Assembly: GCF_019739195.1 (NCBI RefSeq)
Contig: NZ_JAHHDS010000003.1
Coordinates: 1,054,001-1,118,000, forward strand
Length of the DNA stretch: 64,000 nt
Direction: 5' to 3'
Origin: Microcella sp.
GTDB taxonomy: Bacteria > Actinomycetota > Actinomycetes > Actinomycetales > Microbacteriaceae
Shown: in pieces, positions 1 to 64,000 of the stretch
Position numbering within the stretch: position 1 is the stretch's first letter
Layout: each line of letters starts with the position of its first letter
Translations under genes and position numbers: made by a program
Notes under the pieces: generated by a model
Seen by the model: the letters and a program-made list of their open reading frames with translations, nothing else
Database searches by the model: none
Told to the model about the DNA's origin: nothing

Positions 1-1
1 G

Positions 2-1624
2 CTGCTCGTGGTCGGTGTCGGCACGCTCACCGTGCTGCAGCGCACGCTTGTCGACGAGGTCGACCGGCAGTTGCGGCAGGCGGCCGATGAGCTACCGGGA
101 ACGTTCGCCGTCGACGAGTTCGACTCGTTCGACCAGCTCACGCCGTCGATCTTCTCGAACCCGTTCTACTTCGGCGCGGTCGACGCCGACGGCGTGCTCA
201 TCGACGACAACATCACGATGGCCAATCGCGCGCAGGCGCCCGATGTCTCGCGCCTGACCCTCGCCTACGTCTCGAACCTCGAGGGCGGCATCACCCTGAC
301 GAGCGCCGACCGCACGACCCAGTGGCGCGTCGCGACCTTCCCCCTCAGGGTGACCGAGGGCGACTCGGGTGCCTCTCAGCAGGCCACCCTCATCATCGGC
401 GCCGACCTCGCCGACGCCAACGCGATCATCGGTTCGTTCGCCTCGATCTTTCTCGGCTTCGGCCTCGTCGTCGTCATCTTGAGCGCCGCACTCACGCGCC
501 TGCTGGTCACCTCGACCTTCCGGCCTCTGCGCGACGTCGAGGCCACGGCCGCCCGGTTCGCTGGGGGCGACTTCAGCCAGCGCCTCAGCGGGGCGACCCC
601 CAACACCGAGGTCGGGCGCTTGAGCGGCTCGCTCAACGCCATGCTCAGCCGCATCGACCGCGCCTTCGCCGACCGCGCGGCCACGATCTCGCAAATGCGC
701 CGCTTCGTCGGCGATGCGAGCCACGAGCTACGCACTCCCCTGGTCTCGGTGCGCGGCTATGCCGAGCTGTACCGCATGGGCGCACTGACGGGAGACGAGC
801 AGGTCGGCCAAGCGATGGAGCGCATCGAGAAAGAGGCGATTCGCATGAGCGCGCTCGTGAGCGACCTGCTCGAGCTCGCGCGGCTCGACGAATCGCGGCC
901 CCTCGAACCGGCTCCGGTCGACCTCGTGCCCCTCGCACGCGACGCAGCCCTCGACGCCCGAGCGGGCGCGCCCGATCGCGAGGTCACGGTCGTCATTGAG
1001 ATTCCCACCACCGAGACCCCGGCAACGGATGCTGCGCTCACGCATCACGAGGCCCCGAGCATCCCGACCCCGCCGCTCGTAGCCCCCACGCTCGCCGGTT
1101 CGGCGTTCGCTCGGTTGCGCGGCCGCCGTTCACGCCGCGCCTCGGCACCTGTCGCAACCCCCGAGCCGCTCGCGGTCACGGCCCCCACAGAGGTCGCGGC
1201 GCTCGTGCTCGCCGAAGAGAACAAGATTCGTCAGGTCATCACGAACCTCATCGGCAATGCGCTGCGCTTCTCGCCCGACGGCACGCCCATCGAGCTTGTG
1301 GTCGGCGTCGATCACGACGCGGGGCTGGCATCGATCGCGGTCGTCGACCACGGCGACGGCATTCCACCGCAGCTGCAAGAGCGCATCTTCGAGCGGTTCT
1401 TCCGCGCCGATTCGTCGCGCACCCGCGACACGGGAGGCTCAGGGCTCGGGCTTGCGATCGTCGCCTCGATCGTGGCTCTGCACAACGGCCGGGTCGAGGT
1501 GCTCGACACCCCGGGTGGCGGCGCGACATTCCGCGTATCGCTTCCGCTCCTCCCCAGCGCGGTCGCTGCAAAGGATGCCCCCGCCGAGCCGCTCACCACG
1601 GCGGGCGCCGCCTCCGCCTCGTAG
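2..1624 (+). CDS. Sensor histidine kinase, 5'-truncated by the window edge
   Basis: This is a two-component sensor kinase of the inner membrane. The reading frame is open to the window edge and begins inside the first transmembrane helix, so the true start lies upstream. Residues are counted from the GTG at 8. An extracytoplasmic segment spans about 20-140 and a second membrane helix about 141-168. HAMP follows at about 169-222. HisKA contains the H-box ASHELRTPL with the phospho-acceptor His239. The HATPase domain carries an N-box (NLIGNALRFSP), DHGDGIP and GGSGLGLAI. About 65 Ala/Pro-rich residues (331-395) with an Arg-rich patch interrupt the HATPase fold ahead of the N-box. The cognate response regulator is presumably upstream, outside the window. 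The stimulus is unknown. Confidence 0.93.
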   Translation: MLVVGVGTLTVLQRTLVDEVDRQLRQAADELPGTFAVDEFDSFDQLTPSIFSNPFYFGAVDADGVLIDDNITMANRAQAPDVSRLTLAYVSNLEGGITLTSADRTTQWRVATFPLRVTEGDSGASQQATLIIGADLADANAIIGSFASIFLGFGLVVVILSAALTRLLVTSTFRPLRDVEATAARFAGGDFSQRLSGATPNTEVGRLSGSLNAMLSRIDRAFADRAATISQMRRFVGDASHELRTPLVSVRGYAELYRMGALTGDEQVGQAMERIEKEAIRMSALVSDLLELARLDESRPLEPAPVDLVPLARDAALDARAGAPDREVTVVIEIPTTETPATDAALTHHEAPSIPTPPLVAPTLAGSAFARLRGRRSRRASAPVATPEPLAVTAPTEVAALVLAEENKIRQVITNLIGNALRFSPDGTPIELVVGVDHDAGLASIAVVDHGDGIPPQLQERIFERFFRADSSRTRDTGGSGLGLAIVASIVALHNGRVEVLDTPGGGATFRVSLPLLPSAVAAKDAPAEPLTTAGAASAS

Positions 1625-1673
1625 GGTGCCCCCGGCGATCGGGCGAGTGCCCCGGTGCCGGAAGGAGACCCTC

Positions 1674-1964
1674 ATGACGCGATACCAGGTCGACAGCGAC
1701 GCCGTACTCACGGCCACGGCAGCGACGCGCGGCTCGATCGGGCGGCTGCAGGCCGAGGCTGCCGGGCTGCAGGCCAACCTCTCGGGCCTGCAGGGCACTT
1801 GGAGCGGCGCGGCCGCCACGGCCTTCCACTCGCTCCTCGGCGAGTGGACCGCCGCCTACCAGCGCGTCGAGCAGACGCTCACCGCTCTCAACGAGGCACT
1901 CGGTCACGCCGGGCACGGCTACGCCGAGGTCGAACAGCAGGCCGCCCGCATGTTCTTGCGCTGA
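1674..1964 (+). CDS. WXG100 family protein (ESAT-6-like)
   Basis: This 96-residue helical-hairpin protein has the WXG motif as W-S-G near residue 43, between two amphipathic helices rich in Ala, Leu and Gln. That matches the length and layout of WXG100 proteins, which are usually substrates of type VII secretion. ATG 1674 is chosen because GGAGA sits just upstream, whereas the longer in-frame extension lies wholly inside the preceding kinase gene. No EccC or partner WXG gene is visible nearby, so secretion is inferred from the family only. The gene follows the kinase by about 50 bases and may be co-transcribed. Confidence 0.85.
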   Translation: MTRYQVDSDAVLTATAATRGSIGRLQAEAAGLQANLSGLQGTWSGAAATAFHSLLGEWTAAYQRVEQTLTALNEALGHAGHGYAEVEQQAARMFLR

Positions 1965-1988
1965 GCACGGCCCGGCGGGGCGCGCCCG

Positions 1989-1994
1989 TAGGGT
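1989..1994 (+). promoter_or_regulatory. Candidate -10 box (TAGGGT) for a leaderless gene
   Basis: TAGGGT lies six bases before the GTG at 2001. This is the spacing expected when transcription starts at the first base of the start codon. It favours GTG 2001 over GTG 1998. No clear -35 element was recognised. Confidence 0.4.
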
Positions 1995-2000
1995 GAGGTG

Positions 2001-2336
2001 GTGAGCTCTTCTGCCTTCTCTTTCGAACCCGCGATCGTCTCTGCCGTGCTGCACCACATGAACGACGACCACGCCGACGACAATCTGCTGATCGCTCGAG
2101 CTTTCGGCGATCGCAGTGCGACGATGGCTCGCATGGTCGCTGTCGACGGCCACGCCGGGCACTGGGTCTACACGGTCGCTGCAGCAGGCGAGAGCGGTGC
2201 GACGAAGGGCGAGACTGCCCTACGCGTCGAGTGGTCAGGCGCGATCACCGAGCGCGCCGAGATTCGCCGCGAGATCGTCGTGCTGTACGACCGGGCCTGT
2301 ACTGAGCTGGGCATCGAACCGCGACCGCACGACTGA
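2001..2336 (+). CDS. DUF2470 domain protein
   Basis: This 111-residue protein has the DUF2470 signature HHMNDDHADDN near its N-terminus, followed by an alternating beta region ending in YDRACTELGIEP. DUF2470 domains occur in heme-utilisation (HugZ-like) proteins and as free-standing small proteins. Here the gene sits directly upstream of a heme oxygenase gene, which supports a link to heme or iron metabolism. It lacks the larger FMN-binding barrel of HugZ, so it may be an accessory or heme-binding protein. The iron box at 2384 lies after this gene, so it need not share that control. The start could be GTG 1998 or 2001. Confidence 0.8.
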   Translation: MSSSAFSFEPAIVSAVLHHMNDDHADDNLLIARAFGDRSATMARMVAVDGHAGHWVYTVAAAGESGATKGETALRVEWSGAITERAEIRREIVVLYDRACTELGIEPRPHD

Positions 2337-2383
2337 CTGAAGGTGCCGCGGGCCGACTCTGGATTCGGCCGAGGACGTTCGGT

Positions 2384-2405
2384 AAGGTTAGGCGACCCTA
2401 ACCTT
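2384..2405. promoter_or_regulatory. DtxR/IdeR iron box upstream of heme oxygenase
   Basis: Perfect 8-bp arms AAGGTTAG and CTAACCTT flank a six-base centre. This closely matches the DtxR/IdeR consensus TTAGGTTAGGCTAACCTAA. The site ends 16 bases before the heme oxygenase ATG, so iron-loaded repressor bound here would block the promoter. Confidence 0.85.
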
Positions 2406-2421
2406 CCAGGAGACGTCAACC

Positions 2422-3090
2422 ATGACCACCAGCCCCAGCGCCTCAGCCGAGGTCATCCCCTTCTCCCGAATGGTGCGCGAACGCAGTTCGGCGAGCCATC
2501 GAAGCAGCGAAGGCGCCTCGTTCATGGGTGACCTGCTGAAAGGTGAGGCGAGCCGCGACGACTACGTAGCCCTCGTCTCGCAGCACTGGGCGATTTACGA
2601 GGCCCTCGAAGGGGCAGAGCCAGCCATGCGCGACGAGCCGCTCGTCGAGCCCTTTCTCTCGACCGCTCTCACCCGCCTGCCCGCACTCGAGGCCGACCTG
2701 CAGTTTCTGATCGGAGACGACTGGCGCGAGCGTCTCACTCTCGTACCGGCGACCGTCGAGTACGCAGCGCGCATTCGCGAGGTCGCCGCCGACTGGCCCG
2801 CGGGCTACATCGCGCACCACTACACGCGCTACCTCGGCGACCTCTCGGGCGGCCTGCACATCGGCCGACTCATCGCGCGCCAGTTCGGCTTCGAGACCAA
2901 CGGCATCGGCTTCTACCTGTTCGACCAGATCGCAGACCCCGCCGCGTTCAAAGACGCGTACCGCGCACAGCTCGACGCCGCAGAGTGGTCGCCGGGCGAG
3001 CAAGAGCGTGTCGTTGACGAAGTGCTGCGGGCGTACGACTACAACACGCGCATCTTCGAGCAGCTCGGCGAGCGCCGCATCGCCGCCTGA
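2422..3090 (+). CDS. hmuO: Heme oxygenase (biliverdin-producing)
   Basis: This cytoplasmic enzyme opens heme to biliverdin, CO and Fe2+, releasing iron from imported heme. The 222-residue length is typical of HmuO. The proximal heme-ligand His is in SASHRSSEGASFMGDLLKG (about residue 29), aligned with the His of the HmuO motif HxxAExxxF. The distal-helix signature YLGDLSGG with its conserved glycines is near residue 138, preceded by YIAHHYTR. The iron box directly upstream implies induction under iron starvation. The other heme genes of the same apparent regulon are the HmuT and HtaA-type genes 5-9 kb downstream. An ATG start follows a GGAG-containing leader. Confidence 0.96.
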   Translation: MTTSPSASAEVIPFSRMVRERSSASHRSSEGASFMGDLLKGEASRDDYVALVSQHWAIYEALEGAEPAMRDEPLVEPFLSTALTRLPALEADLQFLIGDDWRERLTLVPATVEYAARIREVAADWPAGYIAHHYTRYLGDLSGGLHIGRLIARQFGFETNGIGFYLFDQIADPAAFKDAYRAQLDAAEWSPGEQERVVDEVLRAYDYNTRIFEQLGERRIAA

Positions 3091-3240
3091 GCTGCCGCCG
3101 TCTGGCTCACCTGCAGCGAAGGCGGCACACGTGTGCCCCTCAACGGCGACTGTGTTCGCTCGACACGACACGCGTGCCGAGAGCGAGCACACTCGTGCGC
3201 GGGTTCGACATCGCACGGCCGCGTCGATCGAGCAACGCGA

Positions 3241-3272
3241 AAGGGCGGCTCCCCATGGGGGGAGCCGCCCTT
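3241..3272. terminator. Bidirectional terminator between hmuO and groL
   Basis: A perfect 14-bp stem (AAGGGCGGCTCCCC paired with its complement) encloses a four-base loop. It lies between two convergent genes. The AA/TT ends give only a short T tract on either strand. Confidence 0.8.
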
Positions 3273-3296
3273 CGGCGTAGACCAGCGGTGGAGGAC

Positions 3297-4993
<1,697 letters not shown>

Positions 4994-4999
4994 CTGATT

Positions 5000-5026
5000 C
5001 TGGCACTCGCTGGGGGCGAGTGCAAG
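5000..5026. promoter_or_regulatory. Second, degenerate CIRCE element
   Basis: CTGGCACTC-N9-GAGTGCAAG keeps the GCACTC/GAGTGC core and the nine-base spacer but loses outer bases. It follows the first CIRCE by six bases and abuts the 3' end of the neighbouring DUF3048 gene. Confidence 0.75.
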
Positions 5027-5035
5027 CCAGAGCGA

Positions 5036-6079
5036 CTACGAAGCGGGGCGCGTGAACGAGACGGAGCCGGCGAGCGGCACGAGCTCGACCCAGGTGTTGC
5101 CGGGCGCCAGTCGAACGGCGACCCCGTTCGCATCGACAATGCGGATCTGATCGGTCAGCGATGACTTCGACCAGGTGGCCGCGACGGTCGCGCCGCCGGT
5201 CGAGACCCAGGCCTCGCCTCGGCCGATGAGGTCGACGGTCGGGATGCTCTGGATCACTTGCACCGGTACCCGCAGTGACACGACATTGACCGCACTGAGC
5301 TGCGCGCCCCCTGCAGCGCGGTCGGGCGAGCCGCCCGTCATATACCGGATGAACGTCTGCGTGTCGGCGCTCCAGACCCACGCCGGAGTCGACGCGCTGC
5401 CGAACCTGAGGTCGATGCGCGTCGTCGCCGTGCCCTCTTTCGTCGCCGTCGCGGCCGCCAGGCTCTCGGAGAACGGGAACTGCTGCGGCGGTGCAGGCAG
5501 AGCGCTCTGCGAGGCAGCGAGCTGCGAAGCGCGCACGATCACGTTGTGCGGCGCCGGAGCGTTGTCGCCGCGGAACATGAAATCCTCCGTGTCGCGCTGC
5601 CCGTGGATCGCGTTGTAGACGGGTGCCTGTTGCATCGCAACGACGAAGCGGTACTGGCCTCCCGAGTACGCGATGATGCCGCCCTGCGGTGCCACGATGG
5701 AGGGGTCGACGGGCCGCACCGACCGGATCGGCCCGATCTCATCGGGAATGTCGGACTGCCAGACGGCGATGTAACGAGTGAGCCCGCCCTCGACGAGAAT
5801 CTCCCACACGACGTCAGCGCGATCGAGCCCCACCTGCGGGCGGGCGTCGGGGTGGTTGTCGATCTTGGCGGCGAAGGCCGGAGCGATGGCCGAGTCGACG
5901 GGCACGACTTCGCCCGTGAGTGGCGCGAGGTCGAAGGGCGGCGGTGCTTCGTAGCTCGACACGAACGAGGGTGTCGGCGTGGGCGTCGGCATCGGTGCCT
6001 CAGCGGTGCAGGCGACGAGCAACGCGAGCAGCAGCCCTCCTGAAGAGAGCGCCGCACCACGACGCAGTCGCCTGCTCAT
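5036..6079 (-). CDS. DUF3048 domain lipoprotein (YerB-like)
   Basis: This is a predicted surface lipoprotein of 347 residues. The N-terminus has a basic run, a hydrophobic stretch and the lipobox LLVAC near residue 24, followed by a Pro/Thr-rich linker. The rest matches DUF3048: KIDNHPDARPQVGLDRADVV, then RYIAVWQSD and GPIRSVRPVD, with a C-terminal domain ending NTWVELVPLAGSV. The biochemical function of the family is not established. ATG 6079 gives a standard signal peptide, whereas the upstream in-frame codon would add an Arg-rich stretch. The gene ends only about 10 bases from the distal CIRCE element. Confidence 0.9.
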   Translation of the reverse strand: MSRRLRRGAALSSGGLLLALLVACTAEAPMPTPTPTPSFVSSYEAPPPFDLAPLTGEVVPVDSAIAPAFAAKIDNHPDARPQVGLDRADVVWEILVEGGLTRYIAVWQSDIPDEIGPIRSVRPVDPSIVAPQGGIIAYSGGQYRFVVAMQQAPVYNAIHGQRDTEDFMFRGDNAPAPHNVIVRASQLAASQSALPAPPQQFPFSESLAAATATKEGTATTRIDLRFGSASTPAWVWSADTQTFIRYMTGGSPDRAAGGAQLSAVNVVSLRVPVQVIQSIPTVDLIGRGEAWVSTGGATVAATWSKSSLTDQIRIVDANGVAVRLAPGNTWVELVPLAGSVSFTRPAS

Positions 6080-6176
6080 GAGGGTCACTCTAGTGCGCGG
6101 CCTGAGCCGTGCGGCGCTGCGGCGACGGTGCGCCGCAGCGAGCATCCGTCGGGGCAGGAGAGCCGCGGATGCCCGC

Positions 6177-6380
6177 TCAGGCGACCCGCACGCCCTCGGC
6201 TTGCGGCCCCTTGGTGCCCGTGCCGATCTCGAACGTCACGACCTGGCCCTCGTCGAGCACCTTGTAGCCGGGCATGTCGATCGAGCTGTAGTGCACGAAG
6301 ACGTCGCCGTCGCCGCCCTCGAGCGTAATGAAGCCGAAGCCTTTCTCGGCGTTGAACCACTTGACGGTTCCTGTGGGCAT
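6177..6380 (-). CDS. Cold-shock domain protein (CspA family)
   Basis: This 67-residue single cold-shock domain is an RNA/DNA chaperone that melts mRNA secondary structure. RNP1 is KGFGFI (residues 14-19) and RNP2 is VFVHY (about 27-31). The start [14 protein letters not shown] is the canonical N-terminus, with GAGGAG as a strong ribosome site. A perfect 18-bp palindrome lies about 90 bases upstream. A constitutive or growth-phase role is as likely as cold induction. Confidence 0.97.
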
Positions 6381-6467
6381 GGTGAAGCTCCTCGTGTCGC
6401 GGGAATGCCGCGAGAATACCCGCGCGATCGGCGGCTCACCAGGCCGCGGAGCGCACCGTCGAGCAGT

Positions 6468-6485
6468 CGTTACGCGCGCGTAACG
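6468..6485. promoter_or_regulatory. Perfect 18-bp palindrome upstream of the cold-shock gene
   Basis: CGTTACGCGCGCGTAACG is its own reverse complement. It lies in the 127-base gap between the LytR_C gene and the cold-shock gene, about 88 bases before the latter's start. It could be an operator for a dimeric regulator. No known consensus was recognised. Confidence 0.35.
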
Positions 6486-6507
6486 GCGTCGAAATCACGC
6501 GCTGCCG

Positions 6508-7089
6508 CTAGGGCGCGAGCTCGGCGAAATCGGCGCCGAGTGTGATCGTGATGGGGGCGCCGGGGAACGCGTCAGAGAGCTCGATGTCGCCCGTGCCGAG
6601 TAGCACGGCCATGCCGAGCGCGACCCCCTCGAGCGCCGGGTCGGAGTAGAACACGACGGTCTCGGTGAGGTCGTCTTGACCGGCTGAGGTGACGGTGCCG
6701 ACCGGCCACCCGGGTGCCGTGAGCAGATCACGTGCTGTGGCGCCCAGACCGTCGACCCCCGCACCGTTGAGAATCGTGATCGTGAACCCCGCCGGCAGTT
6801 CGGCGAGTGCGGGGTCGGTGATCGGCTCGACGCTCGGCGGGGTTGGCGAGGCCGACTCGGTCGGGGTCGGCATCGGCTCGGCGGTGTCGAAGCCAGGAAT
6901 CTCGAAGGTGACTCGATCAGTGATGAGCGAGAGGCCCCACAGACCTGCCACGACGAGCACCCCGCTCGCGAGCGCGGCCCACGCGATGGCGATCACCACA
7001 CGGCCGCGACGACGGGGGGCGCGGTGAGCACCGACGCGACCCAGCTCAGCAGGTATCTCGTCGAAGCGATCGGGTGCGAACTCGGCCAT
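6508..7089 (-). CDS. LytR C-terminal domain membrane protein
   Basis: This 193-residue protein has a short basic cytoplasmic N-terminus, one membrane helix (about residues 31-56, VVIAIAWAALASGVLVVAGL), a Pro/Thr linker and an extracellular LytR_C domain (about 95-193). The domain starts FTITILNGAGVDGLGATARDLL and contains VVFYSDPALEGVALGMAVLLG. LytR_C domains accompany cell-wall polymer ligases, but here the domain stands alone, as is usual for the actinobacterial DUF3263-LytR_C gene pair. The start is ATG 7089 (MAEFAPDR) with AAAGG upstream. The gene is about 40 bases downstream of the DUF3263 gene and on the same strand, so probably co-transcribed. A wall-related scaffolding role is inference. 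Confidence 0.88.
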   Translation of the reverse strand: MAEFAPDRFDEIPAELGRVGAHRAPRRRGRVVIAIAWAALASGVLVVAGLWGLSLITDRVTFEIPGFDTAEPMPTPTESASPTPPSVEPITDPALAELPAGFTITILNGAGVDGLGATARDLLTAPGWPVGTVTSAGQDDLTETVVFYSDPALEGVALGMAVLLGTGDIELSDAFPGAPITITLGADFAELAP

Positions 7090-7130
7090 CGGTGCAGTGC
7101 CTTTCAGGCGGGGTGGTGGGGGGCGGCCGC

Positions 7131-7403
7131 TCAGGCGGCGCCCGTGAAGCCCGGGCGCCTGGTGCGGCGCTGCTGGGCGCGATCGTCGCGCACCGCACGC
7201 AGGCGACCGACGAAGACCGGGTCGTAGCGCACGGCGACCTCGGTGTCGATCACGGCGTTCAGCACCTGATAGTAGCGGGCCGCGCTCCATCCGAACTCGC
7301 GGCGGATACTCTGCTCTTTCGCCCCGCTGTGCCCCCACCAGTCGCGCTCGAACTCGAGCACGCGCTGCGCGCGATCGTCGAGGGGGTCTGAGCGGGCATC
7401 CAT
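7131..7403 (-). CDS. DUF3263 protein
   Basis: This 90-residue protein has the family pattern LEFERDWWGHSGAKEQSIRREFGWSAARYYQ, whose second part resembles a helix-turn-helix. DUF3263 genes in Actinomycetota characteristically precede a LytR_C gene, as here. A DNA-binding role is plausible but not shown. Confidence 0.87.
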   Translation of the reverse strand: MDARSDPLDDRAQRVLEFERDWWGHSGAKEQSIRREFGWSAARYYQVLNAVIDTEVAVRYDPVFVGRLRAVRDDRAQQRRTRRPGFTGAA

Positions 7404-7531
7404 CGTGGCACCAGGGTAGAGCGCCAGGACCTTCGACTCTGGGCGGCTCGCGGCAAGCGCGGCAGGCTGGTGCGAGCGCCCTCTACCCGGGTGGGCGCAC
7501 AGTCTGTGCCCACTCGTCGTTCAGCCCAGCG

Positions 7532-7549
7532 GGTTAGGCTTGCCTAACC
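7532..7549. promoter_or_regulatory. DtxR/IdeR iron box upstream of hmuT
   Basis: GGTTAGGCTTGCCTAACC is a perfect palindrome (8-bp arms, two-base centre) matching the core of the DtxR/IdeR consensus. It lies 34 bases before the chosen ATG of the heme-binding lipoprotein gene. Confidence 0.88.
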
Positions 7550-7583
7550 ACCGTTGCCCGACCCGTTGCGTCTCCGGAGCCCC

Positions 7584-8726
7584 ATGACCCTCACCCCGCG
7601 TCGTTCGACGCCGATCGTGAGCACGTCGCAGCGCCGAGGCCGCAGTGCTGCCATGGGCCTCGCCCTGGTCGCCCTGCTCGCCGGATGCGCCGTGACGTCG
7701 GCACCGCCCGCGATCGAGCCGACGAGTGCGGGGCCGCGCGTTCCGCTCAGCGAGCTCGCAGTGCTGGAGAACCCGCGCGACCACGTCGGCCCCTCAACCG
7801 CACTGCTCGACTCCGCCTCGATCGTGCCGGTCACCGACTCGCCGGTGCAAAGCCTGCCGACCACCGTTGTCTCGCGCGACCTCGCGGGCGATCGGGAGGT
7901 GATGGTGTCTGACACGAGCCGCATTCTGCCGCTCGACATCGCCGGTTCGATCGCCGCGACAGTCTTCGCGCTCGGGTTCGGCGATGAGGTCATCGGCCGA
8001 GACATCTCGACGACCTTCGCCGAGGCAGCCGACCTGCCGGTCGTGACGAGTAGCGGCCACGCGATCAGCAGCGAGGCGGTTCTCGCGCTACGACCGACGC
8101 TCGTCATCACCGACGGCACCGTCGGCCCAACCGACGTGGTGCTGCAACTGCGCGAGGCCGGCATCACCGTCGTCTACGTGGATGCTGAGCCGGGGCTCGC
8201 CGCACCCGGCGAGCTCGGCCGCCAGGTCGCGGCAGCACTCGGATCACCCGAGACCGGCGAACTGCTCGCCGAGCGCCTCGAGTCGGAACTCGCCGCTGTC
8301 GTCGCCGAGATTGAGGCGATCCGCCCAGCCGACCCGGCCGATCGCGTGCGCATTCTGTTCCTCTACTTGCGCGGCACCTCGGGCATCTACTACCTCTTCG
8401 GCGAAGAGTCGGGGGCCGATGAGCTCATCGAGGCCGTCGGCGGCATCGACGTCGCGGGTGAGATCGGCTGGCAGGGCCTGCGACCCATGACTGACGAGGC
8501 CCTCGTTGCCGCCAACCCCGACCTCATTCTCGTGATGACGGGCGGGCTCGAGAGCGTCGGTGGCATCGACGCCCTCATCGCCGAGAAGCCGGCGGTGGGT
8601 CTCACGCGGGCTGGCGAGAACCGCCGCTTCGTCGACATGGCCGACGGCGAGGTGCTCAGCTTCGGCCCGCGCACGCCCGCCGTGCTCGACGCTCTCGCGC
8701 GCGCGATCTACGCGCCCGGCAGCTAG
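7584..8726 (+). CDS. hmuT: Heme ABC transporter substrate-binding lipoprotein (HmuT-like)
   Basis: This extracellular lipoprotein would capture heme and pass it to an HmuUV-type importer. The 380-residue protein has a signal peptide with lipobox LLAGC (about residues 32-36). A periplasmic-binding-protein fold of the BtuF/HmuT class follows: RILPLDIAGSIAATVFALG, then LRPTLVITDGTVGP and ALVAANPDLILVM. ATG 7584 is chosen because CGGAG lies five bases upstream, in preference to the TTG at 7554. The iron box upstream indicates iron repression. No permease or ATPase gene is adjacent, which is unusual, since hmuTUV normally form one operon. An unrelated Fe3+-chelate binding role cannot be excluded. 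Confidence 0.9.
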   Translation: MTLTPRRSTPIVSTSQRRGRSAAMGLALVALLAGCAVTSAPPAIEPTSAGPRVPLSELAVLENPRDHVGPSTALLDSASIVPVTDSPVQSLPTTVVSRDLAGDREVMVSDTSRILPLDIAGSIAATVFALGFGDEVIGRDISTTFAEAADLPVVTSSGHAISSEAVLALRPTLVITDGTVGPTDVVLQLREAGITVVYVDAEPGLAAPGELGRQVAAALGSPETGELLAERLESELAAVVAEIEAIRPADPADRVRILFLYLRGTSGIYYLFGEESGADELIEAVGGIDVAGEIGWQGLRPMTDEALVAANPDLILVMTGGLESVGGIDALIAEKPAVGLTRAGENRRFVDMADGEVLSFGPRTPAVLDALARAIYAPGS

Positions 8727-8737
8727 CCGCGCGTGAC

Positions 8738-8771
8738 GAGGGGCGGGTCCGCTGACGCAGACCCGCTCCTC
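8738..8771. terminator. Bidirectional terminator between hmuT and the HtaA gene
   Basis: A 12-bp stem (GAGGGGCGGGTC pairing GACCCGCTCCTC, one G-U pair) encloses a ten-base loop between two convergent genes. Confidence 0.75.
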
Positions 8772-8782
8772 ACTGTCGTGCG

Positions 8783-11746
8783 TTACTCGGCTGCAGCCCG
8801 GCGTCGCACGAGCGCGACCGTCAGAGCGATGACCGCGAGTAGCAGGGCGATGATGATGCCCCACACCCAGAGCGGAATTCCGCCCTCGCTCGGTGCGACC
8901 TCGCCTGCCTCGGGCTCGGCGATGACGACCTCGCCGCAGTCGTCGGCGAGCGAACCGGTGATCGTCACGGGGTCGAGCGGCTCGCCGGCCGGGTAGGTGC
9001 CGAAGGCTTCCGCTCCTGTCGCGGTGAGCGTCGCCAGTGCACCCTCGATCGTGAGCAGACCGTCGTCGGCCGACCGAGCGGCTGCGCTCAGGTCGAGGTC
9101 GGCGAACACGACGCCCTCGGCCTCGACCGCGACACCCTCTTGCGTCGTGCCGACCACGTCGAGCACGAGCTGGGCGGTGTCGGCGTCGAGCACGATGACG
9201 CGGGGGTTCGACACTGAGGTGTCGAGAATTCCGCCGTGCCCGGTGAAGCGGATACCGCCGGAGAACACCAGCTCTCCCTCGCCGGTGCTCGAATCCAGCG
9301 CGCCGTCGCCGGCGAAGGCGAAGCTCGGCGTCTCATACTCTGCTCCGTCGAACACCTGCCACTCGCCGTTGGCGATCGACCCGCTCACGTAGGCGCGGAA
9401 GGCCTCCTTGAAGCCCCACTGGAGGCGAGCATCCTGAATCACGCACGCTCCGGTGAGCGAGACCGACTGGGCCAGCTCGCGGATCGTCACGACGATGCCG
9501 CGGTCGACGCTGCCCTGCATCGTGAGCGTGTGTACGCCGATGAGGTCTGCCGGCAACGTGCCTGTCCAGGTCGCGACACCGTCGGCGTCGGCGGTGACCG
9601 ATTCGCTCAGCACGATCGGGTCGCTGTAGGCGACGACCGCGATGTCTGACTCACCTGGGGCGAAGCCGGCCGCCGTGAGCGTGATGCGCTGACCGGGCTC
9701 GAGCGCACCTGCGTCAGCCGCAATGAGCTCAGCGCCCGTCGTGGCCGGCGGCGCGGTCGGGATGCTCGAGCCGGTGAAAGCCCCGACGATGCGGGTGCCG
9801 CCCCCTGCGCTCGAAGGCGCGCCGATCGTGAAGGTCACCGGGTCGAGCGCAGTGCCAGCCGGGTAGAAGGCGGTGCCGCCGAAGCTGAACGCGGGAGCGC
9901 CTGCTGCCGTCAGGGTCGCGGCCACTCCGGCGTAGCGCACCGCGCCGTCGGGCAGCACGCTCCGCGCACCCGTCGCGAGCGCGAGCGTCGCCAGCGTCAC
10001 ACGGCTGCCGTTCACGGTGGCCACGAGATCTGCGCGCGTGTTCGAGACCAGGCGCACGGTCGGCGAGGCGATCGTCACGTCGAGCGCGCCGTTGTGGCCG
10101 AGGTAACGCACCGAACCGCCGTACTGCACGACGTCGGTCGCGGCGGCAGGCGACGACTGCGGGAAGACCACGATCGCGCCGTCGCTGCCGGCTCCCGCGA
10201 CGCCGATCGTTCCCTGCGCGATCGGCCCCGTCACGTAGGTGCGGAACGACTGCTTGACGCCCCAGCGGAGCGAACCCGAGCTCGTCGGAGCCATGACGAT
10301 CGGAGCGCTGACGGTCACGATCACCGCCCCCTCTGCTCCCGTCGCAACGTCGAGGTCGGCCGGAGTGAAGACGGCACGCAGCGAACGTGGGCCCTGCGGG
10401 GCGTCGGCGTAGGTGAGCGTCGCGACTCCCGTCTCACGATCGACCCCCACGACACCGAGCGAGCGCTCGCCATCGAAGAACTCGACTGAGCCCTCGACGG
10501 CCGGCTGCACGATCGCGCTCAGCGTCGTCGACGCTCCGACGAGGAACGCGGCCGGGTCGGCGGTCAACGTCACGGTCGAGTCGACCGGCCCTGCGAACCT
10601 CAGGAAGGTCTCGGTCTCGAACGGCGCATACACCGCACCCGAGCCCGAGAAGGTGTAGATGCCGAGGTTGCCGTTCTCGAGCATTCCCTCGAAGTCATCG
10701 GTGACTGTGAGTTCGACCTCAAACGAACCGTCCTCCTCGATCGCGACCGCACCGGCAGCAGAGCCGCCGAGCTGCGCCACGTTCGCCGGGTTCACGACCC
10801 AACGGGTCTGCGCGGGGGCAGCCTTGCGCGCCGCGCTCGTCGCACCCTCGCTCGGCTTCCACGTCTCGGCATAAGAGCCGAACACCACATACACGCCACC
10901 GAACTGACCGGCCAGCGGCGGACGCGTGCCGTTCGTCGACGGCGCCACGGGCGAGAAGTTCTCCCCCGACACCGTCACGGTCTCGCCATCGACCAGACCA
11001 TCAGTCTTCGACACCGACACCGTCGGGGCGGGCTCGGCGAAGCTCACGAAGGTCTCGGTCTCGAACGGCGCATACACCGCACCCGAGCCCGAGAAGGTGA
11101 AGATGCCCAGGTTGCCGTTCTCCAGCATACCGGTGAACTCCTCTGTCACCGTCAACTGAACCTCAAACGAACCATCCGACTCAATCGCGACCGCACCCGC
11201 GGCAGAACCCCCGATCTGCACGAGGTTCTCGGGGTTCACCACCCAGCGGGTCTGACCCGGAGCGGCCTTGCGGCTCGCACTCGAGGCACCCTCGCTCGGC
11301 TTCCACGTCTCGGCATAAGAGCCGAACACCACATACACGCCACCGAACTGACCGGCCAGCGGCGGACGCGTGCCGTTCGTCGACGGCGCCACGGGCGAGA
11401 AGTTCTCCCCCGACACCGTCACAGTCTCGCCATCGACCAGACCATCAGTCTTCGACACCGACACCATCGGCACGGCGGTGATCGCGTCGGCGACAGGCTC
11501 GGCGACGGGCGTCGGTTCGACCTGCGCAGCGTCGATCTCGGCTGTCGGCTCCACGGGCGCGCCGAACGCGTCAGCCGAGGCGTCGAGATCAACCGTGCTC
11601 TCGACGACCTCCACCGCAGTCTCCGGCAGGGGCTCGCCGTCCACGGCGAGCGCGGAGACGGAGGATCCCATGACGGCCATGGCCGTGATGATCGCGGTGG
11701 CGACGGCGCCCGCACGCAGGCGTGAGGGGCGGGAGAGAGTGAGCAA
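8783..11746 (-). CDS. Large HtaA-domain heme-binding surface protein
   Basis: This secreted, membrane-anchored protein of about 987 residues probably binds heme at the cell surface. In order it has a signal peptide (about 1-35), two nearly identical 148-residue domains (about 95-390, starting VSVSKTDGLVDGETVTVSG), an Ig-like domain (about 395-480), a first HtaA domain (about 485-660, LRWGVKQSFRTYV), another Ig-like segment, a second HtaA domain (about 765-925, LQWGFKEAFRAYV) and a C-terminal helix with a basic tail. Each HtaA domain keeps the FRxYV tyrosine and a GH(N/G)G histidine, the residues that ligate heme in characterised HtaA domains. TTG 11746 is preferred because GGAG sits six bases upstream. 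TTG 11758 is possible. Two iron boxes lie upstream. There is no LPXTG motif. Confidence 0.92.
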   Translation of the reverse strand: MLTLSRPSRLRAGAVATAIITAMAVMGSSVSALAVDGEPLPETAVEVVESTVDLDASADAFGAPVEPTAEIDAAQVEPTPVAEPVADAITAVPMVSVSKTDGLVDGETVTVSGENFSPVAPSTNGTRPPLAGQFGGVYVVFGSYAETWKPSEGASSASRKAAPGQTRWVVNPENLVQIGGSAAGAVAIESDGSFEVQLTVTEEFTGMLENGNLGIFTFSGSGAVYAPFETETFVSFAEPAPTVSVSKTDGLVDGETVTVSGENFSPVAPSTNGTRPPLAGQFGGVYVVFGSYAETWKPSEGATSAARKAAPAQTRWVVNPANVAQLGGSAAGAVAIEEDGSFEVELTVTDDFEGMLENGNLGIYTFSGSGAVYAPFETETFLRFAGPVDSTVTLTADPAAFLVGASTTLSAIVQPAVEGSVEFFDGERSLGVVGVDRETGVATLTYADAPQGPRSLRAVFTPADLDVATGAEGAVIVTVSAPIVMAPTSSGSLRWGVKQSFRTYVTGPIAQGTIGVAGAGSDGAIVVFPQSSPAAATDVVQYGGSVRYLGHNGALDVTIASPTVRLVSNTRADLVATVNGSRVTLATLALATGARSVLPDGAVRYAGVAATLTAAGAPAFSFGGTAFYPAGTALDPVTFTIGAPSSAGGGTRIVGAFTGSSIPTAPPATTGAELIAADAGALEPGQRITLTAAGFAPGESDIAVVAYSDPIVLSESVTADADGVATWTGTLPADLIGVHTLTMQGSVDRGIVVTIRELAQSVSLTGACVIQDARLQWGFKEAFRAYVSGSIANGEWQVFDGAEYETPSFAFAGDGALDSSTGEGELVFSGGIRFTGHGGILDTSVSNPRVIVLDADTAQLVLDVVGTTQEGVAVEAEGVVFADLDLSAAARSADDGLLTIEGALATLTATGAEAFGTYPAGEPLDPVTITGSLADDCGEVVIAEPEAGEVAPSEGGIPLWVWGIIIALLLAVIALTVALVRRRAAAE
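10594..11465 (-). repeat. 444-bp tandem duplication within the HtaA protein gene
   Basis: Two adjacent copies with a 444-base period (148 codons) encode the N-terminal repeat domains. Matching landmarks fall exactly 444 apart (for example CTCGGCTTCC at 10851 and 11295, and TTCGACACCGACACC at 11007 and 11451). Long stretches are identical at the DNA level, including third codon positions. This indicates recent duplication or gene conversion. Confidence 0.9.
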
Positions 11747-11772
11747 TGCAGGCTCCAAGAGACAGTAAACGG

Positions 11773-11792
11773 AAGTTAGGTGACCCTAAGTT
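11773..11792. promoter_or_regulatory. DtxR/IdeR-like box, proximal copy
   Basis: TTAGGTGACCCTAA (11776-11789) keeps the TTAGG/CCTAA arms of the iron box. It lies about 30 bases upstream of the HtaA gene start. Confidence 0.7.
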
Positions 11793-11799
11793 GCACGGG

Positions 11800-11818
11800 C
11801 TAGGTAAGGCTAACCTAA
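11800..11818. promoter_or_regulatory. DtxR/IdeR iron box, distal copy
   Basis: CTAGGTAAGGCTAACCTAA matches 17 of 19 bases of the DtxR/IdeR consensus. Together with the box at 11773 it forms a tandem operator before the HtaA gene. Confidence 0.9.
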
Positions 11819-11822
11819 GCGA

Positions 11823-12299
11823 TCACGATGCGCTATCGCTGGGAGCGCGGTACATGCCAATGTGCCGGATGCCCGCCTCGTCGTACTCGTCGCCGTAGGG
11901 CTCAAACCCCACGACCGCGTAGACCTGCCGCACCGCGACCTGCGCGTGCAGGGCCATCGGCTCGGTTCCGTGACGCTGGATGACGGCGTCGAGCAGCCGC
12001 CGCGAGAGACCCTCGCGCCGGCGGTCGGCGCGGGTGGCGACGCGGCCGATGATGCGGCGAGCATCCCGATCACCGAACTGCGGGGCGTCGTGAATCAGCA
12101 CCCGCAGATATGCTGCAGGCCCCGAATCGTCGACGATGTACCAGTGCTCGGTCGACGCCGCACGGTCGAAGTCGTCGAGTTCGATGTCGTCGATGCGCTG
12201 CTCGAGATAGAAGATCTCGGTGCGCAATCGGGCGATCTCGAAGAACTCATCGAGACTCAACTGACCCCAGGTTCGGCAGATCGGGGAAGAGTCGGTCAC
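11823..12299 (-). CDS. GNAT acetyltransferase, ElaA family
   Basis: This 158-residue GNAT-fold protein is predicted to transfer an acyl group from acyl-CoA to an unknown substrate. It shows the ElaA pattern: an N-terminal TWGQLSLDEFFEIARLRTEIFYLEQ, a central AAYLRVL strand, the acetyl-CoA loop IGRVATRADRRREGLSRRLL (Q/RxxGxG/A-like) and a C-terminal GFEPYGDEYDEAGIRHIGM. GTG 12299 gives the usual length. Longer starts would run into the divergent msrB gene. No ribosome site is clear, so leaderless translation is possible. Confidence 0.85.
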   Translation of the reverse strand: MTDSSPICRTWGQLSLDEFFEIARLRTEIFYLEQRIDDIELDDFDRAASTEHWYIVDDSGPAAYLRVLIHDAPQFGDRDARRIIGRVATRADRRREGLSRRLLDAVIQRHGTEPMALHAQVAVRQVYAVVGFEPYGDEYDEAGIRHIGMYRAPSDSAS

Positions 12300-12357
12300 G
12301 GTTGCGAGTTTAATGGGGTGAGATGACCGCCCGGCGAGGGCGAGGAGCGAGGCAGAC

Positions 12358-12798
12358 GTGAGCACGGCAGAGAACCCGGCAACCAGCGGCAAGGCGTACG
12401 CGGTCGAGAAGACCGAAGACGAGTGGCGGGCTGAGCTCGGCGAAGAGCGCTACCAGGTGCTGCGCCAGGCGGGCACCGAGCGAGCCTGGACGGGCGAGTT
12501 GCTCGACGAGAGCCGGTCGGGCATCTACACCTGCGGCGCCTGCAACGCCGAGCTCTTCGTGGCGGGCACGAAGTTCGACTCGGGCTGCGGGTGGCCCAGC
12601 TTCTACGAGTCGGTGCGCCCCGAAGCGGTCGAGCTCATCGACGACACCTCGCTCGGTATGGTGCGCACCGAGGTGCGCTGCGCTAACTGCGGCTCGCACC
12701 TCGGCCACGTCTTTCCCGACGGCTTCGGCACCCCCACGGGCGACCGGTACTGCATGAACTCGCTCGCGCTCGACTTCACTCCGGCCGAGGGCGAGTAG
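12358..12798 (+). CDS. msrB: Peptide-methionine (R)-S-oxide reductase MsrB
   Basis: MsrB reduces methionine-R-sulfoxide in oxidised proteins. The 146-residue protein has the two zinc-binding CxxC pairs CGAC (about residue 58) and CANC (about 105). It also has the active-site loop DRYCMNSLAL with the catalytic Cys near residue 131 and the substrate-site motif GCGWPSF. It starts at GTG 12358 after an AGGAGCGAGG leader. The last 23 bases overlap the 3' end of the convergent transporter gene. Confidence 0.97.
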   Translation: MSTAENPATSGKAYAVEKTEDEWRAELGEERYQVLRQAGTERAWTGELLDESRSGIYTCGACNAELFVAGTKFDSGCGWPSFYESVRPEAVELIDDTSLGMVRTEVRCANCGSHLGHVFPDGFGTPTGDRYCMNSLALDFTPAEGE

Positions 12799-13738
12799 CC
12801 CGCCGCGGCGGCAGAGAAGCGATCGTCACGCCGACGAGCGTGAGTGCGACCGCGGTCGCCGTGGCCGCCGTTGTCGGCACTCCGATGGGCAGAACGAGGT
12901 CGTAGACGAGTGCGCCCGCGAGCTGGCCGGCGACCAGGCACAGGCCCAGCACGAGCACGCCGATGCGGGTGACGGTCACGACCTGCACCGCGATGAAGAT
13001 CGCGCCGACCGCGCCGCCCAGGTAGAGCCACGGGTTGCTCGGCGGAGTCTCAGGCAGCCCGGAGATCGCCAGATGCACGACCGTCACGACGACGAGCGCC
13101 GCCGTGCCGACCGTGAAGTTGAGGGTCGTCGCCGCCAGAGCCGAACCTGATTCGGTGCGCACGCGGCCGTTGACGGCCTGCTGCAGTCCGATGCCGATGC
13201 CGGCGATGAGGGGCAGGATGATCGCCGCGAGCGGCACGTCGGTCTCGAGTCGGGGCGCCACGGCGACGACGACGGCGATGAGGGTCAGCGTCGCGCCAGT
13301 CGCGCGGCTCACGGTGACGGGCGTGCGACGACCACCCGCGAATCCGGTCGCATCGGCGACCATGCCGCTGATCGTCTGACCGGTGACCGTCGCGACGCCG
13401 AAGATCGCAACGCCGACGACGCCCGCGACGAGGCCCTGCGAGAGCACGAGCAGAGCCCCACCCAGCCCTCCGAGCAGCAGCCACGGCGCGACCCGGCGCG
13501 CGCGCACCTCGGTGCTCAACCGCCGGAACCCCTCGCGGCCCTTCGGCGACACGGCGAGGATCGCCATGAGAATCAGCCAGCCGCTGCCGAATGAGATGAG
13601 GGCAGCCGTGAAGCCGTCGTCGAGCCGCTGGCCCAACTCGCCGTTGATGCGGTGCTGAGTGGCGACCAGCACGCCGGCGACGATCGTGGCCACGATCGCG
13701 ATCGCCGTCAGGCCGCGCGTGCCGGGGTTCGTGTTCAT
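12776..13738 (-). CDS. DMT-family transporter with two YdcZ (DUF606) halves
   Basis: This 320-residue integral membrane protein has about ten hydrophobic helices arranged as two homologous halves. Each half carries a YdcZ-type signature (GVLVATQHRINGELGQRL in the first, GIGIGLQQAVNGRVRTESG in the second). Members belong to the drug/metabolite transporter superfamily and the substrate is unknown. ATG 13738 (MNTNPGTRG) is chosen, because an upstream in-frame codon would intrude toward the next gene with no ribosome site. The 3' end overlaps msrB convergently. Confidence 0.85.
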   Translation of the reverse strand: MNTNPGTRGLTAIAIVATIVAGVLVATQHRINGELGQRLDDGFTAALISFGSGWLILMAILAVSPKGREGFRRLSTEVRARRVAPWLLLGGLGGALLVLSQGLVAGVVGVAIFGVATVTGQTISGMVADATGFAGGRRTPVTVSRATGATLTLIAVVVAVAPRLETDVPLAAIILPLIAGIGIGLQQAVNGRVRTESGSALAATTLNFTVGTAALVVVTVVHLAISGLPETPPSNPWLYLGGAVGAIFIAVQVVTVTRIGVLVLGLCLVAGQLAGALVYDLVLPIGVPTTAATATAVALTLVGVTIASLPPRRATRPRPE

Positions 13739-13784
13739 TGCGCCCAGCATCCCACGCCCCAACACCTGCGCTGGCGCTGAGGCG

Positions 13785-14489
13785 TCAGTCCTGTCGCGCG
13801 ACTCCATCGCGATGAATCACGATGTTGGCTCCCTCTGTTGCCGCCTGAAGAGTTCGAAGCTCCATGAGTGCAGGGTTTTCAGCCAGAAGCTTGGCGGTGT
13901 TCGCCAAGCTTCTGAATGCCGCAGCTTCAGTGCGAGCTCGTTCAAGCTCTGCCATTCCTCGCTGCCTCGCGAGCGCAGTCTCGGCGATCGCTTCGCGCAC
14001 TTCCGCGGGCAACGTGATGTCTTTCAGGGTGATCCCCGTGACTGCTGCCCCCAACGACGCGACCGCCGGCTCGAGCTCGGCATCGACACCGTCGAGCAAG
14101 GTGCTCCTGCTGCGTGAAATCGCCGCGAGCTCCAGCGCCGCGACACGATCACGTAGCGCAACCTGCAGGGCTGCATAGATCGCCTCGAACGGAGCAACGG
14201 ACGAGAACAGCCACGCCACGGGATCAATAATCTGTGCAGTGGCCACGAGCGAGAGTCGAACCTGCACGCCATCGGCGGTGAGCACCTCTTGCGTCGGCAT
14301 CGTCAACAGTTGAGGCCGCAAGTCGAGCACGTGCCATCTCGAACGCCGGCGTCGACGGTGGCGACCAGGGCCCTCGGTCGAGGTGTGCACTCCGTCTCGA
14401 ATGACGACGGCTTGCGCCCACGGAGCAACCTCGACCCACCGACCGTGAGTGACCACGCCGGCGTTTCCCCCGATGAAGCTGAATGACAT
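13785..14489 (-). CDS. SPFH/Band 7 domain protein (slipin-like)
   Basis: The 234 residues form an SPFH domain with a helical C-terminal region. Recognisable parts are LDLRPQLLTMPTQEVLTADGV, IYAALQVALRDRVAAL and the ITLKDITLPAEVREAIAETALARQRGMAELERARTEA coiled segment, which has the slipin/stomatin layout. There is no strong transmembrane helix at the N-terminus, unlike most slipins, so membrane association may be peripheral. A run of eight Arg/His residues near residue 45 is unusual. Start ATG 14489 has GAGG upstream. No NfeD-type partner is adjacent. Confidence 0.8.
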   Translation of the reverse strand: MSFSFIGGNAGVVTHGRWVEVAPWAQAVVIRDGVHTSTEGPGRHRRRRRSRWHVLDLRPQLLTMPTQEVLTADGVQVRLSLVATAQIIDPVAWLFSSVAPFEAIYAALQVALRDRVAALELAAISRSRSTLLDGVDAELEPAVASLGAAVTGITLKDITLPAEVREAIAETALARQRGMAELERARTEAAAFRSLANTAKLLAENPALMELRTLQAATEGANIVIHRDGVARQD

Positions 14490-14876
14490 GGTGACCTCGC
14501 TTGCTCAGTGACGTGCCCGCGTCCGGCGTCCTCACGAAGGCGGGGCCGCTCTCGCCGGCGAACCGATGATGCAACCGCAGGGCCTACATGAATCTTCTCC
14601 GAAGAGAGCCGGCGCGGACACGCCTATACGGATTCGAACCGCTGTAGCCAAATGGAGTGTTCCTCAGACACGTGCTGCTCGCCGGAACCTCAAGGCAACA
14701 GCCTCTCAGCCGGCTGGCGTGTGAGCAGCCCTCACAGCCTATGGCCGCCGCTGGTGAGGGTCAACGCAACGGATCCATGCCTGCACACCCGCGCCCACCG
14801 CCCGATTGTCGCGCTGTCGTTGCGCCACGCTTGCCCCGCCCCTAGCCTGAGATCGTTCGCGTACGAAGGAGTTCGC
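14490..14876. other. 387-base intergenic region without a recognised gene
   Basis: This region separates the divergent SPFH and P450 genes. A short tRNA T-arm-like string (GGATTCGAACC, 14631-14641) is present but no complete tRNA can be folded around it. A candidate -10 TAGCCT (14843-14848) precedes the P450 ribosome site. Nothing else was recognised. Confidence 0.5.
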
Positions 14877-16112
14877 ATGGTCATCGCGCAGGCACCGGTC
14901 GCCGACGAGGTCGACGTCTCTCGACGCGAGCAGTTTCCGCGAGGCGCCGCGCTCACGCTCGACGACCTCACGCTCGCCGGCCGCGAGCACGTGCTCGATG
15001 AGGTTCGCGAGCACGAGCCTGTGACGTGGATGCCCGCTCTGGGCGGCTGGCTCGTCACGAGCCGCGACGCCGCGCGCGAGGTGCTGAGCCCCGCCGCCGC
15101 CATGACCGTCGAGGTCGAGCAGAACATGGTGCGCAACTCGCTCGGGCCCATGATGCTCACCAGCGACGGCGAGTCGCATGATGCGCAACGGCGGCCCTTC
15201 GAGGCGCCTTTTCGCAACCGCGACATCGAGCTGCGGTACGGCGAGCGCATCGCCGCTCTTGCCCATCGACTGATCGACGAGCTCGGCCCCGGCGCGGCAG
15301 CCGGCGAGCCGTTCGATCTGGGGGCGCGCTTCGCCTCGCCGTTCGCCGTGCTCATGGCGGGCGAGCTGCTCGGCCTCTCGTTGCATGACACCGAGCGAAT
15401 CGACGGCTTCTACAGCGACTTCGCCGGCGCCATGGAGTATTCGGGCGACCCTGAGCCGATGCGACGTGCCGACGCGGCCCGCGCCGAGCTGACGGGGCTG
15501 CTGCTCGGCGAGCTCGCCGCGGCGCGCCGCTCCCCCGGTCATTCCCTCACTTCGCAGGTCGCCAACGACGCCTCCCACGGGCTCTCTGACGACGAACTCG
15601 CCGCGCAGTTGCGCGTGGTGCTGTTCGGCGCCATCGAGACGATTCAGGCGTCAGTGATGAACACGCTGTACCTGCTGGCCCAGCATCCCGACCAGGAATC
15701 GGCGGCGATGGATGACCGCTCGCTGCTCGCCGGAGCGCAGGAGGAAGCCCGGCGCCTCATTCCGCCCGTCTCGTTCATCGAGCGCTGGACGGCCGCAGCC
15801 GTCACGATCGCTGGTGTGCAGGTGCCTGCGCGCGAGTTCGTCGGCGTAAGCGTTCTCGCCGCCAACCGCGACCCCGCGCACTTCGACGACCCGCTGAGCT
15901 TCGACCTCACCCGCCCGAACGCCTCGCGCTCGCTGTCGTTCTCGTTCGGCGTGCACGCGTGCCTGGGGCTCCACCTGGCTCGCGCTCAGACGACGGGAGC
16001 GATCACGGCGCTGTGGGATCGGCTCGGGCGGCTGAACGTCATCGAGGCTGCCGAGCCCGAAGGTTTTGCGTTCCGCAAGCCGGCAGTCATGCGCGTCGCG
16101 TCGAGGCAATGA
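14877..16112 (+). CDS. Cytochrome P450
   Basis: This 411-residue soluble bacterial P450 would be a heme-thiolate monooxygenase. The heme-binding loop FSFGVHACLGLHLAR with the axial Cys is near residue 361. The K-helix ExxR motif is EARR in QEEARRLIPP. The I-helix reads LFGAIETIQ, keeping the acid-alcohol pair E-T. ATG 14877 is used because AAGGAG sits five bases upstream, rather than longer in-frame extensions. No ferredoxin or ferredoxin reductase gene is adjacent, so the redox partner is elsewhere and the substrate is unknown. The gene lies immediately upstream of a tRNA-Thr fragment duplication, which could mark past insertion. Confidence 0.95.
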   Translation: MVIAQAPVADEVDVSRREQFPRGAALTLDDLTLAGREHVLDEVREHEPVTWMPALGGWLVTSRDAAREVLSPAAAMTVEVEQNMVRNSLGPMMLTSDGESHDAQRRPFEAPFRNRDIELRYGERIAALAHRLIDELGPGAAAGEPFDLGARFASPFAVLMAGELLGLSLHDTERIDGFYSDFAGAMEYSGDPEPMRRADAARAELTGLLLGELAAARRSPGHSLTSQVANDASHGLSDDELAAQLRVVLFGAIETIQASVMNTLYLLAQHPDQESAAMDDRSLLAGAQEEARRLIPPVSFIERWTAAAVTIAGVQVPAREFVGVSVLAANRDPAHFDDPLSFDLTRPNASRSLSFSFGVHACLGLHLARAQTTGAITALWDRLGRLNVIEAAEPEGFAFRKPAVMRVASRQ

Positions 16113-16115
16113 GGT

Positions 16116-16140
16116 GGAGCCGCCTGTGGGAATCGAACCC
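16116..16140 (-). repeat. 25-bp duplicate of the tRNA-Thr 3' end
   Basis: GGAGCCGCCTGTGGGAATCG plus five further bases is repeated exactly at 16198-16222, inside and just beyond the intact tRNA gene. The copy contains the acceptor 3' strand and most of the T arm but no more. It is the kind of remnant left by integration at a tRNA attachment site. Confidence 0.8.
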
Positions 16141-16200
16141 CGTGACGCGCCAGCGTCAGCGCACCAGGAAGAACCCCGGTAGAGGAAAGTGGGTCACGGA

Positions 16201-16272
16201 GCCGCCTGTGGGAATCGAACCCACGACCTTCTCATTACGAGTGAGACGCTCTGCCGACTGAGCTAAGGCGGC
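16201..16272 (-). tRNA. tRNA-Thr (anticodon CGU)
   Basis: A 72-base cloverleaf on the minus strand. The acceptor is GCCGCCT/AGGCGGC, the D stem GCTC/GAGC and the anticodon stem TCTCA/TGAGA around loop CTCGTAA (anticodon CGT, reads ACG). The T arm is GTGGG-TTCGATT-CCCAC. The CCA end is not encoded. Confidence 0.96.
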
Positions 16273-16394
16273 GCTCACGGCAAGCCGTGGCACGGTGAGA
16301 AAGCTTAGCCGATCCGCACGCTTGCTGCGTGCGGCCGAGGGTACTGTACGCGCCTCGTGCCGCTTCCCGGCCACCGGGCACGCAACACAAGGGC

Positions 16395-17198
16395 TCAGCG
16401 TTGCGACCCGCGCGCCGATCCCTCGATTTGGCCGTCGGGGTCATACAGCGTGCAGACCACAGCACGGTCGTCAACCCCCCACGAGCGCTTGTCGGGCGAG
16501 TAAAACAAGAAGTAGAGCTCGGACTCGTCATAGGGCAGGCCCACGTAGGCCTCAAACGCCTGGAAGCAAAGCTCGTCACTTAAGGCGTAGACGGTGTCGT
16601 CACCGGGGTAGTCACCGGCGGGCAAATCGACGATCTCATAGATCTCGCTGTCGTGTGGTTCGTCGCAGTCGACAACGGGCAGCCCCCACAAAAAGTCTCC
16701 AAGGTCGGCGTCGTTCACGCACATGCCCACGGTCAACTCCGCAAACGGCACCTCGTCGTCGTCGAGCACAGACGCATCCGGCTCGATTCCGAGCACCTCG
16801 GTGACGTCGATCGGCGTGTCTGCAGAGAAGTCGGCCACCGCTTCTGACACGCCGACCGCGCCCGTGGCCACACCCACCGCAGTCGACAAGGTTCCCGTCG
16901 CGATCGCCAACGACAGCGCCACCACGCCCAGCAAGCGCGCTCCCGAACCACCCGTCGTCCGCACCACGGCGACGATCGCGAGCGCGACGGCGGCGCCGAT
17001 CACTGCGGCACCGATGAGTCCGGCCCCCGGCAACGGCACCACGAGCATCCCCAGCGGCAACACCGCCAGCACGATCGCCGCGATCGCGAACGGGATGCTC
17101 GCACGTCGCTGCTCAGACCTCACTGTCGCCACATCCGATAAGTCGCTCGACATCGCATCGTCCTCGGCCGACGTGACCGGCATCTGCTGCCCGCTCAT
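16395..17198 (-). CDS. Membrane protein with Septum_form domain
   Basis: The 267 residues comprise a cytoplasmic N-terminus, three to four hydrophobic helices (about 35-125, DUF4190-like) and an extracellular domain (about 150-260). The extracellular domain has paired cysteines in VGMCVNDAD, VVDCDEPHDSEIYE, ELCFQAF and AVVCTLYD, the pattern of the actinobacterial Septum_form domain. The family name comes from septation proteins, but direct function is unproven. The ATG overlaps the stop codon of the preceding hydrolase gene by one base (TAATG), so translation is probably coupled. Confidence 0.8.
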   Translation of the reverse strand: MSGQQMPVTSAEDDAMSSDLSDVATVRSEQRRASIPFAIAAIVLAVLPLGMLVVPLPGAGLIGAAVIGAAVALAIVAVVRTTGGSGARLLGVVALSLAIATGTLSTAVGVATGAVGVSEAVADFSADTPIDVTEVLGIEPDASVLDDDEVPFAELTVGMCVNDADLGDFLWGLPVVDCDEPHDSEIYEIVDLPAGDYPGDDTVYALSDELCFQAFEAYVGLPYDESELYFLFYSPDKRSWGVDDRAVVCTLYDPDGQIEGSARGSQR

Positions 17199-18778
17199 TA
17201 CGGGCCGTCGGGGTCGCACACGAGCCCGTCTACCGGCACGGCACCCGTGATGAAGTAGGCGTCGACGAGGTCGTTGATGCAGGGGTCGCCCTCGTCGTAG
17301 GCGATGTGGCCCTCGCCGACCCAGGTGAGCAGCACGCCGCTCTCGAGCTGCTCGGCGAGCGCTTCGGCCCAGATGTAGGGGGTCGCCGGGTCGCCGGTCG
17401 TGCCGATGACGAGAATCGGCGCAGCGCCCGCACCGCTCACGGGCCGCAGCTCGCCCTCGAACTGGTGCGGCCAGTTGGCGCACAGCACGTCGCCGAGCGG
17501 GTTGCCCTCGCCAGCAGTGGTCGGCGCGACGGCACGAATCTGCGCGTTTTGCTCGGCGATGACCGCGCGGTCGGTCTCGACCGGGTAGTCGAGGCAGTTG
17601 ATGGCGATGAAGGCTTCGAGCGAGTTGTCGATGTATTCGCCGTTCTCGCGGCCGTAGTAGAAGTCGGCAAGCAAGAACCCGGTCTCGACCACACCCGTGC
17701 GCAGCTCGGTGAACATCTGGCTCAAGAACGACCACGAACCCTCGTCGTAGAGCGCCGTCGCGATGGCGATGTCGAGCACCGCGCCGTCGAAGAAGCGGCC
17801 GTCGGCGGCCTCGATCGGCTCCTCTCCCAGCCTCTCGTAGAGCTCGCGAATGAGGGTGAGGCTCTCGTCGACGCTGCCCGGGAAGGGGCAGGAGCCGAGG
17901 TCGGGGCACCCCAGAAGGTAGGCCCTGAGCGCGTTCTCGAAGCCCTCGGACTGCGCGAGAACCACCTCGAAGGTCGTCGTCGTCGGGTCGGTCGCCCCGT
18001 CGAGCACGAGGCGTCCGACCTTGTCGGCGAACCGGTCGGCGTATCGGGCGCCGATGTCGGTGCCGTACGAGTAGCCGAAGAAGTTGAGCTGCTCATCGCC
18101 CACGACGGCGCGCAGCATGTCGAGGTCGCGCACAGTGCTGTTGGTGTCGACAAAACCCAACAGGGGGCCGGTGTTCTCGGCGCAGGCTTCGGCGAAGTCG
18201 ATCGAGCCGGCGATGACCTCAGCCCCCCATTCAGGGGTGCCGAACTCTGCCTCTGGAATTCCGAAGATGAACTCGTCGAGGTCGGCCGGGTCGGTGTAGC
18301 AGGTGACGGCGCTCGACCGGCCGACACCGCGGGGGTCCCAGCCGACAATGTCGAACTGCTCGCGCAACTCGGCGCTCACCGCGAAATCCACGCTGTCGCG
18401 CACGAAGTCGAAGCCCGAGGCCCCGGGGCCGCCCGGGTTGATGAACAGCGAGCCCTGCGGCGTGCCGCCGGTCGCAGCGTGACGCACAAGGGCGAGCTCG
18501 ATGTCATCGCCTTCGCCCGGGTTGTTCCAGTCGAGCGGCGCGACGGCAGTCGCGCACTCGGCGCCGCCGCCGCAGCCCGTCCAGGTGAGCACCTGTTGGT
18601 AGTAGGGGCGCACGTCGTCGGCGACCTCTTCGCCGGTCGGCGTCGAGACAGTGCCACCCGACACGAGGCCCTGCAGCCAGGAGGGCACGCAGCCGCTCAG
18701 AAGCAGGGCGGGCACGAGCAGCATCGAGGCGGCGAGCACGCGCCGCGAGCTTGCCTTTCGGGTCGAAGTTCGGGTCAC
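17198..18778 (-). CDS. Secreted alpha/beta-hydrolase lipoprotein (tripeptidyl-aminopeptidase-like)
   Basis: This 526-residue exported hydrolase has a basic N-terminus and lipobox LLSGC (about residue 29), so it is a lipoprotein. The alpha/beta-hydrolase core includes the oxyanion loop NPGGPGASG, GWDPRGVGRS, and the nucleophile elbow GYSYG (Ser at about 240). A C-terminal TAP-like domain holds the likely Asp (GTTGDPATPY) and His (VGEGHIAYDEGDPC). This matches the SlpD/E and tripeptidyl aminopeptidase family. Its start overlaps the holB stop by four bases (ATGA) and its stop overlaps the next start, placing it inside a topA-tmk-holB-hydrolase-Septum_form transcription unit. Confidence 0.9.
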   Translation of the reverse strand: MTRTSTRKASSRRVLAASMLLVPALLLSGCVPSWLQGLVSGGTVSTPTGEEVADDVRPYYQQVLTWTGCGGGAECATAVAPLDWNNPGEGDDIELALVRHAATGGTPQGSLFINPGGPGASGFDFVRDSVDFAVSAELREQFDIVGWDPRGVGRSSAVTCYTDPADLDEFIFGIPEAEFGTPEWGAEVIAGSIDFAEACAENTGPLLGFVDTNSTVRDLDMLRAVVGDEQLNFFGYSYGTDIGARYADRFADKVGRLVLDGATDPTTTTFEVVLAQSEGFENALRAYLLGCPDLGSCPFPGSVDESLTLIRELYERLGEEPIEAADGRFFDGAVLDIAIATALYDEGSWSFLSQMFTELRTGVVETGFLLADFYYGRENGEYIDNSLEAFIAINCLDYPVETDRAVIAEQNAQIRAVAPTTAGEGNPLGDVLCANWPHQFEGELRPVSGAGAAPILVIGTTGDPATPYIWAEALAEQLESGVLLTWVGEGHIAYDEGDPCINDLVDAYFITGAVPVDGLVCDPDGP

Positions 18779-19935
18779 GAATGGGAGCCTAGCGCCGGCA
18801 CCCGACCGCTCGCGGTGATGAGCATGGCCTCGAGGGCGAGCAGCGGAGGGGTGTTGCCCTCGATGCGCCTGCGCGCGACGGCGATGGCGTCGAGGGCCTC
18901 GAGCGAGAGCTCAGGTGAGCGATCGCGCGCCGCCACCTCGAGCTCGCCGCGAATCGCCTCGTTGACGAGCTCGAGGCCCGCCCCGAGCTGCAGCAGCAGC
19001 ACGTCGCGGTGCAGTGACATCAGGTCGACAAGCGCACGGTCGATGCCGTCGCGCACCGATCTCGTTGCTCGACGCTTCTGGTCTTCTTCGAGCGCTTTGA
19101 GGCTCGCCCGCAGCGCGGCGGGCACGGGCCCCCCGGGCTCGACCCCGAGCGACCGCAGCGCTGCGGCGCGCTCTTCTTCTTCGCGCTCGGCCGTGAACGC
19201 CTTGGCATCGTCGGCCGCGATCGCCACGAGCTGCTCGGCGGCGAGCACTGCGCCGCTCACGCTCTGCACCCCGAGAGCGAGCGTCAGGGTGCGCGCGCGG
19301 CGCGAGCGGGCATCCTCGTCAGTCGCCAGGCGCAGCGCCATGCCGATGTGGGTCTGCGATTCGCGCGCGGCGCGCTCGGCGAGCACCGGGTCGATGCCGT
19401 CGCGCTGTACGAGCAGTTCGGCCACCTCGGCGACGCTCGGCACGCGCAGTCGCACGGTGCGCACCCGCGACCTGATGGTCGGAATCAGGTCGGCGGCACT
19501 CGGAGCGCAGAGAATCCACACGGTGCGCGGCGGCGGCTCTTCGAGCGCCTTGAGCAGCACGTTCGAGGTGCGCTCTGTCATGCGGTCGGCGTCTTCAATG
19601 ACGATGACGCGGTAGGGCGCGATGCTCGGCGAGAACTGGCTCTGCGAGACGAGCCTGCGCACCTCTTCGATGGCGATGATGACCCGGTCGGTCGCGAGAA
19701 CGGCGAGATCGGGGTGAGTGCGCGCCGCGACGAGCGCTGCCGTATGCGCTGCCTCCGTGCCCGTCGTGGTGCCCTGCAGCAGCGTCGTCGCGAAGGCGAA
19801 CGCCAGGTTCGACCGCCCGGAGCCGGGCGGGCCGGTGATGAGCCAGGAGTGCGTCATCGCCTGCGGGTCGGCCGCAGCTTCGCGCAACGAGGCGATCGCG
19901 GCCTGCTGACCGGTCAGCTCGTCCCAGGCGCTCAT
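18775..19935 (-). CDS. holB: DNA polymerase III subunit delta'
   Basis: This clamp-loader subunit of the replicative polymerase has 386 residues. The AAA+ Walker A is GPPGSGRSN (Arg in place of Lys, as expected for delta', which does not hydrolyse ATP). Sensor and delta' motifs are RVIVIEDADRMTERTSNVLLKALEEPPP and PTIRSRVRTVRL (SRC becomes SRV). Typical DnaX/HolB proteins have a four-Cys zinc module before the HPDL motif. Here that stretch reads TTGTEAAHTAALVAARTHPDL and has no cysteines. The gene lies 9 bases after tmk. Confidence 0.94.
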   Translation of the reverse strand: MSAWDELTGQQAAIASLREAAADPQAMTHSWLITGPPGSGRSNLAFAFATTLLQGTTTGTEAAHTAALVAARTHPDLAVLATDRVIIAIEEVRRLVSQSQFSPSIAPYRVIVIEDADRMTERTSNVLLKALEEPPPRTVWILCAPSAADLIPTIRSRVRTVRLRVPSVAEVAELLVQRDGIDPVLAERAARESQTHIGMALRLATDEDARSRRARTLTLALGVQSVSGAVLAAEQLVAIAADDAKAFTAEREEEERAAALRSLGVEPGGPVPAALRASLKALEEDQKRRATRSVRDGIDRALVDLMSLHRDVLLLQLGAGLELVNEAIRGELEVAARDRSPELSLEALDAIAVARRRIEGNTPPLLALEAMLITASGRVPALGSHS

Positions 19936-19944
19936 GCGGTCACC

Positions 19945-20565
19945 CTAGCCGAGCAGGTGCGACACGCGATCGCGGATGCTCTGCTGCAGTTCGTCGACCG
20001 GCCGCGTCGCATCGAGCACCAGAAACCGCTCGGGCTCGGCGGCGGCGAGAGCGAGGTAGGCCTGCCGCACGCGCTCGTGGAAGTCGTCGGGTGCCGATTC
20101 GAGGCGGTCGTAGCGCGTGCGGCTCGCCTCGAGGCGCTCGCGGCCGACGGCGGGGTCGAGGTCGAGCAGCACCGTCAGGTGGGGTAGCAGACCCTCGGTT
20201 GCCCACAGCGAGAGTTCGCGCACCTCGGCGGGGTCAAGCACGCGACCGGCGCCCTGGTAGGCGACCGACGAGTCGAGGTAGCGGTCTTGGATCACGACCT
20301 CGCCGCGCTCGAGGGCGGGCCGCACGATGCTTGCCACGTGGTGCGCCCGGTCGGCGGCGTAGAGCAGCGCTTCGGCCCGCGGGGTGACGTCGCCCCGGCT
20401 GTGCAGCACGATCTCGCGCACTTCGACACCGAGGTCGGTGCCACCCGGCTCTCGCGTCTGCACCACCAGGCGCCCTTGCTGCTGCAGCCACTCTGCGAGC
20501 GCATCCATCTGCGTGGTCTTGCCCGAGCCGTCGCCACCTTCGAGGGTGATGAAGAGACCAGGCAT
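19945..20565 (-). CDS. tmk: Thymidylate kinase
   Basis: Tmk phosphorylates dTMP to dTDP in the cytosol. The 206-residue protein has P-loop EGGDGSGKTT (residues 9-18), the dTMP-binding motif REPGGTDLG, the DRYLDSSVAYQGAGR segment and the LID region RTRYDRLE. ATG 20565 is chosen. A GTG at 20571 overlapping the topA stop codon would add only two residues. It sits between topA and holB, a common actinobacterial order. Confidence 0.97.
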   Translation of the reverse strand: MPGLFITLEGGDGSGKTTQMDALAEWLQQQGRLVVQTREPGGTDLGVEVREIVLHSRGDVTPRAEALLYAADRAHHVASIVRPALERGEVVIQDRYLDSSVAYQGAGRVLDPAEVRELSLWATEGLLPHLTVLLDLDPAVGRERLEASRTRYDRLESAPDDFHERVRQAYLALAAAEPERFLVLDATRPVDELQQSIRDRVSHLLG

Positions 20566-20567
20566 AG

Positions 20568-23384
20568 TCACTTCTTCGCGGCGCGCTTCGCGGGAGCCTT
20601 CTTGGCGCCCGCGCTCGCGGCGCGCTTGACCGGCTTCTTGGCCGGACCCTTGGCGCGCTTGTCGGCGATGAGCTCGACGGCGCGATCGAAATCGATCTCC
20701 ATCGGGTCTTCACCGCGCGGCACGGTCGCGTTGGTCTCGCCGTCGGTCACATAGGGGCCGAACCGGCCGTCTTTGAGCTTGATCGGCTTGCCGCTCACGG
20801 GGTCGGCCTCGAACTCTTTCAATGCGCTCGACGCTTTGCGGGCTCCGTACTTCGGCTCGGCGAACTTGGCGAGCGCACCGTCGAGGTCGATCTCGAGAAT
20901 CTGCTCTTCGGTGTCGAGCGAGCGCGTGTCGGTGCCCTTCTTCAGGTAGGGCCCGTACCGCCCGTTCTGCGCCGTGATGGGTTCACTCGATTCGGGATCG
21001 GTGCCGACAACGCGCGGCAGGCTCAGCAGCATGAGCGCAGTCTCGAGGTCGACGGTCGCCGGGTCCATGCTCTTGAACAGCGACGCAGTGCGCGGCTTCT
21101 CGCCCGCGGGCTTCTTCTTGGCCGGTGCCTTGCGCTTCGGCTTCGCCTCGATCACCTCACCGGTCGCGGGGTCGACGACGGGCTCGGCTGCGGCGGCGGC
21201 CGCTGCCGCCTCGGCGGCAGCGATCGCAGCGGCTTCCTCCGGCGAGATCTCCGGCTCGGGGTCGAGCTCGGTCACGTAGGGGCCGAAGCGCCCGTCTTTC
21301 GCCACGACCTGCTTGCCGGTCTCAGGGTTCACGCCAAGAACACGGTCGCCCGCGACGGGTGCGTCGATGAGTTCTTGCGCTCGAGTGGGCGTGAGCTCAT
21401 CGGGCGCCATCTCGGTCGGCAGGCTCACGCGCCGCGGCGTCTCAGAGCCGTCTTCGACGACCTCGAGATACGGGCCGTACTTGCCGACCCGCAGCGTGAT
21501 GGTGTCGGTGATCGTCACCGAGTTCAGGGCCTTGGCATCGATCTCGCCGAGGTTGTCGACGACGGGGCGCAGACCGGGCTGGTGGTCGTCGCCAAAGTAG
21601 AAGCCCTTCAGCCACTCGGTGCGGTCGGCCTCGCCGTTGGCGATGCGGTCGAGGTCGGCCTCCATCTCGGCCGTGAAGTCGTACTCGACGAGGTCGGCGA
21701 AGTTCTCTTCCAGCAGCCGCACGACCGAGAATGCGACCCAGTTGGGCACGAGCGCCGTGCCGCGCGGGGTGACGTAGCCGCGGTCGATGATCGTCGAGAT
21801 GATCGCCGCGTAGGTGCTCGGTCGGCCGATGCCGCGCTCTTCGAGGGCCTTCACGAGGCTCGCCTCGGTGTAGCGTGCGGGCGGGCTCGTGTCATGGCCC
21901 TTCGCCTCGACGTCGACGACGCTCAGCTGCTGGCCGACGGTGAGCGGCGGCAGCTTCGCCTCCGCGGGCTCCGACTTCTCGGTCGCTTCGCGCTCGTCGT
22001 CGTTGCTCTCTTCGTAGGCGGCCAAGAATCCGCGGAAGGTGATGACGGTGCCGCTCGCCGCGAACTCGGCGACGACGCCGGCAGGGGTGGCGGATGCGGG
22101 GGTCGGCCCCGCCGCGATCGTCACCGACGCGGTCTGGCCGCGGGCATCGGCCATCTGGCTCGCGACCGTGCGCTTCCAGATGAGGTCGTAGAGCTTCCAG
22201 TCATTGCCGCGCAGCACGCCCTCGAGCTCGCTCGGCGTTCGGAACACGTCGCCAGCCGGGCGCACGGCCTCGTGAGCCTCTTGCGCGTTCTTCGACTTGC
22301 TCGCGTAGACCCGGGGCTGCTCGGGCACGCTGTCGGCGCCGTAGAGCGCGGCGGCCTGTGTGCGCGCGGCCTCGATGGCCTGCTGCGAGAGCGTCGTCGA
22401 GTCGGTGCGCATATAGGTGATGTAGCCGTTCTCGTAGAGCGACTGCGCCACAGACATGGTCTGGCGGGCGGTGAAGCGCAGCTTGCGGCCCGCCTCTTGC
22501 TGCAGCGTCGAGGTCGTGAACGGTGCAGCCGGCCGACGCGTGTAGGGCTTTGACTCGACGCCCGTGACGGTCACGGCGAGTGCGGGGTCGCGCAGAGCCT
22601 CGGCGAGCGTGGTCGTCACGGCTTCATCGAGCGCCACCGTGTCGGCGCCCTTGAGCTCGCCGCGATCGGTGAAGTCACGGCCTGTCGCCACCTTTTTGCC
22701 GTCGAGTCGGTTGAGGCGCGCGGTGAACGGGGTGCTCGCATCGGCGGGGCTCAGGGTCGTATCGAGATCCCAGTAGTTCGCCGTGACGAATGCGAGGCGC
22801 TCTCGCTCGCGGTCGACGACAAGCCGGGTGGCAGCAGACTGCACGCGACCGGCGCTCAGACCGGGGCCGACCTTGCGCCACAGCACGGGGCTGACTTCGT
22901 AGCCGTAGAGGCGGTCGAGAATGCGGCGTGTCTCTTGCGCGTCGACGAGGGCGGTGTCGAGATCGCGCGTGCCGTCGACGGCCCGCTGGATGGCCTCTTT
23001 CGTGATCTCGTGAAAGACCATGCGCTTGACCGGCACCTTGGGCTTCAGCACCTCGAGCAGGTGCCACGCGATGGCCTCACCCTCGCGGTCTTCATCGGTG
23101 GCGAGCCAGAGCTCGTCGGCATCTTTCAGCGCGCGTTTGAGGTCGGCGACGGTCTTCTTCTTCGAGTCAGAGACCACGTAGTAGGGCTCGAAGTCGTTGT
23201 CGACGTCGATCGAGAACTTGCCGAGCGGCCCCTTCTTGAGCTCTGCCGGAAGGTTCTTGGGCTCGACGAGATCGCGAATATGCCCGACGGAGGCCTGCAC
23301 CTCGTAGTCGTCACCGAGGTACTTGCCAATCGTCTTCGCCTTGGCGGGCGACTCGACGATGACGAGCTTCTTGGCTGCTGACAC
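20568..23384 (-). CDS. topA: DNA topoisomerase I (type IA)
   Basis: TopA relaxes negatively supercoiled DNA. The 938 residues start with GTG 23384 (SAAKKLVIVESPAKAKTIG) behind AGAGGA. The TOPRIM domain has the catalytic Glu in IVESP and DEDREGE. The active-site Tyr lies in NGYITYMRTDS. Four or five C-terminal GRFGPYV-type repeats follow, broken by an Ala-rich stretch, and the protein ends in a Lys/Ala-rich tail (KRAAKK). Zinc fingers are absent, as is usual in actinobacterial TopA, where the basic tail supports processivity. It heads the topA-tmk-holB unit. Confidence 0.98.
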   Translation of the reverse strand: MSAAKKLVIVESPAKAKTIGKYLGDDYEVQASVGHIRDLVEPKNLPAELKKGPLGKFSIDVDNDFEPYYVVSDSKKKTVADLKRALKDADELWLATDEDREGEAIAWHLLEVLKPKVPVKRMVFHEITKEAIQRAVDGTRDLDTALVDAQETRRILDRLYGYEVSPVLWRKVGPGLSAGRVQSAATRLVVDRERERLAFVTANYWDLDTTLSPADASTPFTARLNRLDGKKVATGRDFTDRGELKGADTVALDEAVTTTLAEALRDPALAVTVTGVESKPYTRRPAAPFTTSTLQQEAGRKLRFTARQTMSVAQSLYENGYITYMRTDSTTLSQQAIEAARTQAAALYGADSVPEQPRVYASKSKNAQEAHEAVRPAGDVFRTPSELEGVLRGNDWKLYDLIWKRTVASQMADARGQTASVTIAAGPTPASATPAGVVAEFAASGTVITFRGFLAAYEESNDDEREATEKSEPAEAKLPPLTVGQQLSVVDVEAKGHDTSPPARYTEASLVKALEERGIGRPSTYAAIISTIIDRGYVTPRGTALVPNWVAFSVVRLLEENFADLVEYDFTAEMEADLDRIANGEADRTEWLKGFYFGDDHQPGLRPVVDNLGEIDAKALNSVTITDTITLRVGKYGPYLEVVEDGSETPRRVSLPTEMAPDELTPTRAQELIDAPVAGDRVLGVNPETGKQVVAKDGRFGPYVTELDPEPEISPEEAAAIAAAEAAAAAAAAEPVVDPATGEVIEAKPKRKAPAKKKPAGEKPRTASLFKSMDPATVDLETALMLLSLPRVVGTDPESSEPITAQNGRYGPYLKKGTDTRSLDTEEQILEIDLDGALAKFAEPKYGARKASSALKEFEADPVSGKPIKLKDGRFGPYVTDGETNATVPRGEDPMEIDFDRAVELIADKRAKGPAKKPVKRAASAGAKKAPAKRAAKK

Positions 23385-23511
23385 GGGGTTCCTCTTTACT
23401 GTCGTGACGGTGCGCCCGGGGGGATTCTCTCCGCACCCCGGTCGATGTCGCGGCACGTGCCGAAGCAGAGTGCCGCAATCAGGCACACCATACACACCCT
23501 TTCGCTGATCG

Positions 23512-23877
23512 TTATCGCCAGCCATCCGGCGGCCCCGCGCGTGCCGACCGCGAAACGGTGAGACCGAGGATGCCCGTCTCGACCCGCACGACGATGCTCA
23601 GACCCTCGGCGGCGCAGGCCGACAGTCGCACGTCGTGAGCCGCGGCCACGCGCTCGGCGACCGCGCACGGGTCGCCGGGCGCCCACCCCAGTTGCACGTC
23701 TGCCGCGGCGAGCGCCGCGGCATCGGCCGCCGCCGCGACCTGCTGGCCGCGCACGAGTGCGTGCCCTGCGCCGAGCAGCGTGGCGCCCGCGATCGAGACG
23801 ACAGCGATCATGCCGATGACGAGTGCGCTGCCCGCACCGGTGTCATGCCGGTCGACGGCAGCGCGAACCCCGTGCAT
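23512..23877 (-). CDS. Rv3654c-type TadE-like protein
   Basis: This 121-residue protein has one N-terminal membrane helix (about 16-40, GSALVIGMIAVVSIAGATLLG) followed by Ala-rich AAAADAAALAAADVQLG and two cysteines (PCAVAERVAA, LSACAAEG). It is the usual last gene of actinobacterial Tad-like loci and resembles M. tuberculosis Rv3654c in layout. It probably is a pseudopilin-like or secreted component. The gene follows the TadE gene by four bases. Confidence 0.8.
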   Translation of the reverse strand: MHGVRAAVDRHDTGAGSALVIGMIAVVSIAGATLLGAGHALVRGQQVAAAADAAALAAADVQLGWAPGDPCAVAERVAAAHDVRLSACAAEGLSIVVRVETGILGLTVSRSARAGPPDGWR

Positions 23878-23881
23878 GTCA

Positions 23882-24226
23882 TCACCGCCCGCCGTCGAGG
23901 GCGCACGATGAAGCCGTCAGCACGATCGGAACGAGCATGACCCGCTGCTCAAGCTGCACGCTCGCGCAGACGAGCCCGCTCGGTCGCGACACAGAGAGGC
24001 GAGCGCTCGGCGCCGTGCGCGCCACATGCTGCTGGGCCGCCGCGATCGATTCGCCCCGGCCCAGCAGTCGCGCGGCGTCGGCGGCTGCGTCGTGGGCCCG
24101 GAGATGGGCTGCGGCCAGCCCGAGCCCGCCCAGACAGGCCGCGAGAACGAGCACGATGACCGGGAGGGCGACCGCGACCTCTGCCGTGACCGCCCCCCGT
24201 TCACGATGGTCGTGGGCCGTGATCAC
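23882..24226 (-). CDS. TadE-like minor pilin
   Basis: This 114-residue pseudopilin-like protein has the TadE N-terminus RGAVTAEVAVALPVIVLVLAACLGGLGLA (one helix with a Glu at the +5-like position) and a small C-terminal domain with two cysteines. GTG 24226 overlaps the stop of the DUF4244 gene by four bases (GTGA), indicating translational coupling. A longer start at 24239 is possible. Confidence 0.8.
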   Translation of the reverse strand: MITAHDHRERGAVTAEVAVALPVIVLVLAACLGGLGLAAAHLRAHDAAADAARLLGRGESIAAAQQHVARTAPSARLSVSRPSGLVCASVQLEQRVMLVPIVLTASSCALDGGR

Positions 24227-24471
24227 CCGCCGACCGTGAGGGCCGTGCGCACCATGTCGGTGAGAATGCCGCGCACTTCGTCGCTCTGCATGATGACGAC
24301 GAGCAGGCTCGCGAAGCCGACCGCCGCCATCGTGGCGATCGCGTACTCGGCCGTGGCGGCACCACGATCGTCGCTCCAGCGCACGGCCAGTCGGCGCCGT
24401 AGCGCTGCGCTGTGCGGTGTCGAGCACAGGGGCGTCGCCGGGGTGGTGGGCGGTGGCGTCTTCGTGGTCAT
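24223..24471 (-). CDS. DUF4244 protein, candidate major Flp-like pilin
   Basis: The 82 residues have a cytoplasmic leader, then DDRGAATAEYAIATMAAVGFASLLVVIM. This is a prepilin-like Glu-Tyr pattern with one hydrophobic helix, as in Flp pilins. DUF4244 genes occupy the pilin position in actinobacterial Tad loci. ATG 24471 (MTTKTPPP) is chosen. A short upstream extension lacks a ribosome site. Confidence 0.82.
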   Translation of the reverse strand: MTTKTPPPTTPATPLCSTPHSAALRRRLAVRWSDDRGAATAEYAIATMAAVGFASLLVVIMQSDEVRGILTDMVRTALTVGG

Positions 24472-24582
24472 GGTGTCGTCCGTTCGGTCGGCCCTCAAGG
24501 GCGGTTCAGCGGCACGAACCCCAGCAGTCTGACCGAGGTCAGGGTGCTGTCGCGCCGCCGAGTCGCCGACGTCACGGCGACG

Positions 24583-25482
24583 TCAGAACACGCGCGCTGT
24601 GGAGGAGAGCAGGCCGAGCAGCATGGGCACGACGCCGAGCATCAAGAAACTCGGCAGCACGCACACGCCGAGCGGCAGCATGAGCCGCACGGCGAGCCGT
24701 TCGGCCCCGGCGCGCGCGTCGGCGCGCTCACGGGCGCGCACCTCGGCGGCCTCGGTGCGCGCGAGCTCGCCGAGCGGAGCGCCGGCCCGCCTCGACAGCC
24801 CGACCAGTGCGTCAAGGCGACCCGAGTCGACGGGCAGAGCGGCCCGCTCGAGCTCGGCCGTCACGAGCTCTGCGGCCGACTCGGGCGAGCCCCCTCCGAA
24901 CGCGGCGACCGCGAGCAGATCGAGCGCGAGCCCGTCGCTCGACTCGAGCGGCTCGGCGGCGCGCAGCAGCCGCCGCATCCAGCGTCGCGCCGCCACGATC
25001 AGCAGACCGCCTGCCGCGATGCAGGCGGCACCGATCGGAGTCGACAGAGTCGCCACGAGATCGACGCCCATGAGCAGGCCCAGAAGCACGGCGATGAGGG
25101 GCAGCAGCATGACGATGCGCGCGGTCGCTCGCGGGCCGGCCAGTGCCACCTCGATGTCGCGCCGCGCGGCCTCGCGATCGCGCAGAGCCTCAGCGAACGC
25201 TCGCAGCGCTGCCGCGAGCGGTGCCCCGCAGATCGTGGCGACGCGCCACGCCGCGCCGAGCGCACGCCACGCGCTGTCGCTCGCCCCTGCACCGGTCGCC
25301 TGCTCGATCGCCGTCGCCACGTTGACACCCTCCGAAGCCGCCCTCGACACGCTAGAGAGCACCGGGTCAGCCGGGGAAGCGGCGTCGGCGACGTACGACC
25401 ACGCCGCCGGCGGACTCAGACCGGCAGCGACGAGCACCGCGAGACGCTGCAGGTGCTGCGCCAGCTCGCCGGGGCTGCTCAT
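24583..25482 (-). CDS. Type II secretion F-type membrane protein (TadB/TadC-like)
   Basis: This 299-residue polytopic inner-membrane platform protein of the Tad pilus has a soluble T2SF segment at its N-terminus (LAQHLQRLAVLVAAGLSPPAAWSYVADAA). Two helices follow at about 118-165 (VMLLPLIAVLLGLLMG), then a second T2SF-like soluble part (LALDLLAVAAFGGGSPESAAEL), then C-terminal helices. Many relatives have separate TadB and TadC genes. Here one gene seems to supply both T2SF halves. Its ATG overlaps the tadA stop by four bases. Confidence 0.83.
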   Translation of the reverse strand: MSSPGELAQHLQRLAVLVAAGLSPPAAWSYVADAASPADPVLSSVSRAASEGVNVATAIEQATGAGASDSAWRALGAAWRVATICGAPLAAALRAFAEALRDREAARRDIEVALAGPRATARIVMLLPLIAVLLGLLMGVDLVATLSTPIGAACIAAGGLLIVAARRWMRRLLRAAEPLESSDGLALDLLAVAAFGGGSPESAAELVTAELERAALPVDSGRLDALVGLSRRAGAPLGELARTEAAEVRARERADARAGAERLAVRLMLPLGVCVLPSFLMLGVVPMLLGLLSSTARVF

Positions 25483-26567
25483 GTCGTCTCGACCACGGCA
25501 AGACGCTCACGGGCGTCGAGTGCGAACCGGCCGAGGCTTGCCCGACGAGAGCCGTCGCGCTCGCGCTCGAGATGCACGACCAGATCGATGCCGCTCAGGG
25601 CCTGGCGCGCCAGGGCTTCGGGGCTCAGGCCCGCGATCATGCCGACCGCCTCAAGCCGTGCGGCGACGTCGGTGAGCGAATTGGCGTGCAACGTTCCTGC
25701 GCCCCCGCGATGCCCCGTGTTGAGTGCGGCGAGAAACTCGCGGATCTCGGCGCCGCGGCACTCGCCCACCACGAGCCGGTCGGGTCGCATCCGCAGCGCC
25801 TCGCGCACGAGCTGTGCGAGGTCGACCCCGCCCGCGCCCTCCATGTTCGGCTGGCGGCACTCGAGGGCGACGACGTGCGGGTGCGCGAGTGGGGCCTCGG
25901 CGACATCTTCAATGATCACGATGCGATCGGTCGGGTCGGCTTCGCTGAGCCACGCGGCGAGCAGAGTGGTCTTGCCACTGCCGGTCGCCCCCGTGAAGAG
26001 CACGGTGCGGCGCTCGACGAGCGCGGCGGTGAGCGCGCCGATCGTCGCCTCGTCGACGCCGCTCGCGCCCAGAGTGACGCGCTGCACGCGCGGAAGCCGC
26101 ACCGACACTGCCGTGCCGGCCCACGAGATCGGCGGCAGCGCGACGTGCACGCGCATGCCCTCTCCGAGTCGCACATCGGTGCAGGGGGTGGCCTCGTCGA
26201 CGTGCCTGCCACCCGCGTTGATGAGGCCGACCGCGAGGTCGCGCGCGGCCGCCGGCTCGAGCCGCAGGCCCGGAACGCGCTCGGCACCTGTGCCGCGATC
26301 GCTCCACACCGTGCCGTCGGGTGCGAGAAAGACGTCAGTGGTGCACGGGTCGGCCGCGGGCGCGGCGAGCACGCCGAGCGCGGCACGCACGACCGCCGTG
26401 AAGACGCGCTCACCCCTGACCTGTCCGACACTGGCCCGGCTGGTCGATTGCGTGTCGCCGTCGGAGACGGGTGGCGGCACGCGCGGGTCGCGCGGCAGAA
26501 AGGGCTGCACGGCCCGAGGATGCCCGAGCTGCGTCGGGCGCGCGGGCCGCGACGAGCATCCGTGCAA
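25479..26567 (-). CDS. tadA: TadA/VirB11-type secretion ATPase
   Basis: This hexameric ATPase drives Tad pilus assembly. The protein (up to 362 residues) has Walker A GATGSGKTT (about residue 195), an aspartate box IVIIEDVAEAP, Walker B-like RPDRLVVGECRGAE and a His box GHRGGAGTLHANS. The start is uncertain. TTG 26567 lies only nine bases beyond the 6C RNA terminator, and GTG 26510 (VQPFLPRDP) is a plausible shorter start. No CpaE/Ssd-like gene precedes it, unlike the M. tuberculosis Rv3660c locus. Read-through of the 6C terminator could contribute to expression. Confidence 0.9.
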   Translation of the reverse strand: MHGCSSRPARPTQLGHPRAVQPFLPRDPRVPPPVSDGDTQSTSRASVGQVRGERVFTAVVRAALGVLAAPAADPCTTDVFLAPDGTVWSDRGTGAERVPGLRLEPAAARDLAVGLINAGGRHVDEATPCTDVRLGEGMRVHVALPPISWAGTAVSVRLPRVQRVTLGASGVDEATIGALTAALVERRTVLFTGATGSGKTTLLAAWLSEADPTDRIVIIEDVAEAPLAHPHVVALECRQPNMEGAGGVDLAQLVREALRMRPDRLVVGECRGAEIREFLAALNTGHRGGAGTLHANSLTDVAARLEAVGMIAGLSPEALARQALSGIDLVVHLERERDGSRRASLGRFALDARERLAVVETT

Positions 26568-26575
26568 TCAACGAC

Positions 26576-26603
26576 AAAGGCCCCTCGGTGAGGAGGGGCC
26601 TTT
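26576..26603 (-). terminator. Terminator of the 6C RNA
   Basis: AAAGGCCCCT pairs with AGGGGCCTTT around a short loop, and TTTG follows on the minus strand. It sits between the 6C RNA and tadA. Confidence 0.85.
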
Positions 26604-26710
26604 GCGAAAAGTTGGGCGGCGCCCACATTGGGGGGAATTGGGCGCCGCCACAGCAACACGGGATTGGGGGGAATCGATCGCGTTGCGAACGTCAGGCTTG
26701 CTGCTGACGA
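26576..26710 (-). ncRNA. 6C small RNA
   Basis: The minus-strand transcript would have two stem-loops, each with the loop ATTCCCCCCAAT containing six cytosines (26666-26671 and 26630-26635). The second stem is a perfect 11-bp GGCGGCGCCCA/TGGGCGCCGCC. The first is GCAAC/GTTGC with inner G-C pairs. A terminator hairpin ends it. This is the actinobacterial 6C RNA architecture, known in M. tuberculosis as B11 next to the same kind of Tad locus. Its C-rich loops are thought to pair with G-rich ribosome sites. Confidence 0.9.
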
Positions 26711-26715
26711 CTATC

Positions 26716-26743
26716 AGTGTAGGGCGCTGCACCGACAGGTCAA
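26716..26743 (-). promoter_or_regulatory. Promoter of the 6C RNA
   Basis: On the minus strand TTGACC (26743-26738) and TACACT (26721-26716) are separated by 16 bases, a good sigma-70-type -35/-10 pair. It would start RNA near 26709, just before the first 6C stem-loop. Confidence 0.7.
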
Positions 26744-26952
26744 GACATTTTCGCCCCCCGTTTTGTCCTCCATAGGGAGGACTCAGGTTTTTGTGCCCCG
26801 AACGGGGGTGGAATAGACCGGTCAGGGGCTCTTCGGTGCTCATTCGAGGCCCCAACGGCACCAGGATGATGGTGGCCTCTAGACTCACCCGTGTTCCCCG
26901 TTCCGAACGCGGCAGACCAGGCCAGTCCGCTTCACATCGACCAAGGATGATG

Positions 26953-28917
<1,965 letters not shown>

Positions 28918-28930
28918 CGCCTCGCGCTGA

Positions 28931-28972
28931 TTCGGGCACCTCGTACGCGTCGAAGCGTGCGAGGTGCCCGAA
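28931..28972. terminator. Bidirectional terminator between acs and the RidA gene
   Basis: A perfect 13-bp stem TTCGGGCACCTCG/CGAGGTGCCCGAA with a 16-base loop lies 14 bases after acs and 44 bases after the end of the convergent RidA gene. Confidence 0.85.
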
Positions 28973-29015
28973 AGCGTGAGAGTTGTGCGGGTGGTCGAGC
29001 TAGGCGAACTCGAGA

Positions 29016-29480
29016 CTATGCAAATTCGAGCACAAGCTCGACTTCAACAGGAGCGTCGAGCGGCAGCACCGCGACGCCCACCGCGCTGCGCGCGTGCGTG
29101 CCGACCTCGTCGCCGAAGATCTCGCCGAGCACCGTCGATGCACCGTTCGCGACGCCGGGCTGGCCCGAGAAGTCGGTGGTCGACGCGACGAAGACGACGG
29201 CCTTGACGACCCGCGTGACGCGGTCGAGTGAGCCGATGACGCTCTCGGCGGCGGCCAAGGCGTTGAGCACCGCCGTGCGGGCGTAGCCAGCGGCCTCCTC
29301 GGCGCTGACCTCGGCCCCAACCTTGCCCGTCGCGGGCAGCGCGCCGTCGACGAAGGGCAGCTGCCCGGCCGTGAAGACGAGGTGCCCGCTGACAACGGCC
29401 GGCACGTAGGCGGCAACGGGCTTGGTGACCTGCGGGATGCTGATGCCAAGCTCGGCCAGACGATCGTCAATGCGGCTCAT
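29016..29480 (-). CDS. RidA family protein (YjgF/YER057c/UK114)
   Basis: This 154-residue cytosolic Rid-fold protein probably deaminates reactive enamine/imine intermediates. The pattern VVSGHLVFTAGQLPFVDG, AGYARTAVLNALAAAES and ARSAVGVAVLPLDAPVEVELV fits the family. The C-terminal segment lacks the RidA catalytic Arg in the usual position (ARSAVGVA, where archetypal RidA has a RxxV... motif). It may therefore belong to one of the Rid2-7 groups. The ATG overlaps the DUF4177 stop codon by four bases. Confidence 0.88.
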   Translation of the reverse strand: MSRIDDRLAELGISIPQVTKPVAAYVPAVVSGHLVFTAGQLPFVDGALPATGKVGAEVSAEEAAGYARTAVLNALAAAESVIGSLDRVTRVVKAVVFVASTTDFSGQPGVANGASTVLGEIFGDEVGTHARSAVGVAVLPLDAPVEVELVLEFA

Positions 29481-29644
29481 GATCGGGCCTCCCCGGCGAT
29501 CGGTCGCTTCAGGTACGCGACGAGCCCGCCCTCGGGCCCGGGCACGACCTGCACGAGCTCCCAGCCCTCTGACCCCCAATTGTTGAGGATCGCCTGGGTC
29601 GTGTGGATCATGAGCGGAGTCGTGAGGTACTCCCATTGGGTCAT
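29477..29644 (-). CDS. Small DUF4177 protein
   Basis: This 55-residue protein reads MTQWEYLTTPLMIHTTQ, then AILNNWGSEGWELVQVV and ends LKRPIAGEARS. That is the DUF4177 pattern (WEY near the start, LN..G..GWELV in the middle). Its stop is embedded in the RidA start (ATGA), so the two genes form a coupled pair. Function is unknown. Confidence 0.85.
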   Translation of the reverse strand: MTQWEYLTTPLMIHTTQAILNNWGSEGWELVQVVPGPEGGLVAYLKRPIAGEARS

Positions 29645-29695
29645 GGCGCGGTCCATTCAGCGTGATCATAAGGTCGGTGGCGTACCCTTGATCAT

Positions 29696-32248
29696 ATGTC
29701 TGCCCAGAATCAGAAGGCCTCAGGAGTCATCGGCGCGATCGCCGGCATGCTCGGCCTCAGCGCACTCGCCGGCGTTCTCGTGACCGTCATGGTCACCCCG
29801 GCCCTCGCCGTCACCGGAATGGCGGCGAGCAACACCATCGGCATCTTCGAGGGTCTGCCCGAGTACATCCGTATCAATGAGCAGACGCAGCGCAACGCGA
29901 TCTACGCGGCGAACAGCAACAACCCCGACGACGGCTACACGCAAATCGCCACCGTCTTCGCTGAGAACCGCGAAGAGGTCGAGTGGGATGCCGTGTCTCA
30001 GTACATCAAAGACGCAACACTCGCCGGCGAAGACCGACGGTTCTACGACCACGGCGGCGTCGACATGCAGTCGATCATTCGTGCTGGCCTCGGCAACCTG
30101 ACGTCGGGCGGCATCGAGTCGGGTGCCTCGACACTGACGATGCAGCTCGTCAAGAACATCTTCATCACCGAAGCCCTCAAGGCCGACACGATCGAAGAAC
30201 GCGATGCTCTCATTGCTCAAGCGCAAGAGCAGAGCCTCGAGCGCAAGCTCAAAGAGGCCAAGCTCGCGATCGGCCTCGAGAAGGAATATACGAAAGACGA
30301 GATTCTTCTCGCCTACTTGAACATCGCCGGATTCGGTGGCAACACCTACGGCATTCAAGCCGCGTCTCAGCAGTACTTTGGCATTCCGGCGAGTGACGTC
30401 ACCATCGCTCAGGCGGCGAGTCTCGTCGCGATCGTGCAGCAGCCCGGAGCGCGTTCGCTCGGCAGCCCCGACAACTACGAAGCGAACCAAGCGCGCCGCG
30501 ACGTGATCTTGCGGTCGATGGGTGCCGAAGGCTTCATCACCGATGCCGAGATGCGCGAAGCGCTCAACACGCCGGTGGACGAAAACTTCGTGACGCCGAC
30601 TGCTCCCCGCAACGGTTGCATCGCGGCAGGCAACTACGCCAAGCAGTTCTGCGACTACATCGTCAAGAACGTCAAGAACTTCGAGTCGCTGGGCGAAACC
30701 GAACAAGAGCGGCTCGACAACTGGAAGCTCGGTGGCTACGACGTCTACACGACGATGAACCTCCAGCTCCAGGTCGTCACGCAAGACCGCCTTCGTGGGG
30801 TTGTTCCCACGACCAGCACAATCCTCGACATCGGAAGCGTGGCGACCTCGGTAGAGGCTAAGACCGGCCGTATTCTCACCATGGCGCAGAACCGCCCCTT
30901 CGACGACTCGCTCGAAGGAGCGGCCAACCCCAATGTGACGGCGATCAACTACGCCACCGATCGCGAATATGGCGGCTCGAGCGGGTTCCAGACCGGCTCG
31001 ACCTACAAGATCTTCGGCCTGGTGGCGTGGCTGCAGGAAGGCCGCGGCCTCAACGAGATCGTCGATGCGTCGCGCTTCGAGCTCAACCAGGCTGCCTTCC
31101 TCGACACCTGCGACGACGGCGGCGGACCGTGGGGCGGCAAGTGGGAGTTCAAGAACTCCGGCGGCGGTGGCGGCACTGCAATGAGTGTCTTCAACGCCAC
31201 GGTCAACTCAGTCAACTCGGCCTACGCCTCGATCGGTGAGCAGCTCGACCAGTGCGCCATCCGCGGAGCCGCTGAGTCGCTGGGCGTGCACCGTGCCGAC
31301 GGCAACCCGCTGCAGACCAACCCCTCGGCCATTCTCGGTACGAACGAGATCGCTCCGCTGACGATGGCCTCTGCCTTCGCCGCGATCGGCAACGGAGGCA
31401 TCTACTGCGAGCCCATCGCCGTCGACCGTTTCGTCGACCGCGATGGCAACGAGCTCGAGGGCCAGCAGCCCGACTGCCGCCGGGCCATCACGGCCGAGGT
31501 TGCCGCCGCAGCAGCGGCTCCCATGGCCTCCGTCATCACAGGCGGCACGGCCACGCGCTCGCGCATCGGCGACGGCGTGCCGATCATCGGCAAGACCGGC
31601 TCGACCGACTCGTACAACCAGACCTGGATGGTCGGCACGACCACCGAAGTCGCCACGGCTGTCTGGGTGGGCAATGTCACGGGCCGCGTCTCGATGCTGC
31701 GCTACCCGAGCGGATCTGCGCTGCGGCACGAGATCTTCCGGCCCGTCATGGCCGCGGCCAACGCCGTCTACGGAGGAGCAGCCTTCCCGGCGCCCCCGGC
31801 ACGACTGCAGACCGGCTCAGGTGTGCAAATGCCCGACCTCGCCGGCCAGACGCAAGAGCAGGCGAAAGCCCTGCTCGAGGGTCTCGGTTTCCGCTTCGAG
31901 GTCGGCGGTCAGGTCGACTCGGCGCTGCCTGAGGGTGTCGTCGCGGGCGCCAACTACGCCCCGGGCACGCTTCTCGCGCGCGGCATGACGGTCAAAGTCA
32001 CTATCAGCCGCGGCAACCTCATCAATCTGCCCAGCGTGGTGGGTCTCGACATCGACACGGCGATCAGCACTCTCAACGACGCCGGCTTCACGAACCTGGG
32101 CGAAGTCTGCGCCGAGATTCCGCCGGAGGAAGAGGGCGGTGACCCCGAACTCGACGGCATCGTGACCCAGCAGAGCCCCTCGGGCGGCTCGAAGGTCAAG
32201 TACGAGACGGGCATCTCGCTGACGGTGGCACGACTCGACTGCTCGTGA
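29696..32248 (+). CDS. Class A penicillin-binding protein with PASTA domains
   Basis: This bifunctional peptidoglycan synthase of 850 residues has an N-terminal membrane helix (about 12-45). The GT51 transglycosylase carries the catalytic Glu in LAGEDRRFYDHGGVD (about residue 116) and GASTLTMQLVKN. The transpeptidase has the Ser motif GSTYKIF (about 437), SxN as SVN (about 505) and KTGS (about 628). Two PASTA repeats follow at the C-terminus (MPDLAGQTQEQAKALL and LPSVVGLDIDTAISTL), which sense cell-wall fragments. The ATG at 29696 has no clear ribosome site, but TACCCT ends six bases before it, so it may be leaderless. It overlaps the phosphoesterase gene by four bases. Confidence 0.96.
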   Translation: MSAQNQKASGVIGAIAGMLGLSALAGVLVTVMVTPALAVTGMAASNTIGIFEGLPEYIRINEQTQRNAIYAANSNNPDDGYTQIATVFAENREEVEWDAVSQYIKDATLAGEDRRFYDHGGVDMQSIIRAGLGNLTSGGIESGASTLTMQLVKNIFITEALKADTIEERDALIAQAQEQSLERKLKEAKLAIGLEKEYTKDEILLAYLNIAGFGGNTYGIQAASQQYFGIPASDVTIAQAASLVAIVQQPGARSLGSPDNYEANQARRDVILRSMGAEGFITDAEMREALNTPVDENFVTPTAPRNGCIAAGNYAKQFCDYIVKNVKNFESLGETEQERLDNWKLGGYDVYTTMNLQLQVVTQDRLRGVVPTTSTILDIGSVATSVEAKTGRILTMAQNRPFDDSLEGAANPNVTAINYATDREYGGSSGFQTGSTYKIFGLVAWLQEGRGLNEIVDASRFELNQAAFLDTCDDGGGPWGGKWEFKNSGGGGGTAMSVFNATVNSVNSAYASIGEQLDQCAIRGAAESLGVHRADGNPLQTNPSAILGTNEIAPLTMASAFAAIGNGGIYCEPIAVDRFVDRDGNELEGQQPDCRRAITAEVAAAAAAPMASVITGGTATRSRIGDGVPIIGKTGSTDSYNQTWMVGTTTEVATAVWVGNVTGRVSMLRYPSGSALRHEIFRPVMAAANAVYGGAAFPAPPARLQTGSGVQMPDLAGQTQEQAKALLEGLGFRFEVGGQVDSALPEGVVAGANYAPGTLLARGMTVKVTISRGNLINLPSVVGLDIDTAISTLNDAGFTNLGEVCAEIPPEEEGGDPELDGIVTQQSPSGGSKVKYETGISLTVARLDCS

Positions 32249-33195
32249 CGCGAGCAGTGCGCATCGCGGCCGCCGCCTCCCTCGGGATGGCGGCGGCCGC
32301 GGCCGTGTACGGCATCGCGATCGAGCGCCGCGCGTACCGAGTGCGGCGCGAAGTCGTCCCCGTGCTCTCTCCGGGCGCAGACCCCATCAGGGTGCTGCAT
32401 CTCAGCGACCTGCACCTCGCCCCCTGGCAGCGCGACAAGGTGCAGTGGGTGCGCTCACTGGCGAACCTGAAACCCCACCTCGTCGTGAACACCGGCGACA
32501 ATCTGGGGCATGCGGATGCTCTTCCGGCCCTCGCCGAGGCCCTCAGCATTTTCGACTCGGTGCCGGGAGTCTTCGTGCACGGGTCGAACGACTACTTTGC
32601 CCCCACGCCGAAGAACCCCTTCGCCTACCTGGCCGGCCCGTCGAAGGGAGAGACCGCCACGGCGGAGCGCCTGGATACCGAGGCGCTCGAGGCCCTGCTG
32701 CGCGACCGTCTCGGCTGGATCGACCTCAACAACAAGGTGGGCCAACTCACGATCAACGGCTCGATCCTCGAGTTCATGGGCACGAACGATGCGCACCGCG
32801 GCTGGGATCGCCTCGACCGACTGCCGGCTCTCGTCGACGCGCTGCGCGAGCTCGATGACGACGACACCGATGACCCTGCCGTCATGATCGGCGTCACGCA
32901 CGCACCGTACCAGCGGGTGCTCAACGCTTTCACGACACAGAACACCGACGTGATCTTCGCCGGCCACACGCATGGTGGTCAGGTGTGCCTGCCAGGCTTC
33001 GGCGCGATCATCACCAATTGCGACTTGCCGCGAGACCGCGCTCGCTCACTGTCGGTGTGGCACCACGCGCACAAGGCCTCGTACCTGAACGTCTCAGCAG
33101 GCATCGGAACCTCGATCTACGCACCGATCCGCTTGGCCTGCCCGCCCGAGGCCGTGCTCGTGACGCTCGTGGCCGACGACATCGGCTATTCTTGA
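32245..33195 (+). CDS. Membrane-anchored metallophosphoesterase
   Basis: This 316-residue YkuE/YaeI-type calcineurin-like phosphoesterase has an N-terminal hydrophobic helix (about 6-24). The metal-binding motifs are LHLSDLHL (D, H), NTGDNLG (D), HGSNDYF (N; the usual GNHE is GSND), GVTHAP (H) and AGHTHGGQ (HxH). It is translationally coupled (GTGA) to the penicillin-binding protein gene, a pairing common in Actinomycetota. The substrate is unknown and possibly a lipid-linked phosphate. Confidence 0.92.
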   Translation: MTRAVRIAAAASLGMAAAAAVYGIAIERRAYRVRREVVPVLSPGADPIRVLHLSDLHLAPWQRDKVQWVRSLANLKPHLVVNTGDNLGHADALPALAEALSIFDSVPGVFVHGSNDYFAPTPKNPFAYLAGPSKGETATAERLDTEALEALLRDRLGWIDLNNKVGQLTINGSILEFMGTNDAHRGWDRLDRLPALVDALRELDDDDTDDPAVMIGVTHAPYQRVLNAFTTQNTDVIFAGHTHGGQVCLPGFGAIITNCDLPRDRARSLSVWHHAHKASYLNVSAGIGTSIYAPIRLACPPEAVLVTLVADDIGYS

Positions 33196-33201
33196 CGGGT
33201 T

Positions 33202-33220
33202 GCCCTGACTCGCTCAGGGC
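33202..33220 (+). terminator. Small hairpin between the phosphoesterase gene and tRNA-Pro
   Basis: GCCCTGA-CTCGC-TCAGGGC is a perfect 7-bp stem seven bases after the stop codon. No T tract follows, so termination is uncertain. It could also be a processing site before the tRNA. Confidence 0.4.
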
Positions 33221-33225
33221 GGCAC

Positions 33226-33299
33226 CGGGGTATGGCGCAGCTTGGTAGCGCGCGTCGTTCGGGACGACGAGGCCGCAGGTTCAAATCCTGTTACCCCGA
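33226..33299 (+). tRNA. tRNA-Pro (anticodon CGG)
   Basis: A 74-base cloverleaf. The acceptor is CGGGGTA/TACCCCG with discriminator A. The anticodon stem CGTCG/CGACG encloses TTCGGGA (anticodon CGG, reads CCG). The T arm is GCAGG-TTCAAAT-CCTGT. CCA is not encoded. Confidence 0.96.
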
Positions 33300-33307
33300 C
33301 TCGTGTG

Positions 33308-33335
33308 ATCGGGATCGCCTACGGGCGGTCCCGAT
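33308..33335 (+). terminator. Terminator after tRNA-Pro
   Basis: ATCGGGATCGCC pairs with GGCGGTCCCGAT (one G-U). A T-rich TGCTGTTTCTC follows on the plus strand. It also faces the end of the convergent tdk gene. Confidence 0.75.
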
Positions 33336-33368
33336 TGCTGTTTCTCGAGCGACGCAGCAGGCCGCGGA

Positions 33369-34040
33369 TCAGCTGAAGTCAGCGTCGGGGCCCTGCTCGA
33401 GCGCAGCATCCAGCCCTACCGGCGCGCGCCACCCCGACGCAAGCGAACCGCCCGACTCATCGAGGTAGCAGGCGCCGCACAGGCTCTCGTAGGTGACGTC
33501 GACGCCGTCGATGGCCACCTGGTCGCCGTCGAAGATGAACACGCCGTCGACCGATCGCGCGTTGAAGATCGCCTTGCGGCCGCAGCGGCAGATGGTCTTG
33601 AGTTCTTCGAGCGAGTGCGCGACTTCGAGCAGTCGACGGCTGCCGGGGAACGCGACGGTCTGGAAGTCGGTGCGGATGCCGTAGGCGAGCACGGGCACGT
33701 CTTCTCGAATCGCGATGCGCAGCAGATCGTCGACCTGCTGCATGCTGAGAAACTGCGCCTCGTCGACGAGCAGGCACGACACGTCGGTGCCGGTCTGCCG
33801 CACGATCGCCGCACGATGGGCTTGAAAGCGCGTGTAGACGTCGTCATCGACGTCGATCGTGAAATCGACGGGCCGCGTGACGCCGAGCCGCGACACGATG
33901 GTCTGGTCACCCTTGGTGTCGATGCGCGGCTTGGCGAGCACGACGGTCTGCGAGCGCTCTTCGTAGTTGTAGGCGGCCTGCAGCAGCGACGTGCTCTTGC
34001 CGCTGTTCATGGCCCCGTAGCGAAAGTAGAGCTTCGCCAT
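33369..34040 (-). CDS. tdk: Thymidine kinase
   Basis: Tdk is a pyrimidine-salvage enzyme that makes dTMP from thymidine. The 223-residue type II TK1-like protein has P-loop GAMNSGKS, a Walker B-like CLLVDEAQFLS, zinc-site cysteines in CRCGRKA and a C-terminal LCGACYL, and the lasso region ARSVDGVFIFDG. Its ATG overlaps the stop of the upstream response regulator gene by one base (TGATG), so it sits at the end of a signalling operon. That context is unusual for tdk. Confidence 0.96.
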   Translation of the reverse strand: MAKLYFRYGAMNSGKSTSLLQAAYNYEERSQTVVLAKPRIDTKGDQTIVSRLGVTRPVDFTIDVDDDVYTRFQAHRAAIVRQTGTDVSCLLVDEAQFLSMQQVDDLLRIAIREDVPVLAYGIRTDFQTVAFPGSRRLLEVAHSLEELKTICRCGRKAIFNARSVDGVFIFDGDQVAIDGVDVTYESLCGACYLDESGGSLASGWRAPVGLDAALEQGPDADFS

Positions 34041-34702
34041 CAGAGCAGATACCCGTCTTCTGCCGCGCGGCGCATGAGCTCGGCCTTCGTGCTCGACGGG
34101 CGACCCGCTTTCGCGTACTTCTCGCGCACGCGTCTCAGGTAGGTCTTCGCCGTCTCGTACTGCACATTCATCTGCGCCGCCACTTCGCTCATGCTGCTGC
34201 CGTTCGCATAGAGCGACAGTGCTTCTTTCTCGCTGACCGAGAGCTTCGGTCGAGCCGGATGCTGCGCCCCCATGGGAAGGGGCCGCCAGTCGCGCACGGG
34301 CTCGCCCGTGAGCTCCATGCCCATGACGCGACGCGCCGCCTCCATGACCTCGCCGAGCGGCATGGCCTTCGACAGGAAGGCCGAGGCTCCGGCCTCGAAC
34401 GCCCGATCGCGCGCCTCGGCGGTGTCAAGGCTCGTGAGCACAATGACCTTTGCGCCCGCGGCGCGGCACGTGCGCACGCGCGCCTCGATCGACACCGGCT
34501 CTTGCAGCTGGAAGTCGAGCAGCACGAGGTCGGTCGGAAACTGGTCGCTCTGCACGAGCTCGAACCAGGTCGGCGCCGTCAGTACGAGCTCGAAATCGAG
34601 TGCGTGCGTGGCGATCCAGCTGGCGAGGCTGTCGAGCAGCAGTTCGTGGTCGTCGAGTATCGCGAGGCGAACCCGAGAGACCGGGCGCGCGTCAGAATCC
34701 AT
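34040..34702 (-). CDS. Response regulator, NarL/LuxR type
   Basis: The 220 residues comprise a receiver domain (about 10-125: acidic pocket ILDDHE, phospho-acceptor Asp in LVLLDFQ, Thr in VIVLTSLD, Lys in AFLSKAM) and a LuxR-type helix-turn-helix (about 155-218: KLSVSEKEALSLYANGSSMS, YETAKTYLRRVREKYAKAG). ATG 34702 is preferred to TTG 34708. It overlaps the end of the kinase-like membrane protein gene by 11 bases and is the likely partner of the HisKA_3 kinase encoded at 35870. Confidence 0.93.
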   Translation of the reverse strand: MDSDARPVSRVRLAILDDHELLLDSLASWIATHALDFELVLTAPTWFELVQSDQFPTDLVLLDFQLQEPVSIEARVRTCRAAGAKVIVLTSLDTAEARDRAFEAGASAFLSKAMPLGEVMEAARRVMGMELTGEPVRDWRPLPMGAQHPARPKLSVSEKEALSLYANGSSMSEVAAQMNVQYETAKTYLRRVREKYAKAGRPSSTKAELMRRAAEDGYLL

Positions 34703-35873
34703 ACTCAAACTCTAGAGCGATTCGGCCTTCTCGTCGGTCTGCAGTTGAGCGCTCGGTGACCCCGCGCACGAGCTCGATGACGCCCCGCAGGTCGCGCAGC
34801 GCATCGACGGTCGGCTTCGGCGTGGCGATGAGCCACTGCACCTGAAGCCGCCCCTCGTCAGAGCGCAGCCGCAGGTCGAGCTCGGTCGCGGCCAGTCGAC
34901 GGATGCTGAGCTCGCCGATCGCGCGCAGCAGCGTGCGCTGCTCGAGGGTCGCCGCGCCGCCGAGGTCGTCGGGATCATCAGCGCGCGCCACGATGTTGAG
35001 GTGCGGATGCCGCCCGACGAGGTCGTCGAGCAGCGTCGACGCCCACCCCCGCTCAACGTCGGCCACGAGCAGCGCTCTAATGCTGCGTGCAAGCCGTCGC
35101 GCCTCGGCGCGATCGTCGTCGGTGAGCTCGTCGGCGTCGACGACTCGACTGAGGTAGGGCACCGCCTCGCGATTGAGCGTCGTGATGCGCTGCTGCTGCA
35201 CCGAGCGCGCGACACTGCCTCGCTGATGGGCCGCAGTCTCTTGGGCTGCAGCCCACGCGCGCTGCTGCCACCGCGCGATCGATCCGTTGAGAGAGCGCGC
35301 GTAAGCGGCCGCCGCGAACCCGAGCGCTGCCACCGGTAGCGAACCGGTGACGGCGTAGGTCAGGGTCGGCACGTCGGTCACCGCCCACGGCGCCTGCATC
35401 ATGCCGAGCATTGCGCAGATCAGCGTGTGCACGACGGCCCACAGCGCGATCTCGCGAGCCGGCCGGTAGGGGGTGAGCGCAATGAGCACGATGCCGGTGA
35501 CGAGCGGCGCCCAGTCAGCGCGCACGACTGGGTTAGCCTGCAGGGTCGACAGCATGCTCGTGACGATCATGACGATGAGCAGCAGCTGCAGCAGTTGCGC
35601 CGATGGCGCACGCCAGACCGGACGCGAGAGGCGCGAGCGATCGAGCATGAGCCACACCGCGGCGATGAGCGCGAGCAGCGAGACGGCGAGCCAGGCGGGT
35701 GCGACGACCTCTGACCACCGGGTCGCCACGGCGACGAGCGGCATCGCGAGCGCGAGAATCGCGGCACCTATCGTCACTGGCCGTGCGGCTGCCGCCGAGA
35801 GCGGATCCAGTCGCTCGAGCGTTGCTTCTGCCGGCGCGAGGGCCGCGACCACCGGCACCCGCTCGACGATCAC
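34692..35873 (-). CDS. Kinase-like membrane protein without catalytic motifs
   Basis: The 393 residues comprise an N-terminal cytoplasmic stretch, about six to seven membrane helices (about 35-215) and a soluble C-terminal part (about 235-393). The soluble part starts as a helical segment like a kinase dimerisation domain (SVQQQRITTLNREAVPYLSRVV), but no phospho-His context is present. An N-box-like ELSIRRLAATELDL is followed by QWLIATPKPT where a kinase would have DxGxG. It looks like a pseudokinase built on the same plan as its neighbour. GTG 35873 overlaps the upstream kinase stop by four bases. Function is inferred from context only. Confidence 0.75.
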   Translation of the reverse strand: MIVERVPVVAALAPAEATLERLDPLSAAAARPVTIGAAILALAMPLVAVATRWSEVVAPAWLAVSLLALIAAVWLMLDRSRLSRPVWRAPSAQLLQLLLIVMIVTSMLSTLQANPVVRADWAPLVTGIVLIALTPYRPAREIALWAVVHTLICAMLGMMQAPWAVTDVPTLTYAVTGSLPVAALGFAAAAYARSLNGSIARWQQRAWAAAQETAAHQRGSVARSVQQQRITTLNREAVPYLSRVVDADELTDDDRAEARRLARSIRALLVADVERGWASTLLDDLVGRHPHLNIVARADDPDDLGGAATLEQRTLLRAIGELSIRRLAATELDLRLRSDEGRLQVQWLIATPKPTVDALRDLRGVIELVRGVTERSTADRREGRIALEFEYGF

Positions 35874-37069
35874 GATGCACCCTCGTCGTCGCCCGGAATC
35901 CGCACCGGCACTCGCAACAACACCGACGTTCCCTTTCCGGGCTGCGACCACACCACGGCAGAGCCGCCGATGGTCTCGAGCCGGCCGACAATGCTCGTGC
36001 CGACACCGAGCCGCCCGTCGGTGCGCTCGTCGAGCACGAAGCCTCGGCCGTCGTCAATAACCATGGCCGACACCTCGGTGTCGCTGCCACCCAGCACGAC
36101 GTCGGCCGTGTCGGTGTCTGCGTGGCGCCGAACATTGGCGACGCACTGCGCGATAGCGCGGCTGAATTCGTCGAAGGCTTCGCCGTCGAGCACATCGAGC
36201 ACGCCCTCGTCCGCCGTGAGCGCGACGGTGACCACGCCCGCTGCGGCCTCGTCGATCGCGGCCCGCAGCCGCTGCGACCTCTCGCCGGCGGCGCGCACCG
36301 CCTGCTCGCCCACATCGAACCACTCCTGCCCCACGATGAGCGCGAGGTCGGCGCGAATTCCGGCTCGCACGACGGGCGACAGCGCGCGCTGGGTCGTCGT
36401 GATGACGGCGAGCTGGTTGAGCACGGTGTCGTGCAACAGCGCCGTCGCGCGGGCCTCGAAGGTGCGGCGCACGTCGGCAAGCATCTCGTCGCGCGCGGCG
36501 CGATACAGCTCGATCTGCGAGTCGCGCGAGGTGAGTAGGTCGATGCGCAGCACTGCCAGCAGCCCCACGACGATGAACCACACGACGATCGTGGTCACGC
36601 TGAGGCGCCAAGGTGACCCGAGCACGAGCAAAGCGACAAACGACGCGAGCTCGCCGATGACGAACCCCGCGGTGGTCCACACCATCGAGGCCCCGAGCCG
36701 CGGGCCCGCACCGATGACCAGAATGAGCGCGACCTTGAGCAGCACGATCGTGTAGTCGTCGTTGGCGACCGGGGTGTCGAGTTGAATCGAGGCGATGAGC
36801 GTGTACCAGAACACGCACAGCCCGCCGATGATGAGATAGCTCGCCGCGATGAACGTCGACGGCGCGCGCTCGAGCAGGGCGAGCAGCACGATCATGGGCA
36901 CAAGCACCAGAAGCGCGGGCCAGACCACGAACTCGGGCAGATAGGCCTGAATCGAGACGACGATGATTCCGACGCCGATGAGGCAGACGGCGGCCGCAGC
37001 GTGGCCGGCTCGAGCAACCGCGGTGCTCGTCGTGCGCGTAGCGAGGTGCGGCGGCAGGCCGAGCGGCAT
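35870..37069 (-). CDS. Membrane sensor histidine kinase (HisKA_3/NarX-DesK type)
   Basis: The 399 residues contain about six membrane helices (about 20-180), then a helical dimerisation domain with the phospho-acceptor His in LLHDTVLNQLAVI (about residue 213). A HATPase domain follows with N-box CVANVRRHA, VIDDGRGF and GRLGVGTSIVGRLETIGG. This class normally pairs with LuxR-type regulators such as the one encoded at 34040. It is the first gene of a kinase/pseudokinase/regulator/tdk run. The membrane part has no recognised ligand domain. Confidence 0.9.
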   Translation of the reverse strand: MPLGLPPHLATRTTSTAVARAGHAAAAVCLIGVGIIVVSIQAYLPEFVVWPALLVLVPMIVLLALLERAPSTFIAASYLIIGGLCVFWYTLIASIQLDTPVANDDYTIVLLKVALILVIGAGPRLGASMVWTTAGFVIGELASFVALLVLGSPWRLSVTTIVVWFIVVGLLAVLRIDLLTSRDSQIELYRAARDEMLADVRRTFEARATALLHDTVLNQLAVITTTQRALSPVVRAGIRADLALIVGQEWFDVGEQAVRAAGERSQRLRAAIDEAAAGVVTVALTADEGVLDVLDGEAFDEFSRAIAQCVANVRRHADTDTADVVLGGSDTEVSAMVIDDGRGFVLDERTDGRLGVGTSIVGRLETIGGSAVVWSQPGKGTSVLLRVPVRIPGDDEGAS

Positions 37070-37238
37070 GCGCTGCCCCCTCTCATCAACTCTTTAGCGT
37101 GAACCGTGACGATGCGACGCACGTGGGTTCGGGTTCCCGGCGAATGCTGGGGTCTTCTCGTATTATCACCCGGTGGGACGACGGCGCACAGTTCGCGTCT
37201 GGGGGCCACCGTCGATGTTGCGGGCAGAGACGCGGGCG

Positions 37239-37244
37239 TAGGCT
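37239..37244 (+). promoter_or_regulatory. Candidate -10 box (TAGGCT) of leaderless pxpA
   Basis: TAGGCT lies six bases before the pxpA ATG, and no ribosome site is present. This fits a transcript starting at the ATG. Confidence 0.5.
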
Positions 37245-37250
37245 CTCGTC

Positions 37251-38003
37251 ATGCCGACCGTCGACCTCAATAGCGACCTCGGCGAGTCGTTCGGTGCGTG
37301 GACGATGGGCGACGACGCCGCGATGCTGCCGCTCGTGACCAGCGCCAACCTCGCGTGCGGGTTCCATGCCGGCGATCCCTCGGCCATGCTCGCGGCGAGC
37401 CGCACCGCGGTGCTGCACGGCGTCGCGATCGGCGCGCATCCCTCGTATCGAGACCTGGCCGGATTCGGTCGGCGCGACATGGAAGTGCCTGCCGAACAAC
37501 TGCACGCCGACCTGCTGTACCAGGTCGCAGCGCTCAGCGGCGTCACCGCGCATGCGGGCGGGCGCGTCGCCTACGTGAAGCCGCACGGCGCGCTCTACAA
37601 CCGCATCGCGGTCGATCTCGAGGTCGCCGAGGTCGTCGCTGACGTCGCCCGAGCGCTCGACCTGCCCGTGCTCGGTCTGCCCGGCTCGGCGATCGCTGCC
37701 GCGTGCGATCGGGCCGGCGTGCGGTTCGTGCGCGAAGCCTTCGCCGATCGCGGCTACCTCGCCGACGGCACCCTCGCCCCGCGGTCGCTCGACGGCGCCG
37801 TGCTCACCGACCCGGCCGAGGTCGCCGAGCGCGCTGTGCGCATCGCCACTGAGGGTGTCGTGATCGCCCTCGACGGCACCGAGATCTCTGCGCGCGTCGA
37901 CTCGCTCTGCGTGCACGGCGACACCCCCGGCGCCGTCGAACTCGCGCGCAGTGTGCGAGCAGCCCTCGACGCGGCGGGCGTCGAGGTCACCGCGTTCGCA
38001 TGA
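37251..38003 (+). CDS. pxpA: 5-oxoprolinase subunit A (LamB/YcsF)
   Basis: PxpA works with PxpBC to open 5-oxoproline to glutamate at the cost of ATP. The 250-residue LamB/YcsF protein starts VDLNSDLGESFGAW and contains NLACGFHAGDP, IGAHPSYRDLAGFGRR and YVKPHGALYN, all typical signature strings. It is the first gene of a three-gene operon with four-base overlaps and probably starts leaderless. Confidence 0.97.
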   Translation: MPTVDLNSDLGESFGAWTMGDDAAMLPLVTSANLACGFHAGDPSAMLAASRTAVLHGVAIGAHPSYRDLAGFGRRDMEVPAEQLHADLLYQVAALSGVTAHAGGRVAYVKPHGALYNRIAVDLEVAEVVADVARALDLPVLGLPGSAIAAACDRAGVRFVREAFADRGYLADGTLAPRSLDGAVLTDPAEVAERAVRIATEGVVIALDGTEISARVDSLCVHGDTPGAVELARSVRAALDAAGVEVTAFA

Positions 38004-38626
38004 GGCTGCTGCCCTGCGGTGACCGCGCGCTGCTCGCCGAGTTCGACACTCTCGAGTGCGCACTCGCTGCGCAGATGACCTGGAGCGCTGCCGCTCACGC
38101 TGGCATCGTCGAACTCGTGCCGGGCGCGCGCACGGTGCTCGTGCGCATCGATCCGATCGTGACCGGGCTCGGCGCGACCGAGCAGTGGCTGACGGCGCAC
38201 CTGCCCGCCGACGCGGAGTCACGTGTGCCGTCGTCAGGCTCGATGATCACGGTGCCGGTGAGCTACGACGGAGATGATCTCGCCGTCGTCGCCGAGGTGT
38301 GGGGATGCTCGCTCGACGCCGTGGCAGCGCGGCACGCCGCCACCGAGTGGGTGTGCGCGTTCATCGGCTTCACCCCGGGTTTCGGTTACCTGACGCCCGT
38401 TGACGCAGACCTGCCCGCCCTGCCGCGCCGCGCGACCTCGCGGGCGGCGGTGCCGCCGGGATCGGTCGCCCTCGCCGCCGAATACTGCGGCATCTACCCG
38501 CGCGAGTCACCAGGTGGGTGGCAGCTGATCGGCCGCACGGCCGTGTCGCTGTGGGATGCCGAGCGAGACTCCCCCGCCCTCGTCACGCCCGGCACGCGCG
38601 TGCGCTTTGAGGCGGTGCACGGGTGA
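38000..38626 (+). CDS. pxpB: 5-oxoprolinase subunit B
   Basis: This 208-residue allophanate-hydrolase subunit 1-like (KipI) protein shows LLPCGDRALLAEF at the start, then ITVPVSYDGDDL, FIGFTPGFGYL and AGVAL-type EYCGIYPRESPGGWQLIGRT. It binds PxpC to form the ATP-dependent 5-oxoproline-opening complex. The start overlaps pxpA by four bases (ATGA). Confidence 0.96.
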   Translation: MRLLPCGDRALLAEFDTLECALAAQMTWSAAAHAGIVELVPGARTVLVRIDPIVTGLGATEQWLTAHLPADAESRVPSSGSMITVPVSYDGDDLAVVAEVWGCSLDAVAARHAATEWVCAFIGFTPGFGYLTPVDADLPALPRRATSRAAVPPGSVALAAEYCGIYPRESPGGWQLIGRTAVSLWDAERDSPALVTPGTRVRFEAVHG

Positions 38627-39519
38627 CCGCCGTGCGGGTCGTCGACCCCGGGCCTCTCGCGCTCGTGCACGACCTCGGGCGCCCCGGCCTCGCGTCGCTC
38701 GGTGTGAGCGCCTCGGGTGCCTTCGATCGGGCAGCTCACCGGCTCGCGAACCGGCTGGTCGGCAACGACGAGCACGACGCCGCGATCGAGTGCCTGCTTG
38801 GCGGGCTGCGGCTGGCACTGCCGGCGGGCACGTGGTTCGCGGTGACCGGAGCATGGAGCGACGCCGCGCTGGTCACCGCCGACGGGGTGCGCCGCGTCGT
38901 CGAGCCCCACACGGCGAAACGAACGGATGCTGATGCCGAGCTGCACCTCGGCCCCCTGGCGCACGGCCTGCGGTCGACGGTCGCCCTGCGCGGCGGGCTC
39001 GCCGTGCCGGCGGTGCTCGGCTCGCGCTCGCGCGACACGCTCGCCGGCCTGGGCCCCGAGCCGCTGCGCGCGGGCGATGTGCTGCCGCTCGGCCCCGAAC
39101 CCGCCACGTCCGTGCCGGTGGCCGACCTCGTGCCGGTCGATCCCCCCACCGACGGCGTCGTCGAGCTCGGGGTGCGCCCCGGTCCGCGCCACGAGTGGTT
39201 CACCGCCGAGGCCCACGGGCTGCTCACCGCGAGCGACTGGACGACCTCGGCCCGCAGCGACCGCACGGGAGTGCGCCTCGAAGGGCCCGCACTCGACCGA
39301 GTGCCCGACCGCGTGGGCGCAGAACTGGCGAGCGAAGGAATGCTGCGCGGGAGCATCCAGGTCTCACCCGACGGTGCGCCGACCGTGCTGGGGCCGGATC
39401 ATCCGGTGACGGGCGGCTACCCCGTCATCGCCGTCGTGGTCGACTCCTCGCTCGACCTGCTCGCCCAGCTGCGCCCCGGCCAGCCCGTGCGCCTGCGTCT
39501 CGTCACCGGGCACCGCTGA
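38623..39519 (+). CDS. pxpC: 5-oxoprolinase subunit C
   Basis: This 298-residue allophanate-hydrolase subunit 2-like (KipA) protein has VVDPGPLALVHDLGRPGL and ASGAFDRAAHRLANRLVGN at the N-terminus and LRGGLAVPAVLGSRSRDTLAGLGPEPL in the middle. It ends with the GGYPVIAVVVDSSLDLLAQLRPGQPVRL motif region. GTG 38623 overlaps pxpB by four bases. The 3' end overlaps the convergent ABC-F gene by 17 bases. Confidence 0.96.
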   Translation: MTAVRVVDPGPLALVHDLGRPGLASLGVSASGAFDRAAHRLANRLVGNDEHDAAIECLLGGLRLALPAGTWFAVTGAWSDAALVTADGVRRVVEPHTAKRTDADAELHLGPLAHGLRSTVALRGGLAVPAVLGSRSRDTLAGLGPEPLRAGDVLPLGPEPATSVPVADLVPVDPPTDGVVELGVRPGPRHEWFTAEAHGLLTASDWTTSARSDRTGVRLEGPALDRVPDRVGAELASEGMLRGSIQVSPDGAPTVLGPDHPVTGGYPVIAVVVDSSLDLLAQLRPGQPVRLRLVTGHR

Positions 39520-41170
39520 CCGCGCCCAGCGCGAGCTCGGCGCCCGACCAGCGGCGGCGCAGCCAGCGGTCGTGGCTCGCCACGACGACCGCGCCGGGGT
39601 GCGTGCCCAGCGCGTCTTCGAGCTCGGTCGCGAGCCGCAGCGAGAGGTGGTTCGTGGGCTCGTCGAGCAGCAGCACGTGCGGCGGTCGCCCGAGCACGAG
39701 CGCGAGCTCGACCCGGCGCTGCTGCCCGACCGAGAGCGTTCCGGCCGGACGATCGAGGTCGCGCTCGCCGAGCAGCCCCAGGGTCGCGAGCGGCACCGCG
39801 GAGGCCCGCCCCTCACCGAGCGCCGCCGCATACAGTTCGCGCGGGGTGCGGTGCGGCTCAGCCAAGCGCGTGTCTTGCGCGAGCACTCCCACGCGCACGC
39901 GGGGCCGTGCCGTGCGCCTGCCGGCATCGGGCGGGATGCTCGCCGCGAGCACCCCGAGCAGCGTCGACTTGCCCGCTCCGTTCGGGCCGGTTATGAGCAT
40001 CCGGTCTCCGGCCCGCAGCGCGAGCGTCACGGGCGCGAGTCGGCGGTCGACCGCGGCGTGCTCGATCGCGACGAGCGGATCATCGGTCTCGAGCGCGGCG
40101 ATGCCCGGAGGCAGCCCCGCGAAACGCAGCGGCTCGGGCGGCGGCGTGAGCTGGTCGCGCTCGAGCTCGTCGAGCCGTCGCTCTGCGTCGCGCACGCGCC
40201 GGCTGATAGCGACCTCGATGGATGCCTGCTTGAAGTTGCGCACGAACTTGTCGTTGTCGCGCACCCTACGGTCGGGGTTGCCGAGCTCGCGAGCGGTGAC
40301 CTGCACGGTCTGGCGCAACTGCACGAGCTCTCGCTGCTCGAGCTCGTAGGTGCGCGCCCAGCGCCCGTGCTCGCGCGCCTTCTCGGCCAGGTAGTCAGTG
40401 AAGCCGCCGCCGTAGCGCACCGCCTGCCCTCCCCCGTTCTCGCCGGTCGCGGCACGACGGCTCGGGTCGAGGTCGACGAGCTCCGTAGCAACCTCGTCGA
40501 GCAGGGCGCGGTCGTGGCTCGCGAGCAGCACTGGCCCGTGCCAGCCGAGCAGGTGCTCACGCAGCGACTCGACCGCCCGATCGTCCAGGTGGTTGCTCGG
40601 CTCGTCGAGCACGAGCGCGTCGGGGCGGCTCAGCAGCAGTGCCGCGAGCGCGAGCCGACTGCGCTGGCCTCCCGAGATCTCACCGAGCGGAGTCGGCAGC
40701 GGGATGCTCGCCACCCCGAACGCGTCGAGCAGGGCGTCGCGGCGCGCGTCACGGCTCCACAGCTCGACCCGCTCGGCCTCGTCGAGAGCGGCGGCATACA
40801 CTTCGGCCGCCGCGGGGTCGCTATCGAGCCCTGCCGCCGCCGCTTCGAGTCGTAGTTCGAGGTCGAGCAAGGGGGCTTCGGCCGCCTCGAGGATGCTCGA
40901 GACGGGCATCCGCGCCTCGAACGGCACCTCTTGCGGCAGCCAGCCAAGCCGCACGGGGCGCGCGATCTCGCCACCGTCGGGCTCGTCGACCCCCGCGAGC
41001 AGGCGCAGCAGGGTCGACTTGCCCGCGCCGTTCTCGCCGATCAGGCCGACGCGTGCGCCCGCGGGCACGACGAGGTCGACGTCGCGCAGCACGGCGCGGC
41101 CGTCAAGAATTCGGGTGACGCCGCGCGCGATGAGGGGCGCACGGTCGCCGGAAGACAGGGTTGTAGACAA
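39503..41170 (-). CDS. ABC-F family ATPase
   Basis: This 555-residue soluble protein has two ABC domains and no membrane helices, so it acts on the ribosome rather than as a transporter. Walker A motifs are GENGAGKST and GPNGAGKST. Signatures are EISGGQRSRLAL and TLSVGQQRRVELAL. Walker B motifs are DALVLDEPSNHLD and HVLLLDEPTNHLS. A charged linker between domains is about 75 residues (TYELEQRELVQLRQTVQVTA to ERDQLTPPPE). It may be a translation factor or an antibiotic-protection protein; the sequence does not decide. The start is TTG 41170. A candidate leaderless mini-ORF lies 77 bases upstream. Confidence 0.93.
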   Translation of the reverse strand: MSTTLSSGDRAPLIARGVTRILDGRAVLRDVDLVVPAGARVGLIGENGAGKSTLLRLLAGVDEPDGGEIARPVRLGWLPQEVPFEARMPVSSILEAAEAPLLDLELRLEAAAAGLDSDPAAAEVYAAALDEAERVELWSRDARRDALLDAFGVASIPLPTPLGEISGGQRSRLALAALLLSRPDALVLDEPSNHLDDRAVESLREHLLGWHGPVLLASHDRALLDEVATELVDLDPSRRAATGENGGGQAVRYGGGFTDYLAEKAREHGRWARTYELEQRELVQLRQTVQVTARELGNPDRRVRDNDKFVRNFKQASIEVAISRRVRDAERRLDELERDQLTPPPEPLRFAGLPPGIAALETDDPLVAIEHAAVDRRLAPVTLALRAGDRMLITGPNGAGKSTLLGVLAASIPPDAGRRTARPRVRVGVLAQDTRLAEPHRTPRELYAAALGEGRASAVPLATLGLLGERDLDRPAGTLSVGQQRRVELALVLGRPPHVLLLDEPTNHLSLRLATELEDALGTHPGAVVVASHDRWLRRRWSGAELALGAVSGAR

Positions 41171-41235
41171 GGGGCACCGCCGGGGTTCGCAGGATTCCCG
41201 CCGGGCTCAGCCTCGGGCGCGGGACGATCGACTGC

Positions 41236-41259
41236 TTACAGCTCCACGTGACCAGGGTA
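41236..41259 (-). promoter_or_regulatory. Candidate -10 box and leaderless tripeptide ORF before the ABC-F gene
   Basis: TACCCT (41259-41254) is followed after six bases by GTGGAGCTGTAA (41247-41236), encoding Met-Glu-Leu-stop. The 65 bases between this stop and the TTG start could act as an attenuation leader. The case rests on spacing only. Confidence 0.35.
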
Positions 41260-41280
41260 GCGGCCGCACCCCGTGCCGGT

Positions 41281-42171
41281 CTAGCGGGAAGCGCGCTCCG
41301 CGGTCTCGACGACGTTGGCGAGCAGCAGCGCGCGCGTCATGGGGCCGACGCCGCCGGGGTTGGGCGAGATCCACGAGGCGACGGTCGCGACATCGTCGGC
41401 CACGTCGCCCGCGATGCGCGAGACCCCCGTGTCGGGGTCGACGAGCCGCGAGACTCCCACGTCGAGAACGATCGCGCCGGGCTTCACGTCGGCGGCTCGC
41501 ACGATGCCGGGTACGCCTGCGGCAGCGACGATGACGTCGGCGCGACGCAGGTGCGACGCGAGATCGGTCGTGCCGGTGTGCGTGAGCGTCACGGTCGCGT
41601 TGTACTCGCGTCGCGTGAGTAGCGAGCCGATTGCCCGCCCGACCGTGACGCCGCGGCCAATGACCACCACATCTTTGCCCGCCCACGACAGCCCGTGCCG
41701 CTCGACGAGCTCGATCACACCGCGCGGCGTGCACGGCAAGGGCGTGTCGATCTCACGGTCGACCCGTAGCACAAGGCGGCCCAGATTCGTGGGGTGCAGC
41801 CCGTCGGCATCTTTGTCGGGATGCACGCGCTCGAGAATCGCGTCGGTGTCGAGGTGCTTTGGCAGCGGCAGCTGCACGATGAAGCCCGTCACCGCCGGGT
41901 CGGCGTTCAACTCGTCGATGACGGATTCGAGCTCGGCCTGCGTCGTCGTGTCGGGCAGATCGCGGCGGATCGACGCGATGCCGACCTCTGCGCAGTCTTT
42001 GTGCTTACCGGCGACGTACCACTGTGAGCCCGGGTCGTCCCCGACGAGCACGGTCGCGAGGCCCGGAACGATGCCCCGCTCGCGCAGCGCCGTCACGCGC
42101 TCGGTGAGTTCGGCCTTGATCGCCGCGGCGGTCGCGGTGCCGTCGAGCCGCTGTGCGGTCGAAGCACTCAC
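41281..42171 (-). CDS. folD: Methylenetetrahydrofolate dehydrogenase/cyclohydrolase FolD
   Basis: FolD interconverts 5,10-methylene-, methenyl- and 10-formyl-THF using NADP. The 296 residues include [18 protein letters not shown] (catalytic Lys in YVxxKxK), [21 protein letters not shown], the nucleotide-binding [17 protein letters not shown] (GRS..VGxP is here GRGVTVGRA) and [10 protein letters not shown]. The start is GTG 42171, three bases downstream of the glyA stop, so it is in one operon under the ZTP riboswitch. Confidence 0.97.
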
Positions 42172-42173
42172 GC

Positions 42174-43451
42174 CTACAGCCCCGGGTAGAGGGGGAACGC
42201 CTCGGTGAGCGCCTCAACGCGCCCGCGCAGCGCCGCCACATCGGGGTTCGGCATGAGCGCGTGCGCGATGATGTCGGCGACCTCGGTGAACTCGGTGTCG
42301 GCGAACCCGCGCGTCGCGAGCGCGGGGGTGCCGATGCGCACTCCACTCGTGACCATCGGCGGGCGCGGGTCGAAGGGCACGCCGTTGCGGTTCACGGTGA
42401 TGCCCACCGAGTGCAACACGTCTTCGGCTTCGAGCCCGTTCAGGGGCGACTCGCGCAGGTCGACGAGCGCGAGGTGAACATCCGTGCCTCCCGTCAGAAC
42501 GTTGACGCCCGCGGCGATCGCGTCGTCCTGCGTCAGCCGATCGGCGAGAATTTGGGCGCCGCGGATGGTGCGCTCCTGGCGCTCGACGAACTCTGGGGTC
42601 GCGGCGAGCTTGAACGCCACAGCCTTCGCGGCGATGACGTGCATGAGCGGCCCGCCCTGCTGGCCGGGGAAGACGGCCGAGTTGAGCTTCTTGAACAGCG
42701 ACTCGTCGTTGCTGAGAATAATGCCCGAGCGCGGGCCCGCGAGGGTCTTGTGCACGGTCGAGCTGACCACGTGCGCGTGGGGCAGCGGCGAGGGGTGCAG
42801 GCCGGCGGCGACGAGCCCGGCGAAGTGGGCCATGTCGACCCACAGCTTCGCACCGACCTCGTCGGCGATGGCGCGGAAGGCCGCGAAGTCGAGCTGGCGC
42901 GAGTAGGCCGACCAGCCGGCGATGATGACCGTCGGCTTGACCTCGAGGGCCTTGGCGCGCACGACATCCATGTCGACGAGCATCGTCTCAGGGTCGACGC
43001 CGTAGCTCGTGGCGTTGTAGACCTTGCCCGAAAAGTTGAGCTTCATGCCGTGCGTGAGGTGGCCGCCGTGGGCGAGCTCGAGGCCGAGGATCGTGTCGCC
43101 GGGCGCGGCGAGCGCGTGCAGCACGGCCGCGCTGGCCGAGGCGCCTGAGTGCGGCTGCACGTTCGCGAACTCGGCGCCGAACAGGCTCTTGGCGCGCTCG
43201 ATCGCGAGGTTCTCGGCGATGTCGACGAACTCGCAGCCGCCGTAGTACCGCTTGCCGGGGTAGCCCTCGGCGTACTTGTTGGTGAGCACCGAGCCCTGGG
43301 CTTCGAGAATCGCGCGCGGCACGAAGTTCTCGCTCGCGATCATCTCGAGGGTGTGGCGCTGGCGGCTGAGCTCTTGATCGAGCACCGCGGCAATCTCGGG
43401 GTCGACGTCGACGAGGGCGTCGTTGAACGAACTGGGGAGGCTGTCGGACAC
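42174..43451 (-). CDS. glyA: Serine hydroxymethyltransferase
   Basis: GlyA is a PLP enzyme that converts serine and THF to glycine and methylene-THF. The 425 residues show [35 protein letters not shown], the PLP-binding loop [16 protein letters not shown] with the Schiff-base Lys (about residue 232) and [12 protein letters not shown]. Start GTG 43451 has a strong AAGGAG six bases upstream. It lies directly downstream of a ZTP riboswitch and upstream of folD. Confidence 0.98.
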
Positions 43452-43497
43452 GGGGGCTCCTTCATGGTCTGCCGGGCGCAGCCGGCTGTGGTCTGCT

Positions 43498-43575
43498 GCG
43501 GGGCCCAGGCGTACGGCCCCTCACCGTGTCGGTCGCTTCCTGATGGTGACCCATCTGAACGCCAGTCGCGACAGG
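43498..43575 (-). promoter_or_regulatory. ZTP (pfl) riboswitch upstream of glyA-folD
   Basis: The minus-strand leader contains GTCGCGACTGGCG (43572-43560), GGGTCACCATCAGGAAGCGACC downstream of it and the hallmark CCGTACGCCTGGGC near 43514-43502. These three conserved blocks occur in the order of the pfl/ZTP motif, which senses ZMP/ZTP that accumulates when 10-formyl-THF is low. A GC hairpin (GCCGG...CCGGC) lies between the aptamer and the ribosome site, so control may act on translation initiation. The one-carbon genes downstream fit the known regulon. Confidence 0.88.
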
Positions 43576-43579
43576 GGTC

Positions 43580-43585
43580 AGTCTA
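43580..43585 (-). promoter_or_regulatory. Candidate -10 box (TAGACT) for the riboswitch-glyA-folD transcript
   Basis: TAGACT on the minus strand lies about seven bases before the 5' edge of the ZTP aptamer. No good -35 was identified. Confidence 0.5.
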
Positions 43586-43667
43586 CCGCGCGGCGTCGGC
43601 AGGTGCGTGGTTCACAGGTCGGTTCGGGATGCTCGCCAAACGCATCGCGCCGCAGCGAACGTCCGAA

Positions 43668-44051
43668 TCAGTGACTCTCAGTGCGCTCGGCTTGCACCTG
43701 CCCCCGTGAATCGCGAGTAATGGCGGCATCGCGGCCGCGCCGAGCGGTCAATCTGGTCCATGCGTAGGCCTGAGCTGCGGCGACCGCCGCGAAGTAGACG
43801 AAAAGAACCAGGCCGGTCACGATCGTGCTCACGAGGTTGACCCACAGGTAACCAGTGATCACGGCGACAAAGGAGCCGATAGCCACGGAAACCCCAACGA
43901 ACGGGAACGCAAGGAAGCTGATGACGACAAGTACCCACCCCTCAGCATTCGCCACCTGAGCGGCTGCGCTTGCTCCCCCACCGATGGTTCCGATCACGAG
44001 CGCATACAACGCCACTGTCGACGAGCGACCTGGAGGCAGAGAAGCGATCAC
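43668..44051 (-). CDS. Small hypothetical membrane protein
   Basis: This 127-residue protein has three to four predicted membrane helices (about 14-30, 35-60, 62-95) and a charged C-terminal tail (TRLTARRGRDAAITRDSRGQ). No family was recognised. GTG 44051 overlaps the stop codon of the HigA-like gene by four bases (GTGA), so the two genes are probably co-translated. Whether it takes part in the toxin-antitoxin function is unknown. Confidence 0.65.
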   Translation of the reverse strand: MIASLPPGRSSTVALYALVIGTIGGGASAAAQVANAEGWVLVVISFLAFPFVGVSVAIGSFVAVITGYLWVNLVSTIVTGLVLFVYFAAVAAAQAYAWTRLTARRGRDAAITRDSRGQVQAERTESH

Positions 44052-44377
44052 GAAGCTCTCGCTATGTCGAGCGCCTGTACCCGTCCGAGGTCGAGGGTCT
44101 GGCGCGCGACCCACAGGTCGTGAGCATCCTGCATCACAAGCCAGCTCTCGGCGCTGCGGCCGACGGCCTTCGAGAGTCGCAGCGCCATCTCAGGGGTCAC
44201 GCGGCTCGTACCCTTGAGCACTCGGCTCAAGGTGGAAGGCGAGACGTCAAGCTGCGCTGCGAGCTCGCGCCCGCTCACTCCGAACGGCTCGAGATACACG
44301 GCCGCGAGGAACTCGCCCGGGTGGGGTGGGCTGTGCTCGCGGTTCAGGTAGTCCAGTTCACGTCCAGCACTCGACAT
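44048..44377 (-). CDS. HigA/VapI-type antitoxin-like DNA-binding protein
   Basis: This 109-residue XRE-family helix-turn-helix protein of the HigA class has the motif HPGEFLAAVYLEPFGVSGRELAAQLDVSPSTLSRVLKGTSRVTPEMALRLSKAVGRSAESWLVMQDAHDLW. No HigB-like toxin gene precedes it. Its only coupled neighbour is the small membrane protein gene. It is divergent from a RelE/ParE-type module 116 bases away. ATG 44377 (MSSAGRELDYLN) gives the normal length, and a longer in-frame start has no support. Confidence 0.85.
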   Translation of the reverse strand: MSSAGRELDYLNREHSPPHPGEFLAAVYLEPFGVSGRELAAQLDVSPSTLSRVLKGTSRVTPEMALRLSKAVGRSAESWLVMQDAHDLWVARQTLDLGRVQALDIARAS

Positions 44378-44493
44378 GAGTGCACCATACAAGGGGCACG
44401 TGCTGAGGGCTCCACAACTTTTGGACGGACTTCTTGCTTCCACAGATTGCCTCGTTCCTCTGCTTCGTCTGAGGTAGGCCGTAGAATCGCGCC

Positions 44494-44667
44494 ATGCGAT
44501 CCCGGGCAGACGAGGTGTCTACAACCAGCAAGGCCGACGTTGACGCTGCCTGGAACACTGAGATCGGCCTCCGAATCGAAGCGGTACTCACCGGAGCAGT
44601 TGAGTTGGAACCCTTCGAGACAACGCGCACGAAGGCTCGCGCGGTTCTCGACGACGTGCGTGGGTGA
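44494..44667 (+). CDS. Short addiction-module antitoxin
   Basis: This 57-residue protein reads MRSRADEVSTTSKADVDAAW, then NTEIGLRIEAVLTGAVELEP and ends KARAVLDDVRG. The middle matches the C-terminal half of the addiction-module component family (VDAAW..EI..RI..), but the N-terminal DNA-binding half typical of about 75-residue members is missing. A TAG lies two codons upstream of ATG 44494, so this is the longest possible protein in this frame. It overlaps the toxin start by four bases. Confidence 0.75.
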   Translation: MRSRADEVSTTSKADVDAAWNTEIGLRIEAVLTGAVELEPFETTRTKARAVLDDVRG

Positions 44668-44981
44668 CCCGGCGCGCACAGCTGCATCCGGAGGCAGTCA
44701 CAGAGTTTCTTGAAGCCGTTCGCTTCTATGAGCAACAACAAACGGGACTCGGCGAAAAGTTCGAAGCCGAGGTTGCTCAGGCAGTTGACGACGTCATCTG
44801 GAGTCCCGATGCGTGGCCCGAACTCACGGGCCACCGACGATCGACCGTTGTCCGAAGCCGCCGGGTCTCAGGTTTTCCTTACCGGATCGTCTACTTCGTG
44901 CACGACGACAACGTGGTGATTGTCGCCGTGGCTCACGAGCGACGGCACCCTGGCTACTGGAATCGTCGCGTCGACGGCTGA
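44664..44981 (+). CDS. RelE/ParE superfamily toxin
   Basis: This 105-residue small basic toxin-fold protein has LHPEAVTEFLEAVRFYEQQQTGLGEKFEAEV at the N-terminus, the core TVVRSRRVSGFPYRIVYFVHDDNVVIVAVAHERRHPGYW and an ending typical of RelE/ParE-like plasmid-stabilisation proteins. The R-x-F-P-Y-x-I-x-Y and AHxRRxPxYW signatures are intact, so it is probably functional. GTG 44664 is coupled to the upstream antitoxin. The target (ribosome or gyrase) is not determinable here. Confidence 0.9.
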   Translation: MTRRAQLHPEAVTEFLEAVRFYEQQQTGLGEKFEAEVAQAVDDVIWSPDAWPELTGHRRSTVVRSRRVSGFPYRIVYFVHDDNVVIVAVAHERRHPGYWNRRVDG

Positions 44982-44997
44982 ACGGTAGGCCCGAACT

Positions 44998-46230
44998 TCA
45001 GGGCGACTCGGCCTCGACGACCTTGATGGGGCGAGTGCTGAGCGGCACGCCGCGCGCGCGACGCCGCGACTCCATGATGAGCAGCGCGACGATGGCGAGC
45101 CCGAGGGCCCCGGCCTCGACCCAGGGCAGCCAGGTCGTGCCGGCGAGGGCGAAGAAGCCGGCGCCGATCGCGGCTCCTCCACCGATGCCGATGTTGAACG
45201 ACGTCGTCAGCAGGGCCGCACCCACGTCGCGCACGTTGGGGGAGGCGACCTGCAGCAAGCGCGTCTGCAGCAGCGCAGGCAGCCCGCCGAAGGCCGCGCC
45301 CCAGACGACGAAGGCGATCACGACCACGAGCGGCACTCCGGCGAAGAGGGCGAGCACGCTGACGGCCAGCATGACGGTCGCGAGCATCCCGTACAGGCCG
45401 CCGCGCGGATACCGACCGCCGACCACGCCGGCGAGCACGAGGCCGATGGCCCCCGCGCCGCCATACAAGAACAGCAGCACGCTGAGCGACTCGGGCGGGA
45501 AGCCCGCGGTGTCGAGCACGAAGGGGGCGATGTAGGTGTAGAAGACGTTGTGCCCGGTGAGGATGATCACCACGAGCAGGCAGACGAAGAGCACCGAGGG
45601 CATCGTCGGGTCGCGGTGCACTGGCAGGCGGATCTCGCCCGTCGCGAGCGAGACGCGGTGATCGACCGCGGGCAAGAAGAAGATGACGAGCACGCCGATC
45701 ACGACCACCAGAGCGGCGATCACTCCGAAGGCCGCGCGCCAGCCGAGCGCGAAGCCGAGCGCCGTGCCGAGGGGCACGCCGAGCACAAATGCCGTCGTGC
45801 CGCCCGCGCTCGTCACGGCGACCGCGCGCGCGAGCTGATGGCGGGGCACGAGGTGCGCCGCGTACGCGCCGGCCACGGCCCAGAAGAGTCCGTGCGCAAG
45901 ACCGCCGAGCACCCGCGCGCCGACGAGCATCTCGTAGCTCGGCGCGATCGCGGCGAGCACGTTCGCGAGCGAGAAAATGGCCAGCACGACGAGCAGCAGG
46001 CTCTTGCGCGAGTAGTGCCGGGTCAGCGCGGCGAGCGGCGCCGTCGCGACGACGACCGTGCCGGCGAAGATCGTGATGAGCAGGCCGATCTGCGACTCAG
46101 TGACGTCGAGGTCGCTCGCCATGACAGGCAAGAGACCTGTCGGCAAGAACTCGCTCGTCACGAGCACGAAGATGGCAATGGCCAGGGTGATGAGGCCCAC
46201 CCAGGGAAAAGGGCGGTCAGGAGAGTTCAT
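44998..46230 (-). CDS. MFS transporter (sugar-efflux/DHA1-like), copy 1
   Basis: The 410 residues form twelve predicted helices with the MFS loop motif ALTRHYSRKSLLLVVLAIFSLANVLAA after helix 2 and GARVLGGLAHGLFWAVAGAYAAHLV on helix 4. It resembles AraJ/SotB-type drug or sugar efflux proteins. It shares long stretches with the MFS gene at 47535 (both contain TSEFLP.GLLP and QRL-free GLLITxFAxTVVVATAPL), so the two are paralogues. Start ATG 46230. The substrate is unknown. Confidence 0.9.
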   Translation of the reverse strand: MNSPDRPFPWVGLITLAIAIFVLVTSEFLPTGLLPVMASDLDVTESQIGLLITIFAGTVVVATAPLAALTRHYSRKSLLLVVLAIFSLANVLAAIAPSYEMLVGARVLGGLAHGLFWAVAGAYAAHLVPRHQLARAVAVTSAGGTTAFVLGVPLGTALGFALGWRAAFGVIAALVVVIGVLVIFFLPAVDHRVSLATGEIRLPVHRDPTMPSVLFVCLLVVIILTGHNVFYTYIAPFVLDTAGFPPESLSVLLFLYGGAGAIGLVLAGVVGGRYPRGGLYGMLATVMLAVSVLALFAGVPLVVVIAFVVWGAAFGGLPALLQTRLLQVASPNVRDVGAALLTTSFNIGIGGGAAIGAGFFALAGTTWLPWVEAGALGLAIVALLIMESRRRARGVPLSTRPIKVVEAESP

Positions 46231-46341
46231 GAGACGAAGAAACGGCTTTCGCGGTCAGCGCAACGCCGCTGACGATCACGGGGACCCCGAGCCGGGCATC
46301 CGCATCTAGGCTATCGCCACGATCAGCCGACAGGAGCGCCC

Positions 46342-47565
46342 GTGACCGCCCACCTCCCCGTCGTTCGACTTTTCCGCTCACGAGGCCCCGGCTCCGACCG
46401 CGTCGCCTTCATCGAGCTGTTCTTCGATCTCGTGTTCGTCTTCGCGGTGACGCAGCTCGCCCACCACCTCATCGAGCACGTCACGCTGCGCGGCGCCGTC
46501 GAGACGCTCGTCATGCTCATCGCCGTGTGGTGGGTATGGGTCTACACGACGTGGGTCACGAACTGGATGAACCCGGAGAAGGGCCCCGTGCGGTGGATGC
46601 TCATCGCGCTGATGCTCGTCGGGCTCGTGCTGAGCACGGCGATTCCTGAAGCGTTCGCCGACCGAGGTCTGCAATTCGTGATCGCCTACATCGTCATGCA
46701 GGTCGGCCGCACGCTCTTCGTGATCGTGAGCTTCCGCCGCGTGGGTGACACCGCCGGGGCGCTCAACCTGACCCGCATCGCCATCTGGTTCGTCTACGCG
46801 GCACCGTTCTGGGTGGCGGGCGCCGTCATCGGCGGTGACGCCCAGCTCGCCCTGTGGGGCGCTGCCCTCGCGATCGAGCTCGCGGCCCCCACTGTGCGCT
46901 ACTGGGTGCCAGGCATCAAGGCCGCGCCGATCGAGAGCTGGGCGGTGCAGGGCGCCCACATAGCCGAGCGCGCCGGGCTGTTCATGATCCTCGCGCTCGG
47001 CGAGTCGATCATCGTCACGGGAACTCTGTTCAGTCGGGCCGAGATCACGACCTCGTCGGTGCTCGCGCTGCTCGCCGCCTTCGTGGGTACGATCCTCTTC
47101 TGGCTGCTCTACTTCAGCCACGGGGCAGAGCACGGCAGTCGATTCATCAGTCGCGCCGAGCAGACCGGACGTATCGCGCGCCTGACGTACACCTATCTGC
47201 ACATGATCCTCGTCGGCGGGGTCGTGCTGCTCGCAGTCGGCGACGATCTCGTGCTGGCGCATCCGGATGACCCGCTCGACGTCGCGACGCAGTCGATCAT
47301 CATCGCGGCTGCGGCCCTCTACTTGCTCGGCAACCTGCTCTTCAAGCGGTCGATCGGTCGACCGTGGTTGCGCTCGCACCTGCTCGGCATGGCGGCCCTG
47401 ACCGTGCTCTGGCTCTCCGCACCCCTGATTACCGGCATGACACCGCTCATGCTCACGTGGATCGTCAACGGCATCGTCGCTCTTGTCGTGGTCATCGACG
47501 AGTACGTGTGGCCCGTCGACGACGAGGACGTGGCTCAGGAGGCGGCGGACTCTGTCGAGATCTGA
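46342..47565 (+). CDS. Low-temperature requirement protein A (LtrA) family membrane protein
   Basis: The 407 residues have about eleven to twelve membrane helices. The N-terminal family signature is VAFIELFFDLVFVFAVTQLAHHL, followed by VWWVWVYTTWVTNW. The second half includes HIAERAGLFMILALGESIIVTG, also characteristic. LtrA was named from a Listeria cold-growth mutant, but the transported or bound species is not known. GTG 46342 has AGGAG five bases upstream, with a TAGGCT -10 at 46307. Its end overlaps the convergent MFS gene by 31 bases. Confidence 0.93.
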   Translation: MTAHLPVVRLFRSRGPGSDRVAFIELFFDLVFVFAVTQLAHHLIEHVTLRGAVETLVMLIAVWWVWVYTTWVTNWMNPEKGPVRWMLIALMLVGLVLSTAIPEAFADRGLQFVIAYIVMQVGRTLFVIVSFRRVGDTAGALNLTRIAIWFVYAAPFWVAGAVIGGDAQLALWGAALAIELAAPTVRYWVPGIKAAPIESWAVQGAHIAERAGLFMILALGESIIVTGTLFSRAEITTSSVLALLAAFVGTILFWLLYFSHGAEHGSRFISRAEQTGRIARLTYTYLHMILVGGVVLLAVGDDLVLAHPDDPLDVATQSIIIAAAALYLLGNLLFKRSIGRPWLRSHLLGMAALTVLWLSAPLITGMTPLMLTWIVNGIVALVVVIDEYVWPVDDEDVAQEAADSVEI

Positions 47566-48740
47566 TCGGCGGTGTTCGCCCGCCGCGCGAGCACGCCCAC
47601 CGTCGACCCGAGCGCGAGAGCCACGAGCAGGCAGACGACCGTGACGATCGGCAACGCTTCGACCGACCATGCCCCGATCACGAGCCCGCCCAGGAACGCA
47701 CCGCCGCCGATGCCGATATTGAACGACACCGTGATCCAGGCCGCCGCAATATCGCGCAGGGCCAGGGATGCTGTCTGCAGCAGGCGCGCCTGAAAGATGA
47801 TCGGCACCCCGCCGAGGAACGCGCTCCACAGGGTGAGCAGCACGACGACCGCGATAGGCGAGTCAGAGACGAGCCAGACTCCGGCGACAGAGGCGACCAC
47901 GCCGCTCAGCAGCACGGGCAGCAGCGCGCGCGGGTAGCGGTCGCCGAGCACGCCAGCGACGGCGACCCCGATGGCTCCCGCCGCGCCGAACAGCAGCAGC
48001 ACGCCCGCGACATCGGTCTCGCCGAAGCCCGCGACGTCGATAACCCAGGCCGCGATGTAGGTGTAGAACGTGGCGTGGCCCAGCGTGACGAGCACAACCG
48101 TGGCGCACAGCACCATGACCGGCACGAAGGTCGCGTCGCGCACGGACGAGAATCGTGCGGCTCGAGGCGCATCGGCTACCCGATGCTCGACCGGTGGCAG
48201 CACGGCGATGATGAGCGCAGCGATGACCACGACGAGTGCGGCGATGACGGCGAACGAGACCCGCCAGCCGACTGCCGCACCCAGCAAAGTGCCAAGCGGA
48301 AGCCCCGCGACGCTCGCGACCGTGCCGCCCGCGGTCGCGATCGCGACCGCACTCGCGAGACGCTCGGGGGCGACGAGCCGGGCGGCGTAGGGCGTGACGA
48401 CGGCCCAGAACACCCCGTGCGCCGCGCCGCCGACGACGCGGGCCACGAGCAGCACGGCGTAGCTCGGTGCGAGAGCCGCCAGCAGGTTCGCGACGGCGAA
48501 GACGACGAGCAGCCCAATGAGCAGGCGCTTGCGCTGCACACGCTGCGTGAGCTGCGTGAGCGGCGCGGTCGCGACGACGACGGTGGCCGCGAAGACCGTG
48601 ATGAGCAAGCCCACCTGAGGCTCGGTGATGCCGAGCTCTGCGGTCAGCTGCGGCAGAAGGCCGATCGGCAGAAACTCGCTCGTGACCGCGACGAAGATGC
48701 CCGCCGAGAGCAGCGACAGCGGAAACCAGGGCAGGCGCAC
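47535..48740 (-). CDS. MFS transporter (sugar-efflux/DHA1-like), copy 2
   Basis: The 401 residues form twelve helices and are paralogous to the transporter at 44998. Shared landmarks are FVAVTSEFLPIGLLPQL, GLLITVFAATVVVATAPLTQLTQR and AARVVGGAAHGVFWAVVTPYAARLV. GTG 48740 is chosen because longer in-frame starts intrude on the divergent purU promoter and gene. The substrate is unknown. Confidence 0.88.
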   Translation of the reverse strand: MRLPWFPLSLLSAGIFVAVTSEFLPIGLLPQLTAELGITEPQVGLLITVFAATVVVATAPLTQLTQRVQRKRLLIGLLVVFAVANLLAALAPSYAVLLVARVVGGAAHGVFWAVVTPYAARLVAPERLASAVAIATAGGTVASVAGLPLGTLLGAAVGWRVSFAVIAALVVVIAALIIAVLPPVEHRVADAPRAARFSSVRDATFVPVMVLCATVVLVTLGHATFYTYIAAWVIDVAGFGETDVAGVLLLFGAAGAIGVAVAGVLGDRYPRALLPVLLSGVVASVAGVWLVSDSPIAVVVLLTLWSAFLGGVPIIFQARLLQTASLALRDIAAAWITVSFNIGIGGGAFLGGLVIGAWSVEALPIVTVVCLLVALALGSTVGVLARRANTADQISTESAAS

Positions 48741-48782
48741 GCGCTCAGCGTAGTCGCGCGCGACGAGGCGACCGAGCGCGAA

Positions 48783-48788
48783 TAGGCT
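48783..48788 (+). promoter_or_regulatory. Candidate -10 box (TAGGCT) of leaderless purU
   Basis: TAGGCT lies seven bases before GTG 48796. There is no ribosome site, consistent with a leaderless transcript. Confidence 0.5.
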
Positions 48789-48795
48789 GAACGTT

Positions 48796-49653
48796 GTGAG
48801 TGCCACCCCCCACCACTGGATCGTGACGATCGTCTGCGACGACCGCCCCGGCATCGTGCATGCCGTCACGGGCGCGATCGTCGAGGCCGAGGGCAACATC
48901 ACCGAGCTGCAGCAGTTCTCGAGCCTCGACTCGGGCCGCTTCTTCCTTCGCCTGCAGACCGAGACCACGACCGACCACGACGAGCTGCGTGCCGCCCTCG
49001 AGCCGGTCATCGAGCGCTACGGCATGCAGTGCCGCATCGACGCGGTCGGGCGCCCGTTGCGCACGCTCGTGCTCGTATCGAAGGCCGCCCACTGCCTCAA
49101 CGACCTGCTCTTCCGTCAGCGCAGCGGCCACCTGCCCATCGAGATTCCGCTCGTGCTCGGCAACCACCCCGACCTCGCCGAGCTCGCTGCGTTCTACGAC
49201 GTGCCCTTCGAGTCGCGCGCCGTGACCAACCCCGACGAGAAGGCGGCGTTCGAGCAGCGCATTCTCGAGGTCGTCGAGCAGCACGACATCGAGCTGGTCG
49301 TGCTCGCGCGCTACATGCAGATCTTCTCGCCCGAGCTATGCGCCGCCCTCGAGGGCCGGGCCATCAACATTCACCACTCGTTTTTGCCCGGCTTCAAGGG
49401 TGCGAACCCCTACAAGCGCGCGCACGCCCGCGGCGTCAAGCTCATCGGTGCCACGGCGCACTTCGTCACGAGCGATCTCGATGAGGGCCCGATCATCGAG
49501 CAGAACGTCGTGCGCGTCGACCACTCCCGGTCTCCTGAAGAACTCGTCGTCATCGGCCGCGACGAAGAGAGCCGCACCCTGAGCCAGGCGGTGCGCTGGT
49601 TCGCCGAAGACCGCGTGCTGCTCGACGGGCAGCGCACCATCATCTTCCGCTAG
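48796..49653 (+). CDS. purU: Formyltetrahydrofolate deformylase
   Basis: PurU hydrolyses 10-formyl-THF to formate and THF, balancing the one-carbon pool used by GlyA/FolD. The 285 residues have an N-terminal ACT domain (about 8-90, IVTIVCDDRPGIVHAVTGAI) and a C-terminal formyltransferase-like catalytic domain with VLARYMQIFSPEL, INIHHSFLPGFKGANPYKRA (Asn-His pair) and IGATAHFVTSDLDEGPIIEQ (catalytic Asp). GTG start, probably leaderless. Confidence 0.97.
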   Translation: MSATPHHWIVTIVCDDRPGIVHAVTGAIVEAEGNITELQQFSSLDSGRFFLRLQTETTTDHDELRAALEPVIERYGMQCRIDAVGRPLRTLVLVSKAAHCLNDLLFRQRSGHLPIEIPLVLGNHPDLAELAAFYDVPFESRAVTNPDEKAAFEQRILEVVEQHDIELVVLARYMQIFSPELCAALEGRAINIHHSFLPGFKGANPYKRAHARGVKLIGATAHFVTSDLDEGPIIEQNVVRVDHSRSPEELVVIGRDEESRTLSQAVRWFAEDRVLLDGQRTIIFR

Positions 49654-49686
49654 GCCGTTCCGCTCCCCCGACCCGAAGGGCAGCCC

Positions 49687-50829
49687 GTGACCACTCTCTT
49701 CACCGCAGCGAGCCTGCTCGATGCTGATGGCCGCCGCGACGGCTGGGTACTCGTCGACGGCGATCGCATCACCGCGACCGGGCAGACGGGCGTGGATGCT
49801 CCACCAATCGCCACGAACACCGTCGACCTCAGCGGCCGCACCCTGACGCCCGGGTTCATCGACCTGCACGGTCACGGCGGCGGGGGCGCGGCGTTCGACA
49901 ACGGCGCCGACGAGATCGCCGCGGCGCTCGCCGTGCACCGTGCGCACGGCACCACCCGGTCGGTGATCTCGCTCGTCGCCAACCCGATGGCCGACGTGCA
50001 GGCCTCGCTCAAGCTCGTCGCGTCGCTCGCCGAGACCGACCCGCTCATCGTCGGTTCGCATCTCGAAGGCCCTTTCCTCGCGATTGGCCGACGCGGGGCG
50101 CACTCGCCGGAGTTCTTGAGCGAACCCGACCCCGAGATCGTCGACCGGCTGCTCGAGGCCGGGCGCGGGGCCATTCGCCAGGTCACGATCGCGCCCGAGT
50201 TGCCCGGCGCCATCGACGCCATCCGACGCTTCGTCGCGGCCGGCGTCGTCGTCGCGGTCGGCCACACCGAAGCCGACGAGAAGGTTGCGCGCGAGGCTTT
50301 CGACGCGGGCGCGACGCTCGTGACGCACGTGTTCAACGCGATGCCGGGCATCCACCACCGCGACCCCGGGCCGATCGCCGCCGCCTTCGATGATGACCGT
50401 GTCTCGCTCGAACTCGTCGTCGACGGCGTACACGTGCACCCCTCGGTCGTGCAGATGACGTTTCGGGCGGCCCCGCACCGGGTGGTGCTCGTCACCGACG
50501 CCATGGCGGCCGCGGGTGGCGACGACGGCTACTACCAACTCGGCTCGCTCAACGTCGACGTGCGCGGCGGCATCGCCCACCTCTCGGGCACCGAGACGAT
50601 CGCGGGCTCGACGCTCACGCAAGACGCCGCGCTACGCACCGCCGTGACCGTCGCGGGTGTCACCGAGACGGCCGCGATCGAGGCCCTCACGCTCACGCCC
50701 GCGTGCGTGCTCGGCCGCGAGCACGAGTGGGGCCGACTCGCGCCGGGCTACGCGGCCGACCTCGTCGTGCTCGACGCCGACTGGCAGGTCAAGCAGGTTT
50801 GGGCGGCAGGTGCGGAGGTCGCACGGTGA
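49687..50829 (+). CDS. nagA: N-acetylglucosamine-6-phosphate deacetylase
   Basis: NagA deacetylates GlcNAc-6-P to GlcN-6-P for NagB, releasing acetate. The 380 residues show metal and substrate motifs IDLHGHGG (usual HxHG), SHLEGPFL (metal-binding Glu), VGHTEADE, THVFNAMPGIHHRDPG and LVTDAMAAAG (catalytic Asp). The start is GTG 49687 with a GGGCAG leader. It is separated from the nagB operon, facing it convergently, and is coupled to a DUF1349 gene. Confidence 0.96.
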   Translation: MTTLFTAASLLDADGRRDGWVLVDGDRITATGQTGVDAPPIATNTVDLSGRTLTPGFIDLHGHGGGGAAFDNGADEIAAALAVHRAHGTTRSVISLVANPMADVQASLKLVASLAETDPLIVGSHLEGPFLAIGRRGAHSPEFLSEPDPEIVDRLLEAGRGAIRQVTIAPELPGAIDAIRRFVAAGVVVAVGHTEADEKVAREAFDAGATLVTHVFNAMPGIHHRDPGPIAAAFDDDRVSLELVVDGVHVHPSVVQMTFRAAPHRVVLVTDAMAAAGGDDGYYQLGSLNVDVRGGIAHLSGTETIAGSTLTQDAALRTAVTVAGVTETAAIEALTLTPACVLGREHEWGRLAPGYAADLVVLDADWQVKQVWAAGAEVAR

Positions 50830-51431
50830 ACGGCCTGCAGCGATGGGCCGAGCAGGCACGTTGGTCGCGCGAGCCTGTAGCGGCGGCGCCCGATGCTGGC
50901 GGCGCGCTCATCGTCGAGGCCGTCGAGGGCAGCGACTGGTGGCGCGACACCGCCTACAGCTTTCGCCATGACAACGGCCACGCGCTGCTCACCGAGTGGC
51001 CCCTCGACACCGCTGTCGAGGTCGACTTCGACCTCACGGGTTTCACCGGTGAGTTCGATCAGGCCGGGCTGATGATCTGGGCTGATGAGGCGCACTGGAT
51101 CAAAGCCGGGGTCGAGCACAGCGATGGGCACCAGCAGCTCGGCGCCGTCGTCACCGTCGGTGCGAGCGACTGGTCGACCGGTCGTGTCGATGACTGGGTC
51201 GGAACGACGGTGACCGTGCGGGCATCCCGCATCGCCGACGCCGTCGTGATCCGGGCCCGCGCATCGCACGACCCGTCATGGCGGCTCGTGCGCGTCGCCC
51301 GCTTTCCGCACGAGACTGCCCTGATCGGGCCGATGCTGTGCGCGCCAATGCGAGCGGGCTTCAGCGTGCGGTTCGTCGACTGGCGGGTCACCGAGGCCGA
51401 CGTCGAGCTGCACGCCGAACCGACGGAGTAG
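50826..51431 (+). CDS. DUF1349 (concanavalin-like) protein coupled to nagA
   Basis: The 201-residue single-domain beta-sandwich contains SDWWRDTAYSFRHDNGHALL, GFTGEFDQAGLMIWADEAHWIKAGVEHSDG and IGPMLCAPMRAGFSVRFVDW. These are the DUF1349/YesU hallmarks of a lectin-like fold, with no signal peptide. GTG 50826 overlaps the nagA stop by four bases. A carbohydrate-related role is inferred from fold and operon position, and no enzymatic activity is known. Confidence 0.9.
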   Translation: MNGLQRWAEQARWSREPVAAAPDAGGALIVEAVEGSDWWRDTAYSFRHDNGHALLTEWPLDTAVEVDFDLTGFTGEFDQAGLMIWADEAHWIKAGVEHSDGHQQLGAVVTVGASDWSTGRVDDWVGTTVTVRASRIADAVVIRARASHDPSWRLVRVARFPHETALIGPMLCAPMRAGFSVRFVDWRVTEADVELHAEPTE

Positions 51432-51446
51432 TCGCAGGACCAGCGC

Positions 51447-52220
51447 TCAGAGCCCCTGCCAGGCCGGCTTGTGCCTCCACGAGTGCCGGTAGTAGTCGGC
51501 GAACCGCAGGTGCGACGCCGCAGCCTCGTCGACGACGACCGTCACATGACCGTGCAACTGGATGGCAGAGCCGGGCAGCGACGAGCTCACGGGCCCTTCG
51601 ACTGCGGCCGCGAGCGCCTCGGCCTTGGCGGCCCCGAACGCCAGAAGCACGAGGTGCCGCGCGGCGAGAATGGTGCCGAGCCCCTGCGTGATGCAGTGCA
51701 GCGGCACGTCGTCGACCGCGTCGAAGAAGCGAGCGTTGTCGCGCCGGGTCTGCTCGGTGAGAGTCTTGACGCGCGTGCGCGAGGCGAACGACGAGCCTGG
51801 CTCGTTGAACCCGATGTGCCCCGTCGCGCCGATGCCGAGCAGTTGCAGGTCGACGCCTCCGGCAGCCTCGAGCGCCGCCTCGTAGCGGTCTCCCGCCATC
51901 TCGATCGGGCCGTCGTCATCGCCCGGCACCCGAACCCGCGCCGAGTCGAGCCCGAGAGGGTTGATCACCTCGCGCTCGATCACCGAACGATACGACTGCG
52001 GATGCCCTGCCGCCAGCCCCACGTACTCATCGAGCGCGAATCCGCGCACGTCGCGCAGCAGGGCCGCGTGCGGCCGCAGCGCCTCGTACACGGGCAGAGG
52101 GGTGGACCCGGTGGCGAGCCCGAGCACGGCGTCGCTTCTGCGCTGCACGAGCGCGACGATCTCGTCGGCGACGAGCTGGCCGGCCCGCGCCGGCGAGTCG
52201 ACGATGACGACCTCGGTCAC
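51447..52220 (-). CDS. nagB: Glucosamine-6-phosphate deaminase
   Basis: NagB converts GlcN-6-P to fructose-6-P and ammonia. The 257 residues show phosphate-binding GLATGSTPLPVYEAL, catalytic region FALDEYVGL (Asp-Glu), GIGATGHIGFNEPGSSF and a C-terminal HSWRHKPAW. It is the last gene of the ROK-repressor/ABC/GH3/NagK/NagB operon and overlaps nagK by four bases (GTGA). Confidence 0.97.
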   Translation of the reverse strand: MTEVVIVDSPARAGQLVADEIVALVQRRSDAVLGLATGSTPLPVYEALRPHAALLRDVRGFALDEYVGLAAGHPQSYRSVIEREVINPLGLDSARVRVPGDDDGPIEMAGDRYEAALEAAGGVDLQLLGIGATGHIGFNEPGSSFASRTRVKTLTEQTRRDNARFFDAVDDVPLHCITQGLGTILAARHLVLLAFGAAKAEALAAAVEGPVSSSLPGSAIQLHGHVTVVVDEAAASHLRFADYYRHSWRHKPAWQGL

Positions 52221-53224
52221 ACCGGCACCTCGGGCGCGACGGGAGCGAATCGCGGCAGCGCGGGGCTCGGCTGCAGAGGCGCCGCAACGCCAGCCGCCCC
52301 CACGAGGGCGGCGCCCACCGCGGCGACATCGACGCCGTCGGGCACAAGCAGGATGCGCTCGCCGAGGTCGAGCGAGGCGAGGAACGGCGAGGTGCGCGCG
52401 TCAGCCGAGAGCCGAGCGCGCACCCCGCCGAGCAGCGGCGCACCGAGAGAGCTCAGGCCTCCCCCGATGACGACCGCGTCGACGTCGACCGTGAGCACCA
52501 GGATGCGCACGGCCGCGGCGATGTTCTCGATGATGCGATCGGCGGCTCGCCGCGCCGCCGGGGCACCGGACTCAGCGGAGGCGAAGAGCTCGCGCGCGAG
52601 CGGCGGCCGCCCGTCGACGAATCCTTCAGGCCAGAGCCGCGCGAGAGCCGAGCCCGAGGCGAGGGTCTCGAGGCAGCCTCGCTGCCCACACGCGCAGAGC
52701 TCGCCACGCGGGTCGACCGGAATGTGCCCGATCTCGCCGGCGACACCGCGCGCGCCTCGCCACAAGGTTCCGTCGAGCACGAGGCCCGCGGCCAGGCCCG
52801 TGCCGAGATTCAAGTAGGCCATCGAGCGCGACTCGCTCGGCACCAGCAGGTGGTGCGCGCCGAGCGCCGCCGCATTGACATCGTTTTCGACCCTGACCGA
52901 GCGCCCGAGCATCGCCTCAAGCTGCGAGCCGAGGTCGAGGTCGTCGAGGCCGAGGTTGACGGCGTGCGCGACGTGACCGGCCCGGCTGTCGACGCGGCCC
53001 GGAATGCCGATGCCGACCGATGTGAAGGTCGATGCCTGAACGCCACGCTGCTCTGCGAGCCGCTCGACGGCCGTGACAGCGGCCGCGACGACCTCATGCG
53101 GCCCGAAACCGGTGGCACTGCGCCAATGCTCGACGATCGTGCCAGCTTCATCGATCACGACGCCGTGCGTCTTCGTGCCGCCGATGTCGATGCCCACCCG
53201 CAGCGTGGGGCCCACCGCGGTCAT
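52217..53224 (-). CDS. ROK-family sugar kinase, probable N-acetylglucosamine kinase
   Basis: The 335 residues start with the ATP-binding GIDIGGTKTHGVVID and include ENDVNAAALGAHH (catalytic Asp), NLGTGLAAGLVLDG and the ROK zinc motif CACGQRGCLET. There is no helix-turn-helix, so it is a kinase rather than a repressor. Position between the GH3 and nagB genes with four-base overlaps on both sides suggests phosphorylation of GlcNAc. Glucose kinase activity is an alternative. Confidence 0.92.
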   Translation of the reverse strand: MTAVGPTLRVGIDIGGTKTHGVVIDEAGTIVEHWRSATGFGPHEVVAAAVTAVERLAEQRGVQASTFTSVGIGIPGRVDSRAGHVAHAVNLGLDDLDLGSQLEAMLGRSVRVENDVNAAALGAHHLLVPSESRSMAYLNLGTGLAAGLVLDGTLWRGARGVAGEIGHIPVDPRGELCACGQRGCLETLASGSALARLWPEGFVDGRPPLARELFASAESGAPAARRAADRIIENIAAAVRILVLTVDVDAVVIGGGLSSLGAPLLGGVRARLSADARTSPFLASLDLGERILLVPDGVDVAAVGAALVGAAGVAAPLQPSPALPRFAPVAPEVPV

Positions 53225-54699
53225 GCCACATCGCCTTCGAGCTCGGCGAGCCGCTCGACCAGCGCGCCGCCCATCGCCCGTGACGCGCCCCAGGTCGTGA
53301 GATCAGCGGCGAGCGCTGAGGCATCGGGCCAGCCCATCTCGACGACGATCGTGCCCGGCCGCTCGGCGCGAACGCGCTCGGCCACCGCGCGGGTCCAGTC
53401 ATGACGGTGGATGCCCTGACCCACGATGACCGCCTGCGCACCCTCCGGCAGGCTGTGCACCACGGCCTCGGCACCCTCGGCCTCGGTGACGACGAGCACC
53501 TCTGCTCCCGCCGCTTGCGGGCCCCACGGTGCGACGCCCACGGCGATGTTGGCGACCGTCTGCAGCACGACGAGCACGCGATCGGGTGCGACGATCGTGC
53601 TCGGCAGCACGTCGATGGCGCTGCGCAGCAGCGCGGGGTCGAACTGCGGCTCATCGTCGAGAGTCACCCACTCGGGCACGGGCAACTGCGCGGCGAGCTC
53701 GGCCGACTCGGTTGCGAGGGCGGCAACTCGAGCGGCGGCGTCGGCGAGTCGGGCATCCGTCAGCGCACCCGAAGCGACCGCGTCGGCAACGGCCGTCTCG
53801 ATCTCGTCGAGCTGCTCATCAGTGTTGTCGGTGCCGATGCAGAGCAGGTCACTGCCGCCCGCGAGAGCACGTGCCGCGGCGAGCGGAATGCCCGACTCGG
53901 CGCTCGCGCCCGCCATGTCGAGCGCGTCGGAGACGACGACGCCTCCGAAGCCGAGCTCGTCGCGCAGCAGGCCCTGCAGCACCCGGTTTGAGAAGGTCGC
54001 GACGTGATCGGGGTCGACATCGGGCAGCAGAATGTGCGAGGTCATGACCGTGCGGGTTCCGGCTGAGACCGCCGCCGCAAACGGTACGAGCTCGCGCTCA
54101 CGCAGCTGCTCGATCGCACCGCGCACGACCGGCAGGGCGAGGTGCGAGTCGAGCTCGGTGTCACCGTGCCCAGGAAAGTGCTTGACGCACGCGGCGACGC
54201 CCGTTGACTGCAGCCCGCGTACCCAGGCCGCTGTGTGGCGCGCGACGAGGTGCGGGTCGGCCCCGAACGAGCGGGTGCCGATGACCGGGTTGCGCGGGTT
54301 GGAGTTGACGTCGGCGTCGGGCGCGAGGTCGAGATCGATGCCGACGCGCCGCAGCTCCCAGCCGACAATGCGCGCGACATGCTCGGTGACCTGCTCGTCA
54401 TCGAGCCGGCCGAGCACCGCGTTGCCCGGGTAGGGCGAGCCGACGTCGTAGTAGAGCCGCGTGACATCGCCGCCCTCTTCGTCGATCGCGATGATGGCGC
54501 GCGGGCTCGCAGCGCGAATCGACGCGACGAGCTCGGCGAGCTGCGCACGCGACACGATGTTGCCGCCGAAGAGGCAGACACCCGCGAGGCCCGATCTCAG
54601 CCGGTCGGCGAGCCACTCGGGCAGAGTCGTGCCCTCGAAGCCGGGCAGCAGGGTCGCGGACGCGAGGCGTCGGGCCTGCACAACGCTGAGAGCGGTCAT
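53221..54699 (-). CDS. GH3 beta-N-acetylhexosaminidase (NagZ-like)
   Basis: The 492-residue protein has no signal peptide, so it acts in the cytosol on imported chito-oligomers or muropeptides. The GH3 catalytic barrel includes GVCLFGGNI, IIAIDEEGGDVTRL and VKHFPGHGDTELDSHLALP with the NagZ-type Asp-His dyad. The nucleophile is Asp in VVSDALDMAGAS. A C-terminal domain of about 170 residues (from about 320) extends beyond single-domain NagZ. ATG 54699 overlaps the permease stop by four bases. Hydrolysis of diacetylchitobiose is the likely role by context. Confidence 0.94.
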   Translation of the reverse strand: MTALSVVQARRLASATLLPGFEGTTLPEWLADRLRSGLAGVCLFGGNIVSRAQLAELVASIRAASPRAIIAIDEEGGDVTRLYYDVGSPYPGNAVLGRLDDEQVTEHVARIVGWELRRVGIDLDLAPDADVNSNPRNPVIGTRSFGADPHLVARHTAAWVRGLQSTGVAACVKHFPGHGDTELDSHLALPVVRGAIEQLRERELVPFAAAVSAGTRTVMTSHILLPDVDPDHVATFSNRVLQGLLRDELGFGGVVVSDALDMAGASAESGIPLAAARALAGGSDLLCIGTDNTDEQLDEIETAVADAVASGALTDARLADAAARVAALATESAELAAQLPVPEWVTLDDEPQFDPALLRSAIDVLPSTIVAPDRVLVVLQTVANIAVGVAPWGPQAAGAEVLVVTEAEGAEAVVHSLPEGAQAVIVGQGIHRHDWTRAVAERVRAERPGTIVVEMGWPDASALAADLTTWGASRAMGGALVERLAELEGDVA

Positions 54700-55625
54700 C
54701 CCTTCACCGCCCCGGCGACCAGACCGCTCGTCATGCGCCCCTGCACGATGAGGAAGAAGATGATGACGGGGATGGCCATGAGCGTCGAGCCCGCCATGAT
54801 CGCCGCCCAGTTCGTCGTCTGCGTCGCCTGCTGGAAGGTGCGCAGCCAGACCGGCAGCGTCATCATCTCGGGGCGGCTCATGACGACGAGGGCGAGCAAG
54901 AACTCGTTCCAGGCCTGGATGAACGCGAAGACGCCGGTGGCCACCAGGCCCGGGGCGAGCAAGGGGAAGGTGACCTTCCAGAACGCCTGCGTGCGCGTGC
55001 AGCCGTCGATCATCGCCGCCTCTTCGAGCTCGATCGGCACGCCGTTCACAAAGCCGCGCAGAGTCCAGATGGTGAACGGCAGCACGGTGGCGACGTACAC
55101 GAGGGTGAGCCCCGCGATCGTGTTGAGCAGCTGCCAGCCGTCGAGCACCCGGAAGGTCGAGACGATCATCGCCTCGCCGGGAATCATCTGGATGACCAGG
55201 ATGGTGAGAATGAACGCCTTGCGGCCGCGGAAGCGGAAGCGCGTGACGGCGAGCGCCGCCAAGAAGGCGAACAGCAGCGCGACCATGACCGTCAGCAGCG
55301 TGACCGCGAGCGAGTTGCCGAGCGCCGGCAGGAAGGGCGCGCGGGTGTCGCCGAAGAGCACGAGCTCGTAGTTGCGGAAGGTCAGCTCGTCGGGCCAGAA
55401 GTGCGGCACCGGGCCCCGGATGAGGTTGTTGGGCAGCAGGCTCGTGTTGACCATCCAGTAGACCGGAAAGACGCTCACGAGAAAGACGACGACGGCGATC
55501 GCGCTGAGCACGATGGTCCACAGCTGGCGCTTGAGGCGCGCGGGGCTGATGGGGCGTCGCGGACCGTCGCCGCGAGCCGGGCGCACGGCCGGAGCGGGCG
55601 CGGGGCGCGCGATGACGGCGGTCAC
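54696..55625 (-). CDS. Sugar ABC transporter permease (MalG/DasC-like)
   Basis: The 309-residue inner-membrane protein has six helices and the binding-protein-dependent transport EAA loop EEAAMIDGCTRTQAFWKVTFPLLAPGL, which contacts the ATPase. It pairs with the permease encoded upstream at 55622 by a four-base overlap. No ATPase gene occurs in the operon, so an MsiK-type shared ATPase encoded elsewhere would be required. Confidence 0.94.
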   Translation of the reverse strand: MTAVIARPAPAPAVRPARGDGPRRPISPARLKRQLWTIVLSAIAVVVFLVSVFPVYWMVNTSLLPNNLIRGPVPHFWPDELTFRNYELVLFGDTRAPFLPALGNSLAVTLLTVMVALLFAFLAALAVTRFRFRGRKAFILTILVIQMIPGEAMIVSTFRVLDGWQLLNTIAGLTLVYVATVLPFTIWTLRGFVNGVPIELEEAAMIDGCTRTQAFWKVTFPLLAPGLVATGVFAFIQAWNEFLLALVVMSRPEMMTLPVWLRTFQQATQTTNWAAIMAGSTLMAIPVIIFFLIVQGRMTSGLVAGAVKG

Positions 55626-56548
55626 AGTGACTCCTCTTGAATCGACTTCTTCACGTAGTAGATCGAGATCGTCATCATCACGATGACGAGGATGACCGCA
55701 ATGGCACCGCCCGCCCCGAAGTCGCCCGTGCCGAGTGAGGTTTGGAAGATGTAGACGCCGATCGTCGACGTCTGCTCACGGATGCCCCCGATGCCCTGCA
55801 GGGCGTAGATCTGGGTGAACACCCGCAGATCCCAGATGACCTGAAGGATCGTGACGACGAGAAAGATCGACTTGAGGTACGGAAAGACAATGAGCCGGAA
55901 GCGGCTCACCGCACCGGCGCCGTCGAGCTGCGCGGCTTCGAGCACCTCGTCAGGCACTTGCGTGAGACCCGCGTAGATGGTGAACGCCACGAAGGGCACG
56001 CTCTGCCAGGTGATGATCATGGTCGCGACGGCGAAGAAGCTGAGCGGCTCGATGAGCCACGAGTGGCCGATGAGATCGACGCCCGGCAGCTGACTGAGAA
56101 CGTAGTTGATGACGCCGTACTGGGTGTCGAACATCCACCCCCAGACGACCACGGCGGTGAGTGCCGGCATCGCCCAGGCGAGTAGCAGCCCGACCGAGAC
56201 GAGCAGGCGGAAGAACTTGTGCAGGCGCATCATGAGCAGCGCGACGAGGGTGCCGAGCACCATCGTCAGCACGACGTTCGCAGCGGCGAAGAGGATGCTG
56301 CGCCCGAGTACTTCCCAGAAGAACGAGTCGGTCAGAACGTCGATGTAGTTCTGCAGGCCCACCCACTCGGGCGGGCGGCCGAAGACCTGGGCTCGACCGT
56401 ATTCCTGAAACGAGATGATGATCAGCTGCAGCAGCGGCCAGCCGATGATCGCGAGCAGCACGACCCCGGTGGGCACGAGCAGCATGGCGGGGGCGAGGGC
56501 TCCGCGGCGGCGTCGGCGAGAGCCGACGGCGGGGGGTGCCAGGGCCAT
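55622..56548 (-). CDS. Sugar ABC transporter permease (MalF/DasB-like)
   Basis: The 308 residues form six helices with the EAA loop EAAQLDGAGAVSRFRLIVFPYLKS. ATG 56548 has a strong AAGGAG upstream. It lies 126 bases after the substrate-binding protein gene, separated by a stable stem-loop that could set the ratio of binding protein to permease. Confidence 0.94.
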   Translation of the reverse strand: MALAPPAVGSRRRRRGALAPAMLLVPTGVVLLAIIGWPLLQLIIISFQEYGRAQVFGRPPEWVGLQNYIDVLTDSFFWEVLGRSILFAAANVVLTMVLGTLVALLMMRLHKFFRLLVSVGLLLAWAMPALTAVVVWGWMFDTQYGVINYVLSQLPGVDLIGHSWLIEPLSFFAVATMIITWQSVPFVAFTIYAGLTQVPDEVLEAAQLDGAGAVSRFRLIVFPYLKSIFLVVTILQVIWDLRVFTQIYALQGIGGIREQTSTIGVYIFQTSLGTGDFGAGGAIAVILVIVMMTISIYYVKKSIQEESL

Positions 56549-56610
56549 GAGGGGGGTCTCCTTCTAGACTGAGAGGGTGCCGTCACCGTCCTAGGGCGAT
56601 GGTCACCGTC

Positions 56611-56642
56611 CGGTGGTGGCCAGCGGCTACTGGCCACCACCG
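56611..56642. terminator. 13-bp perfect stem-loop between binding-protein and permease genes
   Basis: CGGTGGTGGCCAG and its exact complement flank a six-base loop, 32 bases after the binding-protein stop codon. No T tract follows in the direction of transcription. It more likely stabilises the upstream mRNA or causes partial termination than ends the operon. Confidence 0.6.
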
Positions 56643-56673
56643 GGTCGATGCACTGCGGGTGCAGCGGCTCTGC

Positions 56674-57930
56674 TTAGTTCAGGATCTCCGTGATGCGGGC
56701 ATCCACCTCGGCCGCGAGTTCAGCGACGTCGCCGCCCTGCGCGATCTGCACGAAGAAGTCCTGCAGCACGCCGGCCGCCTCGACCTCTGCCCAGGCGGGC
56801 GAGGCGGGGGTCAGCTTGGCGTTGCTCGCCGCCGCCGAGATCGCCTGAGCGGTCGCGTCGGTGCCGATCGTGTCGCCGAGCGAGACGAGCGCGGGCACGA
56901 GGCCTGCGCCGCCCATGATCGACTGGTACTCGGCGCTCAGCAGAATGGCGAGCGCCTTCTTCGCGAGCTCGGGGTGAGCCGAGTTCGCCGAGACGGCGAT
57001 GTTCGAGCCGCCGGCGAAGACCTGCGCGGGTCCGCCGTCGAGGCCGGGAAGCGCGAAGACGCCGAGGGTGGCCTCCTTTTCGGGGCAGCCGGGCGCGTCG
57101 GCGTCGGCCGGGGCCAGGATGCTCCACTTGAACCAGCTCGGAGCACTCAGGTGCCCGACCTCACCGGCACAGAACGGCACCTGCGCTTCGGCCTCGTTGC
57201 CGTCTTTCGGGGCGACCGAGGCGGTCGTCATGACCTCTTGCACCATCTCGAGACCGGCGATCGACTCGGGGCTCGAGAAGCCGGCAACCCACTCCCCGTT
57301 CTCGAACGTGGCGATCTCGCCGCCCTGCTCCCACACGTAGGGCAGAGCGTTGTACCAGTCTTGACCCGGGAAGTAGATGCCTGAGACACCGGCGTTCGCC
57401 TCGGCGATCGCCTGGCCGTTCGCCACGTACTCCTCGAGCGTGGTCGGCACGCTGAGTCCGAGGGCGTCGTACATCGCGGTGTCATAGAACACCACGCGAG
57501 CACCCGAGTAGTAGGGCGCCGCGTAGAACGTACCGTCGTAGGTGCCGGCCTCGACGAAGCCGGGCAGCAGGTCGTCGCCGCCGAGCGCCTCGAAGTCGCC
57601 GGTGAGGTCGAGGAACGCGCCGGCGCTGGTGAAGGCCGCCGCCTGGGTGTTGCCGACCTCGACGACGTCGGGGCTGTCGCTGCCCGAGAGGCTCGTCGTG
57701 AGCTTGTCGACGAGGCCGCCCCACGCCTGCTCTTCGATGACCAGGGTATTGCCGGGGTTCTCTGCCTCAAAGGTCTCGACCAGGTAGTCGCGAGCTTCTT
57801 GGGGGGTGTCGGTGCCGACGAGCCACACACGGATCTCTGCGCCGGTGGTGGCCTCGGGGGCCTCCGCGGCGCAGCCGGCGAGGGCGACGGCCGCCGCCGC
57901 GCCGAGCGCGACGATGCTGAGCTTCCTCAT
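56674..57930 (-). CDS. Sugar-binding lipoprotein of an ABC importer (chitobiose/GlcNAc type)
   Basis: This family 1 extracellular solute-binding lipoprotein has 418 residues. The signal peptide carries lipobox ALAGC (about residue 19). The fold shows IRVWLVGTDTPQEARDYLVETFEAENPG, PDVVEVGNTQAAAFTSAGAFLDLT and GGSNIAVSANSAHPELAKKALAILLS, typical of NgcE/DasA/MalE-like proteins. AAGGAA precedes the ATG. Clustering with GH3, NagK and NagB indicates N,N'-diacetylchitobiose or GlcNAc as ligand, although the sequence does not prove it. Confidence 0.92.
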   Translation of the reverse strand: MRKLSIVALGAAAAVALAGCAAEAPEATTGAEIRVWLVGTDTPQEARDYLVETFEAENPGNTLVIEEQAWGGLVDKLTTSLSGSDSPDVVEVGNTQAAAFTSAGAFLDLTGDFEALGGDDLLPGFVEAGTYDGTFYAAPYYSGARVVFYDTAMYDALGLSVPTTLEEYVANGQAIAEANAGVSGIYFPGQDWYNALPYVWEQGGEIATFENGEWVAGFSSPESIAGLEMVQEVMTTASVAPKDGNEAEAQVPFCAGEVGHLSAPSWFKWSILAPADADAPGCPEKEATLGVFALPGLDGGPAQVFAGGSNIAVSANSAHPELAKKALAILLSAEYQSIMGGAGLVPALVSLGDTIGTDATAQAISAAASNAKLTPASPAWAEVEAAGVLQDFFVQIAQGGDVAELAAEVDARITEILN

Positions 57931-57999
57931 GCTGTGTTCCTTTCCTAGGGCGATGGTCTCCGGCTGGTGCCGGTGTCCGGTGATGCGGGGGCTTCGCGG

Positions 58000-59136
58000 C
58001 TACGAGACCCCTAGTCGCGCGGAGAGCACCATGACAGCGCTGCCGCGCATCACGATGTCGGCCCCGAGCGCGGTCATGCGCACCGTCAGTGCGCCATGGA
58101 ACTGCTCCATGGTGCGCTGACGGAGGGTGTCGACCGTCGCCTGGGCGAGCGGTCCTTCCAGCAGCTCGGCGGGGCCCGAGAGCACCACCTCGCTGAGGTC
58201 GAGGGCCCCCACGACAGGGGCGAGGGCGATGCCGAGACGCTCGCCTGCTTGGCGCAGCACCTCATCGCGCGGTTCGCCGGCGGCGATGCGGGCGAGCAGG
58301 CGGGGTACGGCGAGCCAGGTCTCGAGGCAGCCGTGCTTGCCGCACGCGCACGGCTCGCCGCCATCGGTGCCGACGACGACGTGCCCGATCTCGCCCGCCG
58401 CCGAGCGCGGGCCGTGCAACGGCGTGCCGTCGAGCAGCAGTCCTGCACCGACGCCGTAGCCCACCATGACGAGCATGAGGTCGCGCGAGGCCCCGCCGAA
58501 GCCGAACTCGGCGAGCGCTGCGGCGTTCGCGTCGTTGGCCACGATGACGGGCGCTCCGAGCGCCGCGGCAAGCTCGCGCTGCAGGGGCTCATCGCGCCAC
58601 CCGCGGTTGGGCGCGCTGAGCACCGTGCCGGTGCGGTCGACGACGCCCGGGCTGCCGATGCCGATGCCGAGCAGCGGCCGGTCGGCGAGGGCGACGAGCG
58701 CGGCTGCCAACTCGTGCACCGCGCGGGTCGCGGCGGCGCCGGTCAGCGAGCGAGCATCCACCTCATGGCGATGAAGAATCGTGCCGTCGAGATCGAGCAC
58801 GGCGCCGCGGAAAACGTCGGTGTCGCCGAGATCGAGACCGACGATGCGATGGCCGTCGCGATTGAGGTCGAGCAGCGTGGCTGGCTTGCCGGGGCGGTGG
58901 CCGTCGACGCGCGTGCCCAGCTCGAGGGCGAGCGACTCTCTGATGAGCTCACCGACGAGATCGCCGACCGTGACACGAGTCAACCCGGTCTCGCGCGCGA
59001 GGTCGGCCCGGCTCAGCGGGCCGGAGCGGTACAGCGTCTGCAGCACCAGCGAACGGTTGTGGGCACGGGCCTGCTCAGGCAGCACCTTGGCTCGCGGGCG
59101 CAGTGCGCGGCGCGGTTCCCAACCGTCGACATCCAT
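58000..59136 (-). CDS. ROK-family transcriptional repressor of the GlcNAc operon
   Basis: The 378 residues comprise an N-terminal winged helix (about 25-80: LVLQTLYRSGPLSRADLARETGLTRVTVGDLVGELI) and a ROK sensor domain with IVGLDLGDTDVFRGAVLDLDG, NDANAAALAEFGFGG and CACGKHGCLETW. It is the first gene of the ABC/GH3/NagK/NagB operon, so it likely represses the operon until a GlcNAc derivative binds. ATG 59136 or GTG 59142 could be the start. There is no ribosome site, and the 25-bp palindrome upstream reaches to within two bases of the GTG. Confidence 0.93.
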   Translation of the reverse strand: MDVDGWEPRRALRPRAKVLPEQARAHNRSLVLQTLYRSGPLSRADLARETGLTRVTVGDLVGELIRESLALELGTRVDGHRPGKPATLLDLNRDGHRIVGLDLGDTDVFRGAVLDLDGTILHRHEVDARSLTGAAATRAVHELAAALVALADRPLLGIGIGSPGVVDRTGTVLSAPNRGWRDEPLQRELAAALGAPVIVANDANAAALAEFGFGGASRDLMLVMVGYGVGAGLLLDGTPLHGPRSAAGEIGHVVVGTDGGEPCACGKHGCLETWLAVPRLLARIAAGEPRDEVLRQAGERLGIALAPVVGALDLSEVVLSGPAELLEGPLAQATVDTLRQRTMEQFHGALTVRMTALGADIVMRGSAVMVLSARLGVS

Positions 59137-59143
59137 TGTCACG

Positions 59144-59168
59144 TTTGTTAGTACACCTTACGAACAAA
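59144..59168. promoter_or_regulatory. Palindromic operator over the ROK gene promoter
   Basis: TTTGTTAGTA-CACC-TTACGAACAAA is an inverted repeat (TTTGTT.GTA arms, 9 of 11 matching). On the minus strand it contains TACTAA (59153-59148), a good -10 five bases before GTG 59142. A repressor bound here would block initiation, so the ROK operon is probably autoregulated and leaderless. Confidence 0.75.
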
Positions 59169-59331
59169 CATTCCGCAAGTCCTTTCCTCCCCCGCGTGGA
59201 GCAAACCGCGTGCCTGAACACAGCGAATACCCAACGAGAAGCGACATTCTGACCGTTGAATGACTGAACGCTGGGTGCTCTCGCCCGGCCCGCTTTGCAT
59301 CGCGCACCGCAGACCGACATCAGGAGTACCC

Positions 59332-59745
59332 GTGAATCGCACCACCATGGCCCGAGCCGCCGCGCCGCTGGGCGCAGCCGCAGCACTGCTCTCCACCCTC
59401 ACCGCCTGCTCGACGGCGGCCGAGGCCGAAGCCCCCGTCGACGCGAGCTACCGCGACGGCAGCTTTCAAGCCAACGGCACGTACCAGTCGCCTAACGGCA
59501 GCGAGAACATCATCGTCGTGCTCGAGCTCGCGAACGACATCGTCACCGACGTCGAGATCACGATCAACCCCAACAACCCGACGACTGCCAACTATCAGGG
59601 CCAGTTCGCCGATGGCATAGGCGACCTCGTCATCGGTCAAGACATCGACACCCTCGATGTGACGGTCGTGGCCGGCTCGTCGCTCACGAGCAACGGATTC
59701 CGCGAGGCACTCAACGCCATCAAGGCGGATGCCGTCGAGGGCTGA
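59332..59745 (+). CDS. FMN-binding domain lipoprotein
   Basis: The 137-residue exported protein has a signal peptide with lipobox LTAC (about residue 26), then an FMN_bind domain: YRDGSFQANGTYQSPNG, IIVVLELANDIVTDVEITINP and a C-terminal VVAGSSLTSNGFREALNAIKADA. The last segment aligns with the flavinylation motif SGATxTS, with Ser117 in place of the usual Thr acceptor. FMN would be attached there through a phosphodiester by ApbE, whose gene follows with a 17-base overlap. GTG 59332 has GGAG six bases upstream. It is probably an electron carrier on the outer face of the membrane. Confidence 0.9.
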   Translation: MNRTTMARAAAPLGAAAALLSTLTACSTAAEAEAPVDASYRDGSFQANGTYQSPNGSENIIVVLELANDIVTDVEITINPNNPTTANYQGQFADGIGDLVIGQDIDTLDVTVVAGSSLTSNGFREALNAIKADAVEG

Positions 59746-60664
59746 GGCCCGACCGAGCACCGTCGAGCCGAGCAACTTCAACGCGATCGGCGTGCCCTGG
59801 CGCATCGGGGTCGGTACAGCGGAAACCCCGACGAGCTCGCTCGGCGCTCCGCTCGCGCACGACGACCTCGAAGCTGTGATGGCGCGCATCGAGCAGTTCG
59901 ACCTCGACTGGTCGCGTTTTCGCGACGACTCGCTCGTGTCGCGCATCGCCCGCGCGCCGGGGTCATGGCGCCTGCCCGCCGACGCCGCACCCCTGTTCGC
60001 GCTCTACGAGCAGTTGCACGCGATGACGGATGCCCGCGTGAGCCCCCTCGTCGGTGCCTCACTCGAGCGGCTCGGCTACGACGCCGCGTACCGCCTCAGC
60101 CCCGCGGGCGACGCCCTGCCCGCCCCCAGCTGGGCAGACTCGATCGCGCTGCGGAAGACGGCAGACGGCCTCGTGCTCGACACTGTGGCCCCCGTGCAGC
60201 TCGACGTGGGCGCTGCCGGCAAGGGCTACCTCGTCGACCTCATCGGCGACCTGCTCGCGGCCCGCGGCGTGACCGAGACGCTCGTCGATGCGAGCGGTGA
60301 CGTGCGCGTGCGGGGCGAGCGCAGCATCCGCATCGCACTCGAGCACCCGGCCGACCCGACGAAGGCGGTCGGTGTCGCCGAGGTGACCGATGCCGCGCTG
60401 TGCGGCTCGGCGATCAATCGGCGCGCGTGGGGCGAGGGCCTGCACCACATCGTCGACGCCGTCACGGGGCGACCGGTGGCCGACGGCGTCGTCGCCACGT
60501 GGGTCGTCGCCGACAGCGCGTTGCTCGCCGACGGTCTCGCGACAGCACTGTTTTTCGTCGAACCGGCGCGTCTCTGCGAGGCGTTCGCGTTCGAGTGGGT
60601 TCGACTGAGCACGCACACCGGCCTCGAGGCGAGCGCCGGCTTTCGAGGGGAGCTGTTCGCATGA
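59729..60664 (+). CDS. apbE: FAD:protein FMN transferase
   Basis: ApbE transfers FMN from FAD onto Thr or Ser of partner proteins. The 311 residues show the core motifs LDVGAAGKGYLVDLIGDLL (Mg/FAD site), DASGDVRVRG (usual GGD is SGD) and the ending HHIVDAVTGRPVADGVVATWVVADSALLADGLATALF. No signal peptide or membrane helix is present, so it would be cytosolic, although its likely substrate is exported. Start ATG 59729 overlaps the lipoprotein gene by 17 bases, and the stop overlaps the membrane reductase start by four. Confidence 0.95.
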   Translation: MPSRAEARPSTVEPSNFNAIGVPWRIGVGTAETPTSSLGAPLAHDDLEAVMARIEQFDLDWSRFRDDSLVSRIARAPGSWRLPADAAPLFALYEQLHAMTDARVSPLVGASLERLGYDAAYRLSPAGDALPAPSWADSIALRKTADGLVLDTVAPVQLDVGAAGKGYLVDLIGDLLAARGVTETLVDASGDVRVRGERSIRIALEHPADPTKAVGVAEVTDAALCGSAINRRAWGEGLHHIVDAVTGRPVADGVVATWVVADSALLADGLATALFFVEPARLCEAFAFEWVRLSTHTGLEASAGFRGELFA

Positions 60665-62148
60665 GGGCACGAGTGGATGCACTGACCGGCCGCGTGAGCA
60701 TGTACCGCCTGGCGACGATCACCCTCGCGATCGTGCTTGTGCAGGCCGTGCTGTTCGCGTTTCTCGGAGCGATCGGACCCGACCCCTACGCGATTCTCGG
60801 CACGCTCGGCGTCGTGCTCGTCGCGACCCTCGGTGCCAACGAGGTCGCCGCCCGCCTCGCCCGGGTCGTGCCGCACCGCGAGTCGAGCGTGATCACGGCG
60901 CTCATCATCACCTGCATCGTGCAGCCGAGCCTCACGACCACGGGGCTCATCGCCGCCGCCGGCGCCGCGGTGCTCGCAGCGCTCTCGAAGTACCTCATCG
61001 TGTGGCGCGGCCGGCACCTGCTGAACCCCGCGGCGACGGGCGTGCTCATCGCGGGCATTATCGGCTACTACCTCGGCCAGGGCGTCGGGTTCTGGTGGAT
61101 CGCGACGCCTGCCCTGCTGCCCGCCGTCGCCGTTGGTGCTCTGCTTTTGCTCGACCGGACTCGACGACTCGATGTGGGGCTCGTGTTCATCGCCCTCACG
61201 ATCGTCATCATCGGCGCACGGCTGGTGCTGACGGGCACCGCACCACTGGGCGCTGTCGCTACGGTGCTGCAGCTGTTCCCCGTCGTGTTTCTCGCGGGGT
61301 TCATGCTCAGCGAGCCGCAGACCCTGCCGCCTCGCGACTGGCAGCGCTGGCTCACCGCCGCGGTCGTCGCGGTCGCCTTCTCGGTGCCCTTCGGGTTCGG
61401 ACCGATCTACACCTCGCCCGAGCTCGCGCTCGTCGTCGGCAACATCGTCGCGTTCGCGGCCTCGCGCCGCAGCGGGTTCTCGGTGCGCGTGCTCGAGCAG
61501 AGGCCCCTGTCGCCCGCTGCCACCGAGTGGCTCTTCGAGCCCTCGCGCCCCGTGCGATTCGACGCCGGGCAGTATCTCGAGCTGCATCTGCCTCACAAGG
61601 CCGACATCCGGGGTCTGCGCCGCACCTTCTCGATCGCCTCGGCACCCGAGCGCGCGGTCGCGGAGAGCGAGCCGCGTCTGGCCATTGGCATCCGCACTCC
61701 CGAGGGCGGCAGCTCGTTCAAGGCCGCGCTCGCGAGTCTCGAGCCCGGCACTCGCATCGCCGCCACCCAGATCGCCGGCGACTTCGTGCTGCCGCGCGAT
61801 GCGAGCATCCCACTGCTGCTGCTCGCGGGCGGCATCGGCGTGACACCCTTCGCGAGTCAGCTCGCGAGTCTCGTCGCGCGCGGCGAGCAACGCGACATCG
61901 TCGTGGTCGTGGTGCCGTCGAACCCCGACGAGGTGCTCTACCGCGACACGATCGAGGCTGCGGGTGCGCGCCTTGTCACGCTCACGCGCGACGAGCTGAC
62001 GACGGATGCTCTGCGCGAGGCCGTGCCCGACCTCGCGTCGCGCCGTGCCTACGTCTCCGGCCCTCCCTCGGTCGTCGCCGCCGCACGTTCAGCACTGCGC
62101 CGCGCAGGTGCGAAGCGCGTGCAGACCGACTACTTCGCCGGGTACTGA
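60661..62148 (+). CDS. NqrB/RnfD-like membrane domain fused to an FNR-type flavin reductase
   Basis: The 495-residue fusion has about seven to eight helices in residues 15-260. The segment RHLLNPAATGVLIAGI resembles the NqrB/RnfD NPAA helix, and LTGTAPLGA sits where RnfD has its SGATPL flavin site. The ferredoxin-reductase-like module (about 270-495) has LRRTFSIASAPE for FAD, RTPEGGSSFKAAL, LLLAGGIGVTPFASQL for NAD(P) and a final QTDYFAGY. There is no 2Fe-2S domain. It probably moves electrons from cytosolic NAD(P)H across the membrane to the FMN-lipoprotein. The three genes overlap, so they act as one system. Confidence 0.88.
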   Translation: MRARVDALTGRVSMYRLATITLAIVLVQAVLFAFLGAIGPDPYAILGTLGVVLVATLGANEVAARLARVVPHRESSVITALIITCIVQPSLTTTGLIAAAGAAVLAALSKYLIVWRGRHLLNPAATGVLIAGIIGYYLGQGVGFWWIATPALLPAVAVGALLLLDRTRRLDVGLVFIALTIVIIGARLVLTGTAPLGAVATVLQLFPVVFLAGFMLSEPQTLPPRDWQRWLTAAVVAVAFSVPFGFGPIYTSPELALVVGNIVAFAASRRSGFSVRVLEQRPLSPAATEWLFEPSRPVRFDAGQYLELHLPHKADIRGLRRTFSIASAPERAVAESEPRLAIGIRTPEGGSSFKAALASLEPGTRIAATQIAGDFVLPRDASIPLLLLAGGIGVTPFASQLASLVARGEQRDIVVVVVPSNPDEVLYRDTIEAAGARLVTLTRDELTTDALREAVPDLASRRAYVSGPPSVVAAARSALRRAGAKRVQTDYFAGY

Positions 62149-62195
62149 ACAACCCAGAACGAGGTCTCACCAGGTCTTTCGCCCTGCGCGAACCT

Positions 62196-62222
62196 CTGGC
62201 ACTCTCATGTGTCGAGTGCTAA
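62196..62222. promoter_or_regulatory. CIRCE element (HrcA operator) upstream of hsp20
   Basis: CTGGCACTC-N9-GAGTGCTAA differs from the CIRCE consensus only in the first three bases of the left arm. It lies 82 bases before the hsp20 ATG. Confidence 0.9.
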
Positions 62223-62231
62223 TATCGTCGT

Positions 62232-62254
62232 AGTTGAGTCACCCCGGCTCAACT
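62232..62254. promoter_or_regulatory. HAIR-like inverted repeat (candidate HspR operator)
   Basis: AGTTGAGT-N7-GCTCAACT resembles the HspR-associated inverted repeat CTTGAGT-N7-ACTCAAG in its TTGAGT/CTCAA cores and exact seven-base spacer. It differs at the outer and innermost bases of the arms. It starts nine bases after the CIRCE element. Confidence 0.6.
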
Positions 62255-62303
62255 CTCGAAACCTCGGCCCGCCTCGGCGGGCGACGTGAAGGAGAACGAC
62301 ACG

Positions 62304-62726
62304 ATGAGCATGATCTTCGACCCGTTCCGCGAGCTCGACCGCGTCGCCGCGAACCTGCTCGACCGCCGCGAGAGCCCGCGCGTGATGCCGATGGATCTCT
62401 ACCGCGACGCCGACCACTACGTGCTGACCGCCGACCTGCCGGGCATCGACCCCGGTTCGGTCGACGTCGACGTCGACGGCCAGCTGCTCACGATCCGCGC
62501 CGAGCGCACGCCGCGCTCGCTCGACGGCGTGCAGTGGCTCGCGCGGGAGCGCGCCGCCGGAACCTTCCTGCGACAGCTCACGCTGGGCAAAGACATCGAC
62601 ACCGAGCAGATCTCGGCGCACTACGAGAACGGCGTGCTGAGCGTCATGATCCCGGTGCTCGAGAAGGCCAAGCCGCGCAAGATCGAAGTCGCGACCTCGA
62701 ACGAGCGCCAGGAGGTCTCGGCCTAG
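62304..62726 (+). CDS. Small heat-shock protein (Hsp20/alpha-crystallin)
   Basis: This ATP-independent holdase has 140 residues: N-terminal FDPFRELDRVAANLL, an alpha-crystallin domain (about 28-125) with YVLTADLPGIDPGSVDVDVDGQLLTIRAER, FLRQLTLGKDID and the ANGVLSV-type YENGVLSVMIPV, and a C-terminal IPVLEKAKPRKI. GAAGGAG lies ten bases before ATG 62304. CIRCE and HAIR-like operators lie upstream. Its TAG shares bases with the stop codon of the convergent P-type ATPase gene (CTAG). Confidence 0.96.
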   Translation: MSMIFDPFRELDRVAANLLDRRESPRVMPMDLYRDADHYVLTADLPGIDPGSVDVDVDGQLLTIRAERTPRSLDGVQWLARERAAGTFLRQLTLGKDIDTEQISAHYENGVLSVMIPVLEKAKPRKIEVATSNERQEVSA

Positions 62727-64000
62727 CTCGACCTCGACGCGCGCCGCGCGGGCCTCGAACCCTCGGGTTCGGGGCCCGTTGGCGTTCGTGCGGCCGTGGG
62801 CGGCGCATCCAGCCCCGGCACGGGCGCCACCCCTGCCCGCACCGCGCGCAGCGCCCCGAGAATGGCGACGAGGTCGACCGCCTCCTGCAGGGTGGCGCCG
62901 ACGACGGCGGGCAGCAGTCCCGCCGCGGCGACGAGCATGAGGCCGATCGAGATGATGATGCCGAGCCAGATGCTCTGCAACGCGATGCGCACCGTGCGGT
63001 GACCGATCGCCACGGCGCGGGCGACGCGGGCGATGTCGTCGAGCAGGATCACGACGTCGGCCGACTCGCTCGCCGCCGTCGAGCCCTTGGCGCCCATGGC
63101 GATGCCGACGTCGCTGACGGCGAGCACCGGGGCGTCGTTGACTCCATCGCCGACCATGACGACCGGGCGCAGCTGCGCCTCGCGGATGATCCGCAATTTG
63201 TCATCGGGCAGGCATTCGCTGTGCAGCTCGGTGATGCCGAGGCTCTCGGCGATCGGCCCGGCGGTGGCAGCGACATCACCGGTGACCATGAGGATGCGCT
63301 CGGCTCCGAGCGCGCGCAGGGCGACGAGAGTGTCGGCGGCATCGTCGCGCACGGCATCCCGCAGCACGATGACACCGGCGAAGCGGCCGTCGACCGCCGC
63401 ATAGACAACAGCGGCGCCGCTCTCGGCGGTGTGCACCTGGAGGTCGGCAGCGTGCTCGGCGACGAACGCGGGCTTGCCGACCCGCACGCGGCGACCGTCG
63501 ACGGTCGCCTCGACTCCGAAGGTCGCCACCTCACGCGCGTCGGTCGACGGGCTGAGGGCGCCGGCGCGATCGAGCGCGGCTTGCTGGATCGACGCGGCGA
63601 GCACGTGCGACGAGTACTGCTCGGCCGAGCCCATGAGGTGCAGCAGCTCGCGCTCGTCGAAGCCGGGCCGAGGGTGCACGCCGACGACGGCAGGGCGCCC
63701 TTGGGTGAGGGTGCCGGTCTTGTCGAAGGCCACCGTGCGCACGCGAGCGAGCTTCTCGAGCGAGGCCGCGCTCTTCATCACGATGCCGCGCTTCGCGGCG
63801 CTGCTCATGCCGCCCATGAACGCGACGGGGGCGGCGATGAGCAACGGGCAGGGCGTGGCGACGACGAGCACCTCGGCGAACCTCACCGGGTCACCGCTCA
63901 CCGCCCAGGCGACTCCCGCGATCGCGAGCGAGACGCCGGTGAACGGCAGGGCGTAGCGGTCGGCGAGCCGCACGAGGGGCGCCTTGCTGGAGGAGGCCTC
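62723..64000 (-). CDS. Heavy-metal P1B-type ATPase, truncated by the window edge
   Basis: This is the C-terminal 425 residues of a metal-transporting P-type ATPase. The N-terminal part lies beyond 64000, since the frame is open to the edge. Visible parts are the metal-site helix with TPCPLLIAAPVAFMGG, the phosphorylation motif VAFDKTGTLTQG, a nucleotide domain with SSHVLAASI (the P1B SEHP motif changed to SSHV), MVGDGVNDAPVLAVSDVGIAMG and two final helices ending LQEAVDLVAILGALRAVR. TPC replaces the CPC of Cu/Zn/Cd pumps, so the metal is uncertain. It is convergent with hsp20. Confidence 0.93.
   Translation of the reverse strand, partial: EASSSKAPLVRLADRYALPFTGVSLAIAGVAWAVSGDPVRFAEVLVVATPCPLLIAAPVAFMGGMSSAAKRGIVMKSAASLEKLARVRTVAFDKTGTLTQGRPAVVGVHPRPGFDERELLHLMGSAEQYSSHVLAASIQQAALDRAGALSPSTDAREVATFGVEATVDGRRVRVGKPAFVAEHAADLQVHTAESGAAVVYAAVDGRFAGVIVLRDAVRDDAADTLVALRALGAERILMVTGDVAATAGPIAESLGITELHSECLPDDKLRIIREAQLRPVVMVGDGVNDAPVLAVSDVGIAMGAKGSTAASESADVVILLDDIARVARAVAIGHRTVRIALQSIWLGIIISIGLMLVAAAGLLPAVVGATLQEAVDLVAILGALRAVRAGVAPVPGLDAPPTAARTPTGPEPEGSRPARRASRSS

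Follow-up and report, generated by a model that had tools for sequence, protein, structure and literature searches.

The described systems closest to the locus studied here belong to the NQR/RNF-like class, named in PMC8238504 (Meheust et al. 2021) for 127 gene clusters, mainly from Actinobacteria and CPR, for which one-way electron transfer from NAD(P)H was proposed; six of these clusters contain the iron transporter VIT1. In the AlphaFold-multimer model of a Ktedonobacter system presented in PMC11334425 the flavin site of the lipoprotein adjoins that of the membrane subunit, and NQR/RNF-like membrane subunits are described there as having no flavinylation site. The substrate motif of ApbE (FAD:protein FMN transferase) is given in PMC12052999 as D-x-x-[S/T]-G-A-[S/T]. 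The same source reports that the ApbEs characterized so far are mostly lipoproteins modifying secreted targets, that ApbEs made in truncated form function in the cytosol, a 7-residue motif being sufficient, and that a leaderless Klebsiella ApbE serves a cytosolic fumarate reductase.

We analysed a window of 64,000 nucleotides from a Microcella sp. genome (contig NZ_JAHHDS010000003.1), in which three overlapping genes occupy positions 59332-62148 of the + strand. The first (59332..59745, +) encodes an FMN_bind-like lipoprotein of 137 aa and begins with a GTG at 59332 that is preceded by AGGAG. The second (59729..60664, +) overlaps the first by 17 nt and encodes an ApbE of 311 aa. The third (60661-62148, +), overlapping apbE through the sequence ATGA, encodes a fused protein of 495 aa, i.e., a membrane domain followed by a reductase domain. 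This gene content, with its coordinates and strand, bore out the original prediction, made from the sequence alone; the Pfam assignment was clear for ApbE (PF02424, E 1.6e-40, 139.8 bits) and sub-threshold for FMN_bind (see below). Upstream of the cassette an inverted repeat, GTTTGTTAGTA-n5-TACGAACAAAC (59143..59169), lies at the start of a divergent regulator-like gene. A promoter and terminator scan of the locus gave no signal above shuffled sequences.

Judged from its sequences, the cassette is a member of the NQR/RNF-like class from a branch largely overlooked by Pfam (PF03116 was matched by 4 of 29 members). Clusters of this class contain an FMN_bind protein, an ApbE or both, with one or more of them exported, and a C-terminal cytosolic NAD-binding domain; in the window the lipoprotein has a lipobox with Cys26, apbE is adjacent to it, and a NAD-binding domain predicted to be cytosolic ends the fused protein. 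The cassette thus shares with the systems of PMC8238504 and PMC11334425, as far as these describe them, an exported FMN_bind protein, an ApbE in the cluster, a fusion of an NqrB/RnfD-like domain with a NAD-binding domain in the cytosol, a membrane part devoid of a conserved covalent-flavin site, and Actinobacteria among the main hosts. It differs in that its proteins fall below the Pfam cut-offs of PF03116, PF00175 and PF04205 and in the motif VAGSS. The window ApbE has no leader, which may be a further difference. The MsrQ-like systems of Actinobacteria (PMC8238504) likewise lead from NAD(P)H to an extracytosolic FMN_bind protein and are common in that group, but their membrane domain is heme-bearing whereas that of the window is NqrB/RnfD-like. 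The original prediction had regarded the minimal fused layout as unassigned, which does not hold, since it is that of the class published in PMC8238504 and modelled in PMC11334425. The known class is extended here to proteins below Pfam cut-offs and, because these cut-offs miss such cassettes, the published count of 127 is probably too low.

We propose that the three genes probably form a self-contained NQR/RNF-like electron exporter, in which the leaderless ApbE flavinylates the lipoprotein in the cytosol before export. The route from NAD(P)H to a surface FMN outlined in the original prediction agrees with the parts found and with a topology having both ends of the membrane domain inside; the electron direction, the flavin path, the flavinylation with its place, and the acceptor are what we infer. 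The three genes make up one small operon, so that the system should be easily tested.

The fused membrane and reductase protein

The membrane part (residues 1-268; 60661..61464, +) presented ten hydrophobic stretches, and ten helices also appeared in a low-confidence model. Lysine and arginine residues numbered 16 on the inside and 1 on the outside; these charge counts fit a topology with both the N- and C-terminal ends in the cytosol. No PF03116 match was obtained for the fused protein of the window or elsewhere in its own genome. Among the cassette members, PF03116 was matched by 4 of 29 at E<=0.1 (best E 3e-5), and the proteins of genomes G149 and G041 passed its cut-off. A profile of the 29 members alone, compared with 12 RnfD/RsxD sequences, gave a probability of 86% (E 4.7e-6). 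When 7 remoter relatives were added, the probability was 97.8% (E 8.7e-13; reversed control 0.8%), a value that is partly built in because 4 of the 7 (L245-L248) had been chosen as PF03116 matches. Searched by itself against a small set, the cassette profile recovered L245-L248 (E 2.6e-14 to 7.3e-8); run in reverse, the RnfD profile recovered only L245-L248 and zero cassette members, and comparison with a single RsxD reached a probability of 4.8% (E 0.0084). Taken by profile, and with the window protein below the Pfam cut-off, these results support homology of the membrane part with the NqrB/RnfD superfamily, as originally predicted.

The NPA and F-[MI]-x-[ST]-[DE]-x-x-T motifs are common to the cassette membrane domain and to RnfD/RsxD, and, as in RNF (RnfD/RnfG) and NQR (NqrB/NqrC), the membrane protein has an FMN_bind partner. 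The cassette differs from RNF and NQR in having no further Rnf/Nqr subunit, in the reductase fused on, and in the much shortened extracytosolic loop that joins helices 5 and 6. In this loop the spacing from N122 to W145 was 18-22 residues in 29/29 members and the [ST]GA[ST] motif was absent from the stretch in all of them. In 8 of the 12 RnfD/RsxD sequences an acceptor-like D..ATPL was found 29-60 residues after FNPA, with further loop beyond it (the search pattern missed the other 4). The membrane domain is therefore, on sequence grounds, devoid of the NqrB/RnfD flavinylation site, in agreement with what PMC11334425 describes for NQR/RNF-like membrane subunits. The short loop retains an invariant pair, Trp145-Trp146; next to it Thr149 is Thr in 26/29 members and does not fit the flavinylation motif, and may be a relic of a covalent flavin site. 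We also considered TGTAPL (191-196) as a converted flavinylation site and rejected it: the alignment with RsxD/RnfD places the acceptor between helices 5 and 6, in the stretch that is mostly absent.

The C-terminal part (residues ~269-495; 61465..62148, +) is an FNR-type FAD/NAD(P)H reductase domain whose C-terminus is the aromatic Tyr495. Against NAD_binding_1 (PF00175) the fused protein scored 21.2 bits, just under the cut-off of 22, and NAD_binding_6 was weak; PF00175 was matched by 26/29 members at E<=0.1. In an AlphaFold model built with 5 close sequences the membrane part had a pLDDT <50, and for this reason the fold search was informative on the FNR part alone, where FNR-type structures matched. 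The near-threshold profile and the structure matches support the reductase named in the original prediction. In the exporter proposed here, the cytosolic FNR domain would transfer hydride from NAD(P)H to FAD, and the NqrB/RnfD-like domain would conduct electrons across the membrane, probably by way of a flavin bound non-covalently, given that most of the covalent-FMN loop is missing and its motif absent.

The lipoprotein and its predicted acceptor

The lipoprotein begins with a signal peptide (residues 1-25) read from the sequence as a positive and then hydrophobic N-terminus, followed by the lipobox LTAC with Cys26. Its match to FMN_bind (PF04205) was sub-threshold (E 0.0052, 17.9 bits against a cut-off of 22), while 18 of 21 rows, in which the window protein is counted twice, matched that profile at E<=0.1 (best 9.5e-5). 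A Foldseek search returned weak mixed matches, none at E<=0.001: the FMN_bind domains CbFMN4, SaFMN3, RnfG and CPE2226 were among them, a lipoyltransferase ranked first, and IscU/SufU were also present. No FMN_bind match at E<=0.001 was found in the own genome (2.88 Mb).

The window lipoprotein reads V-A-G-S-S-L-T-S, with GSS at residues 115-117, and by comparison with the motif of PMC12052999, which permits serine, Ser117 is the predicted acceptor position, as had been proposed from the sequence. Relative to that motif T-V-V-A-G-S-S deviates three times (Thr for Asp, Ala for Ser/Thr, and Ser for Ala). The deviation, singled out as odd in the original prediction, is real and not peculiar to this locus: GSSLT was found in 61 of 63 distinct related lipoprotein domains (of the other two, one has GASLT and one falls outside the pattern), in a set recovered with a profile built from such lipoproteins and so biased to them, and from which a distant cassette of another class (L244, with SGAT) is absent. 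The motif Asp (-6) was retained in 16/63. Some genomes have a second lipoprotein copy. In the membrane-anchored lipoprotein of the proposed exporter, electrons would reach an FMN attached by its phosphate to Ser117, close to the mouth formed by Trp145-Trp146, and the lipoprotein would then reduce an outside acceptor, for which ferric iron, quinone and oxygen are candidates.

No twin-arginine motif was found in the window lipoprotein. An RR before the hydrophobic part occurred in 17/36 lipoproteins outside Microcella and in 5/25 within it (2 more were without a lipobox), counts that are suggestive only, as the rule is loose, admitting some RR that precede the probable start, and lacks a background.

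Distribution and gene order of the cassette

The fused protein found some match in 44 of 60 genomes, a set that includes its own; in many of the 44 the match covered only the FNR part. We followed 30 loci, the own locus and 29 from other genomes. ApbE and the fused protein were present in 30/30 loci and the lipoprotein in 28/30; the order lipoprotein-apbE-fused gene on one strand was found in 28/30, the two misses lying at contig starts. The same order and strand held in 29/29 loci of an order-wide set that shares three genomes with the 30-locus set. Such conservation argues that the arrangement is not due to chance; the gene order is fixed across many genera. The membrane domain was present in 46/347 genomes of the order, distributed over 14/105 genera. 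Of 296 genomes sampled across the phylum, 5 (own included) gave a full-length match. One of these five, L244 of another class, has the same cassette, with the canonical motif DTVSGAT beside a leaderless ApbE. An apparent ApbE-membrane fusion, L062, was discarded as a likely product of sequence errors: its reading frame shifts near the junction, and its genome (G034) is 86% complete and 5% contaminated. It was excluded from the alignments, which comprise 29/30 loci (A1) or 28/30 (A2, with the truncated L067 also out), and its locus, L027, was kept in the leader count (see below).

These observations bear on a reading in which the lipoprotein is not a substrate, or is not flavinylated, so that ApbE would modify a cytosolic protein and the cassette would use free flavin. 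The deviating lipoprotein motif would be in keeping with it, as would the leaderless Klebsiella ApbE that PMC12052999 pairs with a cytosolic fumarate reductase, but the lipoprotein-apbE order is fixed over many genera, GSSLT is nearly invariant in the related lipoproteins, and in L244 a canonical motif stands next to a leaderless ApbE; we regard this reading as highly doubtful.

At 16 loci whose neighbours were judged by eye from translated starts, an Hsp20-like gene downstream was the only apparent neighbour shared outside the genus. One special case of the proposed exporter would name the acceptor, with the cassette serving specifically as a ferric reductase in iron uptake. The VIT1 genes in six published NQR/RNF-like clusters (PMC8238504) point in that direction, but no shared iron-transport gene was apparent at those 16 loci, and we consider this special case possible and somewhat unlikely.

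ApbE proteins without a leader

The catalytic-type ApbE residues H239-H240, D243, T246, G247 and D268 were invariant in 28 sequences and align with those of solved ApbEs; they fall in the conserved HHxxDxxTG (239-247) and AD (267-268) motifs. This ApbE was the only one found in the genome and has no export signal, although the protein encoded beside it, its predicted substrate, is exported. The absence was assessed with a simple home-made rule (not SignalP), in which every possible start was scored for an uncharged hydrophobic stretch and a start codon was required 3-28 residues before that stretch. The test covered the best-scoring loci of each search, and groups were assigned by the search that returned each locus.

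No leader was detected in 33 cassette ApbEs, none of which scored >0.5 (L004 is truncated), nor in the 29 order-wide cassette loci. Among 44 other ApbEs of class Actinomycetes, again from the best-scoring loci, 43 were leaderless, with scores <=0.85 or no candidate, and L072 (score 1.47) was called ambiguous, being close to the weakest of the positives, L174, with 1.56. Outside this class, 25/30 ApbEs of the phylum had a leader (score >=1.56) and 5 had none, and these positives indicate that the test works. Hydrophobic stretches seen with a looser window test in the ApbE frames of L079, L085 and L140 were not counted under the start-codon rule. The missing export signal pointed out in the original prediction is consequently real; as an oddity it is not peculiar to this locus, being shared by nearly all the other sampled Actinomycetes ApbEs. 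Searches of the open-licence literature brought up no paper on leaderless ApbE across Actinomycetes.

Leader absence on this scale is hard to reconcile with ApbEs working outside the cell. It weighs against a reading in which the exporter is the same but ApbE leaves the cell by a route not recognized so far, piggyback or non-classical secretion, and attaches FMN to the lipoprotein once outside. That reading would accord with the mostly lipoprotein ApbEs characterized so far and their secreted targets (PMC12052999); given leaders absent from the 33 cassette ApbEs and from 43/44 others of the class, and present in 25/30 of other classes, we judge it improbable. In the exporter we favour, the sole ApbE found in the genome would flavinylate the lipoprotein while the latter is still in the cytosol, ahead of export. 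Like the Klebsiella ApbE (PMC12052999), that of the window has no signal peptide, but the substrate in Klebsiella is cytosolic and the likely substrate here is an exported lipoprotein.

A leaderless ApbE beside an exported substrate raises the question of when and where the flavin is attached in Actinomycetes, and also whether a protein carrying covalent flavin can pass the export machinery. Cytosolic flavinylation, if true, would reverse the accepted order of export first and flavinylation second. Tentatively, and as an extension we hold to be a real possibility, the class Actinomycetes as a whole might use cytosolic flavinylation: the ApbE leader would have been lost, FMN would be attached inside, and the modified lipoprotein would then be exported by Tat in the twin-arginine lineages and in Microcella by a different route, perhaps Sec acting on an FMN-carrying chain.

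Some observations run counter to these proposals. The GSS site deviates, transport by Sec of a chain that bears FMN is hypothetical, and the window lipoprotein is not of the twin-arginine type. The leaderless Klebsiella ApbE acts on a substrate that itself stays in the cytosol, and PMC12052999 mentions an early study in which a Salmonella-type ApbE confined to the cytosol failed to rescue an apbE mutant.

With a narrow FMN_bind profile no FMN_bind protein was found near the non-cassette ApbEs. Among other Actinomycete FMN_bind loci, 13/27 presented both an FMN_bind motif and a hydrophobic N-terminus, and an ApbE was also present at 9 of the 13; the ApbEs at those 9 loci, whose N-termini lie outside the profile match, were left out of the leader count. 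Within family f28, the six ApbEs with returned loci (L166, L171, L172, L173, L180 and L184) have leaders and the cassette ApbE of L244 has none.

Unfused relatives of the membrane domain

Four RnfD-like proteins retrieved from other genomes by the profile searches (loci L245, L246, L247 and L248) had ten helices each. None of them was fused to an FNR domain, and all four lacked the flavinylated loop, i.e., the extracytosolic loop between helices 5 and 6 that holds covalent FMN in NqrB/RnfD. These proteins are a bridge between RnfD and the cassette family. In L248 the reading frame continued beyond the RnfD-like region into a long C-terminal part, presumably VCBS/ASPIC-like judging by its appearance.

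Lipoprotein copies and possible export motifs

An extra FMN_bind lipoprotein copy adjoined the cassette or lay near it at L038, L039, L042, L043, L053 and L055, and every one of these second copies carried GSSLTS or GSSLTG. Outside Microcella, a twin arginine stood directly ahead of the hydrophobic part in the cassette lipoproteins of L064, L264, L266, L267, L269-L272, L274, L275, L277 and L280 (RRRSFALLSG is an example of such stretches), which would permit export in folded form.

Flanks of the cassette

The divergent gene at 58000-59142 looks like a ROK-type regulator; an inverted repeat at its start (59143-59169) is possibly the operator of this gene itself. After the cassette, the window contained a gene (62286-62726) that, like its counterpart in L060, looks like Hsp20; this Hsp20-like gene followed the cassette in Microcella and one other genus.
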